64,000 nucleotides of DNA from Sphingobacteriales bacterium (GTDB lineage: Bacteria; Bacteroidota; Bacteroidia; Chitinophagales; Chitinophagaceae). This document shows, in pieces, positions 1-64,000 of the stretch. The position numbers were made by a program, and so were the translations under genes. Positions within the stretch are counted from its first letter, which is position 1, and the number at the start of each line of letters is the position of its first letter. The stretch spans positions 124,001 to 188,000 of the forward strand of contig JAHEBJ010000001.1 of assembly GCA_024642285.1 (NCBI GenBank), written 5' to 3'. The notes under the pieces were generated by a model. That model saw only the letters and a program-made list of their open reading frames with translations. It did no database searches and had not been told where the DNA came from.

Positions 1-24
1 TATGGTCAGCAGTTTAAGCACGGG

Positions 25-597
25 TTATAATTTGCTTTTGATTTCATCACTCATCGGTTGAACCTTACTATTGAAGTAGTTTATTAAAGTTCCGTTCTCA
101 TCCAATAAGAACTTTCCGAAATTCCAATTCACTTCCGCATCTAAAACACCGTTCTGATTTTTATTACAAAGCCATTTATATATCGGAGCCATATCTTCTC
201 CTTTAACGGAAATTTTTGCAGCCATTGGAAAAGTTACACCGTAGTTCTTTTTGCAGAATTCTTTGATCTCTGCATTGCTGCCAGGTTCCTGTCCACCAAA
301 ATTGTTGGCAGGGAATCCTACGATAACCAGTTTGTCTTTATAACTTTCGTATAATTTCTGAAGGTCTTCATACTGTGGTGTATTGCCACATTTGCTTGCA
401 GTATTAACGATTAATATTTTCTTTCCTTTGAAAGTTGAAAAATCGATTGTCCCCCCTTCCAGGCCTTCAACTTTAAAATCGTAAATAGATTTTTCTGTAA
501 CAATCTTTTTAGATGCCGAATTGTTTGCGACCTTAGTTTCGGCCGTTTTTAAATTACAGGAAAGTAAAACAGCGCTGATAGTTAATAGTTTAATCAT
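25..597 (-). CDS. Glutathione peroxidase family protein, probable lipoprotein
   Basis: Reads ...NTASKCGNTPQYEDLQKLY...GFPANNFGGQEPG...VNWNFGKFL, typical of glutathione peroxidases with active-site Cys; N-terminal lipobox-like LLSC. Confidence 0.9.
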   Translation of the reverse strand: MIKLLTISAVLLSCNLKTAETKVANNSASKKIVTEKSIYDFKVEGLEGGTIDFSTFKGKKILIVNTASKCGNTPQYEDLQKLYESYKDKLVIVGFPANNFGGQEPGSNAEIKEFCKKNYGVTFPMAAKISVKGEDMAPIYKWLCNKNQNGVLDAEVNWNFGKFLLDENGTLINYFNSKVQPMSDEIKSKL

Positions 598-662
598 TGA
601 CTTATGCTTTAGTAGTTAATAACAATAGATTTACCGAATTGTTTATTCATCTGCAGTAAAAA

Positions 663-2072
663 TTACTGCCGTTCGTAGCAGCCCATATCAGGCGGACCAA
701 CATTTCTGTTTTTATCGTCCAGGTCTTTTGGAAAGCCCGTTAATACTCCGGCATTGATCCCGGGAGCTCCTGCATTTTTTGTAACTCTGAAATCGAAGAT
801 CTTTTTGTTAATGTCGATGCTGTCGAAAGAAGGATCAATATTATTTATATTTCCGGTAAGCACACTGTTTGAAGGATCATTTTGATTTCTGTAGATATTC
901 CTATCAAACAAAACGGTAAATGTATTGCCGCCCTGTTTGTTGACTGTTATTTCATTGTTCACAATACCTTCACTGCCCCAAAATATACTGTTGCGGAACA
1001 CTGCATTCAAATCGGAAATTAATGTGCCGCCAGCCTGAACAGTATAATTATTTACAGTAAGCACAGGATTTTTGTGGGTAAGGTAATTAGTTGAATAAGA
1101 TGCAACCGTACAATGTGTAAAATTATAAACACCACCATAACTTAAAATAATATTGTTGCCACAATTGCTGATCAAACTGTTGTCGGCCAGCAAGCTGCTG
1201 TTTACACAAAGTATACCGGCATCATAAGCATTGTCAACAATACATTGATGTAAAATAAGTTTTGGGTTTGCATTAACGGAAGGCTTTTCAACAACAACAG
1301 CCTGGTAAGCATTTTTTACCACAGCATAACTAATTACATTGTCTTTGCTGCTGCCGCGGAAATAAATACCTGGCCAGCTGGCAGGAAGGTCTTTGTAATC
1401 TTTATCAAGCCTGTCGCCGGTAAATATAACGTTAGCTGCATGTGTTCCATTTACGGCTAATGTGCCATCCACAATAAATGGTGCGTCGGCATGTAAATAA
1501 ACTTTGCAACCGGCTTGAATAGTTAGCGAAGCCGTTGTGTCAATTCTGATACTTCCAAGAATAACATATGACAGCGCATTTGTCCAGACGACATTACCAG
1601 TGATAATCGTATTGCGTAAAAAAAATGCATTTTGTCCGAAAGCTTGCAATTGAACGTAACGGTCGTTCCCATTATAATTTATCAGGATGCTGTCGCTTAC
1701 AATAAAGGGGAGATTGGCTGCATTGGGATCGATGGTTACAGAAACAAATACATAGATACTGTCGTTCGCATTAATAACAAGGTCGTCTACTTCAGTTGTT
1801 GAAGCACCATCTACATTCATTTTATAAGCTGAGGTTACACCTCCCATCAGTTTTACTTTACTAAGTCGCAACTTCTGGCTGTTTTCGTTGATGATCTTGA
1901 ATGATTTGGTAACAGAGCCAGTTGTAGTAAAAACAGTGTCGTATTTTAAACTATCGGCAGTAATATAAAGTTGGGCAAATTCGCTGGTGATAAATGAATC
2001 CTTTTTACAGGAAGCAAGGATAATGCAAAAGGTAAAAGTAAAAAGGCAAAAAAGGATTGGGATTTTCTTCAT
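663..2072 (-). CDS. Secreted lipoprotein, probable right-handed beta-helix/parallel beta repeat protein
   Basis: Signal peptide with lipobox (ILASCKKD); beta-helix-like sequence; C-terminal GPPDMGCYERQ. Confidence 0.6.
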   Translation of the reverse strand: MKKIPILFCLFTFTFCIILASCKKDSFITSEFAQLYITADSLKYDTVFTTTGSVTKSFKIINENSQKLRLSKVKLMGGVTSAYKMNVDGASTTEVDDLVINANDSIYVFVSVTIDPNAANLPFIVSDSILINYNGNDRYVQLQAFGQNAFFLRNTIITGNVVWTNALSYVILGSIRIDTTASLTIQAGCKVYLHADAPFIVDGTLAVNGTHAANVIFTGDRLDKDYKDLPASWPGIYFRGSSKDNVISYAVVKNAYQAVVVEKPSVNANPKLILHQCIVDNAYDAGILCVNSSLLADNSLISNCGNNIILSYGGVYNFTHCTVASYSTNYLTHKNPVLTVNNYTVQAGGTLISDLNAVFRNSIFWGSEGIVNNEITVNKQGGNTFTVLFDRNIYRNQNDPSNSVLTGNINNIDPSFDSIDINKKIFDFRVTKNAGAPGINAGVLTGFPKDLDDKNRNVGPPDMGCYERQ

Positions 2073-2107
2073 TTTTCAAATTTAGACTACTAAATACAAA
2101 CGGCAAA

Positions 2108-2812
2108 CTATTTGGGTGCATAGGCCAATGTTGCGATGCTTAACGTTGTGCCGACTGTTTGCAGTATCACAGAACCACAGGCTTCTAAAGTAGCGCCGGT
2201 GGTTACCACATCATCAACGAGTAGAAGATGTTTACCTGCCAGTTCTTTTTCTTTTACCACTTTAAAACTGTCTTTTACATTTTCCCAACGCTCGGTACGG
2301 TGTTTACGTGTTTGTGTTTCGGTGGCATGTTGCCTGATGACATACATATTATATACAGGAACATTCATTACCGAAGACATGCCATCGCAGATTACTGCTG
2401 CCTGATTGTAGCCACGTTTGTGTTCTTTTTCTGCGTAAAGTGGTAATGGAATGAGAGCATCAATATTTTTAAAGCGATCTGCTTTCAATATTGTCTTTCC
2501 CATCAGCTCTCCCAGGTAAAAACCAATTTTGGTATCGCCCTTGTATTTAAGCTGATGAATGAGATGTTGGATTAAAAATTCTTTTGAAAAATAAAACTGG
2601 CTGTAGGCGGCTTGCAGCGGAATCCTGCCCCAAAAATATTTTTCAACCGGATTATTGGCAAGGTTTGCAAAATTTGTGTGGGGCAGATCGTGAATACATT
2701 TCAGGCAAAGCAGGTTGTCTTCGTCAAGTAAATCTGATCCACAGCCTGTACAGACATGCGGATAGAGAAGATGAATTGTGCTATTGAAGATATTTTTAAG
2801 GTTGGCAATCAT
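2108..2812 (-). CDS. ComF family amidophosphoribosyltransferase-like protein
   Basis: N-terminal Zn-type CxxC...CLKC and C-terminal PRPP motif LLVDDVVTTGAT. Confidence 0.9.
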   Translation of the reverse strand: MIANLKNIFNSTIHLLYPHVCTGCGSDLLDEDNLLCLKCIHDLPHTNFANLANNPVEKYFWGRIPLQAAYSQFYFSKEFLIQHLIHQLKYKGDTKIGFYLGELMGKTILKADRFKNIDALIPLPLYAEKEHKRGYNQAAVICDGMSSVMNVPVYNMYVIRQHATETQTRKHRTERWENVKDSFKVVKEKELAGKHLLLVDDVVTTGATLEACGSVILQTVGTTLSIATLAYAPK

Positions 2813-2836
2813 TTTTCAAATAATTACCTATACAAG

Positions 2837-4210
2837 TTAAAACAAATACTGATACAATTCCTCCACCTTACTCAGTGGCACCACTTCAATATTGTGTTTT
2901 ATTTTGCCCAACGATTTGGAATTGTACTTGCTGAGAATGATTTTTTCAAAGCCTAATTTTTCTGCTTCGGCAATGCGCTGTTCAATCCTATTCACAGCTC
3001 GTATCTCTCCACTCAATCCAACTTCGCCTGCAAAACAATAATGTTGGTTAATGGGCACATCTTCGTAACTGCTAAGCAAAGCACTTACAATTGCCAGATC
3101 AATTGATGGATCTTCAACTTTTATTCCCCCGGCAATATTTATAAAAACATCTTTAACACCAAAATGGAAACCCCCACGCTTTTCAAGTACAGCTAATAAA
3201 AGCTGTAACCGTCGTAAATCAAAACCGCTTACAGTTCTTTGAGGAGTTCCGTAGACACTTTGTGTAACCAATGCCTGCCCTTCAATCAATAAAGGACGCA
3301 TGCCTTCCATAGTTGCAGCAATGGCAATACCGCTTAACTGCTCTTCTTTTTGTGTAATTAAAATTTCAGATGGATTGCTTACAGCTCTCATACCTGTGCC
3401 GGTCATTTCGTAAATGCCCAACTCGGATGTGGAACCAAAACGATTTTTAAGCGTACGTAAAATTCTGTATGCATAATGTTGGTCGCCTTCAAACTGTAAA
3501 ACAGTATCAACCATGTGCTCTAATATCTTTGGGCCGGCAATCGCACCGTCTTTGGTGATATGGCCAATTAAGAAAACAGGTGTGCTTGTTTCTTTGGCAA
3601 AGCGTTGCAGTTCTCCTGCTGTTTCCCTTATCTGGCTTATGCTTCCGGGGCCGCTCTCTACAAACGGCGATTGCAGTGTTTGAATGGAATCAACAATCAC
3701 CAGTTGTGGTTTTAGTTTTTTTATTTCCTGAAAAATAGTTTGTGTATTTGTTTCGGTAAGGATATAAAAGTTATCGCTGCCAACGCCAATCCTGTCGGCA
3801 CGCATTTTTATTTGCTGCTCACTTTCCTCACCACTTATATATAATGTAACAACATCGCCAAGTTGCAAACCGTTTTGTAAAAATAAAGTTGATTTGCCTA
3901 TACCCGGTTCGCCGGCAACTAAAACGATGCTCCCTAAAACTATGCCGCCTCCAAGTACGCGGTTTAATTCTGCATCGGTTGTAAGAATTCTTTTTTCTTC
4001 GGCACTGCTTACATCATTTATTGAAATGGTTTTTTGTTTTCCCAATCCGGAGAAATCCCGCCAGTCATCTTTTTCTTTTTTATCGCTGCCTTTTACAATT
4101 ACTTCTTCCGCAAAAGTATTCCAGGAATTACAGCCCGGGCATTTGCCCAACCATTTGGCGCTTTCGTAACCACAACTCTGGCAAAAAAATGCCGACTTAG
4201 TTTTACTCAT
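2837..4210 (-). CDS. radA: DNA repair protein RadA
   Basis: N-terminal CxxC...CPGC zinc finger, Walker A GEPGIGKST, KNRFG motif, C-terminal Lon-like domain. Confidence 0.97.
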   Translation of the reverse strand: MSKTKSAFFCQSCGYESAKWLGKCPGCNSWNTFAEEVIVKGSDKKEKDDWRDFSGLGKQKTISINDVSSAEEKRILTTDAELNRVLGGGIVLGSIVLVAGEPGIGKSTLFLQNGLQLGDVVTLYISGEESEQQIKMRADRIGVGSDNFYILTETNTQTIFQEIKKLKPQLVIVDSIQTLQSPFVESGPGSISQIRETAGELQRFAKETSTPVFLIGHITKDGAIAGPKILEHMVDTVLQFEGDQHYAYRILRTLKNRFGSTSELGIYEMTGTGMRAVSNPSEILITQKEEQLSGIAIAATMEGMRPLLIEGQALVTQSVYGTPQRTVSGFDLRRLQLLLAVLEKRGGFHFGVKDVFINIAGGIKVEDPSIDLAIVSALLSSYEDVPINQHYCFAGEVGLSGEIRAVNRIEQRIAEAEKLGFEKIILSKYNSKSLGKIKHNIEVVPLSKVEELYQYLF

Positions 4211-4661
4211 GCCGTAAATGTAAATTGGAAAAAGAAGAATGAAAAAAGAATTAGCGGGAAATTGTTTTGTCTAAAAAAACTCAATAGGCTGAGCGTAGAT
4301 TATGTTTTATTAAAACAGTATTGCTTAAAAATTGAACTGTTTTAATAGAGTTGCTGAAAAGTAAAAGGGTCAACATTTCTGCTGACCCTTTGTACTTACT
4401 AACCCATTAAATTCTATTGCTAAATTACAATTTCAGCCCACATAAAAAAATTAATTTTCGGGTATGTGAATAAGTTAATAGAAGGGAATAGGCGAAACCA
4501 GATTGGGGAAGAATGTAGCTTAATCTGTTGAAAACCAGTGAAATAACATAAAAAAGACAGTCCTGAATTTTAGCAGATTGGTCCAAAAAAGGGAAAATAT
4601 ATTTTTAAAATAATTTGGTTTATAAAATAAACTACTTTACGTTTGTGGGAAATTTGGGAGA

Positions 4662-6920
4662 ATGAAATACCTGCTGACTATATTCCTTTTGTTTATGATG
4701 TTTACCGTGGAGGCACAGGTAAATGTGTCTGGAAGAATTACTGATACCAAGGGTAAGCCAGTTTACGGAGTTAGTATAAGCATTAGAGATTCATATGATG
4801 GAGCTACCTCCGATTCGAGCGGAAATTTCTCTTTTACTACCACTGAGAAAGGTAAACAGATATTTGAGGCATCCATTGTTGGATACCGCCCGTTTGAGCA
4901 AGAGCTTATTTTAGGAACTACTCCAATAATAATTAATGTTAATGTAAAGGAATTGATTACCGAATTAAAAGCAGTTGTAATATCTGCTGGTTCCTTTGTG
5001 GCCAGCGATAAAAATAAGGGGGCTGTTTTATCGGCTCTTGATATTGTTACAACCCCCAGTGCCAATGGAGACGTTACCAGTGCTTTTAAAACTTTGCCAG
5101 GTACACAGCAAGTTGGAGAAAGCGAAGGCTTGTTTGTAAGAGGCGGTTCGGCAACTGAGAGTAAGATCTACATGGATGGCAATCTGGTAAATAATTTTTT
5201 TTACAGCAGTACACCGGGCATTGCAACCCGTGGCCGTTTCAATCCTTTTCTTTTTAAGGGAACTATTTTCAGTTCGGGAGGATACTCGGCTTTGTATGGT
5301 CAGGCACTTTCGTCTGCCTTGATCTTAGAAAGCAATGATCTGCCAGAGAGAACACAGGCTGATCTCGGAATATCTGTAATTGGTGTTGGAGGCGGGATTC
5401 AACATTTATCGAAGGACAAAAAATCATCTTGGGGCGGTTCTTATAATTATGCTAACCTGTGGCTGGGTTTTGCCATTAATAAACAAAAGCAGGATTTTTT
5501 TCAAATACCTGTTTACCATCAGGGAGATGCTAATTTCCGAATTAAAAGAAAGAGCGGAGGTTTTATAAAGTACTATGGCTATATAAGTGCTAATAAAACC
5601 GGTTTTAGAAGTGCTGATATAGATTCAGCCGTTTTAAAAAATGCATTTTCAATAAACAATTTTAATACTTACCAGAATATTAACTGGCGTGAAAATTTTG
5701 GCATGGGCTGGAAGATCACTACCGGATTAAGCTTTAGTACCAATAAAGATGACATGATTAATGAATTGCAGGATGCAAATAATCAAAAACAGGTTATTAC
5801 CAACCCATCGTTCTACGCCTTTAAAAATTTTAATCTGAATAATAATGCACAATATGCGCAAGCAAGAGTTGTGGTTGATAAAAAACTAAATGGCCTCAAT
5901 GTGATTCGTTTTGGAGCTGATTATTTTTACAGCAAAGAAAAATCTACTTATACTTTATTTGACGGAAGCCAGTTTTCCGAATCGGTTACAGACAATATGG
6001 TATCGGTATTTTCAGAAGCGGATATTTTTATTACTAATAGTCTGGCTGCAAAAGTTGGCGGCCGGGTTGAACATTCGCAGGTAGTTAATAAATGGAATAT
6101 TGCTCCCCGTGTTTCGGTAGCATACAAGTTTAAAAACAATAGTCAGGCATCTTTTGCTTATGGATTATTCTATCAAAACCCCGAAAGGAGGTATTTGCCA
6201 ACTGTTGCCGGCATAGATTATTCAAGAGCGGCTCATTATATATTACAATATCAAAAAATGACCAGCGACCGCACGTTCAGAGTAGAGGCTTTTTATAAGA
6301 AGTACACCGATCTGTATAAAACATCTACTTCGCCAACCGGCCGTGAAGTGGCAACCAACAACAACGGATTTGGCCATGCAACCGGACTGGAGTTTTTCTT
6401 CAGAGATAAAAAAACATTTAAGAATGTTGACTATTGGATATCCTATTCTTATTTAGATACTAAACGTGATTATTTAAATTATCCGCAGGCCATTACACCG
6501 TCTTTTGCGGCCAATCATACAGCAGCATTTGTAATAAAAAAGTTTGTTACCAATTGGAAAACGGGCTTCAACATGAGTTACAATTTTGCCACAGGAAGGC
6601 CCTACTATTATTTTGCTTACGATAACACACAGAACAAATATGTAATTGGCGATGCAGGCAAAACCATCAATTACAACAGTATGAGTTTTAGTGTGAATTA
6701 TTTACCAAGCATCGGCAAGAAAAATCCAAAGGCATTTGTAGTGTGGGTACTTGGTATTAATAATGTGTTGGGGCAAAAGCAGGTATTCAACTATAATTAT
6801 AATAATGCCGGTACCAGGAAGGAAGCAGTTACACCGCCATCAAAACGATTTATTTTCATCGGCTGTTTTTTAAGTTTTGGTATCGACAGAACACAGGATG
6901 CAATAAATAATAACCTTTAA
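4662..6920 (+). CDS. TonB-dependent receptor with carboxypeptidase-regulatory-like N-terminal domain
   Basis: VSGRITDTKGKPVYGVSISI...; plug domain GESEGLFVRGGSATESKIYMDGNLV; long beta-barrel. Confidence 0.93.
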   Translation: MKYLLTIFLLFMMFTVEAQVNVSGRITDTKGKPVYGVSISIRDSYDGATSDSSGNFSFTTTEKGKQIFEASIVGYRPFEQELILGTTPIIINVNVKELITELKAVVISAGSFVASDKNKGAVLSALDIVTTPSANGDVTSAFKTLPGTQQVGESEGLFVRGGSATESKIYMDGNLVNNFFYSSTPGIATRGRFNPFLFKGTIFSSGGYSALYGQALSSALILESNDLPERTQADLGISVIGVGGGIQHLSKDKKSSWGGSYNYANLWLGFAINKQKQDFFQIPVYHQGDANFRIKRKSGGFIKYYGYISANKTGFRSADIDSAVLKNAFSINNFNTYQNINWRENFGMGWKITTGLSFSTNKDDMINELQDANNQKQVITNPSFYAFKNFNLNNNAQYAQARVVVDKKLNGLNVIRFGADYFYSKEKSTYTLFDGSQFSESVTDNMVSVFSEADIFITNSLAAKVGGRVEHSQVVNKWNIAPRVSVAYKFKNNSQASFAYGLFYQNPERRYLPTVAGIDYSRAAHYILQYQKMTSDRTFRVEAFYKKYTDLYKTSTSPTGREVATNNNGFGHATGLEFFFRDKKTFKNVDYWISYSYLDTKRDYLNYPQAITPSFAANHTAAFVIKKFVTNWKTGFNMSYNFATGRPYYYFAYDNTQNKYVIGDAGKTINYNSMSFSVNYLPSIGKKNPKAFVVWVLGINNVLGQKQVFNYNYNNAGTRKEAVTPPSKRFIFIGCFLSFGIDRTQDAINNNL

Positions 6921-6931
6921 ATAGTTTAACC

Positions 6932-7258
6932 ATGTCAAATTACAAACCAGCTCCTGATGGGAAAGACCCAGTACTATGGGAGATTGCTCAAAGAAGAGCA
7001 AGTTTTAAATCACATTTAATAAGTTACGTTATTGTAAATGCATTTTTATGGGCTATATGGTTCATGTCTTCGAGCCGTTATCCCGATTTTAACTTCCATA
7101 ACGTTTGGAACGGACACTGGCCCTGGCCATTATGGGCAACACTGGGCTGGGGAATAGGATTGGCATTTCATTTTGCCGGAGCTTATATTTTTCCAAAGGC
7201 AAACTCTATAGAGAGTGAGTATGAAAAACTAAAAAATCAACAACAAAAAAATAAATAA
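6932..7258 (+). CDS. 2TM-domain membrane protein
   Basis: Two hydrophobic helices with the pattern A..R...FK.HL..Y..VN.FLW.IW. Confidence 0.7.
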   Translation: MSNYKPAPDGKDPVLWEIAQRRASFKSHLISYVIVNAFLWAIWFMSSSRYPDFNFHNVWNGHWPWPLWATLGWGIGLAFHFAGAYIFPKANSIESEYEKLKNQQQKNK

Positions 7259-7287
7259 ACATCAATCATCGCTAATATCTATCAGTT

Positions 7288-7306
7288 CTCCCGATAAAAT
7301 CGGGAG
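7288..7306. repeat. Short intergenic palindrome
   Basis: CTCCCGAT-AAA-ATCGGGAG, not followed by a T-run. Confidence 0.6.
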
Positions 7307-7335
7307 GCTGGATGGTGAGGCCAAAATTAAAATCA

Positions 7336-7977
7336 ATGAAAAAGTTTTTTCTAATCGCCGCTATTTCTTTTTTAGCAATTGGCACCCATGCACAAAGTGA
7401 AAAATACCTCGCCAGCATGAAAAGCAATATTGCAGCCATTGATACCAGTTTTAAGAACCCTGCAAATTTATTAGCACTTGCCAACAAATTTGAGCGTATT
7501 GCAACAGCAGAAAAAGATCAATGGCTGGCGTATTATTATGCTGCGCTTTGCCAGGTTAATTATACATACATGGAGCAGGACAAATCCAAAGTAGATGCCA
7601 TTGCAGATAAAGCAACTGAGTTAATTGACAAGGCTGATGCGCTGCAACCAAAAAACTCTGAGATAAGCTGCATAAAAAGTATGATTGCAAGTGCCCATAT
7701 GATGGTAAACCCCATGCAACGTTATCAGGAGTATGGCCCTGAATCAGCATCTTATCTTGATGATGCCATACAGCAGGATTCAAACAATCCAAGGCCCGAG
7801 TATTTAAAAGGCCAGGGACTAAAATACACTCCCGATCAATTTGGCGGTGGCTGCGTTACTGCAAAGCCGATTTTACAGTCATCGCTGGATAAGTATAATA
7901 AATTTACTCCAGCGAGTGAAATTCATCCAAATTGGGGTAAGGAAAGAGTTGAAATGTTGTTAGCTGAATGTAAATAA
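7336..7977 (+). CDS. Secreted TPR-like hypothetical protein
   Basis: Start trimmed from ORF start 7312 to an internal ATG with clear signal peptide MKKFFLIAAISFLAIGTHAQ; helical repeat-like body. Confidence 0.6.
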   Translation: MKKFFLIAAISFLAIGTHAQSEKYLASMKSNIAAIDTSFKNPANLLALANKFERIATAEKDQWLAYYYAALCQVNYTYMEQDKSKVDAIADKATELIDKADALQPKNSEISCIKSMIASAHMMVNPMQRYQEYGPESASYLDDAIQQDSNNPRPEYLKGQGLKYTPDQFGGGCVTAKPILQSSLDKYNKFTPASEIHPNWGKERVEMLLAECK

Positions 7978-8008
7978 TTGGTTAAAGAACAACCGTAAAC
8001 AAAGTAAT

Positions 8009-8620
8009 ATGAATACACAAGACCAAAACCTGTCACCAGCCGATAGTTTGCTGCTGATCAACAATATGATCAACCAGGCGAAAAACCGCTTCAGTGAAAA
8101 TGGGTTTTTATACCTGCTATGGGGATGGCTGATATTTTTCTGTGCTATCGGACACTTTGTACTTATAAAACTTGACCTTTTTAAGCACCCCGAAATTATT
8201 TGGGCCAGTTGCTGGCTGGCAGTCATTTACCAAATCTTTTATTTAACAAAGAGAAGTAAAAAAGAAACGGTAAAAACGTACAGTGAAAATATTATCGGGT
8301 TTGTGTGGATGAGTTTTGGAATAACCATGGGAATAATTTCATTCATCGTGGGAAAAACAAATAACTGGGAGTTAATCAATTCTCTGTTGTTGATGTTATA
8401 TGGTACGCCTACTTTCTTGTCGGGTGTTGTAATGCGGTTCAAACCCTTAAAGGTAGGTGGAATTATTTGTTGGGTGCTGGCAGTTGTTTCTGCATATCTG
8501 TTACCGATCTATGTTTTGCTGCTGTTGGCGGTAGCGGTAATTGCCGCATGGATCATTCCCGGGTATATACTTCGCAGAAAATACCTGCTGGAGAACAATG
8601 CTGAAATGAAAAGTACATAG
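8009..8620 (+). CDS. Multi-pass membrane protein, tandem paralog 1
   Basis: Hydrophobic; shares N-terminal LL.I..MINQAKN..S..G....LWG signature with the next gene. Confidence 0.6.
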   Translation: MNTQDQNLSPADSLLLINNMINQAKNRFSENGFLYLLWGWLIFFCAIGHFVLIKLDLFKHPEIIWASCWLAVIYQIFYLTKRSKKETVKTYSENIIGFVWMSFGITMGIISFIVGKTNNWELINSLLLMLYGTPTFLSGVVMRFKPLKVGGIICWVLAVVSAYLLPIYVLLLLAVAVIAAWIIPGYILRRKYLLENNAEMKST

Positions 8621-8666
8621 ATCTGAAGGACGCATTAAAAAATAAATTTTCAATAAATCGATTACT

Positions 8667-9260
8667 ATGTCTACGGAGCAACATCTTTCAAATGAAAAAA
8701 GCCTGGCCATCATTCATCAAATGATCAACCAGGCAAAAAATAATATATCTGATAGCGGCCTTAGCTGGCTTTTGTGGGGTGTTGCGCTTTTTCTCACTTC
8801 AGTGTCAACTTATATTTTTATTGATATTGGTTCGGATAATATTTTTTTAGGGTGGAACATTTTTGGAATTGTAACAATATTGTTGCTCAGCTATGAGATC
8901 TTCAGACCCAAAAAAAAATCGGTAAGAACTTACCTCGATGACATATTAAGGCTGGTCGATATCGGATTTATCGTTTGTCTTTTCATCATCATTTTTTCTA
9001 TAAATTATTCTGTGGGTCCGAACAACGGATTTGGTTTTATGCTCATGATCTTTGCCTTTTTAATGTTGGTAAAGGGCGGCGCCATTAAATCGAAGGCATT
9101 GATAGTTGGTGCAGTTGTTAACTGGGCTGCTGCAATTGCAGTTATCGTAAATACAGAATTCAGGTATGATATGTTGATTATGGCTGCCGCCGTATTGATC
9201 GGTTATATCATACCTGGCCTTTTATTAAGAGCTCAACACAAAAGAAATTCAATAAAATAA
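8667..9260 (+). CDS. Multi-pass membrane protein, tandem paralog 2
   Basis: Same signature (IIHQMINQAKNNISDSGLSWLLWG) and a similar C-terminal IIPG.LLR. Confidence 0.6.
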   Translation: MSTEQHLSNEKSLAIIHQMINQAKNNISDSGLSWLLWGVALFLTSVSTYIFIDIGSDNIFLGWNIFGIVTILLLSYEIFRPKKKSVRTYLDDILRLVDIGFIVCLFIIIFSINYSVGPNNGFGFMLMIFAFLMLVKGGAIKSKALIVGAVVNWAAAIAVIVNTEFRYDMLIMAAAVLIGYIIPGLLLRAQHKRNSIK

Positions 9261-9280
9261 TTATCTCAGGATTTTTCAAC

Positions 9281-9580
9281 ATGGAATTTAAAGAACTCGA
9301 TCCCATATTACATTCTCAATTGCGGCTTGCTGTAGTAAGCCTGCTGATAAGTGTACGTGAAGCCGAGTTTACTTTTCTTAAAGAAAAGACAAATGCAACC
9401 GCCGGAAATTTAAGTGTGCAGATCAATAAACTAAAAGATGCAGGTTACCTGGAGGTTATCAAACAGTTCAACAACAATTACCCACAAACCATCTGTAAGA
9501 TCACAAAAAAAGGAATTGATGCTTTTGAAGAATACGTAAAAGCTTTACAGACTTATATGAATCCCAATGACCAGCAATAA
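9281..9580 (+). CDS. Winged-helix transcriptional regulator
   Basis: DPILHSQLRLAVVSLLISVREAEFTFLKEKTNATAGNLSVQINKLKDAGYLEV, typical small wHTH. Confidence 0.85.
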   Translation: MEFKELDPILHSQLRLAVVSLLISVREAEFTFLKEKTNATAGNLSVQINKLKDAGYLEVIKQFNNNYPQTICKITKKGIDAFEEYVKALQTYMNPNDQQ

Positions 9581-9681
9581 ATACAATTTTGAACTATAGT
9601 TATCTTAAACTAACTCACTTCATAGGTTTTTTTAAACATTTTTACTGCTTATCCGTTTTACCTTTATTAATAAACTGATAC

Positions 9682-10614
9682 ATGCCAGCAATTATAAAAG
9701 TTAATAATCTTTCCAAAAAATTTAAGAAAATTAATGCTGTTGACGGACTTTCGTTTACAGTTCAAGAAGGAGATGTATACGGGTTTCTAGGACAAAATGG
9801 GGCAGGTAAATCTACAACTATCCGCATGTTGCTTACTTTGGTAAAACCTACAGCTGGTGACATCAGTATTTTTGGCAAAAATCTTTTTACCCATCGTGGC
9901 GAAATATTAAAGGATATTGGCGCCATTATTGAAAAACCAGATTTGTATAAATACCTAACGGCATTTGAAAACCTGGCCTTGTTTGCTAAAATAAGCGGGA
10001 TTAAAGCTGAGAAATCTTTCTTAATGGATCACTTGAAGATGGTTGAACTTGACGAAAGAGCACATGATAAAGTACACACATTCAGTCAGGGTATGAAACA
10101 AAGACTTGGAATAGCGGTAGCGCTTGTACATAATCCTAAGTTAATTATACTTGATGAACCAACTAACGGACTGGACCCACAAGGAATTGCAGATATGCGA
10201 ACACTCATTTTAAAATTGAGTCGCCAAATGGGAAAAACAATATTGGTTTCATCTCACCTGCTGAGCGAAATAGAACTGGTTGCCAATAAAATGCTCATCA
10301 TTCATAAAGGAAGAAAAATGATTGAAGGTAAAGTAGCAGAATTACTGGATCCGTCAAAATCTGTGGTGTATATAGAAACGCTAAACGATGAGAAAGCAAG
10401 GCAGGTCATTATTGAATCGTCCTGGCAAAGATATTTGCAGCCAGGTGCAAAAGGTATTCTGTTAAAAATGGATAAGGAACAAATTCCGGTACTCATCAGC
10501 TACTTGTCGCAATTAGATATTGGAATACTTGCAGTTAAGCCAACCCATTCACTGGAAGATTATTTTATTTCACTAACAACGCCCAACAACTATGTGGAAT
10601 CTTCTGCAAATTGA
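9682..10614 (+). CDS. ABC transporter ATP-binding protein
   Basis: Walker A GQNGAGKST, signature FSQGMKQRLGIA, Walker B LIILDEPTNGLD. Confidence 0.96.
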   Translation: MPAIIKVNNLSKKFKKINAVDGLSFTVQEGDVYGFLGQNGAGKSTTIRMLLTLVKPTAGDISIFGKNLFTHRGEILKDIGAIIEKPDLYKYLTAFENLALFAKISGIKAEKSFLMDHLKMVELDERAHDKVHTFSQGMKQRLGIAVALVHNPKLIILDEPTNGLDPQGIADMRTLILKLSRQMGKTILVSSHLLSEIELVANKMLIIHKGRKMIEGKVAELLDPSKSVVYIETLNDEKARQVIIESSWQRYLQPGAKGILLKMDKEQIPVLISYLSQLDIGILAVKPTHSLEDYFISLTTPNNYVESSAN

Positions 10615-11473
10615 ATTGTTTAAAATATTTAAAAAGCCAAGAACATACCTGGCCTTTGCTGTAATAGCTGCATTTATTTTTTTGATTCAGTTGGGGCTTT
10701 ATGTAAATGGCAAAGACTGGATGATGTTTATGCTTGGCTCCCTGGATGAAACCATGGTTGTTGATTATAATAAACTGGTTAACGGTTATGCTGTTTGTTT
10801 TTTTGTACTCAATTTATTATTGGTACATGTACCTATATTGGTTGCGCTGGTGGCCGGCGATGTAGTATCGGGTGAAGCCAGCATGGGTACATTGAGGCTG
10901 TTGGCCGCAAAACCGGTGAGCAGAACCAGCATCATCCTGTCGAAATATTTTGCAACGGCTGTTTATGTTTTTGCATTGTTGATTTGGATTGCTGTAATTT
11001 CTTTACTGGTAAGCCTGGCCGTATTTGGTAAAAATGATTTAATAGTGGCAAAAACGAGTGGTTTGCAATTGATAGAATCAAGTGATGTTTTATGGAGGTA
11101 TTTTTGTGCCTTTGCCTTTGCTTTTATTGCCATGATGGTTGTGGCGGCTATTTCATTGCTGCTTTCAACTTTGTCAGATAATTCGATTGGCCCGATAGTA
11201 GCTACAGTAGGCATTATTATTGTGTGTACATTAGTTAGTGAAATGGAAATTCCCATTTACCAAAAATACATAAGGCCATATTTGTTTACCACTTATATGC
11301 TCGGTTGGAAGGGATTTTTTTATATAGGCTCAACAGCCGATGGGGAAACCATAAAAGGTTCAATCGAATATTTGCCGGGTATTATAAAAAGCCTTGTTGC
11401 TTTGTTAGTTTATATAGTTGCCCTGGTATCTTCATCAGTTTTTATTTTTCGTAAGAAAGACATTTTATCTTAA
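10592..11473 (+). CDS. ABC-2 type transporter permease
   Basis: Multi-TM; GDVVSGEASMGTLRLLAAKPVSR typical of ABC-2 permeases; overlaps the ATPase gene. Confidence 0.9.
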   Translation: MWNLLQIELFKIFKKPRTYLAFAVIAAFIFLIQLGLYVNGKDWMMFMLGSLDETMVVDYNKLVNGYAVCFFVLNLLLVHVPILVALVAGDVVSGEASMGTLRLLAAKPVSRTSIILSKYFATAVYVFALLIWIAVISLLVSLAVFGKNDLIVAKTSGLQLIESSDVLWRYFCAFAFAFIAMMVVAAISLLLSTLSDNSIGPIVATVGIIIVCTLVSEMEIPIYQKYIRPYLFTTYMLGWKGFFYIGSTADGETIKGSIEYLPGIIKSLVALLVYIVALVSSSVFIFRKKDILS

Positions 11474-11482
11474 AGGAGGATC

Positions 11483-12175
11483 ATGAAAAAAGTTTTACTG
11501 ATAAATCTGTTCATTCAGCTTTGTTTGTTCTCACAAGCACAGGATGTAAACCTACTGGTGCAAAGGGTAAAAGAAAAAATAAACAGGGTGAACGACTATA
11601 CCGCCGATGCCAAAATGAAAACTAATGTAAGCTTTTTAAAAGTTCCGGTGGCCAGCGTAAAGTTATATTTTAAGAAGCCCGATCAATTAAAAATTGTAAA
11701 CGAAAAAGGTATTTCATTTATACCCAAAGGCGCAGTAAATATGAACATGAACAATATTTTCAGCAGCGGAAAATATACAGTGCTGGATGCCGGCAGCGAT
11801 AAGCTGGGAAAAACCGTTGTAAAAGTTGTTAAACTATTGCCCGAAGACAATAATGAAGATGTTGTGTTATCTACTTTATACATTGATGAAGTGAATGAGG
11901 TTATTCTTAAAACAAAAACAACCACCCGGGATAATGGTACCTATGAACTGGAAATGCAGTATGGGAACAATATAAGCTACAGTTTACCAGCTAAAATAAT
12001 TTTTATATTTAACACCAAAGATTACAAAATGCCCAAAGGCGTAACTTTTGATTTTGAAGACGGCAGTAAAAAGAAAACCGCAGACGAAAAACTAAAAAAT
12101 AAGACAGGAAAAATAGAACTCAATATTAATAACTACAGGATAAATAAAGGAATAACTGCAGATGTTTTTAAATAG
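11483..12175 (+). CDS. LolA-like outer-membrane lipoprotein-sorting family protein
   Basis: Signal peptide; VQRVKEKINRVNDYTADAKMKTNVSFLKVPVASVKLYFKKPDQLKI resembles the LolA/LppX-type fold family. Confidence 0.6.
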   Translation: MKKVLLINLFIQLCLFSQAQDVNLLVQRVKEKINRVNDYTADAKMKTNVSFLKVPVASVKLYFKKPDQLKIVNEKGISFIPKGAVNMNMNNIFSSGKYTVLDAGSDKLGKTVVKVVKLLPEDNNEDVVLSTLYIDEVNEVILKTKTTTRDNGTYELEMQYGNNISYSLPAKIIFIFNTKDYKMPKGVTFDFEDGSKKKTADEKLKNKTGKIELNINNYRINKGITADVFK

Positions 12176-12196
12176 TTACACGCAGGTTTCTGGTAA

Positions 12197-13297
12197 CTAC
12201 TCCGGTATATTGGAAATTTTTTCATCAACCATATTGGCATTAATTACCGAACTCTTTTTGTCTAAAGGGTTTTTGTGTTGTTCGTCATATTCATATCTAC
12301 CGTTAATAATGTCAACACATTTAAAAATAGCTTCTCTAAAAGAAGATTCGTCTGCTTTTCCCTGACCAGCAATATCAAATGCAGTGCCATGGTCGGGAGA
12401 TGTTCTTACGCCTGCTAAACCCGCAGTATAATTTACGCCTTCACCAATTGCCAGACTTTTGAAAGGAATTAAACCCTGATCGTGGTACATGGCCAATACA
12501 GCATCAAATCTTTCATAATGCCCTCTTGCAAAAAAACCATCAGCTGGGTAAGGCCCAAAACAAAAAATATCTCTTTGTTTGGCATCTTTAATTGCGGGTT
12601 TTATAATCTCTTCATCTTCCTTACCTATCAATCCTTCATCGCCGGCATGCGGGTTTAATCCAAGTACAGCTATTCTGGGTTTGTCAATATTAAAATCTCT
12701 TTTAAGGGAGTTGTTGATAATCTGAAGTTTACTTACAATTGCTTCACGGGTAATATTTTTAGCGATATCTTTTACAGGAACATGCTCAGAAACTAATCCA
12801 ATGCGCATGTTTTCGCCAAGCATAAACATCGCAACATCTGAGGCGCCATACAGGTTTTTTAAATACGGTGTGTGTCCCGTAAAATTAAATTGCTCAGATT
12901 GCGTATTGCTTTTGTGAAGCGGTGCTGTAACCAATCCGTCAATCATATTATCCTTTAATGCTTTGCCGGCAGTTATTAAACTAAGCACTGCATATTTCCC
13001 ACCAATATCATTTAATATGCCGGGATTTAAGTTTACTTCCTCATCCCAGCAGTTGTACAAATTGATCTGTTTATTATTGATACGGTTAAGATCACGGGTA
13101 CTGGTAAAGTTGAAGTTGATATCATTCAGGCTTTTTCTGTAAAAATTCAACACTTTATTGTTAGCAAAAACTACCGGTGTGCAAAAATCAAGGATGCGGT
13201 TATCCGCTAATGTTTTGATTATAATTTCAAGTCCGATTCCATTTACGTCACCACAACTTATTCCTATCACTGGTCTTTTGTCTGAAGCTGAGCTCAT
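12197..13297 (-). CDS. pdxA: 4-hydroxythreonine-4-phosphate dehydrogenase PdxA
   Basis: PVIGISCGDVNGIGLEII...; TAPLHK; GLNPHAGDEGLIG; AMYHDQGLIPFK; RTSPDHGTAFDIAG. Confidence 0.96.
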   Translation of the reverse strand: MSSASDKRPVIGISCGDVNGIGLEIIIKTLADNRILDFCTPVVFANNKVLNFYRKSLNDINFNFTSTRDLNRINNKQINLYNCWDEEVNLNPGILNDIGGKYAVLSLITAGKALKDNMIDGLVTAPLHKSNTQSEQFNFTGHTPYLKNLYGASDVAMFMLGENMRIGLVSEHVPVKDIAKNITREAIVSKLQIINNSLKRDFNIDKPRIAVLGLNPHAGDEGLIGKEDEEIIKPAIKDAKQRDIFCFGPYPADGFFARGHYERFDAVLAMYHDQGLIPFKSLAIGEGVNYTAGLAGVRTSPDHGTAFDIAGQGKADESSFREAIFKCVDIINGRYEYDEQHKNPLDKKSSVINANMVDEKISNIPE

Positions 13298-13437
13298 GAT
13301 TAAAATTATTTAAGGATAAAAGTACAAATTCTTGGCTGTAAGTTTTTATTTAACCCTTTCTTTTCATTATTAATCTGGAAACAGATACATAATAACGGGC
13401 AAAAATCTGGCAGCTTACTTTTTAATACTTATTTCAA

Positions 13438-16400
13438 TTACCTAATAATAATCAGTTGCCTAACTATTCTTTCCGTGGCTGTTTCGATAATTATTGCATA
13501 GACTCCTTCACTTAGCTTGTCAAGGTTCAGATTAACATTATTGAATCCCTTTGTCAGTTTTTCTTTTTGACTTAAGACCTTGCTACCAACCTTATCAATC
13601 AATATAAATGAAGCCAGAATATTCTTATCAACATATAAGTTAACATTTACGTATCCGCTTGCCGGGTTAGGCATTATGGTAACGGGAGTTTGCGTTTGTG
13701 CTTTTCTTACAACAACTACATTGCTGTATTTAATTTCCCCCGTTTTGCCTATAATTTTAAGCCTGTAATAAATGATATTATTAGTAATATGGCTTGTATT
13801 GTCGGTAAATCCAAAACTTTGTTCTGTGTTTAATTTAACCATGTCTGCGACAATGCCAATTTTGTTGTAAAGAGAATTATCAGTACTACGTTCAATTTCA
13901 AAATGATCAACTTCTTTGTCAGCTATTATCGTCCAGTTTAGGTCTACATTTTTATTGTTTTGCACCGCATTAAAAACCAGGAATTGAATAGGTAGTACAT
14001 AACCAGTAAAACGCCAGTCACGGTCAGTCTGAGACGGAATTGTTTTTTGCACTGTTGTTCTTGAACCTGGTGTCGGGTCACCTGTAAATGTACCACCTGT
14101 GCCCATTCTGTATGATGTACCTTTAATATTTGTTACAGAATTCAATGAATCAAAACGGTTATCCAATCCATCACCATCGGAATCCAAACCAGTTGGCGTT
14201 ACATTATCATCAGGTAGTCCATTAAGATTAAAGTCATTGCCTTCCACAATATCTGCCATTCCATCATTATCAGTGTCGGTATCCCTGTAATCCGGTGTAC
14301 CGTCACCATCATGGTCATAAACAAATATGCCGGAACCTCCAAATGCTGCTGGTAAATTATCATAAGTATTTACAAGTCCATCACCATCTGTATCAATGAC
14401 ACCTGGCAATATATAACCGGCGGTTGTCTGTCCTTCAATATTATCCGGTATACCATCATTATCGGAATCTATATCTAAATAATCTGGATTACCTGAACCA
14501 TCTGAATTTCGCAAGTTTAAGGAACCTAAAGCGGACACAGTTGTTGACCATCCGTTAGTTCCAATAATACCGTCAGCTATACCATTAAGATCTGCATCTG
14601 GTAATCCAGCCTCAATCACGTCAACGATGCCATCTCCATCGCTGTCTAAATCATATGCGTTTGGCCTGAAATCACGGTCTATATTTTTATTTGGATAATC
14701 ATCCGCTCTTCCATCAATTGGAGAGATGTCATCACCAGTTTTTAATAAAGCTGTTGCTGCAAAATTATTATCACTTAAACCATCATTATTTGTATCTACA
14801 AATCCATCAATTACTCCGTTATTATTTGCATCGGAACCTCCTGCCTCAACTACATCGGGTATGCCATCGTTATCGCTGTCTGTATCTAAATAGTTTGGAA
14901 TGCCATCGTTGTCAAAATCAGGGGCACCCAGTCCAATTCCAGAACCAGTAACACCAGTATTATTGGCATCTACATTTTGGGAGAAACCATCTCCATCGGA
15001 ATCTGTGTAATTGTCTATAATACCATCACCATCTGTATCTACGCCATAAGCCTCTACTACATCCGGTATTCCATCGTTGTCGCTATCCAGGTCATATTGA
15101 TTGGGAATACCATCCAGATCTTTGTCTGACAAGTCATTTATGCCGTCGAGGTTAGTATCAACCCACGGAAGAAATGTAGGATCCATGTAATTTGGGATTC
15201 CGTTATTATTCGCATCAGCACCCCAGTCGAAATTATCGTTAACACCATCTAAGTTATAATCGACAAAACCCGGATAAGTAGGGTCATTCCAGTTAGGAAT
15301 ACTATTACTGTTTGCATCCTGTAACGCAACAGGGTTGTTGAATTCAACATAATCAGGGATACCATCATTGTCATCGTCAATGTCAATACAATTATTTATA
15401 GTTATGGTAACAGGTGTTACATCAGAATAATTACATGATGCTCCTCCAAGGTTTATTGCATTGGTAGCAACAACCATTCTGTATTGATCGCCGTTATTTG
15501 CAGCTGTAGTTGCAGAAGGTGGCAGGGTGTATGAATTTGTGAATTCATATAAACTTCCGTTCCAAACCGGAGAAGCAACACCTGAAGTTCCGGCTATATC
15601 AGTCCACGTTGCACCACCGTTGGTACTGAGCTGCCATTTATAATAGATATATACATTGTAGTAGGATCTTACTGTATCAGATATTGTGAGAGTCTGTCCC
15701 GCACATACGGCCGGACTGACTGATGGAGAATAGATCATGTTTGGGTAGCAGGTCCTGATGCTGATATCATCCAATGCCCAGTCGTTTCCACCACCTCCTG
15801 GAGCATTGTTTCTAAAAGTTAATCTGAATCCGGTTTGTGTAGAGTTGGTTTTATAAACAAATGAACGTTTTACCCATTTGTTTAAAGTGTCAGATCCGGT
15901 TTGTGTTCCGCCTAATCCCTGGTATACTAACTCTCCCGTTGTATAATAATCAACACCATCAACTTCCATAGCGATATTAGGACGTACACCTGCAGAATCT
16001 CCAGGTGCTGTTGGAATGTAGGTTGCTCCTGAAGTACCAGTACCGGTTGAATCGCAGCCGCATTTATAACATATATTTTTAAACCACGCAGAAATTTCAT
16101 AATAAGTATCTGTGCAGGCACCCGTTGCATTATATTCAAATGCAACGTCAGTTCTGTAAGCAGAATTAATGGCAAGCATGTAACCACATGGATTACTGAC
16201 ACTGATTGGTTGATTTAAATCGCACGGTGGATTTCCCTGAGAAATATTACCCGTATTGGCAGCTCCGGTATGATCACCGGTTATATCCCAAACACCAAAT
16301 ACTCGGGCACTGTTACTTTTAGGTACTGTTTGGTTAGTTGTTCCTGCCGCACTGGTATTGTTTGCTACTCCATAATAGTAATCCTGTGGTGAATTAGCAC

Positions 16401-18228
16401 CAAAGGTATTGTAGATATAAGTTGTATTGGCAGATGCCCCTCTGTTTTGTGGATATGCAGGTGATCCAGAAGGAGCACCAAATGTTCCGTTAAATTCATC
16501 GCCTATAACATTTGTTGCAGATACTGCATCAGGGCAAGCTCCAGGACTTTCGTATACCATTAAGCTATCTTTTGGAAATGAAACGCTATGGAATACTCCA
16601 GTAACGGAATCTCTGAATCTGAATTCACCCCCTCCGAAATTTATTTTTGTTCCATAACCTGCATTTATTGTTACCCTGAACGTCGCCATTAAAATACAGG
16701 TTCCACCAAATACAGAAGGCCTTGAGTTGCTTCGTAATATTCCTCCTCTGGTCTTGGTTGCGCCAATACCCATGTTCATTTGTATGGTTGTATCTGTGCC
16801 AATTCCAAGTGTACTGTACCAGCCGGGATCACTATCGGCATTGCTATCAGTGAATGGAGTAACAAGCTTTCCTTCATTCGTTCTTAAAGAAAGACTGTTG
16901 GGAACATACGCAAATCCTTGTCCGGCCGAAAGTGTATCATAATATGATATGTTGTCAATTGCCCTGTGTTGATTTGCAAGATTTCTCTGAACAACCAGAG
17001 TAGCTCGTATTTCCAGTTCATCTCCTGGATCTATGGAACCACCAACTGTACCATCAGTGATGTTCACATAGGTCTTACCATAATCAATGATCGCACTGCC
17101 TGCAGGATCAGGATCTGTAATACAAATATTAAAAGAATACGAACCTCCCGAAACAGTAGAAGATAAGTTATTTGTTGTAATTCTTACATAGTAGGTATTG
17201 CCAACGGTTAAACCTCCTCCACCAGGATTTGTTCTTGTGTTAAGTGGTGAAGCAATGCAGGCTCCAGTTAATTGAGTTAGTGATCCACATGTTCCAGAAA
17301 ATAATTGTATTCTAGGTCCGGCAGTATTAAGATTGCTGCCAACCGAACTTAGTGTAATTGTAGGGTAAGCTGACTGTGCAACAAAACTGTACCACACATC
17401 AGGTGATGACGCATTTCCGCATGCTGGTAACCCTGCAGTAGCAACAGCTCCAATTAAAGTTCCTGATGTATTTGAACAGGTAGTTGCACTAACTAATGTA
17501 AGCGCAGTTGAACAATCATCATTCGACGGTGGTGGTGGTGGAATGAACAACAAGGTCTGCGAAAATTGAAACCACGGATTATTGGTTGAAGTTGAAGTGT
17601 TATTTACAGGTAGGTCTGTACCTGATGAACTTCCTGTTTCTATAGTACAGCTTACATTACTAGAACTACCTGATGAATAATTCCATCCGAGGTCAACACA
17701 TATTCTTTGTCCTGCTGTTATTATTAAAGTACCTACATTTAGTGAAATCAGTGTTCGGTTTGTTAATGTTGTTGTAACGTCAGTTGTCGTACAGGTACCT
17801 GCTTCAGTTGCAATACTGCCATCAGTATTAATAATTCTTAAATAAAGAAATCCCTGCCCCGTTCTTCCAGAGTTTGTACTACTTTGGTCAAATCGAACTT
17901 GACCAGTAAAAGTTCCGGTAATAACTTGTGCTTGTAGTGGATCGGAAATCCATTGGTCCAATAAACATTTCCTAACCGCAGCGGCTCCACTATTACCGGT
18001 TGCTTTTGTAGTAAGTGTACTGCCGTCAGGCGAAGTACTCATCGCATACCTGTTTGCCCCTGAAGTGACATCCCAACCAGCATTAAATGCCGGAGATAAA
18101 GATGCAGTCGAGCCGAGGTTCAAGTAGAGTCTTGTCTGTGCACTAAGGTTTGTGTGAATTGCTATTGTTATCAAAAACAATAAAAAAATTCTTTTACGCA
18201 AAAACAATGTGTAAAAAATTGGTTTCAT
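13438..18228 (-). CDS. Giant secreted multidomain protein with thrombospondin type-3-like Ca-binding repeats and T9SS C-terminal sorting domain
   Basis: Start trimmed from ORF start 18321 to a signal-peptide Met (MKPIFYTLFLRKRIFLLFLITIAIHTNLSAQ); many DxDxDGIPD repeats; C-terminal PNPASGYVNV...GVYAIIIETATERIVRQLIIIR. Confidence 0.85.
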   Translation of the reverse strand: MKPIFYTLFLRKRIFLLFLITIAIHTNLSAQTRLYLNLGSTASLSPAFNAGWDVTSGANRYAMSTSPDGSTLTTKATGNSGAAAVRKCLLDQWISDPLQAQVITGTFTGQVRFDQSSTNSGRTGQGFLYLRIINTDGSIATEAGTCTTTDVTTTLTNRTLISLNVGTLIITAGQRICVDLGWNYSSGSSSNVSCTIETGSSSGTDLPVNNTSTSTNNPWFQFSQTLLFIPPPPPSNDDCSTALTLVSATTCSNTSGTLIGAVATAGLPACGNASSPDVWYSFVAQSAYPTITLSSVGSNLNTAGPRIQLFSGTCGSLTQLTGACIASPLNTRTNPGGGGLTVGNTYYVRITTNNLSSTVSGGSYSFNICITDPDPAGSAIIDYGKTYVNITDGTVGGSIDPGDELEIRATLVVQRNLANQHRAIDNISYYDTLSAGQGFAYVPNSLSLRTNEGKLVTPFTDSNADSDPGWYSTLGIGTDTTIQMNMGIGATKTRGGILRSNSRPSVFGGTCILMATFRVTINAGYGTKINFGGGEFRFRDSVTGVFHSVSFPKDSLMVYESPGACPDAVSATNVIGDEFNGTFGAPSGSPAYPQNRGASANTTYIYNTFGANSPQDYYYGVANNTSAAGTTNQTVPKSNSARVFGVWDITGDHTGAANTGNISQGNPPCDLNQPISVSNPCGYMLAINSAYRTDVAFEYNATGACTDTYYEISAWFKNICYKCGCDSTGTGTSGATYIPTAPGDSAGVRPNIAMEVDGVDYYTTGELVYQGLGGTQTGSDTLNKWVKRSFVYKTNSTQTGFRLTFRNNAPGGGGNDWALDDISIRTCYPNMIYSPSVSPAVCAGQTLTISDTVRSYYNVYIYYKWQLSTNGGATWTDIAGTSGVASPVWNGSLYEFTNSYTLPPSATTAANNGDQYRMVVATNAINLGGASCNYSDVTPVTITINNCIDIDDDNDGIPDYVEFNNPVALQDANSNSIPNWNDPTYPGFVDYNLDGVNDNFDWGADANNNGIPNYMDPTFLPWVDTNLDGINDLSDKDLDGIPNQYDLDSDNDGIPDVVEAYGVDTDGDGIIDNYTDSDGDGFSQNVDANNTGVTGSGIGLGAPDFDNDGIPNYLDTDSDNDGIPDVVEAGGSDANNNGVIDGFVDTNNDGLSDNNFAATALLKTGDDISPIDGRADDYPNKNIDRDFRPNAYDLDSDGDGIVDVIEAGLPDADLNGIADGIIGTNGWSTTVSALGSLNLRNSDGSGNPDYLDIDSDNDGIPDNIEGQTTAGYILPGVIDTDGDGLVNTYDNLPAAFGGSGIFVYDHDGDGTPDYRDTDTDNDGMADIVEGNDFNLNGLPDDNVTPTGLDSDGDGLDNRFDSLNSVTNIKGTSYRMGTGGTFTGDPTPGSRTTVQKTIPSQTDRDWRFTGYVLPIQFLVFNAVQNNKNVDLNWTIIADKEVDHFEIERSTDNSLYNKIGIVADMVKLNTEQSFGFTDNTSHITNNIIYYRLKIIGKTGEIKYSNVVVVRKAQTQTPVTIMPNPASGYVNVNLYVDKNILASFILIDKVGSKVLSQKEKLTKGFNNVNLNLDKLSEGVYAIIIETATERIVRQLIIIR
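13990..15395 (-). repeat. Asp-rich thrombospondin type-3-like repeat array (paralogous copy)
   Basis: DIDDDNDGIPDYVEF...DLDSDGDGIVDVIEAG...DSDGDGLDNRFDS. Confidence 0.85.
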
Positions 18229-18527
18229 AAGATTGGCGTTGTTGGGATTTATTGGAAAAAGAATAATTGATTTTGTCTGATTTTTTGTTTCGAATAAATT
18301 CGGCAAAACACAACTATTCAACTACAAACGCAACAGAATTATAAATATTGCTAATCAAGCACTTAGCTAATTTAATAAACAAAAAGTAAATTTATTTAAC
18401 GATGTTTTCTAAATAAACCTAATATTATTTGATTTTTTTTAACCTGTTACTACAATATTTACAAGATTTATTTGTTAATGTATATTAGTAATAATATTTA
18501 GAATCAGCAATATATATTCAAATCCAA

Positions 18528-21500
18528 TTGATTATGAAATCCCATTTTAAAGCCAAAATTCTGGCTCTCATCGCGTCAGTATTTTTATTTGGAAATTTAT
18601 TCGCTCAACCAGCAAATAATACCTGCCTTACCGCAATTACACTTCCAGTAGGTAGTAATTGTATAGCTACAACTGGTACGTTGTTGGCAGCTACAACAAC
18701 TAATCCTACCGGTAGCCCCTGTGGAAGCCGGCGTGATGTTTGGTATAAATTTCAACTACCGGCATATAGTGATGTCGCAATTATTACCGTTAACCTGGTA
18801 GGGTCTTCTAATTTATTAACTAGTAATACATATATAGAACTGTTTAATACAAATAACTGCACAGTTAACTCAAACTCTACAGGTGGATGTAATAATATTA
18901 GTGTTCCCCGGTCATATACAGGATTAACGGGCGGTAATACTTATTACTTTAGAATAAACACAACGGTAAACCCATCTGGTACTCCAACTTTTGATGTTTG
19001 TGTAACCGCGCCTGCAGTCAGCCGAATGAAAGAGGTTTTCAAACGGACCGTATTATCAGCAGCAAATGTATTAAGCTATCCTTGGGAAGTAGCATATGGG
19101 CCTGATAATTATTTGTGGATCACTGAAGCAAGAGGGTACAAAGTATACAGGATGGATCCTAATACAGGTGGAAAGACGACTGTATTAGACATTAGTCAGG
19201 GAGCATCGGGATATCTAACACCAGCTGAACATACAGCTTTCAATGTTCAATTTGCTTCAACCCAAAACCCATGGCCACAGGGTGGATTTGCAGGTTTAAC
19301 GCTACATCCAAAATTCTTAGATGCGACGTCGCCTCAAAACTATGTTTATATTTCTTATGTACGTACATACAACGGAGGTGGTTCGCCCAATGGATATAGT
19401 TTTACAAATAGGCTAGTTAGATTTACTTACAATACATCAACAAACAAGCTGGAGTCTCCGGTATCTTTATGTGATACGCTACCGGGTAGCAATGACCATA
19501 ATTCTCAAAGGATTATAACAGCGCCTGTGACCATAGGCGGACCTGAATATCTTTTTTACGCACAGGGAGATATGGGTGGTGGTCAATTTGCTAATCGTTT
19601 AAGACCAAACAGATCACAGGATCCCCTTTCTTATGAAGGCAAGATTTTAAGGTTTAATTTACTTCCGGATGGAGACCCGGGATTAGCGGCATGGATTCCC
19701 AATGACAACCCTTATTCTTCAACTAGTGCAGTTTGGAATATAGGTATGCGAAACAACCAGGGTTTTGCATATGATACAGCTTTAAACATATTGTATGGCA
19801 CTTCCCATGGTCCATATAGCGATGATGAATTAAACATTATTAAACCATTTAAAAATTATGGGCATCCGATTGTAATTGGTTATGCGGATGGTAATTATAA
19901 TGGAAGTACATATCCAATAACAAATACCAGTGTTTCTGCCGGTGCACCGTTTACTGATAATGGTGGAGTGTCCACTTGTCCGCCAGTTGGAAATGAAGCA
20001 GCAACTATGGCAAATATAAACGCCGGAAGTAATGGTTCATATCAAGGACCTCTTTTTTCAGCTTATGCTACACCAGCTGCAACAATTTTAAATACCTGGC
20101 AAACAAATCCTGGTAATGCTGGCTGGTATTCCGAAGCTTGGTCTGGTTTGGATCTTTACTCTAACAAAGTAATCCCAGGATGGAAAAAATCTTTAGTAGC
20201 CGCAGGGTTAAAATGGGGTCGTTTAATTAGGTTACCTCTTGGGCCAACAGGTACAACGACAATGCCTAGCAATCTCGATTCTGCTAATACTGGCGATACT
20301 ATAACTTATTTCCAAAGTACTAATCGATACAGGGATCTGGCATTTGCACCAAACGGAAAAGATATCTTTTTGGTAATGGATAATAGTTCTGCAACATCTG
20401 GTCCCGGTGTTGGTAATCCAACTGTACCTGCTTGCCCGGGTTGTGTCTTAAAATATACATTCTTAGGTTATGCGGATGAGGGGGGGCTAAGTTCAATACC
20501 CAAAACAGTACCTGTAACCAACGGAAATAATAATTCTTGTAATGACGGCACTCAGGTTACGATTGACGCAAGTAATAATTATTTATGGGTACCCATAACC
20601 GGTCCAGATGGAAACATAATGGCCGAAATTAATGGTATGGGGCAGGATCTTGGTTTAGTAACATCCTCTTTTTATAAAAATTCCGGTGCTTTGCGTATAA
20701 ATGGTGCATATCGTTATCTGGACAGAAATATTACTATCTCTCCATCGATAACTAGCTTCGGTACGCCAGTTAAAGTAAGACTTTATATTTCAAAGGCTGA
20801 ATATGATGCATTGGCAGCAGATCCTTTAAGTGGAATTACTAATATAAACCAGTTGAGAGTCTTAAAAAATAATGACCCATGTAGTTCAACGCTTACTAAT
20901 ACAACAACTATATTAACACCTACAAATACCCTTTTAGCAGATTTAACTCATGGAAGCAATGGATATGTTTTGCAAGTAAATGTTCCGACCTTTTCTTCAT
21001 TCTATTTTGGCTCAAACAATGTTGTGTTGCCAATTAGTCTCATCTCATTTACTGGCTCTCTGCAAAATAATTTGACAACCTTATTGAATTGGAAGACAGC
21101 TAATGAAATAAATACATCTCAGTTTATTATTGAAAGAAGTGGGGACGGACAGAATTTTAGCCCAATCGGAACTCTGGCTGCAGCTGGTAATTCATCTGGT
21201 GAAAGAACATACTCTTTTACCGATGTTGACGTAGCTAATATGTCTGTACAGAATGTATTTTACAGGCTTAAGGTAGTTGATATCGGAGGAGCTTATAAAT
21301 ACTCCAACATAGTTAAGGTTTCATTAACGCCAGGTAAAGAATTAATTACAATTTCACCTAATCCAGCATTTAACGATATCAAAGCGAAAATAACATCACC
21401 AACAGCTGACAACGCAAGTTGGCAAATTATAGACAATTCAGGAAGGATTTTAATGAGTGATGATGTGATATTGCGAAAAGGTAGCAATGAATTATTTATA

Positions 21501-21587
21501 AACTTAAACAAACTGGCCGCAGGGTCATATTATTTAAAAATTTCAGGAACTAATATTGATTGTGAATCCAGGTTCCAAAAATTATAA
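18528..21587 (+). CDS. Secreted glucose/sorbosone dehydrogenase-like (PQQ-type beta-propeller) protein with accessory N-terminal module and T9SS tail
   Basis: PWEVAYGPDNYLWITEARGYKVYRM; GGFAGLTLHPKF; SHGPYSDDELNIIKPFKNYGHP; C-terminal ISPNPAFNDI...AAGSYYLKI. Confidence 0.85.
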   Translation: MIMKSHFKAKILALIASVFLFGNLFAQPANNTCLTAITLPVGSNCIATTGTLLAATTTNPTGSPCGSRRDVWYKFQLPAYSDVAIITVNLVGSSNLLTSNTYIELFNTNNCTVNSNSTGGCNNISVPRSYTGLTGGNTYYFRINTTVNPSGTPTFDVCVTAPAVSRMKEVFKRTVLSAANVLSYPWEVAYGPDNYLWITEARGYKVYRMDPNTGGKTTVLDISQGASGYLTPAEHTAFNVQFASTQNPWPQGGFAGLTLHPKFLDATSPQNYVYISYVRTYNGGGSPNGYSFTNRLVRFTYNTSTNKLESPVSLCDTLPGSNDHNSQRIITAPVTIGGPEYLFYAQGDMGGGQFANRLRPNRSQDPLSYEGKILRFNLLPDGDPGLAAWIPNDNPYSSTSAVWNIGMRNNQGFAYDTALNILYGTSHGPYSDDELNIIKPFKNYGHPIVIGYADGNYNGSTYPITNTSVSAGAPFTDNGGVSTCPPVGNEAATMANINAGSNGSYQGPLFSAYATPAATILNTWQTNPGNAGWYSEAWSGLDLYSNKVIPGWKKSLVAAGLKWGRLIRLPLGPTGTTTMPSNLDSANTGDTITYFQSTNRYRDLAFAPNGKDIFLVMDNSSATSGPGVGNPTVPACPGCVLKYTFLGYADEGGLSSIPKTVPVTNGNNNSCNDGTQVTIDASNNYLWVPITGPDGNIMAEINGMGQDLGLVTSSFYKNSGALRINGAYRYLDRNITISPSITSFGTPVKVRLYISKAEYDALAADPLSGITNINQLRVLKNNDPCSSTLTNTTTILTPTNTLLADLTHGSNGYVLQVNVPTFSSFYFGSNNVVLPISLISFTGSLQNNLTTLLNWKTANEINTSQFIIERSGDGQNFSPIGTLAAAGNSSGERTYSFTDVDVANMSVQNVFYRLKVVDIGGAYKYSNIVKVSLTPGKELITISPNPAFNDIKAKITSPTADNASWQIIDNSGRILMSDDVILRKGSNELFINLNKLAAGSYYLKISGTNIDCESRFQKL

Positions 21588-21618
21588 ACTAAAATTGATT
21601 AAAGTGCGGTACATAAAA

Positions 21619-21653
21619 ATCTTTTGAGAAGCCCTAACTTCTCAAAAGATTTT
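21619..21653 (+). terminator. Terminator-like hairpin after sugar dehydrogenase gene
   Basis: ATCTTTTGAGAAG-ccctaa-CTTCTCAAAAGAT, then TTT. Confidence 0.65.
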
Positions 21654-21700
21654 GATCCGTATGAGCAGATTGCAATTACCTTATTACTAAACTTACTTAC

Positions 21701-23761
21701 ATGAAAAAAGCTACTTACTACCTCATTTTTTTTCTTATACTGCAATTTTGTGGTTTTTCCCAGGTTTCAATTGTTACAGATTCTTCAAAAACTCTTGATG
21801 AGATCGTTATTACTGCTTTTGAACAGAATAGAATGATCGGTTGTGGTACGATAGTAAAAATTTTGAGTGATGATAATGCAGATAAATACAATAAAGTTTC
21901 CCTGGTAAATGCATTTAATACATTTGCCGGTGTACGTATGGAAGAACGCTCCCCTGGCAGCTATCGTATTAATATGAGGGGAAGTTCATTGCGGTCACCT
22001 TTTGGTGTACGAAATATAAAGACATATTGGAACGAAATTCCCATAACCGATGCAGGAGGTAATACCTATTTCAACCAGTTTGCATTTAATAATTTTTCTT
22101 CAATCGAATTAATTAAAGGACCGGCCGGCAGTTTATATGGAGCTGGTACAGGTGGCGTGCTGTTGGTGCATAGTTTTGAGAATACTTGGAAACCAGGCCT
22201 GCAGTTAGATTATGTTACAGGCAGCTATGGACTACAAAATATCCTATCAACTGTTAGATTTGGTGAGAAAAATAACCGCAGCCTTATTACCTATGCCCAC
22301 AATCAAAGTGATGGTTATCGTGATCATACTAAAAGTAAAAAAGATAACATAAGCATTGTAAAGCAGTTTACTTTATCAGATAAACAACAGATCACAAGCA
22401 GCATTTTATACAATAATTTATTTTATGAAACGCCGGGTGGGTTAAATCAAAAGGAGTTTTTAGCAGATCCAAAACAGGCCCGGCCTGCAGCCGGGGCCTT
22501 TAGGAGCGCTGAAGAGACAAAAGCTGCCATCTACCAGCAAAATTTTACAATTGGTATAAATCACCGGTATAATTTTACAGCTGACCTTAAGAATTCCACA
22601 ACGATTTATGGTGCATTTAATCAAATTAAAAATCCATCAATCCGTAATTATGAACGACGAAATGAACCCGGATTTGGCGGAAGAACATCCTTTATTTATG
22701 AAAAAAAGATAAATGAAACAAGGATTCAACTAGTTGCAGGAGCTGAATTGCAATATGGTTTTTATAATACCCAGGTGTCGGGAAATAAAAATGGTAATCC
22801 CGATACGTTGCAAACCAACGATGATATACAATACAGTAATAGTAGCTTTTTTACACAGGGAGATATCAATATCAAAACAAACTGGATACTTACGGCAGGT
22901 ATCAGTATGAACAAATCGAAGGTTGAATTTACAAGATTAAATAATTACCCGGTATTGCAACAGGGACGTACTTATAAAAGTGAGTTTTCGCCGAGGATAG
23001 CTGTACAGAAAATATTCACGAATGGGGCTGCTGTTTTTACGAGTATATCAAAAGGATTTTCTCCGCCTACAATTTCTGAGCTGCTTCCTTCAACAGGTGT
23101 GATCAGTACCAACCTGGAAGCAGAGCAGGGAACAAACTATGAACTGGGCGGAAGAGGTTCTCTCTTAAAAGGAAAATTGCGTTTGGAATTGACTGGCTTT
23201 TATTTTAAGCTCAACAATGCACTCGTTACCAGGAAAGACAGTTCGAATGCAGATTATTTTGTGAATGCAGGAAATACAAAACAAAAGGGAGTTGAAATAA
23301 GTGCAGACTATTCAACAACATTCACCAGATCTATTCTTGAATCCTTAATTGTAAAATCTGCATATACTTTGAGTGATTTTAAATATGGGGAATTTAAAAA
23401 AGGGAAAACTGATTTTTCTGGAAAAACATTACCAAGTGTTCCTGAGAATACTATTTCTGCTTCAGCAGATCTGCTATTTAAGCAGAATATTTATTTAAGC
23501 AGCACATACCTGTATGCAAGCAAGATATTTTTGGATGATTCTAACAACTTCAGTGCTGATGGTTACCATTTATTAGGCTGCAGGCTGGGCTGGAAAATAA
23601 CTGTAAAAAATAAAACGAGCTTAAATTTCTACGTAGGGGTAGATAACCTGTTAAATGAAACATATAGCCTTGGCAATGATATTAATGCGGCAGCAGGACG
23701 TTATTATAACGCTGCCCCAAAAAAGAATTATTATGCAGGGATTTCATTTCAATTTTACTAA
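21701..23761 (+). CDS. TonB-dependent outer-membrane receptor
   Basis: Plug-domain sequence RINMRGSSLRSPFGVRNIKTYWNEIPITDAGG...IELIKGPAGSLYGAGTGGVLLV; beta-barrel ending in aromatic residue. Confidence 0.93.
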   Translation: MKKATYYLIFFLILQFCGFSQVSIVTDSSKTLDEIVITAFEQNRMIGCGTIVKILSDDNADKYNKVSLVNAFNTFAGVRMEERSPGSYRINMRGSSLRSPFGVRNIKTYWNEIPITDAGGNTYFNQFAFNNFSSIELIKGPAGSLYGAGTGGVLLVHSFENTWKPGLQLDYVTGSYGLQNILSTVRFGEKNNRSLITYAHNQSDGYRDHTKSKKDNISIVKQFTLSDKQQITSSILYNNLFYETPGGLNQKEFLADPKQARPAAGAFRSAEETKAAIYQQNFTIGINHRYNFTADLKNSTTIYGAFNQIKNPSIRNYERRNEPGFGGRTSFIYEKKINETRIQLVAGAELQYGFYNTQVSGNKNGNPDTLQTNDDIQYSNSSFFTQGDINIKTNWILTAGISMNKSKVEFTRLNNYPVLQQGRTYKSEFSPRIAVQKIFTNGAAVFTSISKGFSPPTISELLPSTGVISTNLEAEQGTNYELGGRGSLLKGKLRLELTGFYFKLNNALVTRKDSSNADYFVNAGNTKQKGVEISADYSTTFTRSILESLIVKSAYTLSDFKYGEFKKGKTDFSGKTLPSVPENTISASADLLFKQNIYLSSTYLYASKIFLDDSNNFSADGYHLLGCRLGWKITVKNKTSLNFYVGVDNLLNETYSLGNDINAAAGRYYNAAPKKNYYAGISFQFY

Positions 23762-24374
23762 CAATGTAAAAGATAATTCTTGTTAAAACTTGAAGCAAAG
23801 AGTAATCAGTTACATGAATTGGTTGTTTACAGAATTGTTTCTGAATTTTGAAAACAACTGTTTAAACCAAGATTTTTCTGAACTAAAGAATCAGAATGGG
23901 TAAGAGGCACATACTTAATTAATATCTCTGCTTTTAATAAGTTGCTCTTAGCATTTGTTGTAAATGTTATATTTATTATTTCTGCCAATTCTTTAGTCTT
24001 TAACTATTTTCAATATCAGAGAAATACATACAGTACCTCCCTCATCTTATCACATATATTAATTTATTTTTAGGTTACAATAGCCAGAAGTCTGAGCTAA
24101 TTAGTAGTATTATAATCTCTTATAGTTTCTAAATCAATCAATTAAACCTGATACATACAAAAAATGTAAATAATATAGCTTGCTTTGCTATGATAATTAA
24201 GTTTTATGCCTAAAGAACAATATGATTTTATACAATAATAAGTTGAAATAGTCGTTTTGTAGAAAATAAATTACACTTACGGTACACTTTTTTTACTATT
24301 GCTGATTTTGTAAGTGTTCAAATTGATGTTTTAGTATTTCCATTATATCCTGATAAAAACAGATAAAATATTTT

Positions 24375-27300
24375 ATGAAACTACTTTTATTCAGCAAAGC
24401 AATTTGTAAAAAAAGACTGTTACTGCTTTCAGTTTTTTTTATTTGTGCATTACAGGTCTTTGCGCAGCCTTCAAATGATGATTGTGCAAACGCAATAAAC
24501 CGTTCATCCTCAACAAACTGTAATACCAATAGTTACACAATGAATAATGCAACTGCAAGTGCAGGAATACCGGTTGGTTGTGCATCTGGAGGAACACATT
24601 ACGATGTTTGGTTTAAATTTACAGCTAATAATGCTACTCATACTGTAACAATTAGTAACCTGGGGGCCAATTTTACAAGTCCCGAATTACAAATATTCAG
24701 TGGTACTTGTGGTGCATTGACTTCTTTAGTTTGTGGTACAACCACTGTAACAGCAACTGGATTAACAAGCGGAAATGTTTATTATGTACGGGTATCAAAA
24801 GTTGGATCAAATGTAACAACGAACGGAGGATTTGATATTTGCATAACTAACCCCAACCCACCACCAGCCAATGATGAATGTACCGGAGCAACATCTCTTA
24901 CATCATCCACTTCATGTAATAATACCCAATACAGCATGCGATACTCAACTGCCAGTGCAGGTATACCTGTTGGTTGTGCATCCGGTGGTGTTCATTATGA
25001 TGTTTGGTTTCAATTTACTGCAGTCAGTACCAGCCAAACGGTTACAATTAGTAGCTTGGGATCTAACATTACTAATCCGGAACTGCAATTGTTTAGCGGT
25101 ACTTGTGGTTCTCTAACATCTTTGGTTTGCGGAACTACCACGCTGACTGGTACAGGGCTGACAATTGGAAACACATATTATGTGAGGATGTCGAATATTG
25201 GTTCTGCCCCTACAGGAGGTGGCAGTAACAGCCAGTTTAACCTTTGTCTTACCAATCAAAATCCGCCTCCTGCAAATGATAATTGCAGTGGCGCTACTTT
25301 ACTTACTTCAAATTATTCCTGTTCATCTACAACCGGAAATTTAAGATATGCTACAAGTGCAAATCCTCCAGCTGGTGCATGTGGTGGCGCAACACTTACA
25401 ACTACTTTTGATGTATGGTACAGATTCCAGGCAGTTAATGCAACACAAACAGTAACTGTTGGAAATCTTGGTGCCAATTTATCAGCAGCATCAACTTATA
25501 TGGAAGTACTAAGTGGCGCATGCGGAAGTTTAACATCGCTTGGCTGTCAAACAGTTTCAACAACAAGCGGAAGAAGAACTGTAGCTGGACTTACAGTTGG
25601 TAATTTTTATTATGTACGTGTATATGTTCTTCTTAGCCCCACGGCTTCTTCAACCAGTAATTGGAATTTTGATATTTGTGTTCAACATCCTCCGGCAAAC
25701 GATGATTGTGTAGGTGCTGTAGCATTAACCCCGGGAGTCGCATGTACTAATACTTCAGGAACGCTTGATTTGTCTACTATAAGTGTTGGATTTCCGGCAG
25801 GATGTGTCCCTGCATCATCATATGATGTGTGGTATAAATTTACTGCTGCTGCTGTTACTGAAACCATAACGTTAAATAATCTTGGTTCAAGTCTGCTAGC
25901 TGCCAACATGCGGATACAGATTTTCAGTGGTACCTGCGCTGTACTTACATCTATAGGTTGTGTCAATGCAACCACAATTACGCAGGCAGGTCTTTTAATA
26001 GGAACAACTTATTATGTGCGTATCGCATACCCTTCAAATCCATCAGGTATTGGTACTGTTGCAAATTTTAATATTTGTGTTACAAATGCAGCCAGCCCAC
26101 CTGCTAACAATCAATGTTCAGGAGCAATTTTGTTAACAAGTAGTACTGTATGTTCAAATGTATCTGCCACATTTATAAATGCTACAGCTTCTGCTGGGCT
26201 TCCTGCATGTGGTAATGCTGCGTCTCCAGATGTATGGTTTAAATTTGTTGCTCAAAGCGCTTACCCGGTTATTACACTAAGTTCTTTAGGGGCTAATTTA
26301 AGCGCAGCAAATCCAAGAATTCAATTATTTTCAGGTGTATGTGGCTCGTTAGTACAATTAACCGGAGCTTGTGTTGCATCACCGCTAAATACGGCCACTA
26401 CACCAGGGGGGCTTGGGTTAACCGTAGGAGCAACTTATTATGTAAGAATTACTACAGTAAACTTAGCTGCACCAGTAGCAGCTGGTACATACACATTTAA
26501 TATTTGTATTACTGATCCAGTTGCTGCCAGTATTGATTATGGAAAAACCTATGTGAATCTTACAGCTGGTACTACCGGGGGTACTGTTAATCCCGGCGAT
26601 GTACTTGAAATAAGGGCCATACTAGTTGTAGCCAGGCCGGGAAATGCCGGACCAATTAAGGCTATTGACAGCCTTGCTTTTTATGATACCTTAACAGCAG
26701 GCGGTGGATTTAAACTACTCAAAGACAGTATGTCTGTTAGAACAAATGAGGGTAAACTTTTCAGGCCGTCAAAAACAACGTATTTTACTGATGCTAATGA
26801 TGTGACTGATGAAGCCTGGACAACTACAGCCGGTGCAGGCACCGATACAGCTTTACAGATCAACATGGGATTGGGTGCAACTTATGCAGCAAGAGGAAAG
26901 TTAAGAACTTCATCAAAACCTTCAAATTTTGGTAGTACTTGTATAATTATGGCAACTTACCGGGTTAAAGTAAATGCCCCATATGATACTCCGATTGATT
27001 TTGGTGGAGGTGCCTTTAGATACAGGGATACAGCAACCGGTATTTTTTATACCATTAATTTCCCAAAAGATAGTTTGATGGTTTACATTAGCCCGGGTTC
27101 ATGCCCGGATGCAACATCGCCTATAAATATTGTGGGTGATGAAGTTAACGGGACATTTGGTGCTTCCCCTGGACCACTTGGTTCACCACAAAGCAGGGGT
27201 ACCTCGCCCAACACCAATTATTTATATGCTCCATTTGCTGCAAGTGCCCCCCAGGATTATTATTATAGTATTGCAAATAATACAAGCGCTAATGGCAGCG

Positions 27301-30197
27301 TGATTCAAACGGTTACCAAACCTAATGCAGCAGCACGTGTATTCGGAGTATGGGATATTACAGGTGATCATTCAGGAGCTAGTAATACAGCAAAAGGAAA
27401 TGCACCCTGTGATCCGACCAAACCAATTGATCCCATAACAAATCCATGTGGTTATATGCTTGTAATAAACTCAGCATATAAGACTGATCTGGCTTTTAAT
27501 TTCAATGTGAATGGAGTCTGTACTGAAACATTTTATGAAATTTCCGGCTGGTTTAAAAATATCTGTTATAAATGTGGTTGCGATTCTAATGGCGTTGGAA
27601 CCGGTGGTGCTGGTTTTATACCAACAGCTTCCGGGGATTCTGCAGGTGTTCGGCCTAACATTGCTATTAAAATTAACGGAATAGACTATTATTCAACAGG
27701 TGATCTGGTATACCAGGGTTTAGGTGGCACACAAACAGGTTCTGATACCTTGAACAAATGGGTAAAACGTGCTTTTGTATATAAAACAAAGCCCGGTGAA
27801 AGCAGTTTTAATATTTCCTTTAGAAATAATGCTCCCGGTGGAGGTGGTAATGACTGGGCACTTGATGATATTATGATACGAACCTGCTATCCTAATATGA
27901 TCTATTCTCCATCTTCAAGTCCAACTGTTTGTGCAGGCAGAACGCTTACACTTACTGATACAGTAAGGTCTTATTATAACGTATACATTTATTATAAATG
28001 GCAACGAAGCGTTGATGCCGGTGTTAGCTGGGTTGACCTGGCGGGAAGTTCCGGTGTTGCATCTACAGTATGGAATGGCAGCAGCTATGAATATGTAAGC
28101 ACTTACACGCTTCCACCGTCTGCTACTACACCCAATAATAACGGCGATTTATACCGCATGGTTGTAGCTACCAATGCTGCAAATCTTGCAGGAAGTTGCA
28201 GTTATTCTGATGTTACAACAGTTACCTTAACTGTGCTCAATAATTGTATTGATATTGATGATGATGATGATGGTATACCCGATTATGTGGAATTTAACAA
28301 CCCGGTTGCGTTACAGGATGCAGACAGTGATGGTATCCCCAATTGGAGTGATACAGATTATCCTGGTTTTGTTGATAATAATTTCGATGGTGTGAATGAT
28401 AATTTCGACTGGGGAGCAGATTCTGATAATAATGGAATCCCTAATTATCTTGAACCAGGTTTTCCGGGCTTTGTAGATGTAAATAACGACGGCATAAATG
28501 ATAATTCAGACAAGGATCTGGATGGCATTCCAAATCAATATGATCTTGATAGCGATAATGACGGAATACCTGATGTGGTAGAGGCGTATGGTGTTGACAC
28601 GGACGGAGATGGTAAAATTGACAATTATACCGATACAGATAATGACGGATTGTCTCAAAATGTTGATGCAAATAACACCGGTGTTAAAGGTTCAGGTAAC
28701 GGATTAGGTGCTCCTGATTTTGATGGCGATGGTATTCCTAACTATCTAGATACAGATAGTGATAACGATGGCATACCTGATGTTGTTGAAGTTGATGGGG
28801 CATATACCACAAATAATGGAAAGTTGGCGAACTTCGTTGATGCAAATAAAGATGGTTTAAGCGACAATAATTTTGCAGCAACAGCTTTATTAAAAACAGG
28901 CGCAGATATTTTACCAGTTGATGGCAGAGCAGATAATTATCCTTTTAAAAATAAAGACCAGGATTTCAGACCAAATGCCTATGATATGGATAGTGATGGT
29001 GATGGAATTGTGGATGTACTTGAAGCCGGGTTCCCTGATGTAAATCTCGATGGAAAAATTGACGGTGTTATTGGCGCTAACGGATGGGCAACTGTTATTT
29101 CTTCACAACCAAGTTTAATTCTACGATACACCGATTCAGATCCTTTTCCCGACTATCTTGACATCGATTCGGATGGTGATGGCATACCAGATAATATAGA
29201 AGGACAATCAACAGCCGGATATAAATTGCCAGGCACTTTGGATTCAGATGGTGATGGATTGGTAAATACTTATGATAATATAGTTGGTTTTGGAGGGTCG
29301 GGTATCTTCTTGTATGATCACGATGGGGATAACATACCTGACTACCGAGATTTGGATACTGATAATGATGGAATACCAGATATCATTGAAGGGAATGATT
29401 TTAACCTCAACGGAATTTTTGATGATGATGTAACTCTAACTGGTTTGGATACCGATGGCGACGGATTGGACAACCGTTTTGATTCTTTGAATTCGGTTAC
29501 TAATATCAAAGGAACATCATACAGAATGGGCACAGGTGGTACATTTACAGGTGACCCGACACCAGGTTCAAGAACAACGGTACAAAAGACTATTCCGTCA
29601 CAAACAGACCGGGACTGGCGCTATGTTGGTTCAGTTTTACCTGTTCAGTTTCTGTCATTCACCGGAATAAAACAAAAGAGCATCGTACTGCTTAACTGGA
29701 ACATAATTGCCGAAAAACCAGTTGAACGCTTTGAAGTAGAACGAAGTATTGATAACAGCAATTTCAGTAAAGTGCAAACAGTAACTCAACAGGTTTTACT
29801 AAACATAACTCAAAATTTTTCGGTAAACGATGATATCAGCAATGTTTCCAATCCTGTAATTTATTACAGATTAAAAGTAGTTGGTAAATCCGGTGAGATA
29901 AAATACAGCAACATAATAGTAGTGAGATCAGACATTGTGAATTTGGATTTTGTAATTACGCCTAATCCTACAACGAAAATGGTTTCTGTTAAATTCAATT
30001 CGTCATTTGCAACAGAAGTATTTATTTATTTGTACGACAATAATGGAAAATTATTGATGACTCAAAAACAAAAAACAGTCAGGGGGGGCAACAGCATAGT
30101 CATAACAGATTTGAATAAGTTCAATACAGGCGTATATGAGTTAAAAGTGATAACCGGAGAGGAAACCTTTGTAAAAAAATTGATGATCAGGAAATAA
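24375..30197 (+). CDS. Giant secreted multidomain protein, paralog of 13438-18228, with five N-terminal modules, thrombospondin type-3-like repeats and T9SS tail
   Basis: Signal peptide; five repeats of ND.C.GA..LT....C..T...DVWYKF...LFSGTCGSL...GLT.G.TYYVRV...FNICVT; DxDGDGIPD array; C-terminal ITPNPTTKMVSV...KKLMIRK. Confidence 0.87.
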   Translation: MKLLLFSKAICKKRLLLLSVFFICALQVFAQPSNDDCANAINRSSSTNCNTNSYTMNNATASAGIPVGCASGGTHYDVWFKFTANNATHTVTISNLGANFTSPELQIFSGTCGALTSLVCGTTTVTATGLTSGNVYYVRVSKVGSNVTTNGGFDICITNPNPPPANDECTGATSLTSSTSCNNTQYSMRYSTASAGIPVGCASGGVHYDVWFQFTAVSTSQTVTISSLGSNITNPELQLFSGTCGSLTSLVCGTTTLTGTGLTIGNTYYVRMSNIGSAPTGGGSNSQFNLCLTNQNPPPANDNCSGATLLTSNYSCSSTTGNLRYATSANPPAGACGGATLTTTFDVWYRFQAVNATQTVTVGNLGANLSAASTYMEVLSGACGSLTSLGCQTVSTTSGRRTVAGLTVGNFYYVRVYVLLSPTASSTSNWNFDICVQHPPANDDCVGAVALTPGVACTNTSGTLDLSTISVGFPAGCVPASSYDVWYKFTAAAVTETITLNNLGSSLLAANMRIQIFSGTCAVLTSIGCVNATTITQAGLLIGTTYYVRIAYPSNPSGIGTVANFNICVTNAASPPANNQCSGAILLTSSTVCSNVSATFINATASAGLPACGNAASPDVWFKFVAQSAYPVITLSSLGANLSAANPRIQLFSGVCGSLVQLTGACVASPLNTATTPGGLGLTVGATYYVRITTVNLAAPVAAGTYTFNICITDPVAASIDYGKTYVNLTAGTTGGTVNPGDVLEIRAILVVARPGNAGPIKAIDSLAFYDTLTAGGGFKLLKDSMSVRTNEGKLFRPSKTTYFTDANDVTDEAWTTTAGAGTDTALQINMGLGATYAARGKLRTSSKPSNFGSTCIIMATYRVKVNAPYDTPIDFGGGAFRYRDTATGIFYTINFPKDSLMVYISPGSCPDATSPINIVGDEVNGTFGASPGPLGSPQSRGTSPNTNYLYAPFAASAPQDYYYSIANNTSANGSVIQTVTKPNAAARVFGVWDITGDHSGASNTAKGNAPCDPTKPIDPITNPCGYMLVINSAYKTDLAFNFNVNGVCTETFYEISGWFKNICYKCGCDSNGVGTGGAGFIPTASGDSAGVRPNIAIKINGIDYYSTGDLVYQGLGGTQTGSDTLNKWVKRAFVYKTKPGESSFNISFRNNAPGGGGNDWALDDIMIRTCYPNMIYSPSSSPTVCAGRTLTLTDTVRSYYNVYIYYKWQRSVDAGVSWVDLAGSSGVASTVWNGSSYEYVSTYTLPPSATTPNNNGDLYRMVVATNAANLAGSCSYSDVTTVTLTVLNNCIDIDDDDDGIPDYVEFNNPVALQDADSDGIPNWSDTDYPGFVDNNFDGVNDNFDWGADSDNNGIPNYLEPGFPGFVDVNNDGINDNSDKDLDGIPNQYDLDSDNDGIPDVVEAYGVDTDGDGKIDNYTDTDNDGLSQNVDANNTGVKGSGNGLGAPDFDGDGIPNYLDTDSDNDGIPDVVEVDGAYTTNNGKLANFVDANKDGLSDNNFAATALLKTGADILPVDGRADNYPFKNKDQDFRPNAYDMDSDGDGIVDVLEAGFPDVNLDGKIDGVIGANGWATVISSQPSLILRYTDSDPFPDYLDIDSDGDGIPDNIEGQSTAGYKLPGTLDSDGDGLVNTYDNIVGFGGSGIFLYDHDGDNIPDYRDLDTDNDGIPDIIEGNDFNLNGIFDDDVTLTGLDTDGDGLDNRFDSLNSVTNIKGTSYRMGTGGTFTGDPTPGSRTTVQKTIPSQTDRDWRYVGSVLPVQFLSFTGIKQKSIVLLNWNIIAEKPVERFEVERSIDNSNFSKVQTVTQQVLLNITQNFSVNDDISNVSNPVIYYRLKVVGKSGEIKYSNIIVVRSDIVNLDFVITPNPTTKMVSVKFNSSFATEVFIYLYDNNGKLLMTQKQKTVRGGNSIVITDLNKFNTGVYELKVITGEETFVKKLMIRK
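24463..26520 (+). repeat. Five tandem copies of a ~115-140 aa secreted module within the giant protein
   Basis: Recurring ANDxCxGAxxLTxxxxC...GLTVGNTYYVRV...FDICIT blocks in the translation. Confidence 0.85.
28243..29621 (+). repeat. Asp-rich thrombospondin type-3-like repeat array
   Basis: Repeated D(S/T)DGDGIPD, DLDSDNDGIPDVVEA, DFDGDGIPNYLDTDSDNDGIPDVVE. Confidence 0.85.
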
Positions 30198-30269
30198 TTG
30201 GTGGTTTTCAATTTACAGGCGATGCCCCTTCTGCGAAAGGAGGGGTATTTTTATATTACTTTTGTCGGG

Positions 30270-31022
30270 ATGTATACACACAAAAAATCTTTAGGTCAGC
30301 ATTTTTTAAAAGATGAAAATGTAATTGAAAAAATAATAGCAGTATTAAAAGAAGATAGTTTTACAAACTTACTGGAAGTGGGGCCAGGCACAGGTGCACT
30401 AACAAAATTTCTGATGGACTTGCCTGCTGTAAATTTTAAAGCGGTGGAGCTCGACGAAGAAAAAGTGACTTACCTCTCAAAAAAATATCCGGCACTGAAG
30501 GAAAAAATTATCAGCCAGAGCTTTTTGGATATGGACAAGCCTTTTGATGAACCGTTTACTATCATTGGAAATTTCCCCTACAATATCTCTACCCAAATTT
30601 TATTTAAAGCACTCGAATGGAAAGATAATGTTCCCTGCATTATTGGCATGTTTCAAAAGGAAGTGGCTCAACGGGCTGCATCTAAAGAGGGAAGTAAAGT
30701 GTATGGTGTATTAAGCGTGCTGATGCAGGCTTACTACGAAATTGAGTACCTTTTTGATGTTGGTAACGAATGTTTCGACCCACCACCAAAAGTACAGAGC
30801 GGGGTTATCCGCATGAAAAGAAAAACGACTTCCTTGGAGTATAAAAGCGAAAGGGCTTTTTGGGTGTTGGTAAAAACAGCTTTTAACCAGCGCCGCAAAA
30901 CTATGCGTAATGCGGTTAAAAGTTTATTTTCGGCTGAAGTTTTACAGGATGAAATATTTTTGAGGAGAGCTGAAGCACTCAGTGTTGAGGAGTTTGCAGC
31001 GTTAACTTTTAGAATGCAGTAA
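30270..31022 (+). CDS. rsmA: 16S rRNA (adenine1518/1519-N6)-dimethyltransferase
   Basis: MYTHKKSLGQHFLKDENVIEKI; LEVGPGTGALTKFL; IGNFPYNIST; start trimmed from ORF start 30198. Confidence 0.95.
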   Translation: MYTHKKSLGQHFLKDENVIEKIIAVLKEDSFTNLLEVGPGTGALTKFLMDLPAVNFKAVELDEEKVTYLSKKYPALKEKIISQSFLDMDKPFDEPFTIIGNFPYNISTQILFKALEWKDNVPCIIGMFQKEVAQRAASKEGSKVYGVLSVLMQAYYEIEYLFDVGNECFDPPPKVQSGVIRMKRKTTSLEYKSERAFWVLVKTAFNQRRKTMRNAVKSLFSAEVLQDEIFLRRAEALSVEEFAALTFRMQ

Positions 31023-31033
31023 TTATATTACAT

Positions 31034-31543
31034 ATGGACCAGAGTTTTTTGGAATACCTTGATTTGCTTGAACTCCTGTTGTTTTTTTCGGGGTATCCTT
31101 TAATTTATTTAATTGTTAAATCAATAACAGAGACAGCATGGTCAAAAAAAGTATTCAAAACTAACATCAGTAATTTTTTACCGTTGGCTTATGCCATAAC
31201 AGGTGTTTTGTACGTTGGATTGCAAGTAAAGAATTTGTATCCCGATTTTTCCAGTGAACACATCCAGTCAGCCGTTCAACTGCCTTACTTAAAATTATGG
31301 GCCTTATTGTCTATTTTGTTTTTTATACCGGCTTTAAGCAAAAAGATTGTTATTAGTTTTTTGCACAGCCTTGTTTTCTTCTTCTTTATACTTAAAGATC
31401 TTTATTTTTACTTAACTGGCACATTGTTGTTGGAATCAGTAAAAAATGATATGAATATTTATTCCCTCAGCCTGTTAATAAATTTCTGCGCATTTGTATT
31501 TATGTTGATTACATTTCTGGGCGTTAAAAAACTGAGGGTATAA
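31034..31543 (+). CDS. Hypothetical integral membrane protein
   Basis: Several hydrophobic helices; no family recognised. Confidence 0.6.
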   Translation: MDQSFLEYLDLLELLLFFSGYPLIYLIVKSITETAWSKKVFKTNISNFLPLAYAITGVLYVGLQVKNLYPDFSSEHIQSAVQLPYLKLWALLSILFFIPALSKKIVISFLHSLVFFFFILKDLYFYLTGTLLLESVKNDMNIYSLSLLINFCAFVFMLITFLGVKKLRV

Positions 31544-31647
31544 ACTGACAGACGAGGAGGTAGGCACCGAAATATCTCTCAAATCATTCACTTTTTTTTA
31601 TTGGAAAGTACTACTGTAAAAATAGCATATGCAAAAAGCTGTTTTTA

Positions 31648-31659
31648 TGATAAAACTCA
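31648..31659. promoter_or_regulatory. Candidate Crp/Fnr-type palindrome TGA-N6-TCA
   Basis: TGATAAAACTCA within ATGATAAAACTCATGTTGAC, similar to ATGATTAAAATCATGTTAAC at 34594. Confidence 0.4.
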
Positions 31660-31749
31660 TGTTGACTATTGATTGGAGTCACTGATATTTATATATTCTG
31701 CTGATACTTTTACACCGCGATTTTAATTATTAACTAAACAATACTTTTT

Positions 31750-32535
31750 ATGAAACAGTTAAAGAATAAACTACAGCTTTTATTTGTAGTTCTGATTAGT
31801 GGCTTTGGATATATAGTGAGTTGTACTCATGATAATTCATTCCCTCCACCACAAGCTCCTTCAGGATTTGTTCCTACCAGGGGAACTAATATTCACACTC
31901 CGGGCAGTATGACCGCAGGTAATATTAATGAATGGAAATTAGATAAAGTGCATTCCAGCGCACTATGGTCAACCAGTTACGTTGCTGCATCAGGGTTACT
32001 TACTGGCCGTTTTAATCAGTTTGGTATGCATGACGTAACAACACCCAAAATGCTGAATTATGTAACCAATGGTCAGCCATTGCTGGACAGTTCATGGGCT
32101 TTTTACGAAGCAGATCCAACCAAAACCTATTTTAACGGGTATGTCCAGATCAATACTTCAAACACTGGAGAACCAGGCAGAGATGCAGGATGTAACGTTG
32201 CAGGAATGGGAACTACACCTATTGTTGCCGGAACTCAAAACCTTACAGTAACTAATTTAGCGAAAATTCAAACTACCAAGGTTGAATATGATCTGCTGAG
32301 CAATGATTACATAGTAACGCTAAATCTCACCTGGCAGGGAAAATTAGCAGCACCACTTACTACTTCAATAGTAGGCAAACTGAAGTATGTACCTAAAGCC
32401 AACGTAAATGGAACTTATGATGTATTCGGTCTTCAGTTAAAATTCCAGTTCAATTGCAGAGATTATGGTATAACTAGTACCAGTATTGCCGACAAGATTG
32501 ACATAGAATGCAATATGAACTTCCACAATAAGTAA
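31750..32535 (+). CDS. YceI-like family lipoprotein
   Basis: Lipobox-like IVSCTHD; EWKLDKVHSSALWSTSYVAASGLLTGRFNQFGMHDV resembles the YceI core. Confidence 0.7.
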   Translation: MKQLKNKLQLLFVVLISGFGYIVSCTHDNSFPPPQAPSGFVPTRGTNIHTPGSMTAGNINEWKLDKVHSSALWSTSYVAASGLLTGRFNQFGMHDVTTPKMLNYVTNGQPLLDSSWAFYEADPTKTYFNGYVQINTSNTGEPGRDAGCNVAGMGTTPIVAGTQNLTVTNLAKIQTTKVEYDLLSNDYIVTLNLTWQGKLAAPLTTSIVGKLKYVPKANVNGTYDVFGLQLKFQFNCRDYGITSTSIADKIDIECNMNFHNK

Positions 32536-32553
32536 TCAATAAAACAAAGTAAA

Positions 32554-32943
32554 ATGAAAAAATTATCAATATACCTGGGGCTGATTCTGATAGTGGTGGT
32601 GGGGTTGAGTATAACAGGCTGTTATAAAGATGTTATCCTGCCTGACGCTACGGTTGACCCCGATGGTCCACCACAAGCAGTGAGTTATAAGACTGAATTA
32701 GAGCCACTTTTTAACAGCCAATGTGCTTTAGCCGGTTGTCATGTTTCAGGAGCACATAAACCTTATATGACAACAGGAACCTCCTATCTGAACATTACCA
32801 GCGGCGGATTTGTAAATCTCATTGTTCCCAAACAAAGTATCCTGTACATAAGAATTAACAGTGACATGAAAGAGTACATTCCAAAGGCGACGGACAGGCA
32901 GAAAGTATACGACTGGATAAGGAACGGAGCTCCTAATAATTAA
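32554..32943 (+). CDS. Small lipoprotein with cytochrome-like heme motif
   Basis: Lipobox ITGCYKD; ELEPLFNSQCALAGCHVSGAHKPYM contains CALAGCH, a non-canonical (CxxxxCH) heme-like site; IPKATDRQKVYDWIRNGAPNN resembles cytochrome-like domains. Confidence 0.65.
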   Translation: MKKLSIYLGLILIVVVGLSITGCYKDVILPDATVDPDGPPQAVSYKTELEPLFNSQCALAGCHVSGAHKPYMTTGTSYLNITSGGFVNLIVPKQSILYIRINSDMKEYIPKATDRQKVYDWIRNGAPNN

Positions 32944-32964
32944 GTGACCTTAAAATTTAACGAA

Positions 32965-33921
32965 ATGAAACAATTAATAAAAATATCAAACCGGTTATTA
33001 CTGATGTCGGTCTGTGTAATATTTCTTGCATCAAGTGCATTGGCGCAGGACGATAAAGAAACGACTGTAGAAAAACCTGCAAAAGCAAAACCAGTGAAGA
33101 ATACTTTCCAAAGCGTTTGGATAATTGATAACCAAACAGTGATGGTTCCTGTTAAAAAAACTCTGGAAATGGATATCATGCACCGCTTTGGAACCGTAAA
33201 AAAAGGCTATGAAGATTTCTGGGGCTTTTTTGCGCCTTCCAATATCAGGCTGGGCGCAAGTTACGTCCCCATCAATAAGTTGCAGGTAGGTATAGGAATA
33301 ACCAAAAGAAATATGCTCTGGGATGCCAGTGCCAAATACTCCATCATAACTCAAACGCCACATAAGTATCCGGTGAGTGTAAGTTTTTATACTAACATGG
33401 CCTACGATACAAGGAAGGACAAAGATGGAAGTATATTCAAATACGAATCACAGCGAATGTCATTCTTTCATCAACTGATCATTGCCCGTAAAATTACAGA
33501 CAAGCTTTCTGTTCAGGTTGCACCAAGCCTGTCGCACCAGAACGCTGTTAATGGGTATTACACCAAAAACGACAGCACTGGAACGGCTACTTTTAAAGAA
33601 ATGAAATTTGATCATTTTGCAATTGCACTCTCTGCCAGGTATAAGATCACCAATGTAACATCTGTAATGATCAATTACGATCAGCCGCTTACCAAACACG
33701 CCACCAATAACCCAAATCCTAATTTTTCTTTTGGCGTGGAAATGAATACAAGCAGTCACTCCTTCCAGTTGTTCCTCGGAAATTATTATAACCTGAGCCC
33801 GCAACAAAACAATTTGTATAATAAGAACAATCCTTTTGGTTATACCGATTTTGATGATACGAAAGTAAAGGGCGGAAATTTTGTGATAGGGTTTAACATT
33901 ACCCGTTTGTGGAACTATTGA
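32965..33921 (+). CDS. DUF5777-like outer-membrane beta-barrel protein
   Basis: Signal peptide; LEMDIMHRFGTVKKGYEDFWGFFAPSNIRLGASYVP; start trimmed from GTG 32944. Confidence 0.65.
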   Translation: MKQLIKISNRLLLMSVCVIFLASSALAQDDKETTVEKPAKAKPVKNTFQSVWIIDNQTVMVPVKKTLEMDIMHRFGTVKKGYEDFWGFFAPSNIRLGASYVPINKLQVGIGITKRNMLWDASAKYSIITQTPHKYPVSVSFYTNMAYDTRKDKDGSIFKYESQRMSFFHQLIIARKITDKLSVQVAPSLSHQNAVNGYYTKNDSTGTATFKEMKFDHFAIALSARYKITNVTSVMINYDQPLTKHATNNPNPNFSFGVEMNTSSHSFQLFLGNYYNLSPQQNNLYNKNNPFGYTDFDDTKVKGGNFVIGFNITRLWNY

Positions 33922-33959
33922 TGGTAATGATTTGATCGCAGATTAGTTTTAATTTAGAC

Positions 33960-33989
33960 GAACCCTGAATTTAATTCAGGGTTCTTTTT
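33960..33989 (+). terminator. Rho-independent terminator-like hairpin
   Basis: Perfect 12-bp arms GAACCCTGAATT/AATTCAGGGTTC followed by T-run. Confidence 0.85.
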
Positions 33990-34020
33990 ATAATTTTGAA
34001 AGGAGGTAAAATATTTATCT

Positions 34021-34524
34021 ATGATTTTAAACAGATCTATAATCTTTGTAATTATAGCAATCATATTGATTTCCTGCAACAGTGATACGGGTGACCGGCA
34101 AACGCAATCTGGTGATGCCCATGCTGATTCAAATGTAAAGGCTGCCCATAAACCTCCTGCATCAGCTAACGACACGATGATAATTGATTACCAGGCCGCA
34201 GTTTTTTATCACCCCGACTCCTTGCAGATTATGAAAATAAAGGCACAAACCGATTCAATGGATTTTGACGGCAGCATGCATGAGTTTTTTTACCAGATGC
34301 GTAATGCCCGTATGGTTATTAAAAAAGAATGGCCCAAACTAAAAATTGTGGAAGCAAAAAATTACCGATACCTGCTTTTTATAACTGGAGATAATTTGAA
34401 AGAACTCATTGACCTAAATACAAAAAACGATCCTTATGGATTATTTGTGTTCAATACTCAAAAATCGCCACTTTTCATTGATATGATGAATATTGAAACA
34501 GAAGTTTCATTTTATTTAAAATAA
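34021..34524 (+). CDS. Hypothetical lipoprotein
   Basis: Lipobox ILISCNSD. Confidence 0.55.
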   Translation: MILNRSIIFVIIAIILISCNSDTGDRQTQSGDAHADSNVKAAHKPPASANDTMIIDYQAAVFYHPDSLQIMKIKAQTDSMDFDGSMHEFFYQMRNARMVIKKEWPKLKIVEAKNYRYLLFITGDNLKELIDLNTKNDPYGLFVFNTQKSPLFIDMMNIETEVSFYLK

Positions 34525-34594
34525 CAGCCGCCAAAAATGGAAATTGGCATTAAGATTGATTTTTTAATGAAGTAATAATTTCAAAATAACGATA

Positions 34595-34606
34595 TGATTA
34601 AAATCA
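34595..34606. promoter_or_regulatory. Candidate Crp/Fnr-type palindrome TGA-N6-TCA
   Basis: TGATTAAAATCA in longer ATGATTAAAATCAT, upstream of the cytochrome c gene. Confidence 0.4.
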
Positions 34607-34711
34607 TGTTAACTTATTACAACCATCAGTTCATACATTCTGCATATCATATATCTTGCTTTTGCAAATAGAATAAGGAGATTAATTAACAACTCAAAAA
34701 AATATCTCATC

Positions 34712-35119
34712 ATGAAAAAATTAGTTTTTATAATGGTCGTTGTCATGGGACTAACCAGTATCAGTTTTACAATCAGTAATAACCAGGACAGAAAACCATG
34801 GCCTGTACCTGATAAGGACAAAAAAATGAAAAATCCAGTGGCGGCCGATGCGGAGTCGTTAAAAGCTGGAAAAGCATTATGGAATACTCATTGCAAATCA
34901 TGTCATGGATCTAAAGGTTTAGGCGATGGATCAAAAGCAGGTCAGTTAAAAACCGACCCGGGAGATTTTTCAAAAGCGGACGTACAGAATGAAACAGATG
35001 GCACCTTGTTTTACAGAACATCAGAAGGCAGAGATGATATGCCCAATTTTAAGAAAAAATTACCGGATGCGGATGACCGTTGGAACCTGGTGAATTTTAT
35101 AAGAACATTTAAAAAATAG
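34712..35119 (+). CDS. Class I-type cytochrome c
   Basis: Signal peptide; GKALWNTHCKSCHGSKGLGDGSKAGQL with CxxCH; DMPNFKKKLPDADDRWNLVNFIR. Confidence 0.93.
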   Translation: MKKLVFIMVVVMGLTSISFTISNNQDRKPWPVPDKDKKMKNPVAADAESLKAGKALWNTHCKSCHGSKGLGDGSKAGQLKTDPGDFSKADVQNETDGTLFYRTSEGRDDMPNFKKKLPDADDRWNLVNFIRTFKK

Positions 35120-35153
35120 TTTTATACGAGCTAAAGTATAATATTCCGATTCG

Positions 35154-35187
35154 AAATCCCCTGATTTATATCAGGGGATTTTTTTTG
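35154..35187 (+). terminator. Rho-independent terminator
   Basis: AATCCCCTGAT-TTAT-ATCAGGGGATT followed by T8. Confidence 0.9.
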
Positions 35188-35251
35188 AATTCTTTCTCTT
35201 GTTAGTAAATCCATAGCCGTGGTTTAAAATGATATGATTCAGTAAATTAAC

Positions 35252-35263
35252 TGATTTACGTCA
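35252..35263. promoter_or_regulatory. Candidate Crp/Fnr-type palindrome TGA-N6-TCA
   Basis: ATTAACTGATTTACGTCAGTGAAT, extended inverted repeat upstream of the 35323 gene. Confidence 0.45.
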
Positions 35264-35322
35264 GTGAATTATTATAGTGCCGAAGTTACCTTGTTGCCGC
35301 ATTCAAAAACAAATAGTATACA

Positions 35323-35550
35323 ATGGATACAGAAAATAAAAATCAAACCCGACGCAAGTTCATCACCTTAAGCGTTGCATCTGCTGCAGTAATTGCGGCA
35401 GTTAAATTTTTTAAACCCTCTCCACCAAAAACTAAAACAGTTAAAATGCTTACCCAGGAAGGTAAACTGGTGGAAGTGGATATTGCCGCCATTCCGGACA
35501 AAAAGAAAAAGGTCACTAACGGTGAATTACAGAACTGGATAAAAAAATAA
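35323..35550 (+). CDS. Small (75 aa) Tat-signal protein
   Basis: RRKFITLSVASAAVIAA Tat-like signal; KMLTQEGKLVEVDIAAIPDKKK resembles the N-terminal region of the adjacent FeS protein. Confidence 0.75.
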   Translation: MDTENKNQTRRKFITLSVASAAVIAAVKFFKPSPPKTKTVKMLTQEGKLVEVDIAAIPDKKKKVTNGELQNWIKK

Positions 35551-35577
35551 ATCACAGGATCAACCAAACCAATTAAA

Positions 35578-36498
35578 ATGAATCCCAAAAAATCACGCAG
35601 AGAATTTATTGCCGCCGGTTTGTTAACTACTGCAGCAGTTGCCTGCAATAAAAAATCACCCTTTACTCCCGAAGATGAAGTGGCATTAAGTGGAGAGAAA
35701 GTAAAACTACTTTCGGTAAACGGTGAGGTTATTGAGGTAGATAAAGCTTTCTTAAAACCTGTTCCACACATGCCATCGGTAAGCAACGAAGAGATCAGGC
35801 AGGGAATTCCGGGTAAAAAATTTGTGATGGTAATTGACCTGGCCCGCTGCAAAAATCTAAAAAAATGCCAGAGCGCCTGCAACCATGCTCATCACCTGCA
35901 CGATGAACAAAACTGGGTAAAGGTTTATCCCATGCAGGATGCAGAGAAAACGGCTCCTTACTGGCAGCCATCTATCTGCATGCATTGCGATGAACCTCCC
36001 TGTGTAAAAGTATGCCCGGTAGATGCCACTTTTAAAAGGCAAGATAATATAGTACTTGTGGACAGTGACCGATGTATAGGCTGCCGGTTCTGTATGGCCG
36101 CTTGTCCGTATTCTACCCGTGTATTTAACTGGGGCGATCCGGAACTACCTGCAGATATAGTGGCACAACCCTATAATGCGGAGACCAGTATTCCTCAGAA
36201 AAAAGGTACAGTAGGTAAATGCGATTTTTGTGCTGATATGACCCGCATGGGTATGTTACCACATTGCGTTTCTGCATGCCCTAACGGGGTGTTTATGTTT
36301 GGAGATATGAATGAAGACTCCGTTACCAATGGAGCCGAAACTTTCCGTTTCAGCGACCTTGTAAAGGATAAATCGGGTTACCGTTTGATGGAAGACTTGG
36401 GAACAAAACCGAGTGTGTATTACCTGCCGCCGGTTAACCGCAACTTTAAATTTGAAGACGGTCTTCCTCAGGAAGAAACCGTAGAAAAAAAATCTTAA
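35578..36498 (+). CDS. Tat-exported [4Fe-4S] ferredoxin-type electron transfer subunit (NrfC/PsrB/HybA-like)
   Basis: SRREFIAAGLL Tat motif; clusters CKNLKKCQSACN, CMHCDEPPCVKVCP, CIGCRFCMAACPY, CDFCADMTRMGMLPHCVSACP. Confidence 0.93.
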   Translation: MNPKKSRREFIAAGLLTTAAVACNKKSPFTPEDEVALSGEKVKLLSVNGEVIEVDKAFLKPVPHMPSVSNEEIRQGIPGKKFVMVIDLARCKNLKKCQSACNHAHHLHDEQNWVKVYPMQDAEKTAPYWQPSICMHCDEPPCVKVCPVDATFKRQDNIVLVDSDRCIGCRFCMAACPYSTRVFNWGDPELPADIVAQPYNAETSIPQKKGTVGKCDFCADMTRMGMLPHCVSACPNGVFMFGDMNEDSVTNGAETFRFSDLVKDKSGYRLMEDLGTKPSVYYLPPVNRNFKFEDGLPQEETVEKKS

Positions 36499-36507
36499 AC
36501 TAATATC

Positions 36508-37824
36508 GTGGAAAAGAAACAAAAATTCTCACCTGAAAAAATTACCAGCGATCTGCTGCCTCAACAATTTGGCCGCAGGGGTATGATATGGACCATTTGC
36601 CTGGTAGTTATCTGTGCTGTAGGGTTGTTTGCATACATCCGGCAGTTACAAAAAGGTCTTGTTGTAACCAATATGGGAGACTATGTTTCCTGGGGTATCT
36701 ATATTTCAAACTTTGTTTTTTTTGTGGCGATAAGCCTGGTAGGTTCGCTTATAACAGCCATTTTTCGGTTAACAGATGTACATTGGCGTACTCCATTAAC
36801 CCGTATATCCGAGTTGATTGCTGTGTCGGCCATAACATTTGCCGCACTCATCATCATTGTGGATATGGGGCGCCCCGAAAGATTATTTTACCTGTTTACT
36901 CATGGTAGAATTCAATCTCCCATCATGTGGGATGTAATTGTGATCACAACCTATTTCTGTATCAGTCTGTTTCTACTGTACATTACGCTTTTGCCTGATA
37001 TCAGGATCATGATAGATGCCCGGGAAAAATTAGGTAAGCGGTTTTCAAAACTTTACCGTTGGCTGGGTTCCTTCTGGAAGGGGACTGAAGCACAGGAACG
37101 CATAAGAAACAGGGCCATTACTATCATATGTATCGTAATTATACCGGTAGCCTTTTGTATACACACTGTTACTTCCTGGTTGTTTGCTACTACTTACCGC
37201 CCTGGTTGGGACAGCACCAATTTTGGAGCCTACTTTGTTTCGGGTGCCTTTCTTGTTGGTGCTGGTGGAGTAGTTGTAGCCATGTATGTTTTCAGAAAAA
37301 TATACAAGCTTGAGCATTATATTACCGAAAGGCATTTTAATAACATGGGTAAAATCCTGGTTATGCTTTCGCTGCTTTACCTGTATTTTAATGTGAATGA
37401 ATATCTGGTGCCTGCTTTTAAAATGAAGAAGGAAGAGCATGAACATTTAACCGGTTTGTTTGCAGGGGAATTTGCGCCCATGTTCTGGTTCGCCATACTT
37501 GTCGGCATGATCATACCTATCTTCATCGTAATCTTTAAAAAAGGCAGAAAGCCTTTACCGATGTTTGTAGCAGGTGTAATGGTTGTAGTAGGTGCATGGT
37601 TTAAACGATATCTGATAGTGACGCCAACTATGTTGCACCCGTTTCTGCCTAAATACGATGCACCCGAAAAGTACAGTCATTATTTCCCAAGCTGGGAAGA
37701 GTGGGCCATTACATTTGGGTCATTGGCAGGCATGCTGTTAATTATAACGATACTCGTAAGGATATTTCCGGTCGTTTCAATTTATAAAACTTTAACCGAT
37801 CATGAAGATGAATTACCGTCATAA
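36508..37824 (+). CDS. NrfD/PsrC-like polytopic quinone-interacting membrane subunit (GTG start)
   Basis: Multi-TM; TFAALIIIVDMGRPERLFYLFTHGRIQSPIMWDV typical of the NrfD family. Confidence 0.9.
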   Translation: MEKKQKFSPEKITSDLLPQQFGRRGMIWTICLVVICAVGLFAYIRQLQKGLVVTNMGDYVSWGIYISNFVFFVAISLVGSLITAIFRLTDVHWRTPLTRISELIAVSAITFAALIIIVDMGRPERLFYLFTHGRIQSPIMWDVIVITTYFCISLFLLYITLLPDIRIMIDAREKLGKRFSKLYRWLGSFWKGTEAQERIRNRAITIICIVIIPVAFCIHTVTSWLFATTYRPGWDSTNFGAYFVSGAFLVGAGGVVVAMYVFRKIYKLEHYITERHFNNMGKILVMLSLLYLYFNVNEYLVPAFKMKKEEHEHLTGLFAGEFAPMFWFAILVGMIIPIFIVIFKKGRKPLPMFVAGVMVVVGAWFKRYLIVTPTMLHPFLPKYDAPEKYSHYFPSWEEWAITFGSLAGMLLIITILVRIFPVVSIYKTLTDHEDELPS

Positions 37825-38710
37825 AATTCTGATTATACTTTTTTCCCTGCTGGGATTCATAGTAGGCACTGTGCTGGCTCAGGATACTGAAGAAGCACCT
37901 GTAAATCTGAACCTGAAATACTACATGCCCGAAAATAATATACCATTTATAAAAGTGATCACTAATAAAAAAGTTGGGCGCCAGTTTGAAGCTGTGAAAG
38001 GGATTGCAGTAAACGTGTATTTTGGTGAAGTTGCTGAAAGCAAGCTGATGGGAAAAATAATTACAGCAGCCAATGGAGAAGGAAGAGTGGCTTTTCCTTC
38101 TTCTTTTAAATCAAGCTGGGATTCGCTGGACGTATTTACAATTGTTGCAGAATCTGTTCCGGCTGCAAAAGAAGAATCATTAAGTGCGGAGATGACTATT
38201 AAGAAGGCAATTCTTGTTTTAGATACAGCCAATGACGATGGAACAAGAACCGTATCGGCACAGCTGAAAGAAAAACGCGGTGACGAATGGGTGGCAATCC
38301 CGGAAATTGAAATGAAACTTAAAATAAAAAGATCACTGGGTAATTTAAATCTGGGCAATGAGGAGATATTTACTGCGGATGAGGAGGGTACAGCCAGTTC
38401 TGAATTTGTAAAAGACTCGATGCCCGGGGATGAAAAAGGAAACCTGGTTATAATGGCCAGAGTTGAGGACAATGATGACTATGGAAATTTAACAGTTGAA
38501 AAAACAGTGCCGTGGGGTAAGCCGGTTTTGTCTGTTGCTCATGTTTGGGAACGAACACTTTGGTCCACGGGTACTAATGCGCCGTTATGGCTAATAGTAT
38601 TGGCATTTGTGATAACTGGTGGCGTTTGGGGCACATTGTTTTACCTGGTGCGGCAAATGTTTAAGATCAGGAAAATGGGTAAGGCCATGGATGCTGAACC
38701 TGCTACCTGA
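37808..38710 (+). CDS. Membrane-anchored periplasmic hypothetical protein in the NrfD operon
   Basis: N-terminal signal peptide, C-terminal TM APLWLIVLAFVITGGVWGTLFYLV; overlaps the NrfD gene 3' end. Confidence 0.65.
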   Translation: MNYRHKILIILFSLLGFIVGTVLAQDTEEAPVNLNLKYYMPENNIPFIKVITNKKVGRQFEAVKGIAVNVYFGEVAESKLMGKIITAANGEGRVAFPSSFKSSWDSLDVFTIVAESVPAAKEESLSAEMTIKKAILVLDTANDDGTRTVSAQLKEKRGDEWVAIPEIEMKLKIKRSLGNLNLGNEEIFTADEEGTASSEFVKDSMPGDEKGNLVIMARVEDNDDYGNLTVEKTVPWGKPVLSVAHVWERTLWSTGTNAPLWLIVLAFVITGGVWGTLFYLVRQMFKIRKMGKAMDAEPAT

Positions 38711-38751
38711 AAAAATCCTATGATTTTAGTTGTTTAACGATTGCTTGTTTT

Positions 38752-38787
38752 AAAATGTTCATCTGCTTTGTAGATGAACATTTTTTA
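38752..38787 (+). terminator. Rho-independent terminator
   Basis: AAAATGTTCATCT-gctttgt-AGATGAACATTTT with T-run. Confidence 0.85.
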
Positions 38788-38880
38788 TTTTAACGAATCG
38801 AAAACAGGTAATACTGGGAAAGTGTATATTCATATTTCCTGAAGATGTGATTTTGATATTTAATTTATACTACCGGCTGT

Positions 38881-39723
38881 TTGAAAAATGATTTTTCACA
38901 TACAATTCTATTTGCAGCAATATTTTCATTGTACCTGGTTTCCTGTTATTCTCCCAGATACATGTACAGCCCGGCGGCCACCAATGTACCTATCCTTACT
39001 AAAAAAGGCGATTCAAAACTGGCAGCCTATTATTCAAATTCTACGTTTGGCGGCCGGGATATTAAAAAAATAAACAGTTTTGGATTTGATGCACAGGCGG
39101 CCTATGCTGTTAATAAACATTGGCTACTCATGATCAATCAAAGCTATCGCTATGAAAAAACCAGCGATGATTTTGAAACTTATGTTCCGGACAGCAGTTT
39201 CATCCGTTACAAAAGAAGCCTGACAGAAATTGGCGGTGGATATTTTACCGCAATGAATGACAGCAGTAAACTATTTGTTCAGTTTACCGGCGGCATTGGG
39301 TTCGGTAAATTTGGTTTCGATGACAATGGAAGAGATGCGGTGGGCGGATACTACAGTCGTTTCCATCGCAGCAATGTGACCAAACTGTTTTTTCAGCCGG
39401 CCTTACAGCTGAGATTCAGCAAAAGTTTTACCAGTTCCTTTGCTTCCAGGTTTGTTGTGCTTTGGTATCATTCCATAAAAACCAATTATACAGAGGCAGA
39501 ACAAAACAGTTATTTGCTGAATGGGTTAACTGCGTCTCCCCGAACATTTTGGGAACCTGCAATCATTAATAATTTTTCTTTTAATAAACTGCCAGCTCTG
39601 GAATTTGAATTGCAGTTTGGTTTTGCAGCACTCATCAGCCGCCGCTTTATTGATTACAGAGCTGTAAATATTTCGGCCGGGTTAATAATTAATATCGCAA
39701 AGCTGAAAAAGCAGATCAAATAA
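38881..39723 (+). CDS. Outer-membrane-type lipoprotein, paralog A (TTG start)
   Basis: Lipobox VSCYSPRYMYSPAATNVPILTKKGDSKLAAYYS; no ATG upstream in frame before a stop. Confidence 0.65.
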   Translation: MKNDFSHTILFAAIFSLYLVSCYSPRYMYSPAATNVPILTKKGDSKLAAYYSNSTFGGRDIKKINSFGFDAQAAYAVNKHWLLMINQSYRYEKTSDDFETYVPDSSFIRYKRSLTEIGGGYFTAMNDSSKLFVQFTGGIGFGKFGFDDNGRDAVGGYYSRFHRSNVTKLFFQPALQLRFSKSFTSSFASRFVVLWYHSIKTNYTEAEQNSYLLNGLTASPRTFWEPAIINNFSFNKLPALEFELQFGFAALISRRFIDYRAVNISAGLIINIAKLKKQIK

Positions 39724-39850
39724 TTTAAATCTTCGCCTGCATTAAAAAAAATTTTAAACGTAATGCAGCATTCTGATTTTATACTGCATCTTCGCATAGG
39801 AAATAAAAATTATTCCAAGATCAACGTACTTAATTTTAAAGATCTTAAAT

Positions 39851-40666
39851 ATGAAAATAAATATTGCAGCAGCATTATTAGCACTTGTTTTTTTTAGTGC
39901 ATGCGAAACAGCCCGGTATGCTTACAGCCCCTCAGCACATAATGTGCCTGTGTTAACCCAAAAAGGCGATGGTAAAATTGGCGCAGCATATTCAACAAAT
40001 CCACGCACGGATGAAATTTATAATGATGAGCGTATTTATTCTAATACCAATGGGTTTGATGTACAGGGAGCTTATGCTTTGTCGGATAACTGGGCTATAC
40101 AAGCCAGTCATTTTCAACGGTGGGAAAGAACAACCGGAGGTCCCGATTCAGTAACTGTAAAATACAACCGTAACCTTACCGAACTTGGCGGTGGTTATTA
40201 TTTTGCCATGAATAAAGGAAAAACGGCATTCTTTCAGGTGATGGGCGGCGCAGGTTTAGGAAAATTCAGTTTTACCGATCAATCTGTTTATGGCGATTAT
40301 TTTCATCAGGCCGATATTTTTAAATTTTATGTACAGCCTGCATTTGTATTCCGAAGCAAAGGTAGTTTCAGCACTTCAATAGCGCTCAGGGGAAGTGTCG
40401 TAAAATTCAATTCTATTAAAACAAATTATACTGCCAACCAGCTTTCCGATTACCAGTTGAGCAACCTGGATTACCGTGCTAAATTCTTTTTTGAGCCGGC
40501 CTTTGTAAGCAGTTTCGGATTTAAGAATGTACCGGGCCTGCGGTTCGAATTTCAAGGCTCACTTTCTCTACTGGCAGCTTATGACCCATTCAATTACCGC
40601 CCGGCTAATTTTTCTGTGGGAAGTTATCTTGATTTTGGTTCGTTAAAAAGAAGTGCCGGTAAATAA
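39851..40666 (+). CDS. Outer-membrane-type lipoprotein, paralog B
   Basis: SACETARYAYSPSAHNVPVLTQKGDGKIGAAYS parallels the preceding gene. Confidence 0.7.
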   Translation: MKINIAAALLALVFFSACETARYAYSPSAHNVPVLTQKGDGKIGAAYSTNPRTDEIYNDERIYSNTNGFDVQGAYALSDNWAIQASHFQRWERTTGGPDSVTVKYNRNLTELGGGYYFAMNKGKTAFFQVMGGAGLGKFSFTDQSVYGDYFHQADIFKFYVQPAFVFRSKGSFSTSIALRGSVVKFNSIKTNYTANQLSDYQLSNLDYRAKFFFEPAFVSSFGFKNVPGLRFEFQGSLSLLAAYDPFNYRPANFSVGSYLDFGSLKRSAGK

Positions 40667-40771
40667 TACTAAGGATTGAAATCTTTAATTAGTAAATTTG
40701 CTGTGATTCACATTACATCTTTCCTGTAGATGCAATCTGTGTTCCGCTATATTTAACGAATTGATTTCAGC

Positions 40772-43700
40772 ATGAGTTTTACACTTCAGAATAAAGTACG
40801 AATAGTAACAGCAGCAGCCCTTTTTGATGGGCACGATGCTGCTATCAATATCATGCGCCGCATTATGCAGGCAAAGGGTGCAGAGATCATACACCTGGGA
40901 CATAACCGCAGCGTAGCTGAAATTGTGGAATGTGCCATTGAAGAAGATGTTCAGGGCATTGCGATTACCAGTTACCAGGGCGGCCATGTTGAGTTTTTTA
41001 AATACATGAAAGACCTGCTGAATGAAAATGGCTGTGGTCACATAAAAATATTCGGCGGTGGTGGTGGAACCATTCTTCCATCAGAGATTGAAGAATTACA
41101 TAACTATGGTATCACCAGGATTTACAGTCCCGATGATGGAAGAAAAATGGGATTGGAAGGCATGATTGAAGATGTGGTAAAAACATGCGACTACAATCTG
41201 AACGGGAATGGCGAATATAAAAATCCAATGACATTGGGGGAAGTGCATGATGTAAGAAAAATTGCCAGGGCAATAACCAATGCAGAAAATGGATTGGCTC
41301 CGTCAAACGGTCAACAAAAATCCGACAGGAAAATTCCGGTTTTAGGGTTTACAGGAACCGGTGGAGCAGGAAAGAGTAGCGTTACGGATGAAATCGTTCG
41401 CCGGTTTTTAAATGCTTATGCCGATAAAACAATCGCCGTAATTTCTGTAGATCCATCTAAGAAAAAAACCGGTGGTGCATTACTGGGCGACAGGATAAGG
41501 ATGAATTCGATCTCTTCGCCAAGGGCTTATATGCGTAGTCTGGCTACAAGAGAAAGTGATAAAGCATTAAGCGAATATGTACAGGAAGCTATTGATATCT
41601 GCAAAGCTGCAAACTATGATTTGATCATTTTAGAAAGCGCCGGCGTGGGCCAAAGCGATGCTTCTATTTTAGATTATGTTGATATCAGCATGTATGTGAT
41701 GACGCCAGAATACGGAGCTCCATCGCAACTGGAAAAAATAAACATGCTTGATTATGCCGATCTGATCTGCTTAAATAAATTTGACAAGGCCGGGGCGTTG
41801 GATGCGTTGCATGATGTACGTAAACAATACAAGCGTAACCATACTTTGTTCAGTGCTAAAGATGAGGAGCTGCCGGTTGTAGGTACCATAGCTGCACAGT
41901 TTAACGATGCCGGCGTAAATGAATTGTTTGAAAGGTTGATGGAAAAGATCGCTGAAAAAACCGGCGTTAAGTTTCATGGTGAGATAGAACATCATGCACA
42001 TACCAAAGAAACGTTCAGTCAATCAACCATCATACCTCCTAAAAGAGTAAGATATCTTAGTGAGATTGCGGAGACAATTGCTGATTATGATGCATGGGTT
42101 GATGAACAATCAAAAATTGCTTCACAACTTTACCAGTTAAAAGGCACAACTGATTTAATTAAGGAAAAACTTGGCGGAGAGTTTGAATCAAAAGTAATTT
42201 CATTGGGAAAAGATCTGGAAGAAGCGCTTCATCCGGAATGTGAAAAACTAATTGAAGGCTGGCCCGACGTTGTTGAGCGTTATAAAAAAGAGTTTTACGA
42301 ATTTAAAGTAAGGGATAAAGTAATTAAGCAACCGCTTACTTATAAAAGTTTATCAGGCACTGTACTTTCAAAAGTCATCTTACCAAAATACAAAGACTGG
42401 GGCGATATTTTAAAATGGCAGTTGCAGGAAAATGTTCCCGGCGAGTTTCCATACACTGCCGGTGTTTTTCCACTGAAGCGGGAAGGAGAAGACCCGACCA
42501 GAATGTTTGCCGGCGAAGGCGGACCGGAAAGAACCAACAGGCGGTTTCATTATGTGAGTGTTGGTCAGCCTGCAAAGCGCCTGAGTACTGCATTTGACAG
42601 CGTTACATTATACGGTGAAGATCCCGGCCATCGTCCGGATATTTACGGCAAGGTTGGTAACAGCGGCGTAAGTATCGCCACAGTTGATGACGCAAAAAAA
42701 TTGTACAGCGGTTTTGATTTATGCGATCCAAAAACATCGGTGAGTATGACCATCAATGGACCTGCACCTATGTTGCTGGCATTTTTTATGAATGCCGCCA
42801 TTGATCAGCAATGTGAAAAATACATTCTTGAAAATAATTTGAAGGAAGAGGTTAATAAGAAGATTGAAGCGATGTATCCGTTGGCAAACCTTCCCAAATA
42901 TGTAGGTACAGACGGTAAAGAAATTCTGCCGGCAAATGGAGATCTTCAAGGCGCATTGCCCGAAGGAAATGATGGATTGGGTTTACGTTTGTTGGGATTA
43001 AGCGGCAAAGATGTTTTACCTGCCGAAGTGTATGAAGAAATAAAAGCAAAGGCACTGGCAACTGTAAGAGGTACCGTGCAGGCCGATATTTTAAAAGAAG
43101 ACCAGGCACAAAACACCTGTATTTTTTCTACTGAATTTGCTTTAAAGCTGATGGGTGATGTACAGGAATATTTTATTAAAAACTCGGTACAGAATTTTTA
43201 CAGTGTGAGCATCAGCGGTTATCATATTGCAGAGGCTGGTGCCAATCCTATTACGCAATTGGCATTTACTTTATCAAACGGGTTTACATATGTTGAATAC
43301 TACCTGAGCAGAGGAATGAACATTGATGATTTTGCACCCAACCTGTCATTCTTTTTCAGTAATGGAATGGATCCCGAGTACAGTGTGATTGGCCGTGTTG
43401 CCCGTCGTATTTGGGCCAAGGCCATGAAAAATAAATACAAAGCCAACAGCCGCTCTCAAAAATTAAAATATCACATTCAAACTTCCGGCCGCAGTTTACA
43501 TGCCCAGGAAATTGATTTTAATGATATCCGTACAACGCTGCAGGCATTATATGCTATTTATGATAATTGCAATTCTTTACATACTAACGCATATGATGAG
43601 GCCATTACCACACCAACCGAAGAAAGTGTTCGTCGTGCAATGGCTATTCAGTTAATCATTAACAGAGAACTGGGTACAGCCAAAAATGAAAACCCCAACC

Positions 43701-44167
43701 AGGGAGCATTTTTAATTGAAGAGCTGACCGATATAGTTGAAGAAGCAGTGATGGCTGAGTTTAACCGTTTGACAGAACGTGGCGGCGTGCTGGGCGCTAT
43801 GGAGCGCATGTACCAGCGTAATAAAATTCAGGAAGAAAGTTTGTACTACGAAACCTTGAAACATACTGGTGAATATCCAATTGTTGGTGTAAATACATTC
43901 TTAAATAAAAAAGGTAGCCCTACTATTTTACCAACTGAAGTTATCCGCTCAACAACCGAAGAGAAAGAATTTCAGATAAATACCCTGCATGCTTTTCACA
44001 AACGTCATGCAGATATTAGCACTGAAATGCTCAAACGACTACAGAAAGCGGCAGTAAATAATGAAAATCTTTTTGCCGAATTGATGGAAACAGTGAAGTA
44101 TTGTTCGCTGGGGCAGATTACCAATGCATTGTATGCAGTTGGAGGACAATACAGGAGAAATATGTAA
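40772..44167 (+). CDS. icmF: Fused acyl-CoA (isobutyryl-CoA-type) mutase IcmF: B12-binding domain, MeaB-like G-protein domain and mutase barrel in one chain
   Basis: N-terminal [54 protein letters not shown]-loop; C-terminal [25 protein letters not shown] and [14 protein letters not shown]. Confidence 0.93.
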
Positions 44168-44175
44168 TACCATTA

Positions 44176-44823
44176 TCAATAATAAAAATCTACTACCGCC
44201 GTGAAGCCATATAATTTGTGCGGCTGAATAGAAACACCAATTTTGTTATAACTGTTCAGCAGCAGAGCCCGATGGCCCAACGAAGGAACACCCTCATCGA
44301 TGAGTAACGACAAAACAATTTCCAGCGGATCGGAATTTCCATAGTCACAACATTCACCGTAATAATTCTCTATTGCCTTGCAGGCCTGGGTCTGTCTTTC
44401 GTGTCCGGCGTAACCATTTTTCCCGGAAGAATAAGCATGACATTGAGCGCTTTTATAACAGGCCTCATTGGGACTGAAAAGCGGCAGCGGTTTTAATTTA
44501 AGCAGGGTTTTTATCAGCGATTTATAATAGTATGTGTCGTTGGTTAAATAATCTTTACCCGACACAGCCGGATATTTTTTAAGAACGGTATTTGCGAAAA
44601 AGGCTGGATCAAAATGAATCAGGTTTAGTATATAGATTACTTCTTTTTCGGCCTTTGTCATATAAGTAACTGAAGCAGCTGTATTGCAGGCCATATATTT
44701 TGCGTCATTCCACGCATCACTATATACAGCCAGGGGCGAAACAGCCGTCATACTAACACTGCTGTTTTGCGCAACCAGATTCAAGGAGAATAATCCAATC
44801 AAAAAAGAAAAAAAATATTTCAT
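44176..44823 (-). CDS. CAP/SCP-like secreted protein
   Basis: Signal peptide; NEACYKSAQCHAYSSGKNGYAGHER...GHRALLLNSYNKIGVSI. Confidence 0.55.
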   Translation of the reverse strand: MKYFFSFLIGLFSLNLVAQNSSVSMTAVSPLAVYSDAWNDAKYMACNTAASVTYMTKAEKEVIYILNLIHFDPAFFANTVLKKYPAVSGKDYLTNDTYYYKSLIKTLLKLKPLPLFSPNEACYKSAQCHAYSSGKNGYAGHERQTQACKAIENYYGECCDYGNSDPLEIVLSLLIDEGVPSLGHRALLLNSYNKIGVSIQPHKLYGFTAVVDFYY

Positions 44824-44915
44824 TTGCCGGCTTGTGTTGTGATTACGGAAAACTCCTTTTTTTATTGTACAATAAAAAGCAAAAGGCAGTTATTTACGAA
44901 ATGATTAACAACAGC

Positions 44916-45770
44916 TTAATAAGTATTGGTCATATCGGCATCCACACAAATAATAAAATCAGCCTTGCCAAGGTTTTCAGCAAGCAGCTCTTTTATATTT
45001 TTTTGAGATACGGTGCTTATGGTTGCATATTTCAGCTCGGGCCGTTTCCTTTTCAGATACCAGTTAATGCCGTCAAAATTATCAGAATGAAATGCACCAT
45101 TATAATGAATGAACAGCGAGCCTGGTTCCAAATGCTGTAAAATAAAATAAGCCATCGTCGCATCCTTTGTTGCCTGGGCTTTTGGCATATTGGAACCGCC
45201 ATGTCCACCCATCATCTCTACCATTTTTACATAACCGGGTAAAGTAGAGTCGTAGTCCATTGGCAAGGGAGCCATCCAAGTTTTTTCCTGGGTTGATATC
45301 GTGTCCAGCGCTTCAAATCCTTTTTTTGAAACCAGTGAAGCATAGCGCCGGGGAATATTGGTGGCAATAAATTTTGCGTTCTTTTCTTTGGCAAAATTTA
45401 CAATGGGGGCATAATCGGTTTTATAATTATTCCATAAACGCGCTGTTGAGTCTAAGCCTTTGGCTGTTATTTTTCCTGCCAGATAATCATTTAAAGCCTG
45501 CTGATTATCAGCCTCAAACATTTCGGCGCCAAAGGTTAATTTTCTGCTTTCGCTTAAATCCTTTGCCACAGCGAGCTCCAGCCAATGTGAAATAGCATTG
45601 TTATGATACTCGCCAAACAACACAATGTCTTTTTTGGCAAGCTGTTTCATCATTTTACCATACGAAATTTTCTTTCCCTTTGCATTATATAAAACATAAG
45701 CTGGTTTGTGCTGGGCAAAGATTCCAATGCTTAAAAAGAAAAGTCCGCCAGAGAGTATAAATTTTTTCAT
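44916..45770 (-). CDS. ChaN-like heme/iron-regulated lipoprotein family protein
   Basis: KKDIVLFGEYHNNAISHWLELAVAKDL...FGAEMFEADNQQALNDYL; LFIHYNGAFHSDNFDGI. Confidence 0.85.
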   Translation of the reverse strand: MKKFILSGGLFFLSIGIFAQHKPAYVLYNAKGKKISYGKMMKQLAKKDIVLFGEYHNNAISHWLELAVAKDLSESRKLTFGAEMFEADNQQALNDYLAGKITAKGLDSTARLWNNYKTDYAPIVNFAKEKNAKFIATNIPRRYASLVSKKGFEALDTISTQEKTWMAPLPMDYDSTLPGYVKMVEMMGGHGGSNMPKAQATKDATMAYFILQHLEPGSLFIHYNGAFHSDNFDGINWYLKRKRPELKYATISTVSQKNIKELLAENLGKADFIICVDADMTNTY

Positions 45771-45885
45771 TATTATTTCTTGAATTGGAAAGATAAAACG
45801 AATCTATCAAACAGTCTTTGGTTTTTCAATTATGTATTGACTCGCCAAAATGCTATATTTGGCAACCTTCAAAAAAACAATCATT

Positions 45886-46929
45886 ATGGCATCGACCAGA
45901 GCTTATGCAGTGCAGGACGCTGTAACTCCACTTGCACCGTGGACTATCAACAGGAGAGACCTCAAACCAACGGATGTGCAGATACAGATTTTATTTTGTG
46001 GTGTTTGTCATAGTGATTTACATACTGCCCGTAATGAATGGCATAATACAGTTTATCCCTGTGTGCCGGGCCATGAAATAGTTGGAAAAGTAACGGCTGT
46101 TGGTAGCCAGGTTACAAAATTCAAAACTGGCGACTTGGCTGGTGTTGGCTGCCTGGTAGACAGTTGCCGGGTTTGTGAAAATTGTAAGGAAGGCCTCGAA
46201 CAGTTTTGCGCCAATGGCATGGTAGGCACATATAATGGAAATGAGAAGGACGGGAACGGAAACACCTATGGCGGATACAGCAAATCAATTAGCGTTCACG
46301 AAGATTTTGTTTTACATATATCGGATAAATTACCGCTTGAAGCCGTTGCACCATTACTTTGTGCAGGAATAACTACCTATTCGCCTCTACGTCATTGGAA
46401 AATAGGAAAGGGGCATAAAGTTGCTGTACTCGGTTTGGGGGGCCTGGGGCATATGGGGGTTAAACTCGCCGTATCAATGGGTGCCGAAGTTACCATACTG
46501 AGCCATACAGCATCCAAGAAAGCAGATGCCAAAAGACTGGGGGCTGCTCATTTTGTATTAACAAGCGATGAGGCTCAGGTAAAAAAAGTAAAAGGTTCTT
46601 TTGACTTTATTTTGAATACAGTTTCTGCTGATCATGACTATAATTTATACCTTGGTCTACTCCGTTCAAATGGTGTGATGGTTTGCGTAGGAGCGCCAGC
46701 TTCCCCGGCGAAAATACCCGCGTTCAATATTATTTTTGGCCGCAAAAGTTTTGCTGGATCATTGATAGGAGGAATTCCTGAAACACAGGAAATGCTCGAC
46801 TACTGTGCTGAACATAATATTGTTAGTGATATAGAACTGATTGCAATGAAAGATATTAATGAGGCGTATGAACGGATGTTAAAAGGTGATGTGCGGTACA
46901 GGTTTGTAATTGATATGGCAACTTTGTAA
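45886..46929 (+). CDS. Zinc-type NAD(P)-dependent alcohol dehydrogenase (YahK/CAD-like)
   Basis: CGVCHSDLHTARNEW; GHEIVGKVTAVG; GVGCLVDSCRVCENCKEGLEQFC; VLGLGGLGHMGVKLA. Confidence 0.95.
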   Translation: MASTRAYAVQDAVTPLAPWTINRRDLKPTDVQIQILFCGVCHSDLHTARNEWHNTVYPCVPGHEIVGKVTAVGSQVTKFKTGDLAGVGCLVDSCRVCENCKEGLEQFCANGMVGTYNGNEKDGNGNTYGGYSKSISVHEDFVLHISDKLPLEAVAPLLCAGITTYSPLRHWKIGKGHKVAVLGLGGLGHMGVKLAVSMGAEVTILSHTASKKADAKRLGAAHFVLTSDEAQVKKVKGSFDFILNTVSADHDYNLYLGLLRSNGVMVCVGAPASPAKIPAFNIIFGRKSFAGSLIGGIPETQEMLDYCAEHNIVSDIELIAMKDINEAYERMLKGDVRYRFVIDMATL

Positions 46930-46950
46930 TTATCTGCATAAACACAATTC

Positions 46951-46979
46951 AAGCTGCCTTGCCTGGGTAGCTTTTTTTG
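46951..46979 (+). terminator. Rho-independent terminator
   Basis: AAGCTGCC...GGGTAGCTT stem followed by T7. Confidence 0.75.
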
Positions 46980-47030
46980 TTCAACTTGTTTATTGAATTT
47001 GTTGCGTAACTTCCATTCAATAATTTATTT

Positions 47031-47840
47031 ATGAAGCCTGCTAAGATCATTATAGTTTTTTCTCTGGCTGTAATTGCAAACAGTTGCAGCACTGGTAAAT
47101 ATGCTGCCACCAATAAAAGTTATAAGGAACAGACAAAGACATTTGCCAACGCACTGAAAACACAACCTCCGGATATTGACAGCACAAAAGCTGCTTCTTT
47201 CTGGGTGGGCACTACCAATTTCAGTATGCGTAAACCCAATCTTGTCATCATACACCATACAGCGCAAAACAGTTGCGAACAAACACTCACAACTTTTACC
47301 CTGCCCCGTACGCAGGTAAGTTCGCATTATGTGATTTGCCGTGATGGCACTGTGCAGCATATGCTTAGTGATTACCTGCGTGGCTGGCATGCAGGAGCCG
47401 GCAAATGGGGAAATGTTACCGACATTAATTCGATATCAATTGGAATTGAACTGGATAATAACGGATTTGAACCTTTCCCTGAAACACAAATAAATAATCT
47501 GTTGATTGTATTAAAAGCGCTCAAAAAAAATTACAACATCCCTGCTGCCAACTTTATAGGCCATGCGGATATTGCACCGGGCCGGAAAGTTGATCCCAGC
47601 CGTTTTTTTCCATGGGAACAACTGGCGCAGAATGGTTTTGGCTATTGGTACGATACTGCAACAGTAAACATGCCTGATAATTTTGATGCCATGCAGGCTT
47701 TGCGGATCATTGGATATAATACAAAAGATACTACGGCAGCCATTCAGTCTTTTAAATTACATTTTACGCCGCAGGATAGTGCCGCTGCACTAAATAGTAC
47801 AGATAGAAAGATCATCTTTGATCTGTATAAAAAATACTAG
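47031..47840 (+). CDS. N-acetylmuramoyl-L-alanine amidase family lipoprotein
   Basis: Lipobox ANSCSTGK; NLVIIHHTAQNSCEQTL; SSHYVICRDGTVQHML; GHADIAPGRKVDPSRFFPWEQL. Confidence 0.92.
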   Translation: MKPAKIIIVFSLAVIANSCSTGKYAATNKSYKEQTKTFANALKTQPPDIDSTKAASFWVGTTNFSMRKPNLVIIHHTAQNSCEQTLTTFTLPRTQVSSHYVICRDGTVQHMLSDYLRGWHAGAGKWGNVTDINSISIGIELDNNGFEPFPETQINNLLIVLKALKKNYNIPAANFIGHADIAPGRKVDPSRFFPWEQLAQNGFGYWYDTATVNMPDNFDAMQALRIIGYNTKDTTAAIQSFKLHFTPQDSAAALNSTDRKIIFDLYKKY

Positions 47841-47846
47841 AAAACT

Positions 47847-49364
47847 TTATTTTTTTGAAAAATATTTTCCTACTACCGGAAATTTAGCTAGTTCTTTGGA
47901 TTCAACCCTGCTTACTAAGAAAGTAAATAACAGCATCAGGACTGCTCCGCTTCCCAAAGAAGCGATCATAGATTCGGGAAGTAGTTTTACCAAACCCATA
48001 TGTGCTAAATAAACCAGTACGGTAAGTGTAAGGTAGGCAACAAGTTTTTTTACTGCGTAAGGAACCGGGTAATGTTTTTGTCCCAGCAGGTAACTGCTTA
48101 TCATCATAAATAAATAACAACTGAATGTAGCAAGTGCCGCCCCTGTATAATGCAGCTTTGGAATGAGAACAATATTCAACGCAATGGTAATGGCTGCACC
48201 ACCAATGGTAATAAATGCGCCGTACATATTTTTATCGGTAAGCTTGTACCAAACACTCAGGTTATAATAAATACCCAGAAAAATATTGCCCAGGGCCAGC
48301 AACGGTACAACCTCTAAACCTTCCACCCAGCGTGGGTTTGCAAAGGTTAAAAATATCCAGCGGAAAACGTCGAGGAATAAGCCAATACCTAAAAACATAA
48401 AGCAACAGGCGATCACAAAAAATTTCATCACCCTGGCATAAGTCTTTTGTGCATTCTCATCTACGCTTTTATTAAAGAAGAAAGGTTCGGCTGCCATGCG
48501 AAATGCCTGAATCATTATGGTGATGAGCAATGCTATGCGGAAGATATTAGCGAAGATACCCAGTTCATGGTCGGCCTGGCTTTGCGGCAGATCTACCACA
48601 TGACGGTATATTAAACGGCTGAGTACATCGTTGATCATTCCACCAAGCCCCACAATAATTAAAGGAGCACTGTAACGCATTACCTCTTTCCACAGTTTAA
48701 AATCAAAACGAATCTTTATCTGCCTGATCTCTTTTGAAAGTATGATTAAAGTAAACAGGCTGCCGCAAAGATTGCCCAGCAGGTAATAACCCAATCCAAA
48801 TTCTTCATTGTGAATGAGGCCTAAGAAATTATCAGGATTGCCTTCCAGAATTTTTGGAATAACGCCCATGAAAAAAATAACAACCAATACATTTAAAACA
48901 ATGCCTGCAACCCTTGCAAATGCATATCGTCTTGGCCGGTTCTCCTGCCTCAGTTTAGCAAAGGGTAAAGTGTTTAAGTTATCAACGGCAATAATGGCAA
49001 TCATCCATAAAACATAATCGGGATGATTATCAAGATCGGCAGACGATACTATGGAACTCTGAAAAAACAACAGCAATGCAGTAAACAAAATGCTGCTGAA
49101 TAAAAGTGACAATGAAAGTGTGCTGTATAATTTTTGTTTGTCCTGCGTTTGAGAGAAACGGAAATAAGCTGTTTCCAGTCCATAGGCATACAGCACATTT
49201 AAAAACGGAATGATGGTGTACACCTGCACCAGATCAGCAGTTTTTTCGGGCATCACAATAAAAAATGGCAATGCCATATTCATTAAATAACCCAGAAAGC
49301 GGCTGGCAATAGTAGGCACACCATACCATATTGTTTGTCCTGCCAGTTTTTTAATGCCGCTCAA
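47847..49364 (-). CDS. Polysaccharide flippase (MATE/Wzx-like superfamily)
   Basis: Polytopic; GQTIWYGVPTIASRFLGYLMNMALPFF typical of oligosaccharide flippases. Confidence 0.85.
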   Translation of the reverse strand: MSGIKKLAGQTIWYGVPTIASRFLGYLMNMALPFFIVMPEKTADLVQVYTIIPFLNVLYAYGLETAYFRFSQTQDKQKLYSTLSLSLLFSSILFTALLLFFQSSIVSSADLDNHPDYVLWMIAIIAVDNLNTLPFAKLRQENRPRRYAFARVAGIVLNVLVVIFFMGVIPKILEGNPDNFLGLIHNEEFGLGYYLLGNLCGSLFTLIILSKEIRQIKIRFDFKLWKEVMRYSAPLIIVGLGGMINDVLSRLIYRHVVDLPQSQADHELGIFANIFRIALLITIMIQAFRMAAEPFFFNKSVDENAQKTYARVMKFFVIACCFMFLGIGLFLDVFRWIFLTFANPRWVEGLEVVPLLALGNIFLGIYYNLSVWYKLTDKNMYGAFITIGGAAITIALNIVLIPKLHYTGAALATFSCYLFMMISSYLLGQKHYPVPYAVKKLVAYLTLTVLVYLAHMGLVKLLPESMIASLGSGAVLMLLFTFLVSRVESKELAKFPVVGKYFSKK

Positions 49365-49470
49365 TTACGTTTTTGTTTTGAGTTCAAATTTAACTTTATA
49401 ATTCTTAAATACCGGGTGGAGAGAATCTTTTTATTGAAGAGATGTTGATCAACAGCAACAGGTTCAGGAA

Positions 49471-50523
49471 TTATTGAGCAAATCTCGGCGACCTGGTCAT
49501 GGTGGTATCCGTAAGTGTTTGCAAAAAATAGATCAGGTCATTTTTTTCGGTATTGGTTATAGCAATACGATTAATGAGCAGCGGATCCAACGTTGGTTGC
49601 GTGGTGATGATACCTGTGCGATAATGATCAATTGCCTGGCCGATAGAATAAAAGCGGCCGTCGTGCATGTAAGGAAAAGTAAGGATAACATTGCGCAGAC
49701 TGGGAACTTTAAACTTCAGGGAATCATTTTTATCATTGCTGATACGCATTCTTCCATAATCATTTAAGAATGTATTTACAGCCATACCGTTATTGCGGAA
49801 ACTGTTGTCGGTAAACAAGGGCTCCTTATGACAGGTTTCGCATTTGGCTTTAAAAAGGTTGTACCCGTTTTGTTCAGGCGCTGTAAAACTTGCTTCGCCT
49901 CTTTTTACTTTATCATATTTAGCATTGGACGAAACAATGGTTCCCATAAACTGTGCTAATGCTTTCAGTAATTTCTGGCTGTTGATCTCGGTTGTGCCAA
50001 ATGCTGATTGGAACATGCGGGGATAATCCCCATCGGCTTTTAATTTGTTCAATACATTTTCTACTGTTTCAGCCATTTCGTTTTGTGCAGTAATGGGTGC
50101 CAGCGGTTGCACTTCAATGTGATTAATGCCGCCATCCCAATGCAACTTCGTCATCCAGGCCAGGTTAAACAGGCCCGGTGCATTACGGGTGGTAAATGTA
50201 TTATTAAAGCCATGACTGAAATCGTGATCATAAGTTGCAAAAGCTGCAAACTGCTGGTGGCAACTGGCGCAGGGGAAATTGCCATCTTTGCTTAAGCGGC
50301 CATCGTAAAATAATTTTTTACCTAACTGAAAACCTTCTTCAGTTAATTTATTGTTTACATAAATATCAGGAGGTGTTGGCCAGCCGGCAGGAACTTCCAG
50401 ATTGATATAGGTAGGATTATAAGGTACGTTGTCACCCGGCACATCATTATTCTTGCAGGCGGAAATAAAAATTGCCGAACACAAGATGGTTATCAGAAAA
50501 AATAGGATGATCCTTAATTTCAA
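49471..50523 (-). CDS. Di-heme cytochrome c peroxidase/MauG-family protein (MbnH-like by context)
   Basis: Two CxxCH motifs (CASCHQ, CETCHK); GKKLFYDGRLSKDGNFPCASCH; VPSLRNVILTFPYMHDGRF. Confidence 0.92.
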   Translation of the reverse strand: MKLRIILFFLITILCSAIFISACKNNDVPGDNVPYNPTYINLEVPAGWPTPPDIYVNNKLTEEGFQLGKKLFYDGRLSKDGNFPCASCHQQFAAFATYDHDFSHGFNNTFTTRNAPGLFNLAWMTKLHWDGGINHIEVQPLAPITAQNEMAETVENVLNKLKADGDYPRMFQSAFGTTEINSQKLLKALAQFMGTIVSSNAKYDKVKRGEASFTAPEQNGYNLFKAKCETCHKEPLFTDNSFRNNGMAVNTFLNDYGRMRISNDKNDSLKFKVPSLRNVILTFPYMHDGRFYSIGQAIDHYRTGIITTQPTLDPLLINRIAITNTEKNDLIYFLQTLTDTTMTRSPRFAQ

Positions 50524-50524
50524 C

Positions 50525-51286
50525 TTAGTATAATTTTACGTCGGTTATTTTAAACATGTTACTGTAGTTATCCGAAATATTTTTTGCCAAAGCGCCGGGA
50601 TGAGTTGCGGCGGGATTAACGGCAATTTTAAGATCATAAGCTCCTTGCCACCAGGTGTCAAGATCAGCTTCAATAAATATTTCGCAGGTTTTGTCGGGAT
50701 CAACATTCAGCGGAACATTTATGGATGACGGAACCGTAAGATTGATATTTTTTAATACACTGTTCGTTCCTGCAAAACCACCAATATGGTATTCCACTTT
50801 GTTATTCACTACAGTTGATTGTGGTGATGTTCCTTCTAATTTAGCCATGATATAGCCGCTGTTCCAGGTCCAGAACATATCGTTCAATGGATCCAAAGCT
50901 CCAGTTTGTGCACCACTAACATTCCGGGCACTATCAACTCCCAGCAAGAAAGAAAGCGATGAGTAGATTTGTGATTTGGCTGTAAAACTAAAACTAAGGC
51001 TGGCTGCATTGCCTTCGTCAACAAGATAATATTCTGAACTGCCAGCCGAAATCTGCGTACCATTCATTACCACATTGCTTATATAATATTTAAACTTAGC
51101 AACGTTGTACTGCTCTCCAAAGCTATTGCTGTAAACGCCCGTATTCAAAACAAGCGGATTGCCTTTAACCGTATTTTTAAAAGTGATTTTTACCGTGCCG
51201 GTCCGCAGATCTTCATCCGGCGATTTCTGACAGCTTAACAGGAAAAGGCCTGTGCTGAACAAAAGAATCAGTAAAGTACGGTTCAT
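50525..51286 (-). CDS. MbnP-like family lipoprotein
   Basis: Lipobox LLSCQKS; FLLGVDSARNVSGAQTGALDPLNDMFWTWNSGYIMAKLEG resembles MbnP-family conserved segment; adjacent to di-heme MauG-like gene. Confidence 0.75.
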   Translation of the reverse strand: MNRTLLILLFSTGLFLLSCQKSPDEDLRTGTVKITFKNTVKGNPLVLNTGVYSNSFGEQYNVAKFKYYISNVVMNGTQISAGSSEYYLVDEGNAASLSFSFTAKSQIYSSLSFLLGVDSARNVSGAQTGALDPLNDMFWTWNSGYIMAKLEGTSPQSTVVNNKVEYHIGGFAGTNSVLKNINLTVPSSINVPLNVDPDKTCEIFIEADLDTWWQGAYDLKIAVNPAATHPGALAKNISDNYSNMFKITDVKLY

Positions 51287-51681
51287 TATAAAATAATTTT
51301 TTTTCTGTTTGATTTCAATTCGCCAACAATTTTCTTGCCCTCCAGCCTTTTTTCTTTCGCCTCTTTTGATGGTTTAGTAGCTTTTCGTTTTTTAGGAACA
51401 ATAAGTGCTTTGTTTACCAACAGCCCCATTTTTTTTAATACCTGCTGCTTATTGGCCAGTTGGGTACGTTCGGTTTGGCTTTTTACCAGCAAAAACCCTT
51501 CCGAGTTTATTTTGTTTACAAGTTTTTCCCGAATACGTTTTTTTTGATCATCGGTTAACAGTACCGATGTATCTATATGCCAGTATCCTTCCACCATGGT
51601 TTCCACTTTATTCACGTTCTGTCCGCCTTTTCCTCCACTTCGGGCTGTTTTAAATTTAATCTCGTCGGCAATGTTCAGCAT
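51286..51681 (-). CDS. arfB: Alternative ribosome rescue factor ArfB (peptidyl-tRNA hydrolase)
   Basis: ARSGGKGGQNVNKVET GGQ motif and basic C-terminal tail. Confidence 0.92.
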   Translation of the reverse strand: MLNIADEIKFKTARSGGKGGQNVNKVETMVEGYWHIDTSVLLTDDQKKRIREKLVNKINSEGFLLVKSQTERTQLANKQQVLKKMGLLVNKALIVPKKRKATKPSKEAKEKRLEGKKIVGELKSNRKKIIL

Positions 51682-51798
51682 TGTGCCAAATTTACGCTTA
51701 AAAAGTACGATTTTGCAGCTATATACGTTTTAAAAGCATCTAATATTTCGGTTATAACTAATTTTTATACATTTTTGCAATAAACCAACCGATTGGAA

Positions 51799-52554
51799 AT
51801 GATAGAAGGTATTTACCATTCATTAACGGAGCGTAAGCAACAACATAAGAAATCTTTTGCCGTATTGATTGACCCTGATAAGGTAAATAACAGCAATCTT
51901 GAACCCTTGGTTGAACTGGCTGTTGAAGCTAATGTTGATTATTTACTGGTTGGTGGCAGCCTGGTTATTTCCAACTATTTAGATGAATGTGTTCAGCTGA
52001 TAAAGCGCAGTTGCGATATTCCTGTCATTTTGTTCCCCGGCAGCCCTAATCAGGTGTGTAAATATGCTGATGCATTATTGTACCTGTCGCTCATCAGTGG
52101 CCGTAATGCTGATATGCTTATAGGGCAGCATGTAATATCTGCTCCGGTAGTAAAACAAAGCGGGCTCGAAATTCTTTCAACCGGGTATATGGTGGTTGAC
52201 GGTGGTGCGCCAACAACTGTTTCATACATTTCCAATGCAACGCCTTTACCTGCCGATAAAAATGAAATTGCCATGTGTACGGCTATGGCCGGCGAAATGC
52301 TGGGTATGAAATTGATTTATATGGATGCCGGCAGCGGTGCCAAACGTGCCATCAGCGAAGACATGATAAAACACGTGGCTGATGTAATTGACGTTCCACT
52401 TATTGTTGGTGGCGGCATCACTGAGCCTGAAAAAGCATACCTCAATTGTAAGGCCGGCGCCGATATAATTGTTGTAGGTAATGCCATTGAAAAAGATCCC
52501 AATCTCATCAGGGAAATGGCGGCAGCTGTTCATAGCGTGAAGGTGAAAGTATAA
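51799..52554 (+). CDS. Geranylgeranylglyceryl/heptaprenylglyceryl phosphate synthase family protein
   Basis: FAVLIDPDKV; YLLVGGSLV; ILFPGSPNQVCKYADALLYLSLISGRN; IYMDAGSGAKRAIS; IVGGGITEPEKA; start chosen at MIEGIYH. Confidence 0.93.
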   Translation: MIEGIYHSLTERKQQHKKSFAVLIDPDKVNNSNLEPLVELAVEANVDYLLVGGSLVISNYLDECVQLIKRSCDIPVILFPGSPNQVCKYADALLYLSLISGRNADMLIGQHVISAPVVKQSGLEILSTGYMVVDGGAPTTVSYISNATPLPADKNEIAMCTAMAGEMLGMKLIYMDAGSGAKRAISEDMIKHVADVIDVPLIVGGGITEPEKAYLNCKAGADIIVVGNAIEKDPNLIREMAAAVHSVKVKV

Positions 52555-52615
52555 TTGTTTACCTTAGGCAGAACAATTATCGAACTCATTCCGGTAAGTT
52601 CAAAAATTCTCAGCA

Positions 52616-53248
52616 ATGAAAAAGTTATTTTTTGCAATTATTGTTTTTGTACTGTTCAGTTCACTGAATCCTGCAAACAAAAAGCAATGGGTTTCTTTAT
52701 TCGACGGCAAATCATTAAATGGCTGGAAAGTGGGAGATAATGCAAAAACATTTTTTATTGAAGATGGTGCCATTGTAGCCAATGGCAATGTTGCTCATTT
52801 GTTTTATGACGGACCGGTACAAAATCATTCTTTTAAAAATTTTGAGTTTAAAGCTGATGTGATGACGAAGCCGGGTTCTAATTCGGGCATTTATTTTCAC
52901 ACAGTTTACCAGCAAAGTTCGTGGCCTCAAAAAGGTTATGAGGCACAGGTAAACAACAGCCAGGGCGATTGGCGGCGAACTGGCAGCTTGTACGCCATAC
53001 AGGATGTAAGGGAAGTGCATGTAAAAGATGACGAATGGTTTACTGAATACATAAAAGTTGAGGGAAAACATATTACTATTAAGATCAACGACAAAACAGT
53101 AGTTGATTATAACGAGCCGGAGAATGCGGAGCGCCCAAAAGGAATGGAAGGTCGTTTGCTCAGCTCCGGAACTTTTGCATTGCAGGGCCACGATCCTGGT
53201 AGCAAGGTTTATTTCAAGAATATTAAGGTGAAGGTGTTACCCGATTAG
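52616..53248 (+). CDS. DUF1080 (3-keto-disaccharide hydrolase-like) secreted protein
   Basis: WVSLFDGKSLNGWKVGDN...FKADVMTKPGSNSGIYFHT...GYEAQVNNSQGD. Confidence 0.92.
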   Translation: MKKLFFAIIVFVLFSSLNPANKKQWVSLFDGKSLNGWKVGDNAKTFFIEDGAIVANGNVAHLFYDGPVQNHSFKNFEFKADVMTKPGSNSGIYFHTVYQQSSWPQKGYEAQVNNSQGDWRRTGSLYAIQDVREVHVKDDEWFTEYIKVEGKHITIKINDKTVVDYNEPENAERPKGMEGRLLSSGTFALQGHDPGSKVYFKNIKVKVLPD

Positions 53249-53294
53249 AATTTTCTTTGAAACTTATATCTTTCTCCTTTGTCAACGGGAATTG

Positions 53295-53942
53295 CTAAAC
53301 AATTCGTTGATTTATTGCTTTGGCCACCATTTCTGTAAGAGAAGCAACATGTAATTTTTCGTAGATTTTTTTTACATGACTACGCACGGTTTCGTAACTG
53401 ATAGAAAGTTGATCTGCAATCATTTTATAACTTAATCCATTTACCAAACAGGCCAACACTTCTTTCTCCCTGTTGGTTAAATGATAATCGGGCGTTTCTC
53501 CCGGCATTACATGCTCGGGTATCTGTTGCATTTTGGTGAGCACTTTACGGGCTATGGAAGGCGACATAGGTGAACCTCCAAACTGGAGTTCTTTTATAGA
53601 TTCAATGAGTCTTGTATTGAGAAAGTTTTTCAAAATATATCCTGATGCACCTGCGCAAATAGAATCAAACACACGGTCATCGTCCTCAAAAACAGTCTGC
53701 ATGAGAATCAAAATTTGTGGAAATTCTTTTTTGATCAATTTTACAGCTTCAATGCCGCTCATCCCGGGCATTTCAATATCCATCAGCACTACATCGGGTT
53801 TGCAATCATTAATATCTTCAATGCAATGCAACACATGAGCAAAAGAGCCCACTACCTGAAAATCTTTTTCGGTTTTCAACAGCAGTGTGATGCTCTCCCT
53901 GATGTTCTTATTATCATCAAATATGGCAATGCGTAAACTCAT
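53295..53942 (-). CDS. LuxR/NarL-family response regulator
   Basis: REC domain VLMDIEMPGMSGIEAV; HTH LTNREKEVLACLVNGLSYKMIADQLSISYETVRSHVKKIYEKL. Confidence 0.96.
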   Translation of the reverse strand: MSLRIAIFDDNKNIRESITLLLKTEKDFQVVGSFAHVLHCIEDINDCKPDVVLMDIEMPGMSGIEAVKLIKKEFPQILILMQTVFEDDDRVFDSICAGASGYILKNFLNTRLIESIKELQFGGSPMSPSIARKVLTKMQQIPEHVMPGETPDYHLTNREKEVLACLVNGLSYKMIADQLSISYETVRSHVKKIYEKLHVASLTEMVAKAINQRIV

Positions 53943-53985
53943 CTGTACAAATTTCGGTAAAATAATCTCTCTAAAAATCCCCTAA

Positions 53986-56118
53986 TCAGGGGATGGGGAT
54001 GCCAAGCTTAATCTCTGTTCCTTTTCCAGGTTCGCTGCTGATCATTAAATTTCCTTTCATCTCATCCGCACGTGCCTGCATATTCCTGAGTCCGTTACCC
54101 GAAAGCGAAAGTTTGTTTTCTTTCATTTCATGCTGCAGGTCAAAACCAATGCCATCATCTTTTATTACCAACTCAATATGTTTTCCGGTATTGGTAATAA
54201 ACACGGTAATTACTGAACATCCGGAATATTTATAAGCATTATTTACGGCTTCTTTAAAGATGAAGTAAAAATTTTTTCTTTTTTCCATGCCCAGGTTGGT
54301 TGTAAAAATTGATGGGTCATAATTACATGCAAAACTGATATTTCGTATTGCCAGTAATGGTCTTGCAAACGATTCCATCCGCTGAATTATCTTTTCCATA
54401 CTGTCGTTGCGTGGATTGATGGCCCAGACCGTATCGTTCATTTCGGCCACCATATCGCCGGAAGTGATGTTTATCTTTTCAAGTATATCCTGTAATTCTT
54501 CTTTATTGTTGTCTTCATTTTGCATCTGCGCCACTTTACTGAAAACCGAAATGCTGCTGAGTGTGGAGCCTACGTTATCATGCAGATCCTGGCTGATCAG
54601 CAATCTTTCCCGGAGCATCCTTTGCTCTGATTTCATCAGGCTTCTCCTGCGGTACCGGTAAAAACCATAGCCACTAAGCAGCAAAACTGCCACAATTAAA
54701 CCATAGGCAAATTTCTTTTGCTGGTTTTGCTTTTCGGCAGTGATGGTTTTTAATTCATTTTCCGCCGAAAGCAGTTTTAACTCCTGCTCTTTTTTTTCAA
54801 ACTCAAACTGCGTTTTGTAAAGCTCTACCTTTCTTGATTCTTCAGCATTAAATACACTGTCGCGGTATACAATGTACAGCTTATAATTTGCAAACGCTTT
54901 TTCGTAATTTCCTTCCAGGCTGTCAATATGAGATAAATGCCGGTATGCTATACCAATATATTCCTTTACTCCCAGTTGCTGTAATGTTTGCAATCCTGCC
55001 TGCAGGTATCTTTTTGCATCCTGAATTTTATTCAGTTTAATATATATTGACCCGATATAAATTTTTTGTTCCGCTGTAGCATGTATTTCATTCTGTTGCT
55101 CCCATTTTCTCAATGAGATAAAATTATTCTCCAACGATCGTTGATACATGTTTGCCGCAGCCTGTTTATTACCGGCCTGCAATGCGGAATCTCCTATATA
55201 GTCAAAAGCATTTGCAAGGCAGGCATATGCCCATGGTGTACCCCAACCAGGAGCACCAGGTTCCTCATAAATTTTAATTGATTCATAAAAATATTTCAAA
55301 GCTTCAGCGTACCTGCCAGATTTTAAAAAATAGTCACCGATGGTATTGTTATTTTGTGCACAGGCAAACTTATCTCCCAGTTCAAGGTTAATTTTCCTGG
55401 CCGATAAAACGTTTTTCAACCCCAAAGAGTCATCATTTAAATCCCAAAACGTTATGCCAATGCTATGAAGTGCTGCAGCCACCCCTTTTCTATCTTTCAG
55501 TTCTTCCGAATATTTTAAAGCTTTAAAGTGGTAATCAATGCACTCTGATAAATTCCCCAGGTAAGAAGCGCATTCTCCCATTTTGTTGTAGATATAGGGC
55601 ATCCTTGTTTTATTGCCTGTTTCTTCCAGGATTGCAATAGTCTTCTTGTAATAGTTAATTGATTCGGGGTAATTTGCTTGCCGGAAAAAAATGGCAGCTA
55701 TAAGGTTTAAGCACTTTCCAAAATTTTCTTTATCCCCTTCTTCCTCTAGGATAGCTGAAGCAGTGAAAATATCTTTTTTTGCTTCGGTATAATTTGTTTG
55801 TAAAAAATAATGAAGACTAATGAGATAATGCGAAAGCCCTATGCCTCTTTTATAATTTATTTTCAGGGAAAGAGATAAGGCCTCTGATCCATATTTCAGA
55901 ATTTCATCATTAAGTTTAAATTGTTCCAGCAATAAACCCAGTTCAAAGAGTTGATTTGCTTTACCTCTATCCTCACCGGACTCATTAATAATAATAAGGA
56001 GACTGTCAATTCTTTTGTTCTGTAAATGATTTGCCTTGGCTGTTGGTTTCTGCGCAAAAATCAGCAATGGAGAAAAGTAAATTAATATGTGCAACAGCAA
56101 TGATCTCACCACATGCAT
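53986..56118 (-). CDS. Sensor histidine kinase with TPR sensor region (HisKA_3 type)
   Basis: Start trimmed from ORF start 56274 to MHVVRSLLLHILIYFSPLLIFAQ; TPR array; ISQDLHDNVGSTLSSISVFSKVAQ; ATPase GIGFDL...SLSGNGLRNMQARA. Confidence 0.92.
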   Translation of the reverse strand: MHVVRSLLLHILIYFSPLLIFAQKPTAKANHLQNKRIDSLLIIINESGEDRGKANQLFELGLLLEQFKLNDEILKYGSEALSLSLKINYKRGIGLSHYLISLHYFLQTNYTEAKKDIFTASAILEEEGDKENFGKCLNLIAAIFFRQANYPESINYYKKTIAILEETGNKTRMPYIYNKMGECASYLGNLSECIDYHFKALKYSEELKDRKGVAAALHSIGITFWDLNDDSLGLKNVLSARKINLELGDKFACAQNNNTIGDYFLKSGRYAEALKYFYESIKIYEEPGAPGWGTPWAYACLANAFDYIGDSALQAGNKQAAANMYQRSLENNFISLRKWEQQNEIHATAEQKIYIGSIYIKLNKIQDAKRYLQAGLQTLQQLGVKEYIGIAYRHLSHIDSLEGNYEKAFANYKLYIVYRDSVFNAEESRKVELYKTQFEFEKKEQELKLLSAENELKTITAEKQNQQKKFAYGLIVAVLLLSGYGFYRYRRRSLMKSEQRMLRERLLISQDLHDNVGSTLSSISVFSKVAQMQNEDNNKEELQDILEKINITSGDMVAEMNDTVWAINPRNDSMEKIIQRMESFARPLLAIRNISFACNYDPSIFTTNLGMEKRKNFYFIFKEAVNNAYKYSGCSVITVFITNTGKHIELVIKDDGIGFDLQHEMKENKLSLSGNGLRNMQARADEMKGNLMISSEPGKGTEIKLGIPIP

Positions 56119-56142
56119 ATTTTTTACTAAAGTAATATATTT

Positions 56143-56167
56143 AATCCCGGCCATACTGGCCGGGATT
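56143..56167 (-). terminator. Terminator-like perfect hairpin between gene 56243-56761 and the kinase
   Basis: AATCCCGGCCA-TAC-TGGCCGGGATT perfect 11-bp arms; no strong T-run. Confidence 0.5.
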
Positions 56168-56242
56168 GATATTCTTTTTAAATGACTTTGGCATTGGTAT
56201 GAGAACAACATCAGAGCCATTGCCGGGTTAATACAAGACTGG

Positions 56243-56761
56243 TTAATTTGTAACGGATATTTTTCTTGTTGCATAGTAATCGCCTGCTTTCATTTTAAGT
56301 AAATAAATTCCGGGGTTTACATTGCTGGCATCCCAGGTTACTTCATTGCTTTTTTCTTTAAAGCTGTTATTGGCAACAGAAGCCACAAATCTGCCCGTTA
56401 CATCAAAAACCTGCAGGTTAACTTCGGTTTGTTTTGAAAGATCGAAAGAAATATGAACTGCCTTTGAATCAGCATGGATATCCTTCAACTTGGTTTGGGA
56501 AATGCCTTGTTCTTTGTTGTTAATTAACCATCCGCCGCCGCAACAAAGTTTGCCTAAGTCAGCACATTGGCCAATATACCAGCCCATATTGATATAAGCC
56601 TGTACCTCGCTTTGATCCACACATTGTTTTTGGCATAAGCAACCACACTTTCCTTTTCCCCCTTTTGACATCAACACTTTACCATGACAATTTTGTGCAG
56701 CGGCAAACTGATTCATAACACTTAATGAAAGTACTATGATTATTATTTTAAGTGATCTCAT
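56243..56761 (-). CDS. Small secreted Cys-rich protein with T9SS C-terminal sorting domain
   Basis: Signal peptide; 8 Cys in NCHGK...CGCLCQKQC...GQCADLGKLCCGGG; C-terminal NPGIYLLKMKAGDYYATRKISVTN. Confidence 0.8.
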   Translation of the reverse strand: MRSLKIIIIVLSLSVMNQFAAAQNCHGKVLMSKGGKGKCGCLCQKQCVDQSEVQAYINMGWYIGQCADLGKLCCGGGWLINNKEQGISQTKLKDIHADSKAVHISFDLSKQTEVNLQVFDVTGRFVASVANNSFKEKSNEVTWDASNVNPGIYLLKMKAGDYYATRKISVTN

Positions 56762-56784
56762 TTTTTTTATTTTAAAGATTAAAC

Positions 56785-57372
56785 TTAATAAGTGATTGTA
56801 CCTGCGGCTTCAAAACTAAACGTGCCGGTAATAAAGTCAACCGGTCCGTTAATGGTAAATGATCCGGAAGCGCCATTAAATCTTCCTGTTCCACCGGTTA
56901 TAGTCCAGGTGCCTGTTATGGTACCTGTTGTGCTTGTTTGTGTAAGAAAACCCGAAGCATCAATAATATCACTTCCGGTATAATAGATCAGGTCGCCATT
57001 GGAAGCAGCAAGCTGTCCGCTTACTGTTGTAGTAAGCAGCATGGTTGTAAAGCTAAGGTTGCAGGTAACATCCTGTCCTCGGCTTGATGATGCTATCAAA
57101 GTACCTAAATGAGTGGCATTGCCATGCAAAAAATACCCGGGGTTAGCAAATCCGGGCAGGTCGCCGGAGCATGCAGTTGGCGGAATGGCAGGGTTGGTAT
57201 CAACTGTAGAGAAAAGGCTTGCTTTGAACGGCCTTGTTACCAGTGAGTTTTGGTTTTCTTTTATCATGGCTGACCCAGACTGTTCAGAGCCGGAGATCTT
57301 AAGATCATCGACATCTTTACGGCATGAACCAAGCAGCAAAACGGCAGCAATCAGTATTGATAAATTTTTCAT
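56785..57372 (-). CDS. Hypothetical lipoprotein
   Basis: Lipobox LLGSCRKD; repetitive GTITGTWTITGGTGRFNGASGSFTINGPVDFITGTFSFEAAGTI. Confidence 0.65.
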   Translation of the reverse strand: MKNLSILIAAVLLLGSCRKDVDDLKISGSEQSGSAMIKENQNSLVTRPFKASLFSTVDTNPAIPPTACSGDLPGFANPGYFLHGNATHLGTLIASSSRGQDVTCNLSFTTMLLTTTVSGQLAASNGDLIYYTGSDIIDASGFLTQTSTTGTITGTWTITGGTGRFNGASGSFTINGPVDFITGTFSFEAAGTITY

Positions 57373-57745
57373 AATCGTTTTTTTTAAATGGTAAATATTT
57401 TTATCGATGTAAAACTACTATGCACAAAACCCTGCCACAATCCCCTAACCTGTGGAAATGTTATCCCCGATAATGGGGAGCTATTGCAGTATTAGATCAG
57501 CTGTATTGAAATAGATAATAGATGGGATTTTGGAGCTTCCTGCTTTGCAGGAACGGAATTAAAAGCAGGATTTTAAATTTCAGTTTGAATGTGAACCGCT
57601 GCTCAGGACCTCTTGAGTTTCGATTAATAAAGCGGCTCAGGAATTTTGAAATGGAAGCTTACTTATGTAATGATTTTTATCTAACAGGTTATGTTCACTT
57701 CAGTATCAGCCATTGCTTTAATTCTGTCATAAACCTTTTGAATAC

Positions 57746-58219
57746 TCAATCAATGGGTTCCCACAATTCAACTTTGTTTCCTTCCGGGTCAAGTATATGA
57801 ATAAATTTACCGTAGTCATAGGTTTCTAATTTGTCTACAATGGTTACGCCGTTCTTTTTTAATTCTTCAACAAGTGCTTCCAGGTTTTCTACCCGATAGT
57901 TTATCATAAAATCTTTTGCAGAAGGCTCAAAGTATTTTGTTGTTTCTTTAAAAGGCGTCCATTGTGTTTGCGCTTTTTTTGTGCTGTCGAATCCTTCAAA
58001 CCACTCAAAAGTTGCGCCATAGGGGTTGGTGGTTAAACCCAGGTTTTTTTGATACCATTCAGTTATTATTTTGGGGTCTTTGCATTTGAAGAAAACGCCG
58101 CCGATACCTGTAACTTTTTTCATTGTATTAATTTTATTGGTGGTAGTAATTGATTTAAAAGCAAAGCCGAGGCAAAATGTTGCAACAAGTGTCAGCGTTA
58201 TTACAAATGGTTTTTTCAT
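57746..58219 (-). CDS. VOC (glyoxalase/bleomycin resistance-like) family protein
   Basis: GGVFFKCKDPKIITEWYQKNLGL...ILDPEGNKVELWEP. Confidence 0.9.
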   Translation of the reverse strand: MKKPFVITLTLVATFCLGFAFKSITTTNKINTMKKVTGIGGVFFKCKDPKIITEWYQKNLGLTTNPYGATFEWFEGFDSTKKAQTQWTPFKETTKYFEPSAKDFMINYRVENLEALVEELKKNGVTIVDKLETYDYGKFIHILDPEGNKVELWEPID

Positions 58220-58318
58220 GTTATTAAAATTGATTTGAAATGAATGCTTCCTTAATCGCCTGCTCCTGCCTGGTTTTTTATTAATGTAAGTATTAAGACC
58301 TTAGGCTGTATTCTGCAT

Positions 58319-58870
58319 TTATTGTTTCTCAAACCTGCTGAAATACATATACCAGTTCCATTCCCAGTTTTTCCCATTGTCTTCAGAAAAAGCCTGGCTC
58401 CAAATTGGATGCTCTTGGTCTCTTACATCCCAACGAAAGACAACCAATATTGGTTTACCGTTAAAATTGTCCTTAGTAAAAAAGTATGCAATATTATTTT
58501 CAAAAGATCCAAAAACAGGCGGTTGTAATATACCTTCATTTGAGTCGGCCCAATAAATTGCCCACAATCTGGTTTTGGGGTTGAAAAGCCTCACAGACAT
58601 TCCTTCAAAAGGTTTCCCGTCAAATGTTGCAAGGAAGTTGTCAATATTGCCAATGCCATTTAATACCCGGTACATTTCCTGGGTCGATTCAAAGGCTGTC
58701 CATTCTGTGCAGTTGCTTAGCCTGCTTTTTAATTTTCTGTTTTGCAGTTTCCACTTTCCTTCATAAAAATCAAAGTCCTGTGCAGAGGATGTTGCCGAAG
58801 CTGTAATTATCAGTTCTCCATTTGCATCAAATTTTACAGCTGGAATTTCTATGGTATCGTTTTTCGTCAT
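58319..58870 (-). CDS. Hypothetical DUF1579-like protein
   Basis: DFDFYEGKWKLQNRKLKSRLSNCTEWTAFESTQEMYRVLNGIGNID. Confidence 0.6.
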   Translation of the reverse strand: MTKNDTIEIPAVKFDANGELIITASATSSAQDFDFYEGKWKLQNRKLKSRLSNCTEWTAFESTQEMYRVLNGIGNIDNFLATFDGKPFEGMSVRLFNPKTRLWAIYWADSNEGILQPPVFGSFENNIAYFFTKDNFNGKPILVVFRWDVRDQEHPIWSQAFSEDNGKNWEWNWYMYFSRFEKQ

Positions 58871-58999
58871 ATTATTTATTTAAGAGTCGTCCGTAGATCA
58901 AGATGATATGAGTTGTGTCACTAAAATTCAAAGTCTGAAATGATGAACCTTACTGGTGGCGGAGCCCACAGAACCTTCCTGCCTTAAACAAAAACTGAT

Positions 59000-59012
59000 G
59001 TTATGCACAGTC
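59000..59012. repeat. Cassette-terminus-like core, distal end of homocysteine methyltransferase unit
   Basis: GTTATGCACAGTC; complementary (10/13) to AATTGTGCACAAC at 59987-59999. Confidence 0.5.
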
Positions 59013-59022
59013 ATTTTTGATG

Positions 59023-59973
59023 TCAGGTAGCCATGACCTGACTTGCAATTTCAAGGACGTGTTCTTCGTCGGTGCCGCAACAGCCGCCAAATACGTTTAG
59101 CTGATTAAATATTTCCTTCAGCTTCTTATTCTCTCTACCTAATTCCTGTGGGTTTCCCCTGTCTAATTCTGTTGCGTTATCCAACTCAGCATGACTTTTA
59201 CAAGAAGCATTTGCCCTAATTCCCTTTATTCGCTTGGTCCACTGCTCCTTTATTCCGTTTTGCAATTCATTTATAAAGTGTTTTGGATGGGCGCAATTAA
59301 TCATAAAATATATCGGAGGTTCTTTTACACTTTCGTCAACTTGTTCAATTGCTTCTTTTAAATTTATTCCTGCTGGCAGTTTGCCATTGGTTTCAACTGT
59401 AAAAGAAATGACAACAGGAAGATTTAAGGTATTAGCAGCTCGTACAATGCCAATTGCTTCCTCTACATAATTCATCGTAATTGCTGACACCATATCAACT
59501 TGTGCACCTGCAAAAACTTCTATTTGCTTCAAATGATATTCTTGCGCTTCATCAACAGTCATTTTATTTTCAGGTTTATACCCATCGCCACGAGGACCAA
59601 CGCAGCCACTTATAACAATAGCAGGTAAAGCATCTTCAAATTCATCTTTCAAATCAACCAAAAGCTGAACTGCTTTTTCATTGACTGTTAATATTGCTGA
59701 CTTTGGGTAGCCAATTTTTTCAATCCAATCAGTGTTCGCCCGCCAGGTAGGGCTTTCCAAAATGAAACCTGCTTTTGAATCTTTTGCAATATTCAAATAC
59801 CGTCGATAATAATCCCTAAGTGCATTATAACCTTTTTCATTTTTTAGTAAATCAAAAGCAGCAAAATGCGGAAGTTCATAGCCTTCAAGGAAAACAAGCG
59901 TCGTTTCTAGTCCGCCGTCAGTTAAAAACAAATCAGCAGATAAATTCGGTAGAATGGTTTTACTATTTGCCAT
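59023..59973 (-). CDS. Homocysteine S-methyltransferase family protein
   Basis: FLTDGGLETTLVFLEGYELPHFAAFDLL; ISGCVGPRGDGY; FGGCCGTDEEHV Zn ligands; start trimmed from ORF start 60087. Confidence 0.93.
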   Translation of the reverse strand: MANSKTILPNLSADLFLTDGGLETTLVFLEGYELPHFAAFDLLKNEKGYNALRDYYRRYLNIAKDSKAGFILESPTWRANTDWIEKIGYPKSAILTVNEKAVQLLVDLKDEFEDALPAIVISGCVGPRGDGYKPENKMTVDEAQEYHLKQIEVFAGAQVDMVSAITMNYVEEAIGIVRAANTLNLPVVISFTVETNGKLPAGINLKEAIEQVDESVKEPPIYFMINCAHPKHFINELQNGIKEQWTKRIKGIRANASCKSHAELDNATELDRGNPQELGRENKKLKEIFNQLNVFGGCCGTDEEHVLEIASQVMAT

Positions 59974-59986
59974 AGTGATGTTTTTT

Positions 59987-59999
59987 AATTGTGCACAAC
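59987..59999. repeat. Cassette-terminus-like core, proximal end of homocysteine methyltransferase unit
   Basis: AATTGTGCACAAC; reverse complement GTTGTGCACAATT. Confidence 0.5.
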
Positions 60000-60016
60000 G
60001 GGCGGGGCTTTGTGCT

Positions 60017-60042
60017 GGGCTGGACGTTAAAACGTCCAGCCC
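60017..60042. repeat. Perfect stem-loop in spacer
   Basis: GGGCTGGACGTT-AA-AACGTCCAGCCC. Confidence 0.85.
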
Positions 60043-60045
60043 CGG

Positions 60046-60108
60046 AACCGCTGCTGATTGAAAATATGAGTTTGAAGTTAACAACAAAAAGCTAAATAGG
60101 CATTCGTC
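60046..60108. repeat. Conserved intergenic block, copy A
   Basis: AACCGCTGCTGATTGAAAATATGAGTTTGAAGTTAACAACAAAA...ATTCGTC. Confidence 0.75.
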
Positions 60109-60132
60109 AAGCCCCGATATGATGCACAGTAG

Positions 60133-60156
60133 AACCTGCCTGCCGGCAGGCAGGTT
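60133..60156. repeat. Palindromic intergenic repeat copy 1 (perfect 24-bp palindrome)
   Basis: AACCTGCCTGCCGGCAGGCAGGTT. Confidence 0.9.
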
Positions 60157-60220
60157 ACCGCTGCTGATGAAAACCAGGCCATGCCCGTATATTGGTAAAC
60201 CAATGTTGGCTGAAGCCTTT

Positions 60221-60619
60221 TTAAGTCATTAATTTAATATCAAGCCCTTTCCTCAATGTGTTTTGAATTTCTGCAACTTTGTCCGTATGCTTGATTAATT
60301 TTTCAATATCTGATTTGGGAGAGTCAGATATTACACTTGTTTTATACATAAAATTAGTTCCAGCTTCACCTTCGGCCCCAAATTCACCAGTAACTTCAAC
60401 TTCAACACCTGATATTTTTATATTCATTTTGTCTGCTTCCCGATATAAGTCATTACAAAAGCAAGTTGCTAAAGAAAGTAATAAAAGTTCTCCACCATTT
60501 ATAGAAGAACCAAATCCTGAATGTTTAGCTGAAATATGCATTTCCTTAGCAGATTCATTAGTCGTTACAAAAATTTCATGGTGCTTGAATTTACTTTTTA
60601 TTGTAGCAGATATTTTCAT
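60221..60619 (-). CDS. OsmC-like family protein
   Basis: GGELLLLSLATCFCNDLYREADKMNIKISGVEVEVTGEF. Confidence 0.92.
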   Translation of the reverse strand: MKISATIKSKFKHHEIFVTTNESAKEMHISAKHSGFGSSINGGELLLLSLATCFCNDLYREADKMNIKISGVEVEVTGEFGAEGEAGTNFMYKTSVISDSPKSDIEKLIKHTDKVAEIQNTLRKGLDIKLMT

Positions 60620-60691
60620 AACTATTAATTTGTAGATAAAGTTTCAGTAAGCATAGCAGCAAACTGATTTTTGGCGGTTCGTTGTTCCATT

Positions 60692-61393
60692 TTACACTAG
60701 TTGGGGATTTAGTTGAGTTCTTTTAATGCCTTTTATTAGTAAATAAAAGCAAAAAATCCATTCTCCAAGTGCACAAGGAATAAGGATTGCTGGATATACC
60801 ATGTTTACAAAGTTTGGAACAAGAAACCAAACAATGCTGTTGAAAATATAGCATACACCTCCAATAAGTAGCAGAATTCCCAGCCATTTTGGAAAAATGA
60901 CTGATAAAACGATTAAACGACAAAGAACAAGTAAGTGGAAGCCAAAAAACAAAAGACTAATATTATATCCTGTCCCGTGCAACTTAATTGTCAATAAAGC
61001 CAAAGCGTTGAGTTGGTCGGTATTGAATACGGTAAGGAAATCAGCTTCTTTTAAAAAGGATAATGCTGCAAAATGAGTCAAGGCAACAACGCTTAAAATA
61101 GTAATGCTGGCAAACCTGAGTAAAGTAGAAAGTATAGATAGAGGTCTGTTAGTTTCCTTCAATAAAATGAAAAGGATTGAGGTTACGCCTACATCACACA
61201 GTAACATGAATAATTCACTTACAAAACCAAACCGGTACCAGAATTCAGAAGACAAAATGTTCTTTGCAGTAACAGTTGCATTATTATAGTCAACCAAACT
61301 GTCACGAACAAAGATTTGAGCAATGAGTCCCAAAATTATTATTAATAAATAGAGGAGACCTCCAATTCTTGCGATAGTAAATTTTTGATACAT
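60692..61393 (-). CDS. DUF4386-like multi-pass membrane protein
   Basis: KFTIARIGGLLYLLIIILGLIAQIFVRDSLV...; start trimmed to MYQKFT from ORF start 61417. Confidence 0.75.
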   Translation of the reverse strand: MYQKFTIARIGGLLYLLIIILGLIAQIFVRDSLVDYNNATVTAKNILSSEFWYRFGFVSELFMLLCDVGVTSILFILLKETNRPLSILSTLLRFASITILSVVALTHFAALSFLKEADFLTVFNTDQLNALALLTIKLHGTGYNISLLFFGFHLLVLCRLIVLSVIFPKWLGILLLIGGVCYIFNSIVWFLVPNFVNMVYPAILIPCALGEWIFCFYLLIKGIKRTQLNPQLV

Positions 61394-61459
61394 TGTCGTT
61401 TTTTCTACAAAACGCATAACAGGAAATTTTGTTACAATCTAATAGTGGATCCGCTGCCC

Positions 61460-61480
61460 AACCTGCCTACTGGCAGGCAG
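61460..61480. repeat. Palindromic intergenic repeat copy 2
   Basis: AACCTGCCTACTGGCAGGCAG. Confidence 0.85.
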
Positions 61481-61538
61481 ATGTACTTACTAAAGTACAG
61501 AATATATTGTGTTGATGAGTAGTATTCCGTCGAACCCG

Positions 61539-61560
61539 AACCTGCCTACCGGCAGGCAGG
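61539..61560. repeat. Palindromic intergenic repeat copy 3
   Basis: AACCTGCCTACCGGCAGGCAGG. Confidence 0.85.
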
Positions 61561-61597
61561 CTTAAGCCGATAAAAGTTACTGCTGCCCGGCTCAACG

Positions 61598-61621
61598 TTG
61601 CGTCAGCCCCAGCTGACGCAA
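61598..61621. repeat. Perfect stem-loop in spacer
   Basis: TTGCGTCAGC-CCCA-GCTGACGCAA. Confidence 0.85.
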
Positions 61622-61629
61622 AACCCCTT

Positions 61630-61643
61630 GTTAGCTGCAGTGC
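61630..61643. repeat. Cassette-terminus-like core, distal end of NTF2-like unit
   Basis: GTTAGCTGCAGTGC; reverse complement GCACTGCAGCTAAC. Confidence 0.6.
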
Positions 61644-61662
61644 TACTTGCGGGACGAAAGAC

Positions 61663-62169
61663 TTAATGTTTAGTGGAATCTGTTTGGGCATGCTCTTGCA
61701 TTGATTCTTGCAGGAAGACGACTTTCCATTTGCTGTTTATTTTTCTGAATAACATCGACATACCAAAAGGTTCATATCTTACTTCCTGTCCGTTTTTGTA
61801 AGTTGCTATTAATGCGCCTGAATAGCTCCACAATACATTGTCCTCACTTAAATACATGTATTTTTCTGTACCCTTTGCAATTATTTCACTAGTGAGTTGC
61901 GCATAAAACTGTCGAACCATATTTTTATAAGCAGCCTTGTTATAAAATACGCCTGAGGTCTCTACATAAGTGAAGTCATTACCCGAAAAAGAAAATAAAT
62001 TATATAATTTTGTCGTGTCAACTTTGGCTGCCGCATCATGAATCTCTCCAATCACAGATTGAATTTCACTTTGTATTTGTTGCTTTTGGTCTTCACTTAA
62101 TTCAGTGTTTGATTTTTGCGAGCAAGAAAATAGAATTATTGTAATAAGCAGCGGAGTTAAAACTTTCAT
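61663..62169 (-). CDS. NTF2-like (SnoaL/DUF4440-type) lipoprotein
   Basis: Lipobox LFSCSQKS; compact NTF2-like domain with YMYLSEDNVLWSYSGALIATYKNGQEVRYEPFGMSMLFRKINSKWKVVFLQ. Confidence 0.7.
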   Translation of the reverse strand: MKVLTPLLITIILFSCSQKSNTELSEDQKQQIQSEIQSVIGEIHDAAAKVDTTKLYNLFSFSGNDFTYVETSGVFYNKAAYKNMVRQFYAQLTSEIIAKGTEKYMYLSEDNVLWSYSGALIATYKNGQEVRYEPFGMSMLFRKINSKWKVVFLQESMQEHAQTDSTKH

Positions 62170-62215
62170 TTTATTAATAATAATTAGAAATTTAAAATTA
62201 TTAAAACGTCAAATC

Positions 62216-62229
62216 GCATTGCAGCTAAC
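62216..62229. repeat. Cassette-terminus-like core, proximal end of NTF2-like unit
   Basis: GCATTGCAGCTAAC; reverse complement GTTAGCTGCAATGC matches the other end at 13/14. Confidence 0.6.
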
Positions 62230-62274
62230 ATCCAGTTCTTTGTGCAGTTGGGGAATAAAATTCCGTCTGCTCAT

Positions 62275-62335
62275 AACCGTTGCTAATTGAAAATATATTG
62301 TTGAAGTTAAGAACAAAAGTTGATAGTAATTCGTC
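62275..62335. repeat. Conserved intergenic block, copy B
   Basis: AACCGTTGCTAATTGAAAATATATTGTTGAAGTTAAGAACAAAA...ATTCGTC. Confidence 0.75.
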
Positions 62336-62430
62336 TGATGGAACTAAAGCTTAAATTTACAGTTAGCTGATGTTAGAGGGTCTGGCCCAACTTGCATAAT
62401 ACCCAATGTTATCGGCTATCCTTTTTCTGT

Positions 62431-64000
62431 CTACCGTTTTTGGACCTTGTTTTCTATCCACTTATTAACTTTTGTTTCCAGAATGATGAGGGGTAAACAG
62501 CCGTCTTTTAAAACTTCATCGTGAAACTCTTTAATGTCAAATTTATTTCCTAATTTTTTCTTTGCTCTTTCACGCAGCTCAATAATTTTTAATTCCCCCA
62601 CTTTATAACTCACTGCCTGTCCTGCCAAAACCATAAATCGTTCTATCTTTTGTTCAGCATCAATGGATGATACTGGTTGATTCTCCAATACATAAGCTAT
62701 GGCTTTTTCCCGGGACCATCCATTGTAATGTATTCCTGCATCAACAACTAATCGAACTGCCCTTTCTATTTCTTGATTTAGTCTCCCCAAATATTGATAG
62801 GGGTCTGTGTACATACCTAATTCTGTTCCTAAACTTTCAGCATATAATGCCCATCCTTCCCCAAAAGCACTTGTCCAATATGCTTTTCTAAATTCTGGAA
62901 TATCGGCTTCCTGTTGAATAGCGAACTGGTAGTGATGCCCAGGAATAGCTTCGTGCATAAACAGAGATTCCATTGAAAAATAATTGTATTTAGCTGGGTC
63001 AAGTACTACCTCATAAAAAATTCCTGGTCTTGTTCCATCTCTCGATGACTTAGTGTATTGAGCATTAGCACCAGCAGCACGAAATTTTTCAGTAGCTCTT
63101 ACTTCAAACTTTGCTTTTGGTTTTAAATTAAAAAGGATATTCAGTTGTGGCGACATTTTATCCTGAAAACTTCTGAATTTATCCAACACTTCCTCTTCCG
63201 TTTTAAATGGAAAGAATTTAGGCTCAGTTCTTACATACTGAAAGAAAGACTTTAAATCACCTTTAAAGCCAACTTTTGTTTTTAAAGAATCTATTGCTTT
63301 ACGGATGCGTGAAACTTCACTAAGCCCTAAAATAAAAATTTGCTTGGCTGTAATGTTGGTTGAAGTGTAATACTTTAACCATAATTCGTACTCTTTCTTC
63401 CCATTAGAATTATCTAAAAGCCCTGATGTTTTTCTTGCTTTGGGTATATAATCAGTAACTATATAATCGTGTAATTTTTTATAGGCTGGTTTAATAATAT
63501 TTTCAATAGCATCTGAATAATCTTTTTTTAATTGGACCGCAGAAGTACTATCTAAGTTGTCAGGAAGTTTTAGTAAAGGCTTATAGAAAACATTTTCTTG
63601 ACTTGTACCTACAAATAATGGTTTTAATTGCGGTGGCACTTTTTTCATTGCAGCCCTTGGGTTTGTATTATTTAGTGCTATACCTTTTTGCATATTAGCT
63701 ATTGCTTGGTCAACCCAAATTTGAAAAAATTTCATACGGCTAATAAAATCTCTATAGTCCTTTTCAGTGTTGAAAGGAATAAATCCTGCTCCTGAACCTA
63801 ATGTGGCAAACTTTGTTGGAAAGCTAAATACGAATTGGTCAACAGGTTTGTAAAACCCCAAAGAATTATTTAGTATTTCGTTTTCGGATTTCAGCTTGTA
63901 GGTAAGCACATCAATACTTAATAGTTCTGATTCTGTTAAACCTGATTTACTTATGAAACGTAAAGTGTCAAGATATTTTTTATTTAATGCTTTTGCCTTC
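62431..64000 (-). CDS. DUF885 family protein, 5' end truncated by window edge
   Basis: FMHEAIPGHHYQFAIQQE zinc-peptidase-like motif; the frame stays open upstream of the listed GTG 'start' to the window end (...KKYLDTLRFISKSGLTESELLSIDVLTYKLK). Confidence 0.9.
   Translation of the reverse strand, partial: KAKALNKKYLDTLRFISKSGLTESELLSIDVLTYKLKSENEILNNSLGFYKPVDQFVFSFPTKFATLGSGAGFIPFNTEKDYRDFISRMKFFQIWVDQAIANMQKGIALNNTNPRAAMKKVPPQLKPLFVGTSQENVFYKPLLKLPDNLDSTSAVQLKKDYSDAIENIIKPAYKKLHDYIVTDYIPKARKTSGLLDNSNGKKEYELWLKYYTSTNITAKQIFILGLSEVSRIRKAIDSLKTKVGFKGDLKSFFQYVRTEPKFFPFKTEEEVLDKFRSFQDKMSPQLNILFNLKPKAKFEVRATEKFRAAGANAQYTKSSRDGTRPGIFYEVVLDPAKYNYFSMESLFMHEAIPGHHYQFAIQQEADIPEFRKAYWTSAFGEGWALYAESLGTELGMYTDPYQYLGRLNQEIERAVRLVVDAGIHYNGWSREKAIAYVLENQPVSSIDAEQKIERFMVLAGQAVSYKVGELKIIELRERAKKKLGNKFDIKEFHDEVLKDGCLPLIILETKVNKWIENKVQKR

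Follow-up and report, generated by a model that had tools for sequence, protein, structure and literature searches.

A probable integron-like gene-cassette array in Bacteroidota, with attC-like sites and a non-IntI tyrosine recombinase

Genes and sites near a contig end

The window analysed here is a stretch of 64,000 nucleotides from contig JAHEBJ010000001.1 (C110) of a Sphingobacteriales bacterium of the Chitinophagaceae. Close to the contig end, it carries genes interspersed with sites of about 200 bp that resemble the attC sites of integrons. Read in the orientation of the adjoining genes (minus strand), the element runs R''(NNNNAAC)-ATTGG-L''(GTTTNNNGCAAG...), about 130 nt that include the block described below, L'(...CNNNAAGCCC), a spacer and GTT R'. 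The features are as follows.

58880-59009, minus strand: distal-most site remnant (motif at 58995-59009), with R'' TGTGCATAAC at ~59000-59009 and no R'
59023-59973, minus strand: cassette gene, homocysteine S-methyltransferase (PF02574); own ends GTTGTGCACA / TGTGCATAAC
59992-60214, minus strand: attC-like site 1, containing a REP-like insertion; cassette-boundary motifs, with R'' at the 60.21-kb end and R' GTTGTGCACA at ~59990-59999; E=5.3e-31 with a nine-site profile, partly by construction since the profile includes this copy
60017-60042, minus strand: variable hairpin GGGCTGGACGTT/AACGTCCAGCCC, apical to the L' box
60046-60108, minus strand: conserved block, copy 1, apical (VTS) part of site 1
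60221-60619, minus strand: cassette gene, OsmC-like (PF02566), in the same inter-site interval as the DUF4386 gene
60692-61417, minus strand: cassette gene, DUF4386 (PF14329)
61453-61640, minus strand: attC-like site 2, diverged, with REP-like insertions; R'' TGCAGCTAAC at ~61630-61639; nhmmer E=3.5e-6
61663-62169, minus strand: cassette gene, SnoaL-like (PF13474); own ends GTTAGCTGCA / TGCAGCTAAC, complementary 10/10
62221-62417, minus strand: attC-like site 3; R'' AGCCGATAAC near 62408-62417 and R' GTTAGCTGCA at ~62220-62229; E=1.6e-31 with the same profile, again partly by construction
62275-62335, minus strand: conserved block, copy 2, apical (VTS) part of site 3
62431-64000, minus strand: cassette gene, DUF885 (PF05960), running beyond the window to a next site at C110:188269-188469

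The original prediction had singled out two conserved blocks, each beside a variable stem-loop, and had read them as a recombination site or a structured RNA element. Both blocks are real: 60046-60089 and 62275-62318 align without gaps over 44 bp at 84% identity, and a blastn search of the genome with 59980-60130 recovers the second window copy at E=7.9e-7, together with stronger copies on C48 (87% over 98 bp, E=1.2e-26) and C17 (80%, E=2.6e-19) and others on C99 and C149. The motif said to precede the blocks, CTTTGTGC, is present at 60008-60015 and 62238-62245, and the two differing hairpins lie where they were described, at 60017-60042 and 62252-62264 (GGAAT-AAA-ATTCC). The element itself, however, is not 61-63 bp long but about 200 bp (59992-60214 and 62221-62417, in minus-strand orientation), the blocks being the apical parts of attC-like sites in a gene-cassette array at the contig end. 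A diverged third copy lies between the two (~61453-61640) and a fourth past the window edge.

The window array is a partly decayed stretch. Because its L'' GGTTTACCAATA fails to pair with its own L' GCACAAAGCC, site 1 is, to judge from these boxes, a hybrid or decayed site. About 13/18 of the expected L-stem pairs are intact in site 3 (counted by eye), and sites 1 and 3 are probably both decayed, since their L stems are partly broken. The distal remnant is missed by the site profile; its TGTGCATAAC matches the start of the site 1 cassette, GTTGTGCACA, at 9/10 bases. No recombinase was seen beside the C110 sites in the part examined, the contig stopping 389 bp beyond site 4.

A REP-like palindrome, AACCTGCCTGCCGGCAGGCAGGTT, lies inside several attC-like sites (window 60130-60157, 61457-61480 and 61536-61559, and also the sites of locus L046). 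Elsewhere in the window, two regions on opposite strands (14251-15402 and 28239-29398) contain long internal Asp-rich protein-coding repeats.

Cassette boundaries and site structure

The original prediction was to stand or fall with further copies in the genome or its relatives and with covariation in the stem. Copies proved numerous. Profile R1, built from nine copies on sequence only, finds 12 copies at E<1e-12 in this genome and, besides these, several that are weaker or truncated. Of 59 congeneric genomes, 45 have one copy or more and 29 have five or more. Being specific to the genus, the profile has hardly any matches in the order's other genera or at named recombinase-homologue loci outside the genus. 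The 112 site matches in the fetched arrays lie on a single strand within each array, the largest of which holds 42 sites in 62 kb (G015:C13). Inter-site intervals have a median length of 765 bp and usually hold one gene, the longest ORF being co-directional with the sites in 89/95 of them.

In a cassette that has been circular, the sequence following GTT at the start is expected to be the complement of the sequence that precedes AAC at the end. The cassettes' own ends are complementary at 5.78/7 positions (73 cassettes). Shuffling ends among the cassettes gives 3.42±0.14 (3.93 at most in 5000 shuffles), and comparing both ends of a single site gives 3.47. The ends continue to match over roughly 14 bases, except at one fixed position, 11, where R' is A in 81/83 and the partner matches in 5%. 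Three consecutive cassettes on C99 of this genome are perfect (GTTAGCTGCA/TGCAGCTAAC, GTTGTATGC/GCATACAAC and GTTAACGAC/GTCGTTAAC). Such complementarity is the mark of the circular integron cassette and therefore of former circularity: as read from their ends, the cassettes are shown to have each existed once as a circle joined within GTT. Directional, mostly single-gene cassettes and complementary R' and R'' with a boundary at GTT, which characterise canonical integrons, are thus found here.

Two non-adjacent cassettes of the largest array (G015:C13 38316-38933 and 46054-46672) are 78% identical over nearly their full length, by duplication or re-capture. Two cassettes of this genome were sought in 59 relatives and neither was found, so that no movement between genomes was caught.

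Covariation was assessed on 133 sites aligned without structure. The strongest covarying column pairs share a single nested register (i+j=202) that runs without a break between 14-188 and 32-170. Across the 17-pair L stem, 90.8% of cells are paired versus 67.0% in shuffles and 35-56% when the register is slid, and cells with a double change number 487 against 183±9.6 expected (0/500 shuffles). A stem therefore does covary, but it is the outer L stem and not the hairpin that had been named: the latter lies apically and contributes none of the covarying pairs that were counted, and CTTTGTGC is one arm of the true stem, whose opposite arm, TTTTRTGCAAG, lies across the block. The L stem contains a fixed 1x1 A·C mismatch at 26·176 (117/127) and no bulge.

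The motif GTTNNNNGCA-A is common to L'' and R'. Folded, the site has two inverted arms on either side of a spacer that is short and unequal, and the odd A occupies the same position in each arm; the L stem, unpaired central spacer and variable terminal structure are those of a foldable attC site as defined earlier (PMC2727003). Canonical attC sites have an extrahelical G in L'' (PMC2727003). Here neither that G nor an extrahelical T is found in L'', the pairing register being unbroken save for the A·C mismatch. Within the attC-like sites, a GGGC(T/A)GGAC-like motif recurs at nhmmer model positions ~31-39, 80-88 and 150-157, and the conserved block includes an A/T-rich TTG...TATTTT-like stretch resembling a Bacteroidota promoter.

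The recombinase at the array head

A tyrosine recombinase of about 400 aa stands at the array head, its 3' end facing the sites, in genomes G015, G043, G008, G058, G052, G039, G003 and G030. In this genome (G000, contig C65) and in G020, G021 and G041, the recombinase gene ends at most ~300 bp from a contig end, a point where assembly of repeats would break. About 100-400 bp past the recombinase stop, there are cassette-type start sequences, GTTNNNNGNA-A, and similar sequence precedes them in several genomes (ATACACAT / TTCGTATATTTATGA), marking a putative attI. Its junctions read ...ATACACAT^GTTGTGGGCAATTG in G000 and G015 and ...TTCGTATATTTATGA^GTT in G043 and G008; ahead of it, by eye, a TTG...TAnnTTT-like sequence is a candidate for Pc, the promoter that would read into the cassettes.

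Across the 59 congeners, a full-length recombinase is associated with the presence of at least five sites (18/23 vs 11/36; Fisher p=5e-4, a value that is too optimistic because the genomes share ancestry). Some array genomes have no recombinase at E<=1e-40, including the one-contig G038 with 15 sites; other genomes have a recombinase with few sites or none (0 in G031 and G033), and the recombinase of G017 has the opposite orientation. The genomes' Xer proteins were considered as the enzyme, and those found are not located at arrays. At G034:C80 (L144) and G017:C9 (L132), the recombinases that adjoin the sites are of a different type or divergently oriented; more than one enzyme may serve the arrays.

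The array recombinase is not an IntI. On the integron integrase model TIGR02249 the array recombinases score 160-206 bits, below the cut-off of 265 and with the middle of the model unmatched, whereas true IntIs from five genomes score 371-487 bits; among 25 congeners, no match over the cut-off that would indicate a true IntI was found. The KGxKDR and HxLRH motifs are separated by 58-61 residues in 18/18 array recombinases, by 100 in 5/5 IntIs and by 64-66 in Xer. Judged by this spacing, the array recombinase lacks the IntI-specific domain of ~40 residues (I2). In a quick tree without bootstrap, IntIs form a clade (SH-aLRT 100) and the array recombinases branch apart from them, together with other recombinases of Bacteroidota (support 88). 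The best NCBIfam model is the XerA-type NF040815 (186-227 bits, cut-off 220). A C-terminal SPLD motif is common to array recombinases and IntIs, and Foldseek with an AlphaFold model of moderate quality (pLDDT 78.6, pTM 0.49) gives VchIntIA (2a3v) as best PDB match.

An extra N-terminal domain, seen at residues 24-105 of L050 and in L130, has a W(S/T)xTxxCWYxP motif and a predicted beta-beta-alpha-beta-beta-alpha fold; a Pfam scan of this domain gave no match. In L130 (G052, ~591 aa), related N-terminal segments appear repeated.

Homologues of the recombinase occur across Bacteroidota in a scan of named genomes. Near them, cassette chains with the same end rule were found in Rufibacter sp. SYSU D00344 (6 cassettes, control 1) and in Seonamhaeicola aphaedonensis and Algibacter onchidii (3 each, control 1), using 9-nt words, which separated signal from controls in the palindromic-chain scan; 7-nt words were too noisy, with controls as high as signals. 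The AAC-to-GTT length is ~54 nt in most Rufibacter sites and ~117-120 nt in typical flavobacterial sites. Most other homologue loci in the named genomes have no cassette chain.

A probable integron-like platform and its alternatives

Very probably, the conserved blocks belong to attC-like sites of a gene-cassette array of integron type, and a recombinase other than IntI drives this integron-like platform. The cassette architecture, the former circularity and the covarying stem are shown, at the level of sequence, by the data above. From the position of the recombinase and the anatomy of the site, we infer that the array-head recombinase is the enzyme, that the active form of the site is a folded single strand and that its polarity is set by the fixed mismatches. 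The recombinase (on C65 in this genome) would bind both inverted GTTNNNNGCAA arms of a site folded from one DNA strand, would join circular cassettes at attI, and would excise cassettes by attC x attC recombination as IntI does, but without an I2 domain.

The single-strand step has a competitor that leaves the cassette architecture untouched: the sites could be used as double-stranded DNA in an Xer-like manner, the covariation then being the palindromy of two inverted half-sites. Palindromic duplex half-sites could indeed covary too, and the recombinase lacks the very domain that has been tied to single-strand recombination (PMC7790495). The covariation nevertheless continues beyond the 11-nt arm into a stem of ~19 bp, with halves ~140 nt apart, so that in a duplex R''/L'' would form one site and L'/R' another; nor does a duplex site have an obvious need for the fixed A·C of the L stem or for the R-stem A opposite a non-matching base. 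We therefore judge duplex use unlikely, though it is the strongest of the alternatives. Less likely still is that these are ordinary cassettes of CALIN type, with a canonical IntI acting in trans or lost and the neighbouring recombinase a bystander. The R and L boxes, central spacer and terminal structure fit attC, recombinase-free arrays such as that of G038 exist, and CALINs are common (PMC9668308). Such a reading sits poorly with the 25 congeners that lack a TIGR02249 match over the cut-off, with an L stem devoid of the extrahelical base present in canonical L'', and with a recombinase that stands repeatedly at the array head by the putative attI, as do homologues in other Bacteroidota.

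Of the two readings in the original prediction, the recombination site gains from the attC anatomy and the cassette boundaries. A structured RNA, or likewise a terminator or REP-type dispersed repeat between genes without recombination, would suit intergenic, hairpin-rich elements in many copies, some with REP-like palindromes inserted. It fails to predict that the outer ends of an interval are complementary to each other and not to their own site (5.78 vs 3.47 of 7), and Rfam has no match at E<=0.1 to 57-64 kb of the window. As cassette boundaries account better for the sites, we regard this as extremely improbable.

The integron-like platform shares much with sedentary chromosomal integrons such as the VchIntIA / VCR superintegron: tandem, directional one-gene cassettes, a GTT boundary, a putative attI beside a tyrosine recombinase, and sites with R'', L'', L' and R' boxes, an unpaired central spacer and a long terminal structure. 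It differs in a recombinase that lacks the ~40-aa IntI domain and lies outside the IntI clade, in a continuous L stem whose A·C mismatch is fixed and which lacks an extrahelical G, in an R stem of ~14 bp, and in sites of ~200 nt in the genus with a conserved interior. In reverse ('inverted') integrons, for example of Treponema, the recombinase gene likewise points towards the array; these carry a genuine IntI, whereas the present recombinase fails the IntI model. The window array, with no recombinase beside it in the part examined, resembles CALINs (attC clusters without intI), but the same sites in relatives adjoin a recombinase, though not an IntI. Unlike XerA-type proteins (NF040815), many array recombinases have an extra N-terminal domain, a position at the array head and an IntI-like C-terminal SPLD. 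To our knowledge, no cassette role has been described for XerA. Because defining features of the canonical integron were tested and are absent, we classify the system as an integron-like variant.

Acquisition of the I2 helix has been put forward as the innovation behind single-strand cassette recombination, unknown in other proteins (eLife 2020, PMC7790495), and a 2021 classification of tyrosine recombinases considers the insertion essential for integron function, although not fully conserved in an integron-like subgroup (PMC8138268). With IntegronFinder 2.0, the sole complete integron in Bacteroidetes proper was that of Salinibacter ruber (PMC9024848). The literature searched, to which most subscription journals and all bioRxiv preprints did not belong, yielded no account of the present system. 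Tentatively, and with slightly more doubt than confidence, we propose that Bacteroidota have an independently evolved integron, in which an XerA/SPLD-type recombinase works without I2, A·C mismatches set polarity in place of extrahelical bases, and the N-terminal domain possibly binds the single strand.

The system may thus represent a distinct way to build gene-swapping arrays. I2 is the feature by which integron surveys define intI; if our reading is true, gene capture of integron type either arose or was maintained along a different route, and such surveys overlook it in a major environmental phylum. The need for I2 would then be directly testable on a natural system, which also supplies further accessory genes in mobile form and, possibly, new DNA-integration tools.

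Follow-up and report, generated by a model that had tools for sequence, protein, structure and literature searches.

What kind of unit is a single small gene enclosed by complementary termini, and how did it come to lie where it does? The question is raised by the 64,000-nt stretch of a Sphingobacteriales genome analysed here (hereafter, the window), in which GTTAGCTGCAGTGC at 61630-61643 and GCATTGCAGCTAAC at 62216-62229 are complementary at 13 of 14 positions; a repeat search stretches this inverted pair to 21 nt at 86% (61629-61649 / 62210-62230). Positions and pairing are thus as given in the preliminary description, as is the presence of exactly one open reading frame between the two 14-mers (minus strand, 168 aa). 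The assignment of its product as an NTF2-like lipoprotein also holds, with a SnoaL_3 domain above cut-off and an N-terminus (MKVLTPLLITIILFSCSQK) that reads as lipoprotein-signal-like. Taken by itself, the pair is within chance, as inverted 14-mer pairs matching at 13/14 or better and spaced by 300-1000 bp occur 38 times in the window versus 9-19 times in random sequence (five order-1 random sequences).

The surroundings of the gene are more informative. From ~57.7 kb to the end of the contig (858 bp beyond the window) all genes lie on the minus strand, in a run of glyoxalase-like, unnamed (183-aa protein), homocysteine S-methyltransferase, OsmC, DUF4386, SnoaL and DUF885 genes, followed further upstream by an amidohydrolase-like gene identified by eye, and long structured intergenic stretches separate several of them. 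Sequences like the SnoaL intergenic stretch are also present on contigs C17 and C149 of the same genome, beside different genes. T9SS sorting domains and a SusC/RagA match mark this genome as Bacteroidota-like.

Alignment of such junctions from the window's genome and its congeners revealed one family of sites. The left side reads NNNNAAC (R''), a spacer of ~5-7 nt, TTTATGCA-A-GTTGGG (L'') and a variable part of ~110 nt, and the right side reads CCCAAC-C-TGCATAAA (L'), a spacer of ~8 nt and GTTNNNN (R'). The order R''-L''-loop-L'-R' is the layout of integron attC sites, and these attC-like sites (~190-220 nt) separate mostly one-gene, one-strand units, giving the array layout by which integrons are recognized: cassettes of about one gene, in the same orientation, with a palindromic attC between them. 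The L'' and L' boxes are conserved, and the arm spacing (~160 nt) varies by no more than a few bases in most sites. A one-base A.C mismatch interrupts the L box on the top strand in 17 of the 17 sites for which both arms were captured by the pattern; both strands of the site fold, and the top-strand A.C mismatches correspond to G.T on the bottom strand. The GTT is kept, but RRRY follows it in just 7 of 54 sites, so that the core GTTRRRY is mostly lacking. A palindrome, CCTGCCTGCCGGCAGGCAGG, was seen inside the variable parts of attC-like sites (window positions 60132-60156, 61459-61481 and 61538-61560) and elsewhere in the genome (C129, C126 and C147); it looks like a separate dispersed repeat that invaded attC loops.

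A covariance model of the sites (R1; 36 training sites, 21 pairs, mostly in the L box) matches 66 of 88 genomes of the genus (E 1e-5) and 35 of 120 genomes of the order (1e-8), including strong full-length matches in other genera and some families, and a reversed control pattern gave zero matches in the exact-pattern search. On contig C13 of genome G214, one array spans 58 kb and comprises at least 30 sites, all on one strand. Few cassettes are common between array stretches, and homologous stretches occur within G214, G241 and G239, with ends traced to cassette borders in some cases. A run of such units lies on C149 of the window's genome, where at least five contig flanks carry attC and hence several separate clusters are present. 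On the one-contig chromosome of G005 (C1), small attC-like clusters are scattered over 0.64-4.79 Mb, beside one recombinase-headed cluster; cassettes may be seeded there away from the main array.

In integrons, recombination at the G/TT of R' makes the inserted cassette begin with R', and R'' is left close to the cassette's end. Because the site is split within R', the start of a cassette must complement its own end and not the ends of others. Among 51 cassettes from 7 genomes of the genus (set 1; 10 nt beyond the GTT/AAC core, cross pairs taken within the same array), 6.7 of 10 positions matched for own ends versus 4.3 for cross pairs, with a total of 343 matches against a permutation mean of 243 (sd 10) and 0 of 20000 permutations as good. 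In 51 further start-end pairs from newly fetched arrays of several genera (set 2), the values were 8.0 of 9 own versus 4.1 cross (0 of 10000 permutations). Own pairing exceeded pairing across the same junction in 36 cassettes, versus 7 the other way. The split-site signature, namely complementarity of a cassette start to its own end, is thus a property of the 102 cassettes of both sets. Position +8 is mismatched in 94% of set-1 cassettes (A/C in 35/51), and it is also the sole mismatch of the SnoaL pair. It is this recurrence of the same arrangement, with the same position mismatched, around cassettes in related arrays that sets the 13/14 pair beyond chance.

The borders of the SnoaL cassette and the features around it are collected in the table. 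Its start was set by the R1 match of the preceding site, the right end of which is taken as the insertion point of the SnoaL cassette. Its end was placed at the next GTT (GTTATGCG), which directly precedes the next gene and is 223 bp away from the R'' box; this placement is less sure than that of the start because the right arm of the site is divergent. The unit originally proposed, 61630-62229, was therefore too short: what had been taken for its terminus at 61630-61643 is the R'' box, from which the site runs on to about 61420. This site scores just 7.9 bits with R1, and was assigned by its R'' box, position and length together with a sister site of the same left-arm subtype (C149:2574-2821), which keeps an intact right arm, GACGCAAAACCCC; the L''-like motif of the SnoaL site is found again at C17 and C149. 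Among the neighbours, the DUF885 gene and its cassette extend beyond the window as far as GTTATTGGC, at about window position 64268, and this start pairs with its own R'' (GCCGATAAC) at 8 of 9 positions; for the homocysteine S-methyltransferase cassette, start GTTGTGCACAATT and own end GACTGTGCATAAC are complementary at 10 of 13. An attC is absent between the DUF4386 and OsmC genes and present after OsmC (model R1), and the two probably form one two-gene cassette, a tentative grouping, as the ends of the pair match poorly.

Table. Features of the SnoaL cassette and its neighbours in the window (R1, covariance model of attC-like sites).
Feature	Position	Strand	Remarks
Homocysteine S-methyltransferase cassette, GTT start to R'' box	59000-59998	-	PF02574; attC continues below 59000
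attC-like site after the OsmC gene	59986-60218	-	R1 49.9 bits, E 3e-12
DUF4386 gene (60692-61417) and OsmC gene (60221-60619)	60221-61417	-	PF14329, PF02566
Proposed SnoaL gene cassette, ~810 bp	61420-62228	-	Runs from TT of the upstream attC's GTT up to and including G of the GTT that follows
attC-like site of the SnoaL cassette, divergent subtype	61420-61643	-	TTTTGCGTC left arm, decayed right arm
R'' box of the SnoaL cassette attC	61630-61643	-	GCACTGCAGCTAAC in gene direction; then L''-like AAGGGGTTTTGCGTCAGC
SnoaL cassette gene, 168-aa lipoprotein-like protein	61663-62169	-	Pfam SnoaL_3 / NTF2-like domain, 26.5 bits, cut-off 22
Start of the SnoaL cassette, R' half of its own site	62216-62229	-	GTTAGCTGCAATGC in gene direction; complements 61630-61643 except +8
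attC-like site of the preceding (DUF885) cassette	62216-62421	-	R1 158.3 bits, E 8e-41, all 209 positions; one of the 36 sites used to build R1, score partly by construction
DUF885 gene of the adjoining cassette	62431-64000	-	PF05960, 459 bits

A tyrosine recombinase heads the arrays in G129, G241, G214 and others, and the window's genome has an intact copy of it (C65:193-1446, 417 aa). Relatives of the C65 protein are present in 50 of 88 genus genomes at E 1e-45, of which 41 are strong. At least three attC sites are found in 38 of the 41 strong-recombinase genomes versus 16 of the 47 others (Fisher p 1e-8), with a median of 11 and 1 attC matches, respectively. By a hand count among the matches listed, at least 17 genomes carry the recombinase no more than about 2 kb from an attC, which in 16 of them is downstream of it and on its strand; the binomial tail for this adjacency is 3e-12 (62 recombinase matches), if 3% of each genome is assumed to be near an attC. 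Long contigs of G089, G005 and G223 show the recombinase and then runs of attC on its strand, and the same layout is found in two further genera besides the genus itself. At one locus, G129:C9 (L094:13788-18618), the recombinase faces away from the array, unlike at the other loci, an orientation that resembles classical integrons; an attI-like TGCGTCTATTTTCGAGTT stands ahead of the first cassette there. In G089 the recombinase that heads an array of ~20 sites (L176:8481-9218) seems truncated or frameshifted, with a 246-aa frame, and this large array may be frozen.

The attI site itself could be located by comparison of G214 and G314: the two loci are near-identical as far as ACACATGTT, a stretch that takes in the end of the recombinase and the ~140 bp after it, and beyond this they are unrelated and begin different first cassettes. 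As the identity ends at GTT, the crossover maps to this triplet, which places an attI with G/TT crossover beside the recombinase. With one consensus run over all recombinase loci, an attI-like motif of the TTCGTATATTTATGAGTT type was found after the recombinase stop at 11 loci (p <=0.01) and a different motif at others. On C65 the recombinase is followed by an attI-like ...GTAAATACACATGTTGTGGGCAATTG, and the contig ends just past the start of the first cassette. The window's contig also ends in or near a cassette, and its cluster may be continuous with the recombinase head on C65 or separate from it.

Overall, the SnoaL unit is very probably one gene cassette of an integron-type array, driven by this recombinase family and bearing the marks of a split site. 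A circular cassette would have carried a ~220-nt palindromic attC-like site, R''-L''-loop-L'-R'; site-specific recombination at the GTT within R' would have opened the circle, so that R' became its first bases and R'' stayed near its end, and the complementarity of start and end would follow from this splitting of the site on insertion. The tyrosine recombinase of the array heads, of which this genome has a copy on C65, is the most likely enzyme. We infer that it catalyses both insertion and excision, that it does so on one folded strand, and that the SnoaL cassette has moved. The preliminary description had already suggested a circular cassette with its own recombination site, and the pairing of starts with their own R'' and not those of neighbours supports it; the conserved L''/L' boxes, attI and the recombinase complete the picture. 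It had further anticipated the same unit at other loci or empty sites lacking it, and this expectation failed: 99 genomes (its own and 98 relatives) yielded neither a further copy of the SnoaL cassette nor an empty site, and the same held when one genome of each GTDB species was scanned, for which reason its past movement is read from the system as a whole.

One variant of this explanation treats the SnoaL unit as a fossil, that is, a former cassette now immobile, with a decayed attC, in a cluster away from the recombinase. The degenerate right arm of its attC agrees with this, as does the absence of the cassette from relatives, and judging by that arm and the low R1 score the site may indeed have lost function. 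On the other hand, the left border is an intact attC (158 bits, in part by construction), and the genome retains an intact recombinase and an attI-like site followed by a first-cassette start. We regard present immobility as possible, though with the odds somewhat against it.

An attC cluster of an ordinary IntI integron (CALIN), whose classical integrase resides elsewhere or was lost, would account for the layout and the GTT...AAC logic, which match integrons. Clusters without an adjoining integrase are common in integron surveys (PMC9024848), and G236 and G022 have arrays without a recombinase in the stretch read. However, a search for IntI above the TIGR02249 cut-off (265 bits) found none in the window's genome and the nine congeners searched, the window's genome having just Xer-like matches below the cut-off, and only a stop-containing remnant in 1 of 200 genomes of the family. 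Such IntI are present in 109 of 398 genomes of the phylum, nearly all of them, among the matches listed, outside the window's class; each kind of integrase seems to have its own part of the phylum. A different recombinase stands at the array heads, and with the scarcity of GTTRRRY this makes an ordinary IntI origin improbable. A single gene inside a transposon or MITE with terminal inverted repeats, as the 14-bp inverted ends flanking one reading frame might suggest, was rejected as very unlikely: the ends differ from cassette to cassette and covary rather than being common to a family, a transposase is absent inside, and each end extends into a conserved hairpin common with the neighbouring unit. 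Chance or a pair of transcription terminators, compatible with the abundance of such pairs in the window, is refuted at the system level and hardly credible, as it cannot explain own-versus-cross pairing, the recurrent +8 mismatch and the attI breakpoint.

The recombinase itself was compared with IntI in more detail. An additional domain near patch III, unique to IntI, is presented as defining and necessary in the part of PMC9668308 that cites Messier and Roy 2001, and the alpha-I2 helix of IntI contacts G20'', the second extrahelical base (PMC3053210). Between patch III and box II lie 64-68 residues in those cassette recombinases where the distance is measurable, versus 107 in all IntI measured and 71-73 in the genome's own XerC/D. 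The best solved fold match to an AlphaFold model of the cassette recombinase (pLDDT 83, pTM 0.53; a recombinase fold with an added N-terminal domain) is IntI4 on VCR DNA (2a3v); an alignment to IntI4 breaks into two pieces around residues 180-246 of the latter, and the extra helix of IntI is absent from the model. Cassette recombinases score 184-192 bits with TIGR02249, below its cut-off, and their best NCBIfam is NF040815 (XerA/integron integrase; 188-213 bits, cut-off 220). A tree built from 70 proteins places the IntI in one clade (100/100) and the cassette recombinases in another; as several branches are long and Xer rows few, the family may be sister to IntI or independent of it. Residues 20-107 of the recombinase at L004:193-1446 form a confident ~90-residue alpha/beta N-terminal domain, seen in cassette recombinases, with a motif like G-x-[KR]-W-S...CWY-x-P and a weak partial DUF5710 match in one member only; it may bind the site.

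Without the IntI-specific insert, the recombinase probably reads the folded site in another way, and a candidate cue would be the recurrent pair of top-strand A.C mismatches, which the bottom strand would present as G.T wobbles. We consider it likely that a second integrase lineage, lacking the supposedly necessary domain, captures and shuffles attC-type cassettes across an order of Bacteroidota type, with its own attI, a longer R box and a strand choice made perhaps by recurrent mismatches and not by extrahelical bases. If the recombinase does act on these sites, cassettes can be captured without the additional domain of IntI, and two systems become available in which to compare the rules for recognizing folded sites. 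Searches that demand the IntI-specific region would miss this recombinase. IntegronFinder 2.0 reported for Bacteroidetes In0 elements only and one complete integron, in Salinibacter ruber M1 (PMC9024848); the arrays of the kind described here are common in one genus, extend to other genera and amount to a large store of accessory genes. No account of such arrays in Bacteroidota was found in the literature outside subscription papers and preprints, and novelty is claimed with this qualification, since the coverage stops short of preprints and most subscription papers.

Among known systems, the closest likeness is to IntI integrons such as the Vibrio cholerae chromosomal integron with its VCR sites: one-gene cassettes in one orientation, long homogeneous arrays, palindromic R''-L''-loop-L'-R' sites with a GTT crossover, cassette starts complementary to their own R'', and an attI adjoining a tyrosine recombinase. 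In contrast to IntI, the present recombinase lacks the specific insert of ~40 residues, falls outside the IntI clade, carries an extra N-terminal domain of ~100 residues and is usually transcribed toward the array, and its R-box pairing spans 10-14 bp with a recurrent mismatch rather than the 7-bp GTTRRRY box. The reversed chromosomal integrons of Treponema (PMC3607928) differ in having a true IntI (intI in that paper). The XerA and XerC/D recombinases resemble the cassette recombinases in their patch III-box II spacing and in the family that gives the best score, NF040815, but the genome has separate XerC- and XerD-like copies of its own, and the cassette recombinases group away from them. 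As in CALIN, the window has attC-like sites and an integrase is absent from the same contig stretch; unlike in CALIN, a recombinase and attI stand at the head of this site family in relatives. Because the additional domain, membership of the IntI clade and the GTTRRRY core were each looked for and found wanting, we do not file the system as an IntI integron; on the features compared here, it works like an integron, but with an integrase of another kind.
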